Shown here: positions 1 to 34,536 of the stretch, in pieces
How positions within the stretch are numbered: position 1 is the stretch's first letter
How the letters are laid out: each line of letters begins with the position of its first letter
Assembly: GCA_028685295.1 (NCBI GenBank)
Contig: JAQUEL010000011.1
Location: 1 to 34,536, forward strand
Source: a bacterium
Lineage (GTDB): Bacteria; UBP13; UBA5359
Reading direction: 5' to 3'
DNA length: 34,536 bases
Notes under the pieces: generated by a model
Told to the model about the DNA's origin: nothing
Databases searched by the model: none
What the model saw: only the letters and a program-made list of their open reading frames with translations
Translations under genes and position numbers: made by a program

Positions 1-2
1 AG

Positions 3-80
3 GCTGCTTTGATGTGGGAAGTTGCCCTAAAGATTATGGCGAAAGACCCCTTTTACTTTGTGGAAAGACATGCCACTTAA
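3..80 (+). CDS. possible 3' end of an upstream gene (partial)
   Basis: An open frame enters from the left edge and stops at TAA 78-80. It encodes about 25 residues with an amphipathic, helix-like composition (…WEVALKIMAKDPFYFVERH…). It lies before the 6S RNA promoter on the same strand. The +2 frame (stop at 86-88) is also open here, so the assignment is weak. The family is not recognisable from so short a piece. Confidence 0.3.
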   Translation, partial: AALMWEVALKIMAKDPFYFVERHAT

Positions 81-125
81 AGCGTTGACCTCTACCTACT
101 GCCTGCAATCCGGTCTTCTTTTATC

Positions 126-154
126 TTGAAAACTCTACTGCATTATGCTATATT
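126..154 (+). promoter_or_regulatory. sigma-A promoter with extended -10 for the 6S-like RNA
   Basis: TTGAAA at 126-131 is followed after exactly 17 nt by TATATT at 149-154. A TG dinucleotide one base upstream of the -10 makes it an extended -10. The predicted start is near 161, which fits the 5' end of the long hairpin RNA that follows. Confidence 0.6.
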
Positions 155-160
155 TAGGGT

Positions 161-345
161 GTAAAAGCTGCCCTGCGGCGTTCGTTAAATCTGAAAATTT
201 TGAGCCAACACATATACGTCGGGAGTTTGAATTCGCACATGGCATGGCAGCCCCTTTGCCGGGGAATCATAAAGTGTGCGGTAGAACGCCCACCTGCTAG
301 GCAGGGTTCAAAATTTTTAGGATAGACGGCGCGGTGGGGCTTTTT
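161..345 (+). ncRNA. ssrS: 6S RNA-like long-hairpin RNA upstream of rarA
   Basis: The stretch folds into one long irregular hairpin with a large central bubble, the shape of 6S RNA, which binds the housekeeping RNA polymerase holoenzyme as a promoter mimic. Visible pairings are 170-176 with 334-340, 182-186 with 325-329, an uninterrupted 16-bp helix 191-206 with 305-320 (two G-U), and an apical stem 234-240 with 274-280. A small hairpin (293-297 with 301-305) lies in the 3' side of the bubble, also a 6S trait. The final helix is followed at once by TTTTT (341-345), a terminator-like end. A good promoter sits at 126-154. The length of about 180 nt and the position before rarA fit 6S genes known in Firmicutes. 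No sequence-level match was tested. Confidence 0.6.
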
Positions 346-364
346 CGTGTTTAGGAGGGGTCTA

Positions 365-1618
365 ATGGACGATAGAGCGTTGCCGCTGTCCACCAGGATG
401 CGCCCCGCCCGCCTGGATGATTTTGTTGGGCAGGAGCATTTGCTTGCTCCTGGCAGAGTGTTGCGTAAAGCCATCGAAAGCGGTCGTCCGGGGTCAATGG
501 TACTTTGGGGGCCGCCTGGATGCGGAAAAACTACATTATCTCGTTTGATCGCTACTTATACGGGAGCTGATTTTCAAGAGTTCAGCGCCGTTACATCGGG
601 CATTCCTGATTTGCGTAAAATTATAGCTGTTGCTGATAAGCAGCTGAGTGAGAGCGGCGTGCAAACCATACTCTTTGTTGATGAAATACATCGTTTTAAC
701 AAAGCGCAGCAGGATGCCTTTTTACCATATGTAGAGGGTGGTACCATTATCCTTGTGGGCGCTACTACTGAGAATCCGCGTTTTTCACTCAATCCGCCTT
801 TGCTCTCTCGATCCCGTGTTTATAAGCTGAAACCGCTTAGTGTCGAAAATATTATTGATTTGGTCCGTCGTGCATTTGAGTATGATGATCTTCTGATGTC
901 GTCCCAACTGACTATCGATGATGAAGCTTTACATTATCTGGCGGATAGAGCATCAGGTGACGGCCGTCTGGCGCTGGATACGCTGGAGCTGGCTGCCAAC
1001 GCTGCTGATAAAGCGGAGAAGAGGCCCTTTATCATACAGCTGTCATTAATTGAAGAGGTTTTGCAGCAAAGATCTCTGCGCTACGGAATCGATGACCATT
1101 ATGATATTATTTCAGCTTATATAAAGAGCTTGCGCGGTTCCGATCCCGATGCAGCGCTTTATTGGCTGGCAAAAATGCTCTCTTCCGGTGAGGATCCGCG
1201 TTTTATCGCCAGGCGTCTTGTCATTCAGGCGGCTGAAGATGTAGGCTGTGCCGATCCCATGGCTCTGATAGTGGCTACGGCTGCATCTCACGCTGTGGCG
1301 GATATCGGTCTGCCGGAGGCCGGGATTCCGCTGGCAGAGGCTACGATATATGTTGCCTGCGCTCCTAAAAGCAATGCTGCTTATCTCTCTCTTAAAGCAG
1401 CAATGGAGGCTGTAGAGAAAATGCAACCCGGGGCCGTGCCGGAACATATTAAAGGGCATCCTCAAGGATATCTTTATCCGCATGATTATCCGGAGCATTT
1501 TGTAAAGCAGCAGTATATGCCGGATAATCTCAAGGGTGTGCGTTTCTATAACCCCGGTGAATTCGGCTATGAAGGTAAATTATCCAAGCGTCTGGAAAAA
1601 TGGAGAGAAGCTGAATAA
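365..1618 (+). CDS. rarA: RarA/MgsA-type AAA+ ATPase (replication-associated recombination protein A)
   Basis: This is a cytoplasmic AAA+ ATPase related to clamp loaders and RuvB that acts at stalled replication forks. With the start used here it is 417 residues, the usual family length. It shows Walker A GPPGCGKTT (about 49-57), Walker B FVDEIHRFNK (about 104-113) and sensor 1 LVGATTENP, followed by the MgsA-type C-terminal region with the conserved GEDPRFIARRL and a C-terminal LKGVRFYNPGE-like block. The ATG at 365 is preferred because AGGAGG lies at 353-358 with 6-nt spacing; an in-frame GTG at 347 would include that site in the coding sequence. The gene starts about 20 nt after the 6S-like terminator, so read-through from the RNA promoter may supply transcription. 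Confidence 0.95.
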   Translation: MDDRALPLSTRMRPARLDDFVGQEHLLAPGRVLRKAIESGRPGSMVLWGPPGCGKTTLSRLIATYTGADFQEFSAVTSGIPDLRKIIAVADKQLSESGVQTILFVDEIHRFNKAQQDAFLPYVEGGTIILVGATTENPRFSLNPPLLSRSRVYKLKPLSVENIIDLVRRAFEYDDLLMSSQLTIDDEALHYLADRASGDGRLALDTLELAANAADKAEKRPFIIQLSLIEEVLQQRSLRYGIDDHYDIISAYIKSLRGSDPDAALYWLAKMLSSGEDPRFIARRLVIQAAEDVGCADPMALIVATAASHAVADIGLPEAGIPLAEATIYVACAPKSNAAYLSLKAAMEAVEKMQPGAVPEHIKGHPQGYLYPHDYPEHFVKQQYMPDNLKGVRFYNPGEFGYEGKLSKRLEKWREAE

Positions 1619-1686
1619 GGATGAGCAGCTCCGGCAGAGGGCATAGATTTATATGAACGGTGTGCATCGAATGTTTAACGCCAAGA

Positions 1687-1715
1687 TTGTTCTGTCGGGG
1701 CTATTATGATATTAT
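1687..1715 (+). promoter_or_regulatory. probable sigma-A promoter of lon
   Basis: TTGTTC at 1687-1692 and TATTAT at 1710-1715 are separated by 17 nt, with TG one base before the -10 (1707-1708). The predicted transcript would start near 1722, just before a strong stem-loop (1724-1746). No CIRCE or CtsR-type repeat was seen. Confidence 0.5.
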
Positions 1716-1723
1716 AACCGTGA

Positions 1724-1746
1724 TCTTCGGCCGGAAAGGCCGGAGA
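1724..1746 (+). other. stem-loop at the 5' end of the lon transcript
   Basis: A 9-bp stem (1724-1732 with 1738-1746, one G-U pair) closes a GGAAA loop. No T run follows, so it is not a standard terminator. Its position directly after the predicted transcription start suggests a 5' stabilising hairpin, though it could also mark the end of the rarA message. Confidence 0.4.
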
Positions 1747-1863
1747 ACAATTGAATTTAATGTTTATGGTTTAGGTGCGAAGTTTTATTAAGTATTTAAG
1801 TTTTTGTTTAAGGATCTTGAAAGATGAGCTTTGAATTCAGAACCGATTACGGATGTGTTTGCT

Positions 1864-4368
1864 ATGAATGAGACCGTGAGCATTGCAGGAGAGGAATTTA
1901 TCTCCGAAATATTGAAAGCTTCCGAAGAAGTGCCTCTGTTGCCGCTTAAGGATACGGTAATATTTCCCCACACTATTGTGCCTCTTTATGTGGGACGGGA
2001 AAAATCGCTAAGGGCAATCGAGCGTGCCGCCGCCGGCGATAAGGTTTTACTTCTGGCGACTCAGCGCGAGCAGGTGGATGATGAGCCCGCCCCTGGAGAA
2101 CTCTATGATATAGGTACCAAAGCCAACATTGTACAACTGCTAAAGATGCCTGATGGAACGGCTAAGCTGCTGATTGAGGGCGTCAGCCGGGTGCGTATGA
2201 TAGAGGTTACCGATAACGGGCAGCATTTGACGGCAGTTTTCGAGGCCGTCGAAGATATGGATAATGAGCCCTCTCTGGAACTGGAGGCCTTGAAGCGTAG
2301 CCTTCTCCAGCTTTTTGAAAGAGTCGTCAATTTGCATAAAAACCTGCCTAACGAGGCTTATGTAGCTGCCTTGAACATCGATGAGCCTGAGCGTCTGGGG
2401 GATATGATTGCCACGCATCTATCTCTGCCTGTGAAGGAGCAGCAGCAACTTCTAGAGGAGTTCTCCCTCAGACTTCGTCTGCGCAAGGTTTGCATGTTGC
2501 TGGAGAAGGAATTGGAGATCCTGGAATTGGAGAACAGGATCCAAAGTGAAGTTCGTGAACAATTGGAAAAATTACAGCGGGAGATGTACCTGCGAGAGCA
2601 AATGAAGATCATCCAACGTGAGTTGAACGGTGATGAAGACGGCGAGCAGGGTGAGCTTGAACGATTTGCAGCACAAGTTGAGAGCGCAGAGATCCCGGAA
2701 GAAGCTAGGGAAAAGATTTTACGTGAACTTGATCGTTTGAAGAGGATGCCGTCTGTATCTCCTGAAGCGCCTATGCTCAGAAATTATATCGATTGGATGC
2801 TTGGTTTGCCCTGGGGTAAGCCGGTTAATAAAAAAATCACCTTGGCTAAGGCTGAGCGTATACTTGAAAAGAGCCATTATGGCTTGGATAAGGCTAAGGA
2901 ACGTATTCTTGAGTATCTGGCCGTTTACAAGCTGACCGGCAATCTGAGAGGCCCTATTCTCTGCTTTGTAGGTCCTCCCGGAACAGGCAAAACATCCATC
3001 GGTAAATCCATAGCCGAATCACTAGGACGCGAGTTTATTCGTATTTCGTTGGGTGGTATGAAGGATGAGGCTGAAATCCGGGGGCACAGGCGTACTTATA
3101 TCGGCGCTATGCCCGGACGGATTATCCAGGCTATGCGCCAGGCCGGCACCAGGAATCCTGTCTTCATGATGGATGAGATCGATAAAATCGGTATGGACTT
3201 TAGAGGCGACCCTGCTTCAGCCTTGCTGGAGGTCCTTGATCCGGAGCAGAATAACTCCTTCAGCGATAATTATATCGAAGTGCCGTATGATCTCTCTGAG
3301 GTTATGTTTATTACTACAGCCAATACGCTGGAAACAGTGCCGCCCGCTCTCAAAGATAGGATGGAGATTATTCTCTTTAACTCCTATACCGATGAGGAGA
3401 AGCTTCGTATTGCCAGAGAGTTTTTGATACCGAGGCAGATCACCGCGAATGGTCTTAAACCATCCAATATCGAAATATCCGACGGTGCTTTGATCAGGAT
3501 CATAAGAGAGTATGCCAGAGAATCCGGTGTCAGGAATTTGGAGAGGGAGATAGGCAGCCTTTGCCGAAAATCGGCTAGAAAGATCGCCGATGGCGACAGG
3601 CGCAGGAAAATAAGAATAACAACCGGCTCGATACCGGTATATCTGGGGCAACCTGCTTATCCTCTTACGGCGCCTGAAGGTGATGATTTGGTAGGTGTGG
3701 CCAACGGGCTGGCCTGGACCGAGGTTGGCGGGGAAACACTGAATATTGAAGTATCCGTTGTTGCGGGTAAGGGGAATGTCTTGCTGACAGGGCAGCTAGG
3801 CGATGTTATGCGGGAATCCGCACAGGCGGCATTGACTTATGTGCGCAGCCGTGCCGATGAACTGAAGCTGGAATATGATCTGGGCGAAGAGAGCGATATC
3901 CATATACATGTACCGGCAGGTGCAGTGCCCAAGGATGGTCCTTCCGCAGGCGTTACTCTGGCTACGGCTATAGCGTCGGCAGCTACCGGCATTCCGGTCA
4001 GAGGAGATCTGGCTATGACCGGAGAGGTTACGTTGCGTGGGCGCGTATTGCAGGTGGCGGGAATTAAGGAAAAGGTACTGGCCGCATACCGTGACGGTTT
4101 GACAATTATTGTTTTGCCGGCTGAGAATGAAGGCGACCTGGAGGAGATACCGGCCTCAATCAGACGAAAGATGTCCTTTATCCCTGTCAGGCACATGGAT
4201 GACGTTTTGAAAGCGGCCTTGGTTAAAGGAAAGAGACAAAAGAGCAGAGCCAAGATTGCCCCGGCTATGCCCGGCAGACAGGCAGCTAAGGCTGTCGGCA
4301 ATAGCGGCAGTACGGTTGAAGACAATATAAAGATTGATGCAGGAATGGCTCATGAATCGCCCCTGTGA
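1864..4368 (+). CDS. lon: ATP-dependent protease La (Lon)
   Basis: Lon is a cytosolic hexameric AAA+ serine protease that degrades misfolded and regulatory proteins. The protein has the N-terminal substrate-binding domain ([11 protein letters not shown] near the start), a long coiled coil, Walker [10 protein letters not shown], Walker B FMMDEIDK, and a C-terminal S16 protease domain with the serine in PKDGPSAG and the lysine in GIKEK. The serine and lysine are 43 residues apart, as in E. coli Lon. The length of about 834 residues is normal. A TTG start at 1831 would add 11 residues but has no well-placed ribosome binding site. The site AAGGA (1810-1814) is instead spaced for an ATG at 1824 that opens a 15-codon leader frame ending at 1871, overlapping the ATG used here. 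Confidence 0.95.
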
Positions 4369-4445
4369 TTTTCAAACCCAAGAAGCATATTTTTGTAACA
4401 TCCGCAGCTGGAAAGAGGAGCGGATGGCGGACCTGGAGGGCATGT

Positions 4446-7148
4446 ATGGGAACCCAGAAATCGGAATTGGATAATAAACAATCAGCAACGCACACGGAGG
4501 AAGAATTTCTGAAAGAGATGTCCAGCTCTTATAATCCTTCTGAAGTTGAGCAGCGCTGGTCCTCATACTGGATAGATAAAGGTGTTTTTCATGCAGAAGT
4601 GGATCATGATAAGGAACCTTTCACCATTGTTATACCTCCGCCAAACATTACCGGATCTCTGCATATGGGGCATGCTTTAAATGATACCATACAGGATATA
4701 TTGATTCGTTCTCAGCGCATGCGCGGCAAGGAAGCTCTCTGGCTGCCGGGCACAGATCATGCGGGGATAGCTACCCAAAACGTAGTGGAACGCAACCTGG
4801 CCGCAGAAGGGCTAAGGAAGGAAGATCTGGGACGTGAGGCCTTTGTTGAAAGGGTCTGGCAGTGGCGCAAGCAGTATGGGAATACCATCATCAACCAGCT
4901 GAAGCGGTTGGGAGCTTCATGCGACTGGCAACGTGAACGTTTCACTATGGATGAGAAATACTCCGCTGCAGTGCGTAAAGTCTTTGTTACGCTCTATGAG
5001 AAGGGGTATATCTACCGCGATAAATATATTATTAACTGGTGTCCTCGTTGCATGACGGCCATCTCGGATATCGAGGTGGAGTATTCTGAGGAGATGGGCA
5101 ATCTTTATTTCATTAAATATCCCGGTGTGGATGGTGATGATATTATCGTCGCCACCACCCGCCCGGAGACGATGCTTGGAGATACCGCCGTTGCGGTAAA
5201 TCCTGAAGATAAACGTTATGCCTCTTTGGCAGGTTGCAAGCTGACTCTGCCTTTGACAGGCCGTAAGATACCGATTATTGCTGATACCTATGTTGATCCA
5301 GCCTTCGGTACCGGTGCTGTCAAGATTACGCCGGCTCATGACCCCAATGACTTTGAGGTCGGCCTTCGGCATAGTTTGGAGCAGATAACCGTTATCGGCA
5401 ATGATGCACGCATGACGGAAGCTGCCGGTAAATATGCCGGCCTGAATAGATACGAAGCCAGGGAAGCGATAATCAAGGATCTGGAAGCCGCCGGATTATT
5501 AGTAAAAATTGAGCCTTACCAGCATTCTGTGGGGCATTGCTATCGTTGTAATACGGTTATAGAACCTTTGATATCACTACAATGGTTCATGCGCATGAAG
5601 GAACTGGCTGCACCTGCTATCCGGGCGGTTGTTGATGGACGGATACGTTTTGTGCCGGAAAGGTGGACTAAGGTCTACTTAGATTGGATGGAGCACATCC
5701 GTGATTGGTGCATCTCTCGTCAGATATGGTGGGGGCACCGGCTGCCGGTTTGGTATTGTAATGAATGCGGTGAGATGATAATCAGCGAAGAGGCTCCGTC
5801 ATCCTGCACTAAATGCAATGCTGTGGCGCTGTGCCGGGAAACCGATGTTCTGGATACCTGGTTCAGCTCAGCGCTATGGCCCTTTGCTACCATGGGCTGG
5901 CCGGAGAAAACACCGGAAGTGAATTATTTCTATCCCACTTCAGTTCTGGTAACAGGGCATGAGATCATCTATTTTTGGGTATCACGTATGATTATGCAGG
6001 GGTTGGAGTTTATGGGAGAGATACCCTTCCACACGGTATATATTCATGGCATCGTCCGTGATGAATCCGGCAAAAAGATGAGCAAATCCTTGGGCAATGT
6101 TATAGATCCGCTGGAAATAATCGACCGCTACGGCACCGATGCTCTGCGCTTTGCCATGGTGGCTTTCTCTGCTACCGGCCAGGATATCTATCTTTCGGAT
6201 GAAAAGTTTGAGACCTGTCGCAATTTTGCCAATAAGATATGGAACGCTTCGCGCTTTGTAATGATGAATCTTACAGATTACTCTTCGACGGAAGAGGAGA
6301 TTACCGATCTCTCACTGGCAGATCGCTGGATTTTGAGCCGTTATAATACGTTGATAGGGGAGATTACCGGTTTATTGGATAGCCTGGATTTTTGCGAAGC
6401 CGGCAAACGGCTCTACGAATTCATCTGGAGCGAATTCTGTGATTGGTATTTGGAAATGGTAAAGCCTCTCCTTTACAGCAAAGACAAAGCAACACCTGCT
6501 CGCAAAGCGGCACAGCAGACGCTATGGCGGGTATTGGATGGTTGCATGCGTTTGTTGCATCCGTATATGCCGTACATAACCGAGGAAATATGGCAAAGGT
6601 TGAATCCCGACAAAGGGGTATCCGTGGCCATAAGCGCCTGGCCTGCCAGAAACGAATCTCGCATGGATCTTTCGCTGGAGAATGATGTCCGGGCTGTAAT
6701 GGAGTTGATTCGGGCTGTCCGCAATATGAGGGCTGAGGTCCGAGTGCCTCAGGGTGCCCAGGTATCGATCACCATATCGGCGCCGGAGCGTGACCTGGAC
6801 CTGGTCAGGGTGGCTCAAGATTACATAAGGACGCTGGCCAGGGTTTCGGAAATAAATATGTTGGGCCATCTCCATGAAAAACCGACAAAGGCTATGAGCG
6901 CTGTAGTGAGTGATATCGAGATATACCTGCCGCTGGAAGGGATTATCGATCTGAGTAAAGAGCAGGAACGCCTGTCCAAGGAGTTGAAAACTGTTCAGGT
7001 TGAGATTGCTAAAGTAGAGAAGAAACTGTTGAACCAGGAATTCATTCAGAAGGCGCCTCAGGAAGTAGTTCAGCGCGAAAAGACCAAAAAGGCGGAATTG
7101 CAGCAGCGCCGTATAAGATTACAGCAACGTTTGGAAGATATCGCATGA
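4446..7148 (+). CDS. valS: valyl-tRNA synthetase
   Basis: This class I aminoacyl-tRNA synthetase charges tRNA-Val. It shows the HIGH-type signature in [13 protein letters not shown] (about 64-78), KMSKS at about 544-548, an editing (CP1) domain with the [12 protein letters not shown] block, CxxC pairs typical of zinc-binding inserts (WCPRC, WYCNEC, SCTKC), and a C-terminal coiled-coil tRNA-binding arm. It is 900 residues with this start. The ATG at 4446 is chosen because GGAGGG lies at 4435-4440. A GTG at 4365 overlapping the lon stop has no such site, and an ATG at 4518 would also keep all motifs. There is no room for a T-box leader between lon and valS. Its stop overlaps the folC start. Confidence 0.95.
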
Positions 7149-8515
7149 TCCTCAGCCATAAGCATGTGGCCGATAGTCAATCTGAAAACAACTCACAGCT
7201 GGTAACTGGGCCCTGCAGACAGAGTTACGGAGATATAATATCCGTACTCAATGAGAGCCATAATCGCAGGATCAAGCCCGGTCTGTCGCGAATTACAGCA
7301 TTGCTAACGGCTATGGGAAATCCGCATCATAATTTTCCTGCTATTCATATCGCCGGCACGAATGGTAAAGGATCGGTAGCCGCCATGTTATCTGCTATAT
7401 TGGCAGCCGGCGGCTTAAAAACAGGGCTCTATACGTCACCGCATCTTGAAGATTACAGAGAGAGGATACGCCTGAACGGCAAACCGATTCCATGTGACCA
7501 GTTAAGAGCTCTATTCGAATCGCTTCCTGTCCCAGCCGATGATATGCCGTATAACGACAAGCCCACCCCCTATGAATTGAGCACCGCTATAGCTTTTGCC
7601 TGGTTCAGCCGGCAGAAAGCGGATATAGCTGTGGTGGAAACCGGTATGGGCGGCAGGTGGGATGCCACCAATGCGCTTGAAAATGTCTTGATCTCTATTA
7701 TTACCAGTGTATCTTACGATCATTGCCATTATCTAGGCAGTGATTTGATCTCTATAGCTGCCGAGAAGGCCGGTATCATCAAGAAAGGGGTGCCGGTCCT
7801 GACAGGGGCTTCCGAGCCTGCATATACGGCCATAGCCTCGGCTGCCAAGGCAGCAGGCAGCCGGATTTACGCCTGTGGGCGGGAGATACTCTGGGAGTGC
7901 GTATCCGATGACACCGACGCCGTCTTTATGAATATCTTCCTTGATGGCAAGCTTATTCCCGGTCTACCTAAGTCTCTTCAGGGCCGTCATCAAGAGATGA
8001 ATCTGGCACTGGCATCAGCGGCCGCAAATCTTCTACCGGCGAGATACCGTCCGGATACGACTACGATGCGCGCGGGACTGTCTATGGTGGAATGGCCGGG
8101 GCGTTTGGAAATCTTTTCCGGCACACCCTCGTTTTTACTGGACGGCGCTCATAATCCTGATGGTATGGAGGCGCTTTGTAATTATCTGGATACTATAACA
8201 GGCCGCTATTCGCATTTGGCTACAGTGATAGGCATACTGGCAGATAAGGATGCATCCGCTATGCTAGGGCGTTTGTCACAATCGGTTTCTAATCCGTATT
8301 TCGTTTCGCCTGCCAGTGACAGGGCGCTCTCTGCAAAGGAGATGGCGGCCATGTGGCCACGCTCCGGTGAGGCTACGGCCTGTAAGGATTTACCGGAAGC
8401 TATACGTCTGGCAACATCTACTGTTGGTGACAATGGCCTGATCTGCATAGCCGGTTCCCTTTATTTGGTAGGGGAAGCCCGCACCTTGCTGAGAGGCGGC
8501 AAGAGATGCCGTTAA
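7145..8515 (+). CDS. folC: bifunctional folylpolyglutamate/dihydrofolate synthase
   Basis: FolC ligates glutamate to folates, and in many bacteria also to dihydropteroate, using ATP. The P-loop [15 protein letters not shown] lies at about residues 68-82. The Mur-ligase-type blocks [21 protein letters not shown] and the C-terminal DGAHNPDGM follow. At 456 residues it is slightly long for the family, with roughly 20 extra N-terminal residues before the conserved KPGLSRI region. The ATG overlaps the valS stop (ATGA), indicating translational coupling. Confidence 0.92.
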
Positions 8516-9057
8516 CGCCTGCAAAAAAAAGAGCCTCTCTCTGGCTCTCGGCATCTCTGCTTTGCGGTCTCTTTTGCGGCATCTTTCTTTTGCCTAAATT
8601 GATGCCGCAAAAGAGCGTGGATACTTTGGAGGATATAGCTGTAATTCAATCACCGGCTTCTCAAATGACGGCTGACGGTAACCGGCGCTCATCTGCAGAC
8701 GCTTCATCGGCGTACTGTGCCGAAGCAACGGCAGAGAGCCCTGATAAGAGAGTTCTATCGGCGCTATCAGCCGACACGCCGACATCTTCCGATAGTAATG
8801 AGCGGACGATGAGCGCTTCTTCCACAGAGAACCTTACAGAGACCTTCTCCATTCAGGTAGGCAGTTTTTTTTCGTATGATAATGCTGAAGCTATGGCCGA
8901 TCGAATGAAATCCAGAGGGTATAGGCCTGTGATGATCATTCCTGATGGAGCATCAACCAAAGTGCTTGTCGGCAGCTATAACGACAGAAGAACAGCTGCC
9001 TTAGAAGCGGAAAAGCTGCAACAATCCGGCTGTCCGGCCTTTGTCAGAGACGATTAA
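8506..9057 (+). CDS. SPOR-domain membrane protein
   Basis: This 183-residue protein has a short basic N-terminus, one membrane segment (about residues 12-30), a Ser/Thr/Ala-rich low-complexity linker (about 40-110), and a C-terminal SPOR-like repeat (about 112-181, starting FSIQVGSFF and including VLVGSYNDRRTA). SPOR domains bind denuded septal peptidoglycan, so the domain probably sits outside the membrane with a single inside-out anchor. The start overlaps the end of folC by 10 nt, and GAGGCGG just upstream can serve as ribosome binding site. folC-SPOR neighbours are common in Clostridia. No enzymatic role is seen. Confidence 0.8.
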   Translation: MPLTPAKKRASLWLSASLLCGLFCGIFLLPKLMPQKSVDTLEDIAVIQSPASQMTADGNRRSSADASSAYCAEATAESPDKRVLSALSADTPTSSDSNERTMSASSTENLTETFSIQVGSFFSYDNAEAMADRMKSRGYRPVMIIPDGASTKVLVGSYNDRRTAALEAEKLQQSGCPAFVRDD

Positions 9058-9100
9058 GCAATAATTTTCCTTATATGACAGATTTATACCTGAAAGCCAT

Positions 9101-9180
9101 TTTGCCGCCTGCTATTATTTAATATGAAATCGGTGGTAAGCCGCTGTAACTATCGTCAATAGATAATATCAGGCGGTGGG
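9101..9180 (+). promoter_or_regulatory. structured leader RNA abutting the ribosome binding site
   Basis: Two segments about 40 nt apart form a near-continuous helix: 9105-9111 with 9170-9176 (7 GC-rich pairs), one C/T mismatch, then 9113-9121 with 9160-9168. Possible T-G pairs (9101-9104 with 9177-9180) would extend it into GGGAGG, the ribosome binding site of the downstream gene at 9178-9183. The closed loop of about 38 nt holds a small hairpin with CGGT and GCCG arms (9131-9134 with 9140-9143). This looks like a translational control element. It does not match any riboswitch class I can recall. GCCGCTGTAAC faintly resembles part of the cobalamin riboswitch core, but most of that core is absent. 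Confidence 0.45.
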
Positions 9181-9188
9181 AGGTAAGC

Positions 9189-10250
9189 ATGGATAGACAA
9201 TATTATCTTGATTTAGCTGCAAAGGGGTTATGCATGCCTATAGGAGCAGATCTGATACTGCATGAGCATGAGGATGCAGAGGCAATTCTGTTGGATGGCG
9301 AGCGCTTGGGTGAAATACTGAAGGAGACGGCATATCATTTTTCCACCCCATTAGCATTTCCTCATATGAATCTGGAACTGGAGAAGGAAATCTTGCTGAA
9401 GATGATCGGCGTTGCTTCAGAAGAGATGACGGGATTTCGTTTTGCAACGGCACCTGACTCTAATATGTTCGCTTTAGTGAAGGAAAAGCTAGGAGAGCTA
9501 TTTTTGCCAGCAATGCAAGCTCAAATTGAGGCGCTCAGGTATGTTGCCGCCAGAAGAGAACTCTTGCCTGTGGGAATGTCTATAGGGCCTTTCTCATTGA
9601 TGACCAAGCTGGTTGCCGACCCTATTATACCGGTATGTATGGCAGGAAGAGGCGTTACGTCTGATGAGGATGCTGAGATCAGGCTTGTAGAGAAAGCTCT
9701 TGATCTGGGTTTGCTTATCATATTGCACAACATACGGATGCAAATCGAGGCAGGGGCTAAGGCTCTCTTTATAGCTGAACCGGCAGCAAATAAAGTATAT
9801 TTTTCGCCGAATCAGCTTAAATGCGGCTCGGATATCTTTGAGCGTTACGTGATGGCGTATAATTATCAGATCAAGGCCTTGCTTGATTTTTACGGCGTAG
9901 ACCTTATCTTTCACTGTTGTGGTGAGTTGATCGATTATATGGTGGAAGAGTTTGTAAAGCTGGATCCGGCTATATTGAGCCTGGGCAGTTCACGTAAGCT
10001 GTGGGAAGATGCGGCGTTGGTGCCGAAGAGCACGGTACTCTTCGGGAATCTTCCATCCAAGCAGTTCTATTCAGATAGTCTGATAACAGTGGAAGAGGTT
10101 ATCAAGTATGGGAAGGAACTCCTTGAGAAGATGCGGCAGATCGGCCATCCATTTATTCTGGGGAGTGAATGTGATATCCTCAGCGTTTCCGGCTGTCAGG
10201 AGACTATTATGCGAAAAGCCGAAGCGATTCAAGACGCTTTGCTGGCGTAA
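9189..10250 (+). CDS. uroporphyrinogen decarboxylase-fold methyltransferase (MtaA/CmuA-like)
   Basis: This 353-residue protein belongs to the UroD superfamily branch that holds MtaA, MtbA and CmuA, zinc enzymes that move methyl groups between corrinoid proteins and thiols. It keeps the zinc-site pattern H242-x-C244 in LIFHCCGEL and a C-terminal C328 in FILGSECD, which fit a methyltransferase rather than heme synthesis. No hem genes are nearby. The start has GGGAGG at 9178-9183 with 5-nt spacing. A folded leader lies immediately upstream. Downstream are an ArsR repressor, an ArsP-like permease and a thioredoxin-like protein, but no corrinoid protein, so the methyl donor and acceptor are unknown. 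A role with methylated arsenicals is inference only. Confidence 0.8.
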   Translation: MDRQYYLDLAAKGLCMPIGADLILHEHEDAEAILLDGERLGEILKETAYHFSTPLAFPHMNLELEKEILLKMIGVASEEMTGFRFATAPDSNMFALVKEKLGELFLPAMQAQIEALRYVAARRELLPVGMSIGPFSLMTKLVADPIIPVCMAGRGVTSDEDAEIRLVEKALDLGLLIILHNIRMQIEAGAKALFIAEPAANKVYFSPNQLKCGSDIFERYVMAYNYQIKALLDFYGVDLIFHCCGELIDYMVEEFVKLDPAILSLGSSRKLWEDAALVPKSTVLFGNLPSKQFYSDSLITVEEVIKYGKELLEKMRQIGHPFILGSECDILSVSGCQETIMRKAEAIQDALLA

Positions 10251-10279
10251 CAAGCTTCCTCAACATTGTTTAGAGGCTA

Positions 10280-10308
10280 TTGACATTCATAAGTTACGAC
10301 GTTAATAT
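10280..10308 (+). promoter_or_regulatory. sigma-A promoter of the arsR operon
   Basis: A consensus TTGACA at 10280-10285 is followed after 17 nt by TAATAT at 10303-10308. The -10 overlaps a perfect inverted repeat (10305-10324), so a bound repressor would block initiation. Confidence 0.7.
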
Positions 10309-10324
10309 AAACGTATGTTTATAT
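10305..10324. promoter_or_regulatory. palindromic operator, probable ArsR binding site
   Basis: Perfect 8-bp arms ATATAAAC and GTTTATAT are separated by GTAT. AT-rich inverted repeats of this kind are typical ArsR/SmtB sites. It overlaps the promoter -10 and the predicted transcription start, directly upstream of the ArsR gene, which implies autorepression. Confidence 0.7.
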
Positions 10325-10344
10325 GTTTATGGAGGAATGTGACC

Positions 10345-10641
10345 TTGATATCCATGGCAGATATATTTAAGGCTCTTGGAGACCCTACCAGATTGAAGAT
10401 TATCGAGATATTGTCACATAGCGAGGAGATATGCGTTTGTAAGATAACAGAGGAGTTGGAAATGACCCAGCCAGCCGTATCCCATCATCTTTTAATCTTG
10501 AAGCATGTCGGATTGGTTGAATCTAGAAGATGCGGACGCTGGATGCATTATTCTCTTTGCCGTGAAGCCTTGCTGCATACCGTACAGCAGTTCGTGATAA
10601 CGCTGACGGAAGAGGTGCAGGCAATGCCGGGCAGCAAATGA
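10345..10641 (+). CDS. arsR: ArsR-family metalloid-responsive repressor
   Basis: A 98-residue winged helix-turn-helix protein. After IFKALGDPTRLKIIEIL it has EICVCKI, which matches the ELCVCDL As(III)/Sb(III) site of classical ArsR, with cysteines at 30 and 32. The recognition helix region is MTQPAVSHHLLILK, and the wing contains GRWMHYSL. In the family, metalloid binding releases the protein from DNA. The TTG at 10345 is chosen because GGAGGA (10331-10336) is 8 nt upstream. The ATG at 10354 would also be possible with longer spacing. An ATG at 10315 lies inside the operator at the predicted transcription start and is unlikely to be used. It heads the permease/thioredoxin-like operon. Confidence 0.9.
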   Translation: MISMADIFKALGDPTRLKIIEILSHSEEICVCKITEELEMTQPAVSHHLLILKHVGLVESRRCGRWMHYSLCREALLHTVQQFVITLTEEVQAMPGSK

Positions 10642-10726
10642 ATCATCCGGTATTATGCATGAAAAAGAAGCAGTAGTCGTCGGTCTTTAACAACGAGCGA
10701 TGAGACGAATAGGAGAAGGATGTTAG

Positions 10727-11743
10727 ATGAATTTGCTTATATCGTTTTTGAGTATTCTAAATAACCAGCTTCTTAAAATGGAATGGCTGGACCAACTGAT
10801 ACAAGTACTCGTTGAGAGAGTTTTTGGCCTGGATATGAGTAATAGGCTTGGCGGCAGCATTCACTTCTTCATTTACGATACTGCAAAAATATTTATCCTT
10901 CTTTCAGTGCTCATTTTTGTTATCTCCTTTATTCAAAGCTATTTTCCGCCTGAGCGGACCCGTGCGATTCTTGGACGAGTTAATGGAATTATCGCTAATG
11001 TCCTAGCCGCATTATTGGGAACGGTTACTCCGTTTTGTTCCTGCTCATCAATTCCGCTTTTCATCGGCTTCACCAGCGCAGGGTTGCCTATCGGCGTTAC
11101 CTTCTCTTTTTTGATCTCCTCTCCTTTGGTCGACTTGGCGTCAATCCTCTTATTAGCCGGTATTTTTAACTGGAAAATAGCTCTTGCTTATGTGGTAGTG
11201 GGGCTTGTTTTGGCTGTAACCGGAGGGACCGTTATCAGCAAGCTGAGACTGGAAAAATATGTGGAACCATTTGTTTTCAGCAATCGGATGGCAGCAGCCG
11301 GTGCGCCTCAAATAAACCGGAGCGCTCGCCTGGCTTTCGCCAGGGAGCAAGCATCGGAGATCATTCATAAGGTCTGGCCCTATATTCTTATCGGTGTCGC
11401 CATCGGTGCGCTTATTCATAACTGGATACCGGAAAATATTATCACAGCCGTTCTGGGTATAAAGAATACTTTCTCGGTATTGATTGTCACACTGATCGGT
11501 ATTCCGATGTATGCAGATATCTTCGGAACCTTGCCTGTAGCGGAGGCTCTTGTGGCAAAGGGTGTGGGAATTGGCACAGCACTCTCTTTTATGATGGCTG
11601 TAACGGCTCTGTCGTTACCATCGATGATCTTACTTAAAAAGGTTGTCAAAACCAAATTGTTGGTCATCTTTGTGGGCATTGTAACGTTAGGTATTATTGT
11701 AATCGGCTATCTTTTTAATGCGTTTGGATATCGGCTTATATAA
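10727..11743 (+). CDS. permease of the YraQ/DUF318 family (ArsP-like)
   Basis: A 338-residue polytopic inner-membrane protein with about eight hydrophobic segments. The family signature TPFCSCSSIPLFIGF (cysteines at 104 and 106) is followed by FLISSPLVD, and a second half-repeat contains the IPMYADIFGTLPVAEAL block. Family members include ArsP, which exports trivalent methylated and aromatic arsenicals. Placement behind an ArsR with a CVC site and before a thioredoxin-like partner supports metalloid export, but the substrate is inferred. The start has AGGAGAAGGA at 10711-10720 with 6-nt spacing. Confidence 0.85.
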   Translation: MNLLISFLSILNNQLLKMEWLDQLIQVLVERVFGLDMSNRLGGSIHFFIYDTAKIFILLSVLIFVISFIQSYFPPERTRAILGRVNGIIANVLAALLGTVTPFCSCSSIPLFIGFTSAGLPIGVTFSFLISSPLVDLASILLLAGIFNWKIALAYVVVGLVLAVTGGTVISKLRLEKYVEPFVFSNRMAAAGAPQINRSARLAFAREQASEIIHKVWPYILIGVAIGALIHNWIPENIITAVLGIKNTFSVLIVTLIGIPMYADIFGTLPVAEALVAKGVGIGTALSFMMAVTALSLPSMILLKKVVKTKLLVIFVGIVTLGIIVIGYLFNAFGYRLI

Positions 11744-11767
11744 AAAGAAAAACAAGGAGAAAGCAAC

Positions 11768-12076
11768 ATGGAAATCAAAGTTCTGGGTTCGGGGTGCGCC
11801 AACTGCGTCAAGCTGGAGAAGATAGTTAAAGAAGTGGCGGGTGAATTGGGTATTGCGGATCCCGTACAAAAAGTATCCGCTATTCAAGAGATGATGTCTT
11901 ATGGAATCATGGCCATGCCTGCTCTGGTGGTGGATGGCAAGGTAAAATTTTCCGGCAAGGTACCGGGTAAGGAAGAGATCAAGAATTACCTGCAAAGCGA
12001 GCAATGTGATGCATCTTGTGATTGTAACGGTGAATGCTGTTCTACGGAAGAAGATTGCGGCTGTGCGGCTAAATAG
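11768..12076 (+). CDS. thioredoxin-like small redox protein (MTH895/TM0996 family) with Cys-rich tail
   Basis: A 102-residue protein. The N-terminal 77 residues form a thioredoxin-fold domain with the GCANC redox pair (C10, C13) and the cis-proline in MAMPALVVDG (P51). This family is typically encoded beside YraQ/DUF318 permeases. A tail of about 25 residues holds seven cysteines (80, 84, 86, 90, 91, 97, 99), spaced as CxxxC, CxC, CC and CxC. Such a tail is not part of the domain and could bind As(III) or another soft metal. The start has AAGGAGA upstream at normal spacing, and the gene follows the permease by 24 nt. Confidence 0.85.
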   Translation: MEIKVLGSGCANCVKLEKIVKEVAGELGIADPVQKVSAIQEMMSYGIMAMPALVVDGKVKFSGKVPGKEEIKNYLQSEQCDASCDCNGECCSTEEDCGCAAK

Positions 12077-12086
12077 ATGTTTCTCT

Positions 12087-12112
12087 GATTAATGCTCTTC
12101 GTTAACGGGTAT
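12087..12112 (+). promoter_or_regulatory. candidate SigB-type promoter of the RsbW-like sensor gene
   Basis: GATTAA at 12087-12092 and GGGTAT at 12107-12112 are 14 nt apart. The Bacillus SigB consensus is GTTTAA, 12-15 nt, GGGTAT, so only one base differs. The predicted start near 12119 leaves an untranslated leader of about 77 nt. No comparable sigma-A promoter was seen in this gap. Confidence 0.45.
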
Positions 12113-12174
12113 ATCAAATTATCAACTCAATAGATGTATCGGCATTATAAAGAGAGCTGATACGGAAAGGGACT

Positions 12175-12189
12175 CGTGCTTTCTGCACG
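12175..12189 (+). other. small hairpin between ribosome binding site and start codon
   Basis: CGTGC and GCACG pair around a TTTCT loop. The purine-rich GGAAAGGGA (12164-12172) is otherwise 23 nt from the ATG at 12196. Folding this hairpin would bring it close to the start, so it may decide how the gene is translated. Confidence 0.35.
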
Positions 12190-12195
12190 GTTTAA

Positions 12196-14067
12196 ATGAG
12201 AGAGATATTCCCGGAATTGGAGAAGCTGCTGGAATGCGTACATATTCTTATTATGGATATGGAGTTTCGCATTGTTTTCTGGGGCATGGCAGATATAGAA
12301 TTATATGGGTTTAGCCGTGAAGAGGCCATCGGGCACACCGCATACGATCTTTTGAAAACGGAATTTCCTTATCTTCTGGAGAAAATTAAGGCTGATCTGA
12401 TATCGGAGGGTAAATGGCACGGTGATTTAGTACATACTCTCAAAAATGGAGAACGAATCACGGTCAATAGCTGTTGGGTGCTCTATACTGACAACAACGG
12501 TTCTCCTACAGCTATTGTGGAGGTCAACAGCGATATCACTGAAAGAAAACTGGCGGAAGAGCGTCTGGAAAAAAACCTGAGAGATATGGAATATTTATCT
12601 GCTACCGCCATGCATCTTCTTGAACCGATGTCGCACAGGGAGTTCTTCCGATATACAGCAGAGCAATTGCAGGCGGTTTCAGGCAATGCAATGGTTGCAC
12701 TAAGCGAATATGATCCGCGTAAAGATGAGCTTATAGTACGGGCGCTCTCAGGTCCGGCAGACAAATTACAGAGAGTTGTTGCCATACTCGGACGAGACCC
12801 TGTTGGCCTTAGATACAGAGTAAGTAAGGATATACGCGAGCGAATGGCTAGAGGACGGCTTGATTCTCTTGAGGGGGGCGTCTGCGATCTGATATTCAAT
12901 CAGATGCCTTTGCTTCTTTGCAAGCAAATTGAGGAGGAACTCCATCTGGGTTGTATCTATGCGATGCCGTTCTCTCTTGACAAGGACTTCATGGGTATAG
13001 CGGCGGTAATAATCGACCGTGATGAGGGCTTGAAAAATAGCTGGCTGGTTGAAGCAATCGTTAATCAAGCCACTTTGGCACTTAAACGTAATAAAACTGA
13101 AAAAGACCTTAAAAGGAGTGAAGCCCGGTTTCGGGCTACCTTTGATCATGCGGGCATAGGTATGACTATTGTTGATGTAAACGGAAGGATTATAAAGGCA
13201 AATCCGGTCTTTGTGCAGGTTATCGGCTATACCCTGCAAGAGCTGACCAATATGCATGTCAATGATTATATATATCCACCGGATCAGCTTTACGATAATG
13301 AATTATTGCAGGAGATGATCGATGGGAAGCGTGATAGTTATCAGACGGAAAAACGCTATGTAGCTAAGGACGGCAGAATAATATGGGGCAAACTGGCTGC
13401 ATCCATAGCGCGAAACCCAGCACCGGAGCCGCCATTCATTATTAGAATGGTAGAGGATATTACAGAGCGCAAGCTGTCGGATGAGCGTGAGGCCAAGCGG
13501 AAGGAGGAGCAGCTTGAGTTCTATCGGCGAACCATTTTAGCTGCCACTGAAGGTAAATTGGTAATAACCGAGAAAGACGAAATATTCAGTATCTCAGGAG
13601 AGACTATTGCGACTTGGCCGCTTGAAGAGGCGGAAAAGCTCAGTAATGTGCGTCATGAGGTGATAGAGATTGTCAAGAGGGCCGGTATTGCGGAGGCCAG
13701 AGTAGATGTCTTTGCAATAGCTGTGGGGGAGGCTTTGACCAATGCGATCAAGCATGCGCATGTAGGCACGGCAACAATGCATAAACTGGCAGACGCTCTG
13801 ATGCTGGTGGTTACCGATCAGGGGCCGGGCATCCCAGCGCTGACATTACCGGAAGTGGCATTAAAAAGAGGATATTCTACTGCAGGTACCCTGGGTATGG
13901 GATACAAATTTATGATTACATTTGCAGACAGAGTTTATCTGGCAACAGGTCCCGGAGGCACCACAGTTGGACTATTGCTGCAGTTTCAACCGCCAAAAAA
14001 GCCTCAAACCGAATTATTACCGTTATGTGCCATGCTGGCGATAGAGCAGGAGGAACGCGAGTTATAG
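12196..14067 (+). CDS. PAS-GAF-PAS sensor with RsbW-like ATPase domain
   Basis: A 623-residue soluble signalling protein with no membrane segment. The order is PAS (about 1-118, ending SDITERK), GAF-like (about 132-298), PAS (about 310-428, ending EDITERK) and a C-terminal HATPase_c_2 domain (about 450-598). The ATPase has an N box GEALTNAIKHA, a G1 box DQGPGI and a G2 box GTLGMGYKF. No HisKA/DHp helix with a phospho-accepting histidine is visible, and the ATPase resembles anti-sigma/serine kinases of the RsbW/RsbT/SpoIIAB group. It probably senses a ligand or redox state and controls an anti-anti-sigma partner not encoded in this window. The ATG lacks a normally spaced ribosome binding site, though a hairpin may shorten the distance. 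Confidence 0.85.
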   Translation: MREIFPELEKLLECVHILIMDMEFRIVFWGMADIELYGFSREEAIGHTAYDLLKTEFPYLLEKIKADLISEGKWHGDLVHTLKNGERITVNSCWVLYTDNNGSPTAIVEVNSDITERKLAEERLEKNLRDMEYLSATAMHLLEPMSHREFFRYTAEQLQAVSGNAMVALSEYDPRKDELIVRALSGPADKLQRVVAILGRDPVGLRYRVSKDIRERMARGRLDSLEGGVCDLIFNQMPLLLCKQIEEELHLGCIYAMPFSLDKDFMGIAAVIIDRDEGLKNSWLVEAIVNQATLALKRNKTEKDLKRSEARFRATFDHAGIGMTIVDVNGRIIKANPVFVQVIGYTLQELTNMHVNDYIYPPDQLYDNELLQEMIDGKRDSYQTEKRYVAKDGRIIWGKLAASIARNPAPEPPFIIRMVEDITERKLSDEREAKRKEEQLEFYRRTILAATEGKLVITEKDEIFSISGETIATWPLEEAEKLSNVRHEVIEIVKRAGIAEARVDVFAIAVGEALTNAIKHAHVGTATMHKLADALMLVVTDQGPGIPALTLPEVALKRGYSTAGTLGMGYKFMITFADRVYLATGPGGTTVGLLLQFQPPKKPQTELLPLCAMLAIEQEEREL

Positions 14068-14112
14068 CAAAGGTGATTTCGTTTGCTGAACCTACACGCC
14101 TCATCTATGGCA

Positions 14113-14121
14113 TGCTATAAT
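14113..14121 (+). promoter_or_regulatory. extended -10 promoter upstream of miaB
   Basis: TGC followed by a perfect TATAAT (14116-14121) lies in the gap before miaB. No good -35 is visible, which is tolerable for an extended -10. The predicted start near 14128 would leave a very short leader before the TTG start at 14136. Confidence 0.45.
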
Positions 14122-14135
14122 ATCACCGGTGATGT

Positions 14136-15458
14136 TTGTTGTTTAGTAATTTCAATTATCATATAATCACGTACGGCTGTCAGATGAATAAGGCCGATTC
14201 CGAGCGTATAGCCGGATTACTCTCCAATGCGGGCGGCAATTCCGTCGATGATCCTGCAAAGGCGGATATTATACTACTTAACACCTGTAGTGTCAGAGAT
14301 CATGCTGAACAGAGAGTTTACGGCAAGCTGGGCGAGCTGAAAAGGTATAAGAATAGTCGGCCTGGCATAAAGATAGGCGTCTGTGGTTGTATGGCGCAAA
14401 AAGAGGGGGAAGCGCTGCTGGCCAGAGTGCCCTATGTAGATATGGTGGTGGGGCCTGATAACCTGCATCGTATCCCTGAATTATTACCTGATGGCGGGAT
14501 AGCAGTTGAAGAGGGTAACCTTCCTAATGTATTGCCCGTACAGAGAGAGAACGATCTTCATGCCTGGGTAACGGTTATTCGGGGTTGTAATAACTTTTGC
14601 TCATACTGCATTGTGCCCTATGTCAGGGGAAGAGAACGCAGCCGGCCGGCCGGCGTGCTCCTTGATGAGATCAAGGAGCTGGCTGATGACGGCTGCCGGG
14701 AAGTGACTCTTCTGGGCCAGAACGTCAACAGTTATGGCAAGGACATAACCAATGGTTGTGATTTTGCCGATTTATTGGCAAAAATTAATACTATCGATGG
14801 CATAAAAAGGATACGATTTGCCACATCGCATCCCAAGGACGTATCTGATCGCCTGATCCGAGCCATTGCGGACCTTCCCAAGGTCTGTGAGCATATGCAC
14901 CTGCCTGTTCAGGCAGGCGACGACGATACGCTGCGGCGCATGGGGCGGGGTTATACCGTGGCGGATTACAAACGGCTGGTGGATAGAATCCGTGCAGCAA
15001 TTCCAAAGATAACTTTATCTACCGATGTAATCGCAGGGTTCCCGGGAGAGAGTGAGAGCGCTTTTCAGAGCACTGTGAAGCTCTTTAAGGATATACGATA
15101 TGATCAGGCCTTCATGTTTTATTATTCGCCGCGGACTGGTACCCGCGCAGCTTCCTTGGAAGAACAGCTCCCTCTGGCAGTTAGAAAGAGGCGGCTGGCA
15201 GAACTCATTGAGCTTCAGAAGAGCATTACCTGTGAGATCAATGAAGCAGCGGCCGGCAAGGTGGAAGAGGTTATGATAGATAGGGATAATCCCTCTGATG
15301 CAGACAGCATGATGGGGCTTACCCGAGGCGGCAAGAAGGTGGTTGTCAAGGGAGCAGCACCCGGCAGCCGAGGCTCCTTGGTGAAGGTGCGTCTTAATCA
15401 AGCGTATCTCTGGGGCTTCATAGGAGAGCCGGTGGAGGTATTATGCAACAATCGCTGA
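14136..15458 (+). CDS. miaB: tRNA-2-methylthio-N6-dimethylallyladenosine synthase
   Basis: MiaB adds the 2-methylthio group to i6A37 of tRNAs reading UNN codons, downstream of MiaA. The 440-residue protein has the N-terminal methylthiotransferase domain with cluster cysteines C15 (YGCQMN), C51 (NTCSVRDHAEQ) and C85 (GCMAQ), the radical SAM motif C151xxxC155xxC158, and a C-terminal TRAM domain. It is full length. The start is TTG; no ATG occurs before the first essential cysteine, and the upstream ribosome binding site (GGTGAT) is weak. It overlaps mutS by 16 nt. miaB-mutS-mutL-miaA is a conserved Firmicutes order. Confidence 0.93.
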   Translation: MLFSNFNYHIITYGCQMNKADSERIAGLLSNAGGNSVDDPAKADIILLNTCSVRDHAEQRVYGKLGELKRYKNSRPGIKIGVCGCMAQKEGEALLARVPYVDMVVGPDNLHRIPELLPDGGIAVEEGNLPNVLPVQRENDLHAWVTVIRGCNNFCSYCIVPYVRGRERSRPAGVLLDEIKELADDGCREVTLLGQNVNSYGKDITNGCDFADLLAKINTIDGIKRIRFATSHPKDVSDRLIRAIADLPKVCEHMHLPVQAGDDDTLRRMGRGYTVADYKRLVDRIRAAIPKITLSTDVIAGFPGESESAFQSTVKLFKDIRYDQAFMFYYSPRTGTRAASLEEQLPLAVRKRRLAELIELQKSITCEINEAAAGKVEEVMIDRDNPSDADSMMGLTRGGKKVVVKGAAPGSRGSLVKVRLNQAYLWGFIGEPVEVLCNNR

Positions 15459-17998
15459 CACCTATGCTAAAGCAGTATTATACAGTCAAGGAGGAGGTGG
15501 GGGATGCCTTCCTCTTCTTCCGATTGGGCGATTTTTATGAGATGTTCGGTGAGGACGCTGAGTTGGCTTCGCGTCTTCTAGAGATAACGCTCACCTCCAG
15601 AGAGGCCGGTAGGAACAGGCGTATTCCCATGTGCGGGGTCCCTTATCATTCAGCCGATAAGTATATTGTCCGTCTGGTAAAGAAGGGCTACAGCGTGGCC
15701 ATCTGTGAGCAGGTGGAGGATTCCGATGTGGCTAAGGGCCTGGTGCGTCGTGAAATTGTCAGAATAGTCACGCCCGGTACGTTGGTGGACGATAATTTCC
15801 TGGAGGCCAGGGGCAATAACTATCTGCTGGCGGTAGCTTGGGAAGGTACTGATTACGGGCTGGCCTATGCTGATATTTCCACAGCCGAATTCAAGTTGAC
15901 CAATCTGCAAACTAAGGAGGACTTGCTCAATGAGATAGATCGCCTGCAACCGGCTGAAATACTTCTGTCGCCGGCACTGGTGGAAGAGAGGGAGGGCCTG
16001 CTGCCAATAACGACAGTTCCCCTGCACGATAGCGATGATATGACGGTTGAGAGAGCTAAAGATACCCTCTGTCGTCACTTCGGAGTAATGTCGCTGGCTG
16101 GATTCGGATGCGAGAAGATGGGGGCAGCGCTTAAGGCTGCCGCCTCAGTTCTGAGTTATTTGCGCCAGACGCAGAGGCAGGAATTACCACATATTACCTC
16201 TTTGAGCGCTTATGGGTGCAGCGGGCGTATGATCCTGGACAGGGCAACCGTGCGTAGCCTGGAGTTAACTTTCAATATGCGCGACGGCAGCCGTCAGGGT
16301 ACGCTTTTGGGTGTATTGGACCAGACGGTAACGACTATGGGAGGACGCCTGCTGCGCCGTTGGATAATGGAGCCGCTGGTAAAGGTCCCTGATATAGAAT
16401 GTCGTCTGGAAGCTGTTCAGGAGATGCTCTCCTCCCGCAAGACTTCAGAACTTCTGCACCAACACTTGGAAGCGGTATACGATCTGGAACGGCTTCTTAG
16501 CCGTATCACTTTGGGACAGGCCAATGGTCGTGATCTGGTGGCTTTCAGGTCATCGTTGGCTGCTTTACCTGATATAAAGATCGTGCTGTCGGCTGCAAAG
16601 GCGCCTTTGCTCAAATGCCTTGGCAAGGATATCACTTTGCTGGAGGATATACGGCAGATGATCGCTGCAGCTATAGTGGATGAACCGCCTCTGACATTAC
16701 GAGACGGCGGGATCATTCGTGACGGCTTTAATGAGGAGTTAGATCGTCTTCGTTCCATCTCCAAAGAGGGCAAAGGCTGGCTGAGTCGGATAGAGATGCA
16801 AGAGCGAGAGCGGACGGGAATTAAAAACCTGAAGATAGGCTTCAATCAGGTTTTCGGTTACTATATCGAAGTCACCAGAGCTAATCTGGCACAGGTGCCG
16901 GATGAGTATATACGTAAGCAGACCATGGCTAATGCAGAACGCTACATAACGCCGGAGCTTAAAGATTATGAGAGCATGATCCTTAACGCAGAAGAGAGAA
17001 TAGGGGCTCTGGAGTATGAACTTTTTAATCGGGTACGAGATGCGATAATCCCTTATGCTGAGGAGATTCAGCGGACAGCGGTTGCAGTGGCGCAAGCTGA
17101 TGTCATACTTTCTCTTGCTGTAACAGCCGGAAGAAACGCTTATTGCCGGCCTGTTATCAGTGAGGATGATGCTATCCTAATAAAGGATGGTCGTCATCCG
17201 GTGGTGGAGCGAGGCAGCAATGCTTATGTCCCCAACGATACGGATATTGCCGGCGCTGATTCGCATATCATGATTATCACCGGGCCTAATATGGCCGGTA
17301 AATCCACTTATCTGCGACAGGTAGCCCTGATAACTCTGATGGCGCAGATAGGCTCTTTTGTTCCGGCATCTGAGGCTCGGATAGGTCTGGTAGATAGAGT
17401 ATTCTGTCGGGTAGGTGCGCACGATGACTTGGCGGCGGGACAGAGCACTTTTATGGTAGAGATGACGGAAATGGCCAATATCCTTAATTATGCTACCGCT
17501 CGTAGTCTGATACTTATCGATGAGTTGGGGCGGGGCACCAGCACTTTCGACGGCATGAGCATTGCCTGGTCTATTGTCGAAGCGTTGCATGATCTGGGAG
17601 CAAAGGTTCTTTTTGCTACCCATTATCACCAACTCAATGAGTTGGAGGAGCGTTTGCGAGGGGTACGTAACTATCGCGTTCTGGTGCGGGAAGAGGGCGA
17701 CGATATCATCTTTCTGCATCGTATAGCCGTAGGCGGCACTGATCGCAGTTATGGCATAGAGGTTGCTCGGCTGGCCGGTATCCCGCGTCAGGTAGTGGAG
17801 AGAGCCAAAAATGTTCTGCATGAGCTCGAGGGTAGACGTTTGGAGATGCCGCAGGCAACCCCGGCTGATCAGTTAAACCTCTTCACGGCACCGGAGGACC
17901 CGTTGCTTGGTGAGATAAGAGATCTGGATATCCTTAACATGACGCCGCTGGAGGCTATGAATAGATTGCAAAAGATAAAAGACCGCTTGACTGAATAA
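15443..17998 (+). CDS. mutS: DNA mismatch repair protein MutS
   Basis: MutS recognises mismatches and small loops and starts mismatch repair with MutL. The 851-residue protein has the mismatch-binding F-x-E motif (F31, E33 in RLGDFYEMFGEDA), connector and lever domains, and the C-terminal ATPase with Walker A GPNMAGKSTYLRQ (about 614-626) and Walker B LILIDELGRGTSTFDG, then a helix-turn-helix tail. The F-x-E motif separates it from MutS2. The ATG lies inside the end of miaB, preceded by GGTGGAGGT, indicating coupled translation. Length and motifs are complete. Confidence 0.97.
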   Translation: MQQSLTPMLKQYYTVKEEVGDAFLFFRLGDFYEMFGEDAELASRLLEITLTSREAGRNRRIPMCGVPYHSADKYIVRLVKKGYSVAICEQVEDSDVAKGLVRREIVRIVTPGTLVDDNFLEARGNNYLLAVAWEGTDYGLAYADISTAEFKLTNLQTKEDLLNEIDRLQPAEILLSPALVEEREGLLPITTVPLHDSDDMTVERAKDTLCRHFGVMSLAGFGCEKMGAALKAAASVLSYLRQTQRQELPHITSLSAYGCSGRMILDRATVRSLELTFNMRDGSRQGTLLGVLDQTVTTMGGRLLRRWIMEPLVKVPDIECRLEAVQEMLSSRKTSELLHQHLEAVYDLERLLSRITLGQANGRDLVAFRSSLAALPDIKIVLSAAKAPLLKCLGKDITLLEDIRQMIAAAIVDEPPLTLRDGGIIRDGFNEELDRLRSISKEGKGWLSRIEMQERERTGIKNLKIGFNQVFGYYIEVTRANLAQVPDEYIRKQTMANAERYITPELKDYESMILNAEERIGALEYELFNRVRDAIIPYAEEIQRTAVAVAQADVILSLAVTAGRNAYCRPVISEDDAILIKDGRHPVVERGSNAYVPNDTDIAGADSHIMIITGPNMAGKSTYLRQVALITLMAQIGSFVPASEARIGLVDRVFCRVGAHDDLAAGQSTFMVEMTEMANILNYATARSLILIDELGRGTSTFDGMSIAWSIVEALHDLGAKVLFATHYHQLNELEERLRGVRNYRVLVREEGDDIIFLHRIAVGGTDRSYGIEVARLAGIPRQVVERAKNVLHELEGRRLEMPQATPADQLNLFTAPEDPLLGEIRDLDILNMTPLEAMNRLQKIKDRLTE

Positions 17999-18034
17999 GC
18001 TGAAATGCTAAATGGTTGGCAGGGGAGTAATGAA

Positions 18035-19840
18035 ATGGCCGTTATTAAAGTGTTGCCGCATAGCTTACGAGAGAAGATCGCTGCTGGAGAGGTGATAGAA
18101 CGTCCGGTTTCCGTGGTCAAGGAGCTTGTTGAGAACTCTATTGATGCAGGGGCAGGCCGCATAACGGTGGATATACAGGAGGGCGGCAAGAGGCTTATCC
18201 GCGTAACTGACGATGGCAGCGGTATTTATGCCGTTGATATGCCGCTGGCAGCCGAAAGGCATGCCACCAGCAAGATATCTGAAGAGGCGGATTTATATGC
18301 GGTCAGCAGCCTGGGTTTCAGGGGCGAGGCATTAGCCAGCATCAGGGCGGTGTCTCGTTTGCGCATCATCAGCCGCCGGGCTGATTGTGATGAAGGAACT
18401 GAATTGTTGGCACAGGGCGATGAACCGATGGAGATAAGGCCCATTGGATGTGCGCCGGGAACATCTATCACAGTTACGGATATCTTTTATAACCTGCCGG
18501 CCAGATTGAAATTCCTCAAGACCAATATCACAGAGCAGCGTAAGATACAGGAGATTATGGAGAGATATGCTATGGCCTATCCGGAGAAGGCCTTTGTGCT
18601 TACAACTGATGGTCGGGAACTGCTCAATGCCGTGCCGGCTGCATCTGCTGAAGACCGCTTGATAGATATTTACGGCCGGCAGGCCGTAGACGGCTTTGTG
18701 GAGGTAACGGCTGAGAATGATTACGTCTCCATCAGCGGGCTTGTTTCCAGACCGGGATTCAGTCGCAGCAATAGATCCGATCAGACCCTGATAATCAACG
18801 GCCGACTGGTGCAATCAGCCGTATTCCGATTTGCACTGGATAGAGCTTATCGTGAGCTTTTGCCTACGGGAAGATATCCTTTGGCCCTGATCAGGTTGCA
18901 GGTTGATCCCTCCAAACTGGATGTTAACGTTCATCCGCAGAAAGCAGAAGTACGTTTTGTCGATGAACGTGATGTCGGAATCCTATTGGAGCGTGCCGTG
19001 CGCCGTACCCTGCTCGAACGTCGGCTCAGGACCTTAAATCCTTTTACTGAAGCCAGGTCGGAAATATCCAGGCCTGGAACTATAACAACCGGTCGCAAGC
19101 CTTATGCTGTACAGGCGCCGGTTAATATGCCCTTGATGGAGGAAGCCTTTACCGATTTCTTTTCCGGTAAAGAGATGCCGGCCATAAAGCAGGATAGAAC
19201 AGAAGCTGAAGCTGATATGCCCATGAAAGGCGACGGCTTCTCCGGATTGCAAGTTGCGGCAAATACAGGCGTAAATATAATCGGGCAGGCTTTACAAATG
19301 TATGTGGTGGCTTATGACGATCTCTCTATCATTCTGATAGACCAGCATGCCGCTCATGAGAGAATCCTTTACGACCGCCTGATGCAGGCTGATGGGGGCG
19401 GATCAGAGGTGCAGGTGCTGCTTCTGCCGGAAACCATAGAATTACGCCCGGCAGAGGTATCCATTGTTGGAGAAAGAAGCGATATACTTAAGCGCTTGGG
19501 CTTTACAGTAGAGCCCTTTGGGAAGAATACATATCGTTTGACCGGGGTGCCGATGGAACTGGCCGAAGCGTCTCCCGCTGCGGTTTTCAGAGATATCGTT
19601 TCCGATCTTATGGAGATAGGCGGTAGTGCACGGGAGGAACAAATAAGGGCTTCTCTCTGTCGCAGGATAGCCTGCCATGCTGCCGTGAAGGCCGGCGATG
19701 TATTGAGTGAGAGTGAGATGAAACAGCTGACAGTAGATCTTCTGACGGTTCCCGGCAGAGCCATGACCTGTCCACATGGGCGCCCGGTGATGATAAAAAT
19801 GGGACAGGCAGAGTTGCTGAAAGCCTTTTATCGGAGTTGA
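18035..19840 (+). CDS. mutL: DNA mismatch repair protein MutL (endonuclease type)
   Basis: MutL couples mismatch recognition to strand removal. The 601-residue protein has the GHKL ATPase with IAAGEVIERP, ELVENSIDAGA (E33) and GFRGEAL (94-100), a variable linker rich in acidic residues, and a C-terminal dimerisation/endonuclease domain with DQHAAHE (from about 436), ACHAAVKAG and CPHGRP. The endonuclease motif is normally DQHAx2Ex4E; here the last acidic position is Asp (ILYD), a conservative change. The ATG at 18035 has AGGGGAG at 18021-18027 with 7-nt spacing. An ATG at 18005 would add ten residues without a good site. It lies 36 nt after mutS and 1 nt before miaA. Confidence 0.96.
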   Translation: MAVIKVLPHSLREKIAAGEVIERPVSVVKELVENSIDAGAGRITVDIQEGGKRLIRVTDDGSGIYAVDMPLAAERHATSKISEEADLYAVSSLGFRGEALASIRAVSRLRIISRRADCDEGTELLAQGDEPMEIRPIGCAPGTSITVTDIFYNLPARLKFLKTNITEQRKIQEIMERYAMAYPEKAFVLTTDGRELLNAVPAASAEDRLIDIYGRQAVDGFVEVTAENDYVSISGLVSRPGFSRSNRSDQTLIINGRLVQSAVFRFALDRAYRELLPTGRYPLALIRLQVDPSKLDVNVHPQKAEVRFVDERDVGILLERAVRRTLLERRLRTLNPFTEARSEISRPGTITTGRKPYAVQAPVNMPLMEEAFTDFFSGKEMPAIKQDRTEAEADMPMKGDGFSGLQVAANTGVNIIGQALQMYVVAYDDLSIILIDQHAAHERILYDRLMQADGGGSEVQVLLLPETIELRPAEVSIVGERSDILKRLGFTVEPFGKNTYRLTGVPMELAEASPAAVFRDIVSDLMEIGGSAREEQIRASLCRRIACHAAVKAGDVLSESEMKQLTVDLLTVPGRAMTCPHGRPVMIKMGQAELLKAFYRS

Positions 19841-19841
19841 C

Positions 19842-20792
19842 ATGTTTGAAAAAAATCGCTTATTGGTATTGACCGGGCCTACCGCAGTAGGCAAGACGGA
19901 TATTGCTGTTAAAGTTGCGACCGTGACTAATGCCGAGATAATTTCGGCGGATTCAATACAAATTTATAAAGGCTTTGATATCGGGAGCGCCAAACCCAGT
20001 GAAGAAGAGAGGGAGGGTATTCCTCATCATCTGTTGGATGTGGCTGATCCATGTGAAGGCTTCAGCGTTGCTCGTTACAAGGATATGGCTGAAGCAGCTA
20101 TTCGGGATATCTGGAGCCGTAGCAAACAGGCTGTATTGACGGGAGGAACGGGTCTCTATATATCCGCCGTCATCGATGGTTTTAGCTTCCCTGAAGGCAC
20201 TGACAATCCGGCTGTAAAAATTGCACTTGAAAAGACGGCTGATCAAGAGGGATTGGCTGTGCTATACAAGCAGCTTGAAAGAGTAGACTCTGCTAGTGCT
20301 TCCAGGATTCACCACAATGACCGTAGGCGAATAATCAGGGCCTTGGAAGTCTATAAAACAACCGGCAGGCCATTAAGCCATTTTAAACGCCGTGGAAATG
20401 AACCGCCTCGCTTCGATGCCGTTATTATAGCTCTGACCATGCCGCGCGAGCTGCTTTACAGAAAGATAGAGGCCAGGGTAGAAGCGCAGATAGAGGCGGG
20501 ACTGATCGATGAGGTCCAGCAGCTTATGTCCAGAGCCTGCGTAAGAGATAGCCTGGCTATGCAGGGCCTTGGCTATAAAGAGATAGCCGCATATATTGAT
20601 GGCCGATGCAGTCTGGAAGAGGCTATTGCGACACTTAAGCGCGATACCAGGCGCTATGCCAAGCGTCAATTATCCTGGTGGCGACGGGATTCCCGTGTTC
20701 ATTGGCTTGATATCTGTGAGTTCTGTGATAAAGAAGCTCTGGTGCGGCACATAATTGATTTGTGGCATGCAGAAATAAAAAAAGGTAACTAA
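19842..20792 (+). CDS. miaA: tRNA dimethylallyltransferase
   Basis: MiaA transfers a dimethylallyl group to A37 of tRNAs, producing the substrate of MiaB. The 316-residue protein has the P-loop TGPTAVGKTD (11-20), the DSIQIYKGFDIGSAKP block that positions the substrate, LTGGTGLYI, and the C-terminal tRNA-binding RRYAKRQLSWWRRD. Length is normal. It begins 1 nt after the mutL stop. The last codons lie inside a tandem 14-bp duplication, so the final residues and stop were formed by that repeat. Confidence 0.95.
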   Translation: MFEKNRLLVLTGPTAVGKTDIAVKVATVTNAEIISADSIQIYKGFDIGSAKPSEEEREGIPHHLLDVADPCEGFSVARYKDMAEAAIRDIWSRSKQAVLTGGTGLYISAVIDGFSFPEGTDNPAVKIALEKTADQEGLAVLYKQLERVDSASASRIHHNDRRRIIRALEVYKTTGRPLSHFKRRGNEPPRFDAVIIALTMPRELLYRKIEARVEAQIEAGLIDEVQQLMSRACVRDSLAMQGLGYKEIAAYIDGRCSLEEAIATLKRDTRRYAKRQLSWWRRDSRVHWLDICEFCDKEALVRHIIDLWHAEIKKGN

Positions 20793-20804
20793 AAAAAGGT
20801 AACT
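20777..20804 (+). repeat. perfect 14-bp tandem duplication at the miaA stop
   Basis: AAAAAAAGGTAACT occurs twice in direct succession (20777-20790, 20791-20804). The miaA TAA stop spans the junction. It looks like a slippage event at the A7 run. Confidence 0.9.
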
Positions 20805-20829
20805 ATATTATTTAGTATGGGAGAAAGTA

Positions 20830-21753
20830 ATGTTTCAACAGGTTATGGGAAGTATATTGGTAATACTTATTCTGCTTCTGGTAGGAGTTTGGGCGCGTTT
20901 AAAGGGACTGATGACCCATGCGGCTTCGGAAAATATAAGCCGGATAGTAGTCGACATAACCACTCCGGCCCTCATATTCACAGCTATGTACAGGCAGTTC
21001 ACCCCTGATCTTCTAAGGCAATCATATATTCTGCCCTTATTTGGAGCTCTGGCTATTCTGATCGGGTTCATGGTCGGCCTGGTTCTGTTGCGCGCAGCTC
21101 GCCTGGAGGAGAATGAACATAACACATTCCTTTATCTCTCTGCCATCAGCAACTTCAGCTATATGCCGCTGCCGCTGGCGTATATGCTCTTTGGCGATAA
21201 GGGTATCATTCTGCTCTTTCTGGCTAATGTTGGCAGTTATTTTATGCTCTGGACATTTGGTGTCTGGATACTTACCAGAAACAAGCTGAATCTGTCCAGC
21301 CTGAAGAACCTTTTTACGCCACCGCTGATAGGACTAGTGATCGGTTTTTTGATACCGCTCAGCCCCTTAAAGGGGCATATACCCCTCTTTATCATCGATG
21401 CTTTGGATATGCTGGGTAAAGCCACGGTTCCATTGATAATGCTCTCTGTTGGCGGACTTATAGCGACTGTAGATTTCAAAAAGGCCTTTACTCAGGCCTC
21501 GATGCCTGTGCTGGTGGCCGCTCGCCTGATCCTGATCCCGGCCATCATGATAGCCCTGGTCTATACCCTGAAGCTGCCGCCGCAACTGGCCAATACAGTC
21601 ATTCTGATATCCGTCATGCCCTCGGCCTCCAGCTCACCCATCATCATTCAGCGCTTCGGCGGCAAGCCTGACCTGGCCGCCACCGGGGTCTTCTTTACTA
21701 CCATAGCCAGCGCTATTACCGTACCTACTTTGCTGAGTATTTTTGTGCGTTGA
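20830..21753 (+). CDS. AEC-family auxin-efflux-type transporter
   Basis: A 307-residue integral membrane protein with about ten hydrophobic segments in two halves. The N-half block ISRIVVDITTPALIFTAM and the C-half block VILISVMPSASSSPIIIQRFGG match the AEC family, which includes malate/malonate and amino-acid-linked carriers as well as plant PIN-like proteins. The substrate cannot be told from sequence. The start has GGGAGAAAG (20819-20827) just upstream. It follows miaA by 37 nt and is probably at the end of the same transcript. Confidence 0.85.
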   Translation: MFQQVMGSILVILILLLVGVWARLKGLMTHAASENISRIVVDITTPALIFTAMYRQFTPDLLRQSYILPLFGALAILIGFMVGLVLLRAARLEENEHNTFLYLSAISNFSYMPLPLAYMLFGDKGIILLFLANVGSYFMLWTFGVWILTRNKLNLSSLKNLFTPPLIGLVIGFLIPLSPLKGHIPLFIIDALDMLGKATVPLIMLSVGGLIATVDFKKAFTQASMPVLVAARLILIPAIMIALVYTLKLPPQLANTVILISVMPSASSSPIIIQRFGGKPDLAATGVFFTTIASAITVPTLLSIFVR

Positions 21754-21775
21754 AGCAATTTTATGTAAATAATCA

Positions 21776-21784
21776 TGCTATAAT
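21776..21784 (+). promoter_or_regulatory. extended -10 promoter of the ferritin-like gene
   Basis: TGC directly precedes TATAAT (21779-21784). TTGAAG at 21750-21755 is too far upstream (23 nt) to be a normal -35. The position 37 nt before the GTG start fits a promoter. Confidence 0.45.
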
Positions 21785-21820
21785 AGCTGGGTAAGCTGAT
21801 AAGATTCCGGAAGGTGGTGC

Positions 21821-22294
21821 GTGGTAATGCATATAGCTCCTACTGAGATTCTAGAGATTGCCGTAGCAATTGAAACAAACGGCGCTATATTTTATCGCCG
21901 TGCGGCAGAGAGCACCGACGATCCTGAGATACGAACGCTTTGCCTGCGCCTGGCAGCGGAAGAGGACGATCATAGAGCCAGATTCAAACGTATTTACAGC
22001 CATGAAGGCATTCCTCTGGATCTTTATGATGGAAATAGGGAGGCGCACGCCTATATGCGTACCCTGGCATCATTACAAATCTATGATGATGCTCGCCTGG
22101 ACCTCTCTTCACCCGATAAATTGTTGGAAACCGCTATCACTCTGGAAAAGGAGAGCTTGCTTTACTATCAGCACTTAAAAGCCGGCACGGCGCAAGAGAA
22201 GAATCAGAGATTGCTGGAGGAGATAATTACTGAAGAGCAGGCCCATGTTATCAAGCTCAATGAACAACTTGAAAGAAACAAAAATAAGAGATAG
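21821..22294 (+). CDS. ferritin-like diiron protein (rubrerythrin-type four-helix bundle)
   Basis: A 157-residue all-helical protein with the ferritin-like diiron pattern: E18 in AIETNGAIFYRRAA, E48xxH51 in EEDDHRARF, E109 in TLEKESLLYY, and E139xxH142 in EEQAHVIKL. No C-terminal rubredoxin CxxC domain is present, so it is a short form. Such proteins reduce peroxide or handle iron in anaerobes. The GTG at 21821 is preferred because GGAAGG (21809-21814) is 6 nt upstream; an ATG at 21827 is also in frame. Its 3' end overlaps the next gene. Confidence 0.8.
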   Translation: MVMHIAPTEILEIAVAIETNGAIFYRRAAESTDDPEIRTLCLRLAAEEDDHRARFKRIYSHEGIPLDLYDGNREAHAYMRTLASLQIYDDARLDLSSPDKLLETAITLEKESLLYYQHLKAGTAQEKNQRLLEEIITEEQAHVIKLNEQLERNKNKR

Positions 22295-23039
22295 GCGTTT
22301 AAAGCTTAAAGTTATCGCCTGCGGGGTGCTGGCACGAGAGCTTTATCATCTGGCTGCTGTGGCAAGGAATATAATAGATATACAGCTTTTGCCGCAGGGG
22401 TTGCATAATGAGCCGGATAAGCTGAGACAGAGGTTGCAGCAGAGGATAGATGCCGTACTGGAAGAGGGTATGGACTATGACGCAATTCTTCTGGGGTATG
22501 GCCTCTGTTCCAACGGTCTGGCAGGTATTACAGCGCGAAATATTCCTCTTATCGTTCCCCGTGGTCATGATTGCATTACTATTCTGCTGGGTTCAAAGGA
22601 GGCTTATAAGGATTATTTCGATGCTCATGGCGGCGTCTATTGGTATTCCCCAGGATGGATTGAGCGTTCTCTTCCGCCTGGTAAAGAGCGGTATGAAAGA
22701 ACTTTGCAGCAATATATAGAGAGCTATGGTGAGGATAACGCTTTATATCTTATGGAGACGGAGAACAACTGGCATAAGGAATACTCGCTGGCAACCTATA
22801 TCGATTGGGAGATGCCTGATAGCGAGGAGTATAAAGGCTATACCAGAGAATGTGCCGCCTATTTAGGTTGGGGCTATGATGAGTTTACCGGCGATGAAGG
22901 CTTGCTGCAACGCCTTCTCAATGGTGATTGGAATAACGATGATTTCTTAACGGTGCCGCCGGAAAGTATGATTGTTCCTAATGTAAACTCCCCAGAAATA
23001 ATTGCCTGTAAACTCTGTAATGAAGAGGCAAAGAGCTGA
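22245..23039 (+). CDS. DUF1638 domain protein
   Basis: A 264-residue protein with the DUF1638 hallmarks: VIACGVLARELY near the N-terminus, GYGLCSNGLAGI, and LIVPRGHDCITILLGSKEAY. The conserved Cys and His residues in these blocks suggest metal or cofactor binding. The family occurs in methanogens and anaerobic bacteria, often near corrinoid-dependent methyltransferase genes; its biochemical role is unknown to me. The ATG at 22245 overlaps the ferritin-like gene by 50 nt; an ATG at 22260 is an alternative. The overlap implies coupled translation of the two proteins. Confidence 0.8.
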   Translation: MLSSSMNNLKETKIRDRRLKLKVIACGVLARELYHLAAVARNIIDIQLLPQGLHNEPDKLRQRLQQRIDAVLEEGMDYDAILLGYGLCSNGLAGITARNIPLIVPRGHDCITILLGSKEAYKDYFDAHGGVYWYSPGWIERSLPPGKERYERTLQQYIESYGEDNALYLMETENNWHKEYSLATYIDWEMPDSEEYKGYTRECAAYLGWGYDEFTGDEGLLQRLLNGDWNNDDFLTVPPESMIVPNVNSPEIIACKLCNEEAKS

Positions 23040-23044
23040 TGCGC

Positions 23045-23073
23045 TTGCGATAGACGGCCTTATGGTATAAAAT
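23045..23073 (+). promoter_or_regulatory. possible promoter of the dehydrogenase gene
   Basis: TTGCGA at 23045-23050 and TAAAAT at 23068-23073 are 17 nt apart, in the 157-nt gap before the gene at 23197. The match is moderate. Confidence 0.4.
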
Positions 23074-23196
23074 ACAAAGCGGTCATATTCTTATAATTCA
23101 TGGCCTCTTACTATTCGTTCGGCTAAGGCCTTAATCTCGGCTTGAACGGAAGGATGAACAACCAGCTTTAAGCAGCAAGAGCAAGGAGGAGATATT

Positions 23197-24252
23197 ATGT
23201 ATAAAATTGCCGTCATACCTGGTGATGGAACCGGTCCTGAGGTAGTAGCCCAAGGGCTCAGAGTACTAAATGCGGCTGCATCTAAGTACGGTTTCAAATA
23301 TGAGACGGAGAGCTTTGATTTCGGTGGTGAGCGCTATCTGGCTACGGGAGAGACTCTGCCGGATTCCGGTGTAGAGGATCTTAAGGCTTTCAATGCCATA
23401 TATCTTGGAGCTATCGGGCACCCGGCAGTAAAGCCCGGCATATTGGAGAAGGGCATTCTGCTTAAGCTGCGCTTTGCTCTTGATCAGTATATTAATCTGC
23501 GTCCGGTAAAGCTTTATCCGGGAGTGGAGACTCCGCTTAAGGATAAAGGGCCGGACGATATTGATTTTGTGGTTGTGCGGGAGAATACCGAAGGTCAGTA
23601 TGCCGGCGCCGGTGGTGTTTTAAAGAAGGGAACGCCGGATGAGGTCTCTATACAGGAGGCCATCAACACCCGTAAGGGTGTCGAACGCTGTCTGCGCTAT
23701 GCCTTTGAATACAGTCGCAGGCGTAAAAAGATGCACAAGCTGACCCTTTGCGGTAAGACTAACGTATTAACATACACCTTCGATCTCTGGGAGAGAGCCT
23801 TCAATGAGGTAGGCGATGCCGATTATCCTGATATCAAGCGTGACTACGCTCATATAGATGCCATCTGCATGTGGATGGTCAAGAACCCCGAGTGGTTTGA
23901 TGTTATCGTGACAGAGAATATGTTCGGCGATATCATTACAGACCTGGGCGCCATGATACAGGGAGGTATGGGTATAGCCGCCGGCGGCAATATTAACCCC
24001 GAAGGTGTTTCTATGTTTGAGCCGATAGGGGGGTCTGCTCCCAAGTATACCGGCATGAACATTATCAACCCCATGGCTGCCATATCCGCAGCGGGTATGA
24101 TGCTCGATGTTCTGGGCGAAAGAACGGCGGCAGCCAATATTGAACAGTCGGTAACTATAGTCTGTCGTGATTATTTGAAGAGCATGGCCGCAGGCAAGAT
24201 GGGCTACAGCACTAGTGAAGTAGGGGATTTGGTTATCAAAAACCTGCCATAA
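23197..24252 (+). CDS. isocitrate/isopropylmalate/tartrate dehydrogenase family enzyme
   Basis: A 351-residue NAD(P)-dependent beta-decarboxylating dehydrogenase. It shows IAVIPGDGTGPEVV at the N-terminus, the substrate-region INLRPVKLYPG, VVRENTEGQYAG, the lysine block CGKTNVL, VTENMFGDIITDLGAMIQGGMG, and the nucleotide loop FEPIGGSAPKYTG. The helix before LRPVK reads LKLRFALDQY, unlike typical LeuB or Icd, so the substrate (3-isopropylmalate, tartrate, malate or another 2-hydroxyacid) is open. No leuA/C/D gene is present. A strong AAGGAGGAG site precedes the ATG. A perfect terminator palindrome follows 18 nt after the stop. Confidence 0.85.
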   Translation: MYKIAVIPGDGTGPEVVAQGLRVLNAAASKYGFKYETESFDFGGERYLATGETLPDSGVEDLKAFNAIYLGAIGHPAVKPGILEKGILLKLRFALDQYINLRPVKLYPGVETPLKDKGPDDIDFVVVRENTEGQYAGAGGVLKKGTPDEVSIQEAINTRKGVERCLRYAFEYSRRRKKMHKLTLCGKTNVLTYTFDLWERAFNEVGDADYPDIKRDYAHIDAICMWMVKNPEWFDVIVTENMFGDIITDLGAMIQGGMGIAAGGNINPEGVSMFEPIGGSAPKYTGMNIINPMAAISAAGMMLDVLGERTAAANIEQSVTIVCRDYLKSMAAGKMGYSTSEVGDLVIKNLP

Positions 24253-24270
24253 GCGAAGAGGATAGAAGGG

Positions 24271-24300
24271 AAAAGGAGCCGGCGCGCGCCGGCTCCTTTT
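24271..24300. terminator. perfect bidirectional intrinsic terminator
   Basis: A 30-nt perfect palindrome with 15-nt arms (24271-24285 and 24286-24300). The GC-rich core is flanked by AAAA on the left and TTTT on the right, so it can terminate both strands. It separates the plus-strand dehydrogenase from the convergent small gene, whose stop codon begins inside it. Confidence 0.9.
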
Positions 24301-24457
24301 ATTCGGAGGCCGGTCTGGGTCCGCTGAACAGGCCGATGAGAAAGAGTACAGCCGCAGCCAGCAGCAGAAGATAGATCAGAGAGCCTCCGACTCTGAAGAG
24401 GAGTCCTAAAATCCAGAAGAGCAGCAGCAGGACAACCAATGTCCATATTATTCGCAT
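24299..24457 (-). CDS. Lmo0937-family small membrane protein
   Basis: A 52-residue, very hydrophobic protein beginning MRIIWTLVVLLLLFWILGLL, with two membrane segments (about 4-20 and 27-44) separated by FRVGGSLI and a short SGPRPASE tail. Length, order and the central glycine turn match the Lmo0937-type small proteins, which are stress-linked in Listeria. On its strand GGGAGGGG ends 5 nt before the ATG. A consensus SigB-type promoter lies 26 nt upstream, and its stop lies in the bidirectional terminator. The rest of the 412-nt gap holds these sites and the dapF promoter. Confidence 0.75.
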   Translation of the reverse strand: MRIIWTLVVLLLLFWILGLLFRVGGSLIYLLLLAAAVLFLIGLFSGPRPASE

Positions 24458-24482
24458 ATCATCCCCTCCCTTCGAATTATTA

Positions 24483-24507
24483 ATACCCCTGCGGCGTTGT
24501 TTTAAAC
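24483..24507 (-). promoter_or_regulatory. consensus SigB-type promoter of the small membrane protein
   Basis: Read on the minus strand, GTTTAA (24507-24502) and GGGTAT (24488-24483) are separated by 13 nt. Both hexamers match the Bacillus/Listeria SigB consensus exactly. The predicted start near 24476 gives an 18-nt leader containing the ribosome binding site. Confidence 0.65.
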
Positions 24508-24538
24508 AGTATCACCAGCTGGGACCAGCTTTGAGCCC

Positions 24539-24568
24539 TTGAACTTATAGCCCTTTCTACGTTAAAAT
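24539..24568 (+). promoter_or_regulatory. probable sigma-A promoter of dapF
   Basis: TTGAAC at 24539-24544 and TAAAAT at 24563-24568 are 18 nt apart. The leader to the dapF ATG would be about 90 nt. I saw no lysine riboswitch core in it. Confidence 0.5.
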
Positions 24569-24664
24569 AGGCTGTTGGATAGATAAATTAAATGAAGCAC
24601 GTCTTTCGATCCCGGATCAAGCGATCAGCGACGAATAACTAGCTTCGGATAGGCTGGTAGGATA

Positions 24665-25549
24665 ATGAAGTTTACTAAGATGCACGGCGCCGGCAATGAC
24701 TTTATAGTTGTCGATGCCTTGAAAGAGCATTATCTGAAGGATTCTCTCACATCACCGGATATCATCAAGAGGCTTTGTGATAGGTATTTCGGCATAGGTG
24801 CAGACGGCCTGATATTGATATTGCCGTCTGCAAGCTGTGATCTTCGCATGCAGATACTGAACTCCGACGGCAGTGAAGCCGAGATGTGCGGTAACGGCAT
24901 AAGGTGTTTTGCCAAGTATGCCTATGAACATGGTCTGATCAGAGAATCGGCTCTGCGCGTAGAGACTCTGGCAGGCGTTATCTCTCCCGAATTGCATTTG
25001 CAGAACGGCAAGGTCATATCCGTATCTGTTGATATGGGTAAGCCTAAGCTGGCTCGGGCTGAAATTCCCATGACAGGGCCAGCTGAAGAAAGGGCGATTG
25101 CCTTTGAACTTCGTGTGCAGGAGAATATCTTTCAGGGAACAGCGGTTTCTATGGGCAATCCGCATTGTGTGATCTTTACAGATAATCTGGATGATATTCA
25201 ACTGGAAAATATCGGTCCTGCTATTGAAATGCATTCTCTCTTTCCCAGAAAGACCAATGTCGAATTTGTCCAGGTCCTTGCTCCTGACAGATTGAAGATG
25301 ATGGTGTGGGAAAGAGGTGTAGGTATAACCTTGGCCTGTGGAACCGGTGCCTGTGCTACCCTGGTGGCTGCCGTTTTAAATAATAAGGCGGAACGTACAG
25401 CTGATATTCTTCTTCCGGGAGGCGAATTAAAAATCTGCTGGCGGGATGATCAGCATATTATTATGACCGGTCCGGCTGAAGAGGTATTCAGCGGTAATTT
25501 GGATATATCTGCTGTCGAGTGTAGTATCAGCGGTAGCAATAACATATGA
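24665..25549 (+). CDS. dapF: diaminopimelate epimerase
   Basis: DapF interconverts LL- and meso-diaminopimelate for lysine and peptidoglycan synthesis. The 294-residue protein has [10 protein letters not shown] at the N-terminus and the two catalytic cysteines in symmetrical halves: C75 in EMCGNGIRC and C225 in [10 protein letters not shown]. Length is normal. GGTAGG just upstream of the ATG can serve as ribosome binding site. It is directly followed by dapL, which makes LL-DAP, so the pair forms the last steps of the aminotransferase route. Confidence 0.95.
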
Positions 25550-25575
25550 AAAAACTAGTGGAGGTTGCAGTTGTC

Positions 25576-26733
25576 ATGAAAAAAGCAGAACGTATAAAGA
25601 AAGTGCCGCCGTATCTCTTTGCTGAGATCGATAAGAAGGTGGCTCAGGCCAAAGCGGCAGGCAAGGATGTTATCAGCTTGGGAATAGGCGATCCTGATCT
25701 GCCGACGCCGGGATATATAATTGATGAACTTGTAAAAGAGGCTTATAATCCAGCCAATCATCAATATCCATCGTATGAAGGTATGCCTGCTTTTAGAAGT
25801 GCTGTGGCTGAATGGTGTCATAAGCGTTTCGGTATAACATTGGATCCTGCCTCTGAAGTTTTAACCCTTATAGGCTCCAAGGAAGGCATTGCTCATCTGC
25901 CGTTGGCCTTTGTCGATCCAGGGGATATCGTCCTGATTCCCGATCCAGGCTATCCCGTCTATAAGGTTGCCACTCTCTTTGCCGGCGGCAAGCCGTATTC
26001 CTTCAAGCTTTTACCGGAGAAGGGATTTTTACCGGATTTCTCAACTATCCCTTCGGATATAGCCAGGCGTGCCAAGATGCTCTTTTTGAACTATCCGAAT
26101 AATCCTACGGCGGCCGTAGCCGATCTTTCCTTCTTTAAGGAGGTTGTGGATTTTGCTAAGAGCTATGATATCATTGTAGCCCATGATAACGCTTATTCGG
26201 AAGTAGCTTATGACGGCTATTGTCCGGCAAGCTTCTTGCAGGCAGAGGGTGCCATGGATGTAGGTGTGGAGTTCAACTCTCTTTCCAAGCCTTTCAATAT
26301 GACCGGCTGGCGTATCGGTTTTGCCTATGGTAATAAGGATATAATCGCCGGATTATCCATTATAAAGACCAATGTAGATTCAGGCGTTTTTCAAGCCATA
26401 CAGTATGCCGGCATCAAGGCCTTGCAGGAGAACAAGGGTACGGATGAATTGAATACTGTGTATACTCGTAGGCGCAATATGGTAGTGGAAACTTTTAATG
26501 AGATGGGATGGAAGCTGGATAAGCCTAAAGCTACCTTCTATATCTGGGCACCGGTGCCGGAAGCATACGGTTCATCAGTTGAATTTGCCGCTGCTATGCT
26601 GGAGAAAGCCAGTGTGGTGATAACTCCGGGAATCGGCTATGGAGAGGGCGGTAACGGTTATTTTAGAATATCCATTACTATCAATGATCAACGCCTTAAA
26701 GAAGCTATGGATAGGATTAGAAAGAATCTTTAA
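25576..26733 (+). CDS. dapL: LL-diaminopimelate aminotransferase
   Basis: DapL converts tetrahydrodipicolinate to LL-DAP in one step, bypassing acylated intermediates. The 385-residue fold-type I PLP enzyme starts with the family-typical [14 protein letters not shown], and shows [23 protein letters not shown], the PLP lysine in [16 protein letters not shown] (K238) and the C-terminal YFRISITI. The ATG at 25576 gives the usual N-terminus and has GGAGG at 25560-25564. An ATG at 25546 overlapping the dapF stop would add ten residues and is a reasonable alternative. Its pairing with dapF supports the assignment over a generic aspartate aminotransferase. Confidence 0.9.
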
Positions 26734-26751
26734 GGAGCGTGAGTATTCTCT

Positions 26752-28050
26752 TTGGCAATGCATGAGACATCCGGATCCCATTCAGAAATCGCTGTTATTG
26801 CCGCCATATATTTCTCTGCCGTCGATGAAAAGGAGATTGAGGAGGACATGGCTGAGCTGGACCGACTGGCCGATACGGCCGGGGCATCGGTTGTCGCCAG
26901 AGTGACACAACGACGTCAGAGCCCGGACTTAGCTTATTTCCTGGGCACAGGCAAGCTGGAGGAGCTAAAAGAGAGCGTTATTTCGGAAGGGGCCGATCTG
27001 GTAATCATCAACAATCAGCTGACGCCGCTCCAGCAGCGCAACTTGGAGAACGCACTGGAAGTCAAGGTGATAGATAGAACAGCTCTGATCCTTGATATTT
27101 TTGCACAACGGGCCAGGACCAAGGAAGGTCAGCTACAGGTTGAACTGGCGCAATTGAATTATCTTCTACCCCGTCTTACCGGCAAGGGTATAGAGCTCTC
27201 ACGGTTAGGGGGAGGTATCGGCACCAGAGGGCCTGGAGAGACTAAACTGGAAGCAGACAGGCGCCGTATAAGACGCCAAATCACCAGATTGGAAGAAGAG
27301 CTTGATAAGGTGCGAAAGCAGCGTTTGCTGCAGTCTCAACCGCGCCATGACGTTCCGGTGATGGTGGCGGCGCTGGTAGGATATACCAATGCCGGCAAAT
27401 CGACTCTCTTCAATACGCTCACAGGTGCTGATGTCCTGACGGAGAACAGATTGTTTGCTACCTTGGACCCTACACTCAGGCGTATCAGATTACCTAACGG
27501 ACAGACTATAGTGCTGAGTGATACGGTAGGGTTCATACGCAATCTGCCGCATAGTGTTGTAGCGGCGTTCCGGGCTACTCTGGAGGAGGTGGTAGAGGCG
27601 GATATAATCATACATATAGTGGATGCATCCAATCCCCTATCACATAAACAAAGCGATGCCGTATATGAGGTTTTGGAAGAACTGGGCGTGGCTGATAAAC
27701 CTATTATAACCGTACTCAATAAGATGGACCTGGTGGAGCATCCGCAGAGCCTTCAGCACCTGGCGGATACGGCAGAGCGAACGGTGGCTCTCTCCGCCCT
27801 TAATGGAGCAGGATTGGATGATCTACTGGATGAGATCGTAGAAATTATGAATGAACGCTTGGCGGTTATCGAAGTAAGCTTGCCTTATAACAGGTTGGAC
27901 ATACTCTCGCTGCTTTACGATACCGGCCAGGTGCTGGAACGACGCTATGATCCGGACGGCATATTTGTACGCGCTGAAGTGGATATAGTGGTAGCGGAAA
28001 GAATCAAGGAGTTTGTCAGAAGCAAAGTGAATTTGAGAGGTGAAAAGTAA
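26752..28050 (+). CDS. hflX: GTPase HflX
   Basis: HflX is a ribosome-associated GTPase that splits stalled or heat-damaged 70S ribosomes. The 432-residue protein has the HflX N-terminal domain with GGGIGTRGPGETKLEADRRR, then the G domain with G1 GYTNAGKSTLFN (from about 210), G3 DTVGFI and G4 NKMD, and the family C-terminal extension. The start is TTG at 26752 with AAGGAG about 15 nt upstream, slightly far; an ATG at 26758 is also in frame. It follows dapL by 18 nt and is probably cotranscribed. Confidence 0.93.
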   Translation: MAMHETSGSHSEIAVIAAIYFSAVDEKEIEEDMAELDRLADTAGASVVARVTQRRQSPDLAYFLGTGKLEELKESVISEGADLVIINNQLTPLQQRNLENALEVKVIDRTALILDIFAQRARTKEGQLQVELAQLNYLLPRLTGKGIELSRLGGGIGTRGPGETKLEADRRRIRRQITRLEEELDKVRKQRLLQSQPRHDVPVMVAALVGYTNAGKSTLFNTLTGADVLTENRLFATLDPTLRRIRLPNGQTIVLSDTVGFIRNLPHSVVAAFRATLEEVVEADIIIHIVDASNPLSHKQSDAVYEVLEELGVADKPIITVLNKMDLVEHPQSLQHLADTAERTVALSALNGAGLDDLLDEIVEIMNERLAVIEVSLPYNRLDILSLLYDTGQVLERRYDPDGIFVRAEVDIVVAERIKEFVRSKVNLRGEK

Positions 28051-28171
28051 GGAATTAGATTGAGGGGCGGTTGCTCGGGATTTGAGCGCATTTGCAAGTT
28101 TAGAAGTCAGGGGCTCAAAGAATAATACATGCACCGAGAAGAATTATGCGTTTGCATGTAATGGAAAAAAG

Positions 28172-28191
28172 AGATATGCTTAGATATGCTT
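28172..28191 (+). repeat. tandem 10-bp repeat in the hflX downstream gap
   Basis: AGATATGCTT occurs twice in succession. The same 179-nt gap (28051-28229) also holds an 8-bp inverted repeat TACATGCA/TGCATGTA (about 28127-28160). There is no T run, so no clear terminator. Confidence 0.7.
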
Positions 28192-28244
28192 AAAGATAAG
28201 GGTGTTGAGCCTGAAGGGTTCTATTTATATTGAGAGGAGAGACT

Positions 28245-28445
28245 ATGAGAAGAGAGAGAATCGATGCTTATATCGTAACCGGAGTGATTTCTGTGGCGGC
28301 AGGTATCCTGATAACTTCCTATCTCTATTCAAGGCAGCGTAGTCAGGATCCTTTACTGATGGCTGAGAAGATCGTCAAGGAATGCCGGGAGAAGATAGAG
28401 GAGATAGAGAAAGACCTGGTGACAATCAAAACCACCGAATCATAG
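28245..28445 (+). CDS. small single-span membrane protein with coiled coil
   Basis: A 66-residue protein of unknown function. Residues about 8-27 form one hydrophobic segment (YIVTGVISVAAGILITSYLY). The rest is charged, with a heptad-like stretch (about 40-62, EKIVKECREKIEEIEKDL) that should form a coiled coil in the cytoplasm. GAGAGGAGAG lies just before the ATG; an in-frame TTG at 28230 would swallow this site. The last 6 nt overlap the end of the convergent recombinase gene, so neither can have a separate terminator between them. Confidence 0.65.
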   Translation: MRRERIDAYIVTGVISVAAGILITSYLYSRQRSQDPLLMAEKIVKECREKIEEIEKDLVTIKTTES

Positions 28446-29330
28446 ATCTTCCAGCGCTGCGCGTTGTTTCTCCTGTGAAACGTGAGTATATATTTGTGTC
28501 GTTGATATGGAGGCATGTCCCAGAGTATCTTGCACTAAGCGCAGGTCATTGCCGCTTCTACGATAAAGGATGGTGGCAAAGGTATGGCGTAACTTATGGG
28601 GGGTTATATTCTCATGACGAGAGATATAGCCACGTTCACGGGCCAGATTGATATACTTGCGCAGCATATCCCTAATACCCTGGGGGGTGAAGCGGCAGCG
28701 CTTACGGCTGATGAAGAGGGGAGAGGAGGGGCTTTTGTCCTCTTTTTTCGCCAGATAAGCCTTTAAGGCTGAATCGGAGATACGGTTCAAAGGTATAACT
28801 CTCTCTTTATTGCCCTTACCGGTAACTTTCAGAGTATCTCCATGCAGGTCGCTTATGTTCAGACTGACAAGCTCCTGCACCCGCAGACCGGTGTTGAGAA
28901 AGAGAAGTATTATAGCGGTATCACGTTTGTTGCCGGTCAGCTCTTCAAGGCTGATCAGCTGGTTTTTCTCTTTCTCCGCCAGATAGACAGGCGTCCTGTT
29001 CTTGGTCAAACGGGGTAGCCTGACGTTGGCAGCAGGATTTTTTTCAACGACCTCTTCCTGAAAGAGATATTTGAAGAAGCTTTTAAGAGAGGCTATCTTA
29101 CGGGCCACGGAGCTCATGGCATAGCCCTTCTCCTGCAGAAAAACACTGTAAGCTCTGATCTCCGTAGATGAGACCGTATTTACGGCGGGAATCCGTTTGC
29201 GAGCGGCTCTATACCAGAGATAGAAAGTACGTAGGTCTATCTCATAGCCCTGACGAGTGTTGGGCGATTTGCCCTCACTGGCCAGGTACATAGCAAAATC
29301 ATCGACGTAATCAAAGAAATCTGCTGCCAT
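28440..29330 (-). CDS. tyrosine recombinase, XerC/XerD type
   Basis: A 296-residue site-specific recombinase of the usual XerC/XerD length. It has an N-terminal SAM-like DNA-binding domain (about 1-95) and a catalytic domain with R150 (TGLRVQEL), the beta-hairpin lysine region KGNKERVIP, H245xxR248 (HKLRHTFA), H272 (LGHASISTT) and nucleophile Y281 (IYTHV). All catalytic residues are present. No tRNA, phage gene or attachment repeat is nearby, so a chromosome-dimer-resolution or general Xer role is more likely than a phage integrase. It is on the opposite strand to its neighbours. GGAGGCAGCCGC precedes the ATG. Confidence 0.9.
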   Translation of the reverse strand: MAADFFDYVDDFAMYLASEGKSPNTRQGYEIDLRTFYLWYRAARKRIPAVNTVSSTEIRAYSVFLQEKGYAMSSVARKIASLKSFFKYLFQEEVVEKNPAANVRLPRLTKNRTPVYLAEKEKNQLISLEELTGNKRDTAIILLFLNTGLRVQELVSLNISDLHGDTLKVTGKGNKERVIPLNRISDSALKAYLAKKEDKSPSSPLFISRKRCRFTPQGIRDMLRKYINLARERGYISRHENITPHKLRHTFATILYRRSGNDLRLVQDTLGHASISTTQIYTHVSQEKQRAALEDL

Positions 29331-29350
29331 GCGGCTGCCTCCTGTTGAAT

Positions 29351-29359
29351 ATTATAGCA
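29351..29359 (-). promoter_or_regulatory. extended -10 promoter of the recombinase gene
   Basis: On the minus strand TGC directly precedes TATAAT (29356-29351), 20 nt before the recombinase ATG. No good -35 is visible. Confidence 0.45.
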
Positions 29360-29404
29360 GGAAAAGCCTCTTTATGGCAGTATCTGACAAGGAATGGTAG
29401 TATT

Positions 29405-30601
29405 ATGAATTTTCAATGGCTGCAGCTGGCCGGTTTAACGCTGATGCATCTTCATATCGACATGCTTGGAGGTATGCTTCCAGCCATATTGCCGATAATT
29501 CGCCAAAACTATGATTTGAGTTTGTCGGCTACATTTACCATGCTGGCCGTCCTGAACCTTTCATGCAATGGTATACAGCTGGCAATAGGGCATCTACGCG
29601 CCTCCAGCCGGCAGCCGCTCTTTCTGTTCCTCGGTATATCTCTTACCGCCGCTCTCTGCGTATTTGGATTGCTTCCGCGTACTGACTATACCTTTCCTTT
29701 GCTGCTTATGCTGATGGTCATAGGTGGAAGTGGCGTGGCCATGATCCATCCGGAAGGGCTAAGGGCGGTCCATGCCCTGAATCGGCTTCCCTCATCCATT
29801 GCTACTGTTCTCTTCATGGTCGGCGGCAATCTCGGTTTTGCCGGCGGAGGATATCTATCGGCATTACTGGTCAGCCGGTGGGGACTGGCAGGATTGTTGC
29901 CGCTGCTTTTCATCACGCCTTTATCTTTGGCGGCCATGCGTTTCCTGCGTATCAATCTCTCAGTGGATAGCGAGGAAACTGAGAATATCAGCGATGATCT
30001 GACAAATACGGCAATTCAAGCATCCGGCTTTTCTTTTGGTCACTTGATGCTCCTGTCCATTCCGGTAACGACGGCAACAGTATTACTGACAGGCTATCTG
30101 CCTACTTACCTGCATGAGTTAGGATTTCATATCAGCTTTGGCGGCTTGTCGGCGCTGATATTTGGTGCGAGTGGAGTAATCGGTTCGATAATCTGGGGCA
30201 TCTTTGTTCGTAGCGCAGGAGAATATAAGATCGTTAAGGTCTGCCTACTGGCCGGTATACCATTTTTAATTGCCTATCTTTTTACTATGCAGTATCAATC
30301 AGCGCTCATACTCCTTGCAGGGGCCGGCTTCTGTCTGATGGCTGTTTTCCCCTTGCTGGTTTCCATAGCCAGATATGCAAGTGGGTATAACCTTGGCCGT
30401 CGTATGGCTCTGATCGTAGGGGGATCATGGGGCACAGCCAGTATAATCATGATGCTTACAGGCGTTGTCGCCGATGCGCTGGGAGTGCGTCTTATTCTCT
30501 TAACGGCTCTGGCTGTTTATATAATTTCCGGCATCCTGGTAGTATCTTTATCGCCTGAAAGAATATTATACAGGAAAAGAAGCGCTGCTCGAAATTCTTG
30601 A
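29405..30601 (+). CDS. MFS exporter of the fosmidomycin-resistance (Fsr) type
   Basis: A 398-residue inner-membrane protein with about twelve hydrophobic segments. The N-terminal pattern HLHIDMLGGMLPAILPIIRQ and the mid-protein TGYLPTYLHELGF match the Fsr subgroup of the major facilitator superfamily. The gene may export a phosphonate-like or other small compound; resistance itself is not shown. The ATG at 29405 is chosen because GGAATGG lies just upstream and the Fsr motif then sits at the expected N-terminus; a TTG at 29345 would add 20 residues. It diverges from the recombinase gene. Confidence 0.82.
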   Translation: MNFQWLQLAGLTLMHLHIDMLGGMLPAILPIIRQNYDLSLSATFTMLAVLNLSCNGIQLAIGHLRASSRQPLFLFLGISLTAALCVFGLLPRTDYTFPLLLMLMVIGGSGVAMIHPEGLRAVHALNRLPSSIATVLFMVGGNLGFAGGGYLSALLVSRWGLAGLLPLLFITPLSLAAMRFLRINLSVDSEETENISDDLTNTAIQASGFSFGHLMLLSIPVTTATVLLTGYLPTYLHELGFHISFGGLSALIFGASGVIGSIIWGIFVRSAGEYKIVKVCLLAGIPFLIAYLFTMQYQSALILLAGAGFCLMAVFPLLVSIARYASGYNLGRRMALIVGGSWGTASIIMMLTGVVADALGVRLILLTALAVYIISGILVVSLSPERILYRKRSAARNS

Positions 30602-30707
30602 TGGATCTGCAGAAGCACCAATTTCTCAGAACCTTGCAGAGGCAATCTGCCGGGCGCAGTCATAAATAGAAAGGATAAGAATTGCCTAACGGCGAAGTAA
30701 TATCAAT

Positions 30708-31253
30708 ATGTTATGGCCGATTATCTATATTATTATCCTGCCTGCAGCGCTGACCATTATCTATAACCTGCTTGTAATAGGCAGACAGCGAGTGAAAAGC
30801 GCCTGGTCGCAGATAGATGTGCAGCTGAAACGCCGACATGATCTGATACCGAATCTGATAACTGTTGCCAAAGGCTATATGCAGCATGAGCATGAGATTA
30901 TGGAAGAGGTTGCAACTGCCAGGCAAATTGCTGCCGAAGCATCGAGTATAAAGGATAAAGAGGCTGCAGAGAATGTGCTTAGTAATGCGCTTCACTCCTT
31001 TTTTGCCGTTGCAGAAAATTATCCTCGGCTTAAGGCCGATAGGGTTATGCTGTCGTTACATGAGGAACTTGTTTCCACTGAAAACAGGATAGCCTTTGCC
31101 CGCCAGTACTATAATGAAGAGGTACTACGATATAATACCAGGGTGGAGACATTCCCATCCAGCGCTGTTGCCAAGCTCTTTGGCTTTACCCGGAAAGAAT
31201 TTTTTAAAATTGAGGCGACCGGTGACCGCCAAGCAATAACAGCCGGCTTCTGA
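30708..31253 (+). CDS. LemA family protein
   Basis: A 181-residue protein with one N-terminal membrane segment (about 4-24) followed by a long helical bundle. The LemA signature QRVKSAWSQIDVQLKRRHDLIPNLI is clear, as are the ENYPRLKAD-like and ENRIAFARQYYNEEVLRYN blocks. LemA proteins are commonly paired with HtpX-like proteases or TPM-domain proteins; the molecular role is not settled. Here it lies 20 nt before an HtpX-like gene. The ribosome binding site is weak. Confidence 0.9.
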   Translation: MLWPIIYIIILPAALTIIYNLLVIGRQRVKSAWSQIDVQLKRRHDLIPNLITVAKGYMQHEHEIMEEVATARQIAAEASSIKDKEAAENVLSNALHSFFAVAENYPRLKADRVMLSLHEELVSTENRIAFARQYYNEEVLRYNTRVETFPSSAVAKLFGFTRKEFFKIEATGDRQAITAGF

Positions 31254-31273
31254 TCTAGGGATAAGAGGTAAAT

Positions 31274-32944
31274 ATGCCCTTTACGCATCTGGAAATTGAG
31301 CAAAGAAAATCAATAATTATAATCTTACTCTTCATAATATTGATCGTTATCTATTTTATGGGGACCTGGTTTGCGGCGGCGGTTGCCGGAATAGGCTTGC
31401 TTTTTCTATGTCCCCAATACATAAGCGGGTACGGTTTTATGCCGAGTTTAAGCGGTAACCTATGGATATTGGGTATTGCCCTGATCAGCGGCGCGGTACA
31501 CTGGCTGATATCCACTGCTAACATCATACCTCGGATATCTGCTCTTTTGGGAGCTATGCCGCTCGACGATAAGGATAGATATCATCAGCGCTTTAAAAAT
31601 ATTGTGGAGGAAGTATCCATAGCAATAGGGGGGAGGAGAATCGAATGTATGGTAATTCCCACTACAGCCGTGAACTCTTTCTCTGTGGCGGATTTTCATG
31701 GAAATTCATTGATAGGAGTTACGGAAGGGCTCCTTGCAAGATTGTCACGCCATCAGATAGAGGCGATTGTCGCCCATGAGGCAGGCCATATTGTCAGTGG
31801 GGACTGTCTGATTACTACTGTTTCCTGCTCACTTTTCGGTATCTATGCGGCAGCGTTCCGCTATATTACCGTCAGTATTGAAAACAGTATCGAAAACACA
31901 GCCGTTTTTGATGAAGATAGGGAGCGTGACCATCGGAATAACGATGCATTTATAGCTCTCTATCTTCTGTTCATCGGATGTGTGGTCGGCGTCACGGCCT
32001 TTTTCAGCATGATTATCAATACATTGATATCTCGGCAGAAAGAATATAGAGCCGACGCATTGTCTGTAAAGCTGACCAGAAACCCTCTGGCTCTGGCAGA
32101 AGCCCTGCATATCGTATCGGGCAGCTGGTGTGGAGCAGGCCACGGAATTGAGAACCTGGGCTCAATCTTTATAGCCAATCCTGCCTATGAAGAGGCTGAT
32201 GAAGGCGAAGGATTTGTGCCCGATTTGATATCCACTCATCCACCTATGTCCAAACGTATAAAGGTACTGCTGGATATGGCGCACGCCGATATCCGTACTC
32301 TGGATAATCCTCAACAGGCAGACCCGACCATTGCGTCTGCTGAACAACTTCCGGCAGAGCCTGCTCCGAAATGGTTTGTTAGTAAGGAGAACACCTGGAC
32401 CGGGCCGTTTGATATGGATCACCTGGCAGCTCTGCCAGGGTTTGGTCCGGATACCTGGATCAAGGCCGAAGGCGAAGATAGGATAAAGCCGGCTGGTCGG
32501 GAGCCGTCAATTGCCGCATGGTTTAATAAAGGCAATCTGGTTCCTTTTAAATGCCCTCATTGCGAATTGGCCCTGATGAAATCAGAGTATGAGGGCACGT
32601 CTGTTTACAGATGCAGCCATGCTCACGGCTTATTTGTTAAGAAGAGCGATCTTATGAAGATAATCATTCGCCGAGACACGGCCTTCTCTCCTAATATCCT
32701 GAAACTGGCTGATATAATGGCCGGTAATTCGGAGCAGGCCAGAGCAATGGCTATGTCATCCAAACAAATAAAAAGCTCTATAAGCTGTCCTCAGTGCGGC
32801 ATAACAATGAATAGGCGATGCTACAGTATAGCTTATCCTGTACTGGTCGATATCTGCAAGACATGCAATGTCTTATGGTTCGATCAATATGAAATGGAAC
32901 TGCTGCAGGCGCTTGTTGAGAAAACCGCGCCCAATCTTGCTTAA
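31274..32944 (+). CDS. HtpX-like M48 membrane protease with C-terminal GYF-like and zinc-ribbon domains
   Basis: A 556-residue protein, nearly twice the length of HtpX. The first 345 residues form an M48 zinc metalloprotease with two N-terminal membrane segments (about 14-47 and 62-82), the active site HEAGH (168-172), a further membrane region (about 226-250) and the third ligand in KEYRAD (E257). Then comes a GYF_2-like segment (about 366-400, KWFVSKENTWTGPF). Two zinc-ribbon-like units follow: C427xxC430…C447, and C505xxC508…C528xxC531 with LWFDQYEMELL, a zf-TFIIB type. It probably degrades damaged membrane proteins, with the tail recognising substrates or partners. LemA precedes it. AAGAGGTAA is the ribosome binding site. 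Confidence 0.85.
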   Translation: MPFTHLEIEQRKSIIIILLFIILIVIYFMGTWFAAAVAGIGLLFLCPQYISGYGFMPSLSGNLWILGIALISGAVHWLISTANIIPRISALLGAMPLDDKDRYHQRFKNIVEEVSIAIGGRRIECMVIPTTAVNSFSVADFHGNSLIGVTEGLLARLSRHQIEAIVAHEAGHIVSGDCLITTVSCSLFGIYAAAFRYITVSIENSIENTAVFDEDRERDHRNNDAFIALYLLFIGCVVGVTAFFSMIINTLISRQKEYRADALSVKLTRNPLALAEALHIVSGSWCGAGHGIENLGSIFIANPAYEEADEGEGFVPDLISTHPPMSKRIKVLLDMAHADIRTLDNPQQADPTIASAEQLPAEPAPKWFVSKENTWTGPFDMDHLAALPGFGPDTWIKAEGEDRIKPAGREPSIAAWFNKGNLVPFKCPHCELALMKSEYEGTSVYRCSHAHGLFVKKSDLMKIIIRRDTAFSPNILKLADIMAGNSEQARAMAMSSKQIKSSISCPQCGITMNRRCYSIAYPVLVDICKTCNVLWFDQYEMELLQALVEKTAPNLA

Positions 32945-32964
32945 CAGTTATTAAGCAAGATTGG
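32931..32964. terminator. strong inverted repeat between convergent genes
   Basis: A perfect 14-bp stem (32931-32944 with 32951-32964) closes a 6-nt loop. The left arm includes the last codons and stop of the M48 gene. No T run follows on either strand, so it is a terminator-like or 3'-end-stabilising hairpin rather than a textbook intrinsic terminator. Confidence 0.55.
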
Positions 32965-33025
32965 CGGAGCTGATTTCTCTCATAGTCACCCATCCAGGGC
33001 CCATACCCAGACTAAAAAGCGGCTC

Positions 33026-34057
33026 CTACGCCTTCAAGTGTGACAGTAATATATCTCCAACCGCACCCCGGAAGCTCCATGAGCGGTCGTAATTGCTTGA
33101 ATGATCGAGCTGGTGTGTCCGGTTGGTTAAAACAATTACATATCTATCCTGCTCCGGATCAATCCATACTGATTGGCCTGTCCAGCCGCTATGGCCTATA
33201 GCCGCATGCGACATGATTTGTGGACGGTCCAGCGCTTCTGAACATTTAAGCATCCTCCAGCCGAACGCGTGTAACGGGAAAGTTGGATAGCTGCAGGCAT
33301 GCATGAGCCATAAGCGTGACTTGCCATGGAGAAGCTCTTTCTTGCTGCCGCAAAGCATCATTTGGCAGAAACGGGCGAGGTCTTCAGCCGTTGAGAATAG
33401 ACCCGCATTGCCAACGGGCCTTCCGGCTATTCTTGCTTGGCCATCGCTGATTATCCCCGCCGGTTGCTCTGTAGGCACCACCAGCTTCAAGTTATTTGCA
33501 ACCGGACCAAAGAGGGTACTCTTCATGCCCAGTGGGCCGAATATGTTCTTCTTGCAAAACGTTGCAAGGGCTGTTCCGGTGACAAGCTCCACAATATGTC
33601 CAAGGAGGATGAAGTTTCGGCATGAGTATTCAAACCTTTGTCGTGGAAGCCATTGTGGCGGGGTTTCAACTATGGCTTTAAGAAAGCTATAGTAATCTGT
33701 GTTGCTAACCTTCTGGTTGGAAAATCCGGAAACATGGGTTGCCAAGTCCCGCACAAGTATTCTTGTGTTATTCAGAGTGCCTATATTGCCAATATAATCG
33801 GCAACGGGAGCATCAGGATTCAGGAGGCCGCGATCAATGCAGATACCGCACGCTGTCGCAGTGGCAATAACCTTAGTCACGCTTGCCATATCAAAGATGG
33901 AATTAACTGCTATGGGCCTTCTTTCAGGGTAAACCGACGCATTACCCCAGGCCCAAAGAAAATCAATCGATGTACTCCTGCCGGCAGCAACCACAATGCC
34001 GTGCAGAAGTCCGTCTTCTACTGCACTGATGCATGCGGTCTCCAAAGAAGTGTACAT
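33026..34057 (-). CDS. serine hydrolase of the beta-lactamase/penicillin-binding-protein fold
   Basis: A 343-residue protein of the class C beta-lactamase-like family (many members are esterases or D-aminopeptidases). The nucleophile motif S59xxK62 lies in FDMASVTK, the second motif is Y144SC in FEYSCRNFILLG, where YxN is usual, and HSGWTG provides the third. No signal peptide is seen, so it is probably cytoplasmic and not an antibiotic beta-lactamase. The ATG at 34057 has GAGGAGA just upstream on its strand; an ATG at 34114 would add 19 residues without such a site. It is convergent with the M48 gene. Confidence 0.85.
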   Translation of the reverse strand: MYTSLETACISAVEDGLLHGIVVAAGRSTSIDFLWAWGNASVYPERRPIAVNSIFDMASVTKVIATATACGICIDRGLLNPDAPVADYIGNIGTLNNTRILVRDLATHVSGFSNQKVSNTDYYSFLKAIVETPPQWLPRQRFEYSCRNFILLGHIVELVTGTALATFCKKNIFGPLGMKSTLFGPVANNLKLVVPTEQPAGIISDGQARIAGRPVGNAGLFSTAEDLARFCQMMLCGSKKELLHGKSRLWLMHACSYPTFPLHAFGWRMLKCSEALDRPQIMSHAAIGHSGWTGQSVWIDPEQDRYVIVLTNRTHQLDHSSNYDRSWSFRGAVGDILLSHLKA

Positions 34058-34202
34058 GATATTCTCCTCTATCCAAAAATTTGCATTTCTGCGGATTCCG
34101 GCGAAGCCGACCATAGTAAAGGGTTGCTGGCAAACTCACGACAGCAGGCCTCTTCCTCAGGCCCGTTATAGACGAAGGCGTTGCCTGATTTTCATAGCTC
34201 TG

Positions 34203-34536
34203 TTACTGATTGTTTTTATCTTTTGCTAATGAAAAAAACATATAGTATACTCCGATAAAAACCAACACAGTTCCTGCAATAAAGCCGAAATCCATTCGTT
34301 CCTTTAACAGGTATCCAGAGAAAATCATGGTCAACACGGCCGATAAATATCCCAGCGCTCCCAGGGATCCTGCTTCAATATGCTCCAGAGCCATTATCCA
34401 TAATATATATGCTAATCCTGTAGGGAATATACCCATATATAATGCATACAACCAAAAGGATAAAGATTTATCTAATACAACAGGGATTCTCAGCATCGCA
34501 ATCAGTAACAAAAGCAATATGCTCCCTGTTATAATT
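34203..34536 (-). CDS. EamA/DMT-family transporter, C-terminal part
   Basis: The gene runs off the right edge. The visible 111 residues hold about four membrane segments, with FPTGLAYILWIMALEHIEAGSLGALGYLSAVLT and KERMDFGFIAGTVLVFIGVYY, typical of the second EamA repeat of drug/metabolite transporters. It ends in a charged KDKNNQ tail. The frame stays open to base 34536, so the start lies outside the window. It precedes the hydrolase gene by 145 nt on the same strand. Confidence 0.85.
   Translation of the reverse strand, partial: IITGSILLLLLIAMLRIPVVLDKSLSFWLYALYMGIFPTGLAYILWIMALEHIEAGSLGALGYLSAVLTMIFSGYLLKERMDFGFIAGTVLVFIGVYYMFFSLAKDKNNQ

Follow-up and report, generated by a model that had tools for sequence, protein, structure and literature searches.

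The lysozyme gene e of phage T4 offers the closest described parallel to the locus reported here. The long early RNA of this gene forms an inhibitory helix over the ribosome binding site (RBS), and its late promoters lie within the region encoding the 5' strand of that helix, while the late RNA is translated, as outlined for gene e in PMC3014915. By prediction, the present case works like gene e. In both, promoter sequence supplies the 5' strand and the Shine-Dalgarno sequence (SD) lies in the 3' strand, here as predicted features; likewise, the long RNA is closed and the short RNA more open, again by prediction at the present locus. In both genomes compared, the extended -10 of the predicted promoter falls within the 5' strand of the helix that closes the RBS. 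Unlike the phage gene, however, the gene considered here is chromosomal and belongs to an uncultured bacterium; its predicted promoter is of the sigma-70 type, and no early/late programme is known for it.

A similar logic is found in IS10/Tn10, where an RNA foldback shields the transposase from outside transcription. As in that element, read-through RNA would be silenced here and RNA from the gene's own promoter translated. Unlike in IS10/Tn10, no transposon gene adjoins the locus among the proteins scanned, and the likeness concerns a computed layout alone. Translational control at the RBS is also one mode of the cobalamin riboswitch (RF00174), from which the present leader differs in having no Rfam match. 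Controls of transposase expression of other kinds are described in PMC8450116 and PMC4265352.

Genomic context and orthologous leader

The window, that is, the whole stretch of DNA analysed, comprises 34,536 nucleotides. The leader precedes a gene on the forward strand (9189-10250) encoding a uroD-like protein of 353 aa, which belongs to the URO-D superfamily according to Pfam (PF01208, 45.2 bits against a cut-off of 23.9). The initial annotation had called this protein a corrinoid-linked methyltransferase. The superfamily assignment holds, but the protein stays below the cut-offs of the NCBIfam families MtaA/CmuA (TIGR01463; 26.9 bits, cut-off 235.4) and MtbA (NF041608; 28.8 bits, cut-off 600), and the methyltransferase label is only a superfamily guess from sequence. 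A Pfam scan of 20 proteins encoded in the window detected no corrinoid-protein domain.

Upstream, folC (7145-8515, forward strand) overlaps a gene for a SPOR-domain protein (8506-9057, forward strand), which adjoins the leader and is a possible source of read-through RNA. A terminator ending this upstream operon was considered and rejected, as no terminator-like site was found in 8900-9300. Downstream, the row of genes at 9189-12076 encodes the URO-D-like protein, an ArsR/SmtB regulator, an ArsP-type permease and an ArsE-family thioredoxin-like protein, and possibly represents an organo-arsenical or metal gene set.

Relatives were searched in two overlapping sets of 60 and 386 genomes, and both searches returned a close orthologue only in one genome besides the window's own (G001). 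The scan of genome contigs gave one locus. The leader comparison is therefore based on a single orthologous leader, on DHPR01000033.1 (L001) of genome G001, which is of the same genus and whose protein is 88% identical. In the remaining genome of the genus (87% complete), the protein had no match and folC only a weak one, and the distant protein matches L004-L007 (23-33% identity) lay outside the leader comparison. A repeat family was rejected as the origin of the leader, since no second copy turned up in any of the genus's three genomes; the best match beyond the leader itself and its orthologue had an E value of 0.044.

Helix upstream of the uroD-like gene

Two ungapped arms of 17 nt (9102-9118/9163-9179, forward strand) enclose a 44-nt loop and form 16 of 17 standard pairs, with G-U allowed, which confirms the 16-of-17 helix reported in the initial annotation. 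Alternative registers with the same score span from 9100/9181 to 9105/9176, and the loop of about 38 nt reported there matches the last of these, which has a 38-nt loop, whereas register 9102/9179 has the longer one. The outermost three of the 17 pairs are wobbles. In a longer context, the helix grows to 22 pairs (9096-9119/9162-9184). The 5' arm of this form (9096-9119) overlaps the spacer and the -10 of a predicted promoter, and the 3' arm (9162-9184) takes in the SD GGGAGG (9178-9183), located 5 nt before the ATG. The contact between helix and RBS, also proposed earlier, is thus present in the 22-pair form.

In the 34.5-kb window, the forward strand has three distinct places with stems of such quality (loop of 20-60 nt), and the reverse strand has none. 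The segment 9101-9200 has a minimum free energy (MFE) of -30.9 kcal/mol (z -2.75), which is equalled by one of 200 shuffles. The z value varies with the segment folded: it is -2.69 for 9058-9200 (5 of 300 shuffles as good) and -1.81 for 9058-9230 (12 of 200). When the window was tiled in 345 segments of 100 nt, with 40 shuffles for each tile, z was -2.75 or lower in 12 tiles, and the tile at 9101 ranked seventh (z -3.37). The helix exceeds local chance but has equals elsewhere in the window.

When the whole gap is folded, the orthologous leader again forms this helix, now interrupted by an internal loop and extended by additional outer pairs. Its z value is -3.35 to +12 (0 of 300 shuffles as good) and -1.78 to +42 (14 of 200). 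If folding begins only at position 5919, the orthologous leader adopts a different structure (z -1.36), which is equalled by 20 of 200 shuffles. Comparison of the 22 pairs with this one orthologue revealed four one-sided changes that still pair, two broken core pairs and no two-sided change.

Predicted promoter within the 5' arm

A promoter scan predicted a sigma-70-type promoter, CTGAAA-17-TATTAT, at 9090-9118 on the forward strand, in both genomes. A TG lies one base before the -10, and the resulting extended -10 (9110-9118) is located within the 5' arm (9096-9119). The predicted transcription start is at about 9125. By itself, the scan is not significant (1 site found against 0.9 expected), and the conservation of all 12 hexamer bases is shared by 11 of the 15 sites listed. 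Therefore, weight is placed on the invariant block described below, the promoter class and the enrichment of the extended -10. This class also precedes 6S RNA, lon and a miaB-like gene, and a TG-bearing site is present in 6 of 13 gaps listed. The motifs TGnTATnAT/TGnTATATT precede 21 of the 269 genes considered in the two genomes, a set that includes some orthologous pairs, compared to 9 of 269 in antisense and 2 of 269 in coding sequence; in 100 letter shuffles, the mean was 4.4 and the maximum 10.

The block 9069-9125, which comprises the promoter region and the 5' half of the foldback, is unchanged in the orthologue (0 of 57 positions), whereas 13 of 59 aligned positions differ in 9126-9188, in addition to a 4-nt gap. 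For comparison, 1155 of 1418 four-fold sites of neighbouring genes are identical between the two genomes. Invariant runs of this length are also found in coding sequence, and the 57-nt block ranks seventh in 13 kb. The block starts 27 nt before the helix does, and it stops at the predicted transcription start. Substitutions are absent from the 5' arm (0 of 24) and affect 6 of 25 positions in 9160-9184 (Fisher p 0.022), as would be expected if the upstream part were constrained as DNA. From this comparison, the conservation pattern does not track the helix. On these sequence grounds, the 5' arm likely overlaps a conserved promoter. As the predicted start coincides with the end of conservation, the 5' arm is probably missing from the gene's own mRNA.

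The orthologue contains a second promoter-like site without TG (TTGCCG-17-TAAAAT, L001 5918-5946), which would likewise start downstream of the 5' arm and is not listed in the window. A short upstream ORF, noticed by eye from an ATG at 9124, was rejected: the orthologue has ATA, followed by the 4-nt gap, so the ORF is not conserved.

Strength and retention of the promoter-RBS pairing

The duplex between the promoter block and the RBS ranks first (window) and second (orthologue) of 271 genes, with the geometry taken from the present case; one invariant arm is common to both genomes, so the two ranks are not independent. When a broad upstream region was considered, the shuffle z of the duplex was -3.42 in the window and -3.46 in the orthologue, corresponding to ranks 5 and 4 of 270. 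By raw duplex energy in the same region, the orthologue is fourth and the window lies outside the best 8 of 270. Genes with an extended -10 (21) do not generally have stronger RBS pairing than the rest (p 0.13).

Retention of the pairing was compared with neutral simulations. Of 3000 simulations run in each direction with the observed substitution types, 190 forward and 50 reverse ones kept a duplex as strong, and 65 and 45, respectively, kept the MFE. With random substitution types, the duplex was kept in 151 and 74 of 4000 and the MFE in 126 and 122 of 4000. Pairing strength as held across the 13 substitutions is hence reached in 1.5-6.3% of neutral simulations (MFE 1.5-3.2%, duplex 1.7-6.3%), levels that are uncorrected for the order of testing, since the duplex and MFE tests followed tests of pair count and SD opening that gave no signal. 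Indeed, the number of pairs kept (20 of 22) is neutral-like, 422 of 600 simulations keeping as many, and the SD opening energy of the orthologue is equalled by chance in 126 of 600 (to +42) and 334 of 600 (to +12).

The predicted cost of opening the SD in the window is 5.6-7.3 kcal/mol in RNA from 9058 against 1.3-4.5 kcal/mol in RNA from 9125. For the orthologue, 6.3 kcal/mol is predicted for the long RNA against 0.7-2.0 kcal/mol for the short one. Among the 271 genes, which are drawn from both genomes and include the gene itself, the long-minus-short difference of the window is reached by 4 (+12), 35 (+42) and 43 (+62), and that of the orthologue by 6, 6 and 5, respectively. In these models, the opening difference of the window is striking with the short tail (+12) only. 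In absolute terms, 25, 52 and 69 of the 271 genes bury the SD as deeply in the long RNA as the window does, and 42, 40 and 46 as deeply as the orthologue does, so burial of this depth is not rare. Taken together, the evidence for selection on the promoter-RBS pairing, as seen in the sequences, is moderate, not strong.

Proposed mechanism and alternative explanations

We favour, tentatively and with a confidence close to but below even, a model in which the 5' arm is the gene's promoter and read-through RNA is silenced by foldback onto the RBS. RNA polymerase would start near 9125, and the normal mRNA, with a leader about 64 nt long, would lack the 5' arm and have an ordinarily accessible RBS. 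RNA reading through from folC and the SPOR-domain gene, if produced, would carry the promoter sequence as its 5' arm, fold back over the RBS and the start codon and presumably be poorly translated. The uroD-like gene would thus be expressed from its own promoter only. The helix would be restricted to read-through RNA, as the own-promoter mRNA is expected to lack the 5' arm. The model draws on computed conservation, promoter match and pairing strength, and foldback silencing of read-through mRNA appears plausible on this basis. That a chromosomal promoter doubles as an anti-RBS, with its complementarity under selection and transcription from the neighbouring operon silenced at translation, is possible but rather doubtful from sequence. 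If true, an ordinary chromosomal gene would be insulated against transcription from adjacent genes by the silencing logic of T4 lysozyme, and other genomes could be searched by a simple promoter-RBS complementarity scan. For long "leader helices" predicted from DNA, a check against the promoter is advisable before they are labelled as riboswitches.

The same invariant block, promoter class and extended -10 enrichment would also be expected if the 5' arm were conserved for its role as promoter DNA, and if it were complementary to the RBS region only incidentally and without effect. This explanation is by no means improbable, though we would not expect it to be the right one: it agrees with the neutral retention of pairs (422 of 600), the many genes among the 271 with equally buried SDs and the two other places in the window with stems of equal quality. 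The pairing strength, with ranks 1-2 of 271 and, by z, 4-5 of 270, argues against it, as does its persistence despite 13 substitutions, which 1.5-6.3% of neutral simulations (uncorrected) reproduce. The block 9069-9125 could otherwise hold a DNA-level operator for a repressor, for example the nearby ArsR-type protein, with the RNA helix irrelevant. The invariance does extend 21 nt upstream of the -35, and an ArsR/SmtB gene lies downstream; nevertheless, this gene has its own promoter-like site (TTGACA-17-TAATAT), and by eye no further copy of the palindrome found at the arsR start (ATATAAACGTATGTTTATAT, 10305-10324) is visible ahead of uroD, so an operator is improbable.

The initial annotation regarded the leader as a translational riboswitch or protein-binding leader, in which a ligand or protein would open or close the helix in the gene's own mRNA, and noted a faint resemblance to the cobalamin riboswitch core. 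The geometry of the helix at the RBS is consistent with this reading, and the leader to +12 beats shuffles in both genomes (z -2.69, 5 of 300, and z -3.35, 0 of 300), but longer tails give z values of -1.81 and -1.78 (12 and 14 of 200 shuffles as good). In Rfam, only 6S RNA (167-344) lies above the cut-off over the whole window, with nothing at the leader, and a search of 9000-9300 returned four sub-threshold, chance-like matches, the best with 13.2 bits against a cut-off of 55. RF00174 and the other Rfam families were rejected, none reaching its gathering cut-off at 9101-9183, and the cobalamin resemblance was not borne out. The genome does have two cobalamin riboswitches, both on contigs other than the window's. 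Further points against a riboswitch or protein-binding leader come from the one orthologous leader, with no two-sided change, two broken core pairs and a 4-nt gap in the loop. Moreover, the 5' arm lies in the predicted conserved promoter, and among the promoter-like sites that the scan listed in 8900-9300, none lies 5' of this arm. The leader that remains downstream of the predicted start (9125-9200) has no excess structure (z -1.03; orthologue counterpart z -0.23). Such a reading of the leader is unlikely, and we consider a ligand- or protein-operated helix in the gene's own mRNA very improbable.

Other sites

A candidate for the same layout as at the uroD-like gene was noted at L041 10782 (reverse strand). 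The extended -10 of this gene is located at -110, and a strong duplex is predicted between its upstream region and its RBS (-37.1 kcal/mol, z -2.87).

The promoter-like site of arsR (10280-10324 region) has all 12 hexamer bases conserved, and its predicted start falls at the listed ATG. The arsR transcript is possibly leaderless by this prediction. The palindrome mentioned above spans the arsR start codon and is a possible ArsR operator, judged from its sequence.

Aligned identity with G001 falls to 14% at 30602-30707 and to 41% at 32945-33025. A gene for a phage-type integrase (28440-29330) lies at a distance of 1-4 kb, and the drops could mean either that genes have turned over or that colinearity ends there.

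An extended -10 promoter-like site, TTGTTC-17-TATTAT, precedes the gene with lon domains (1687-1850 region). The leader of this gene (1722-1850) has a z value of -3.29, with 1 of 300 shuffles as good. By eye, pairing in its first hairpin is kept in G001 through two one-sided changes, and the G001 fold lacks the long, AU-rich helix that lies closer to the start. The gap before the PAS-sensor gene (12077-12195) is identical at 110 of 119 positions between the genomes (92%) and contains, by eye, a conserved hairpin CGTGC..GCACG near its start.
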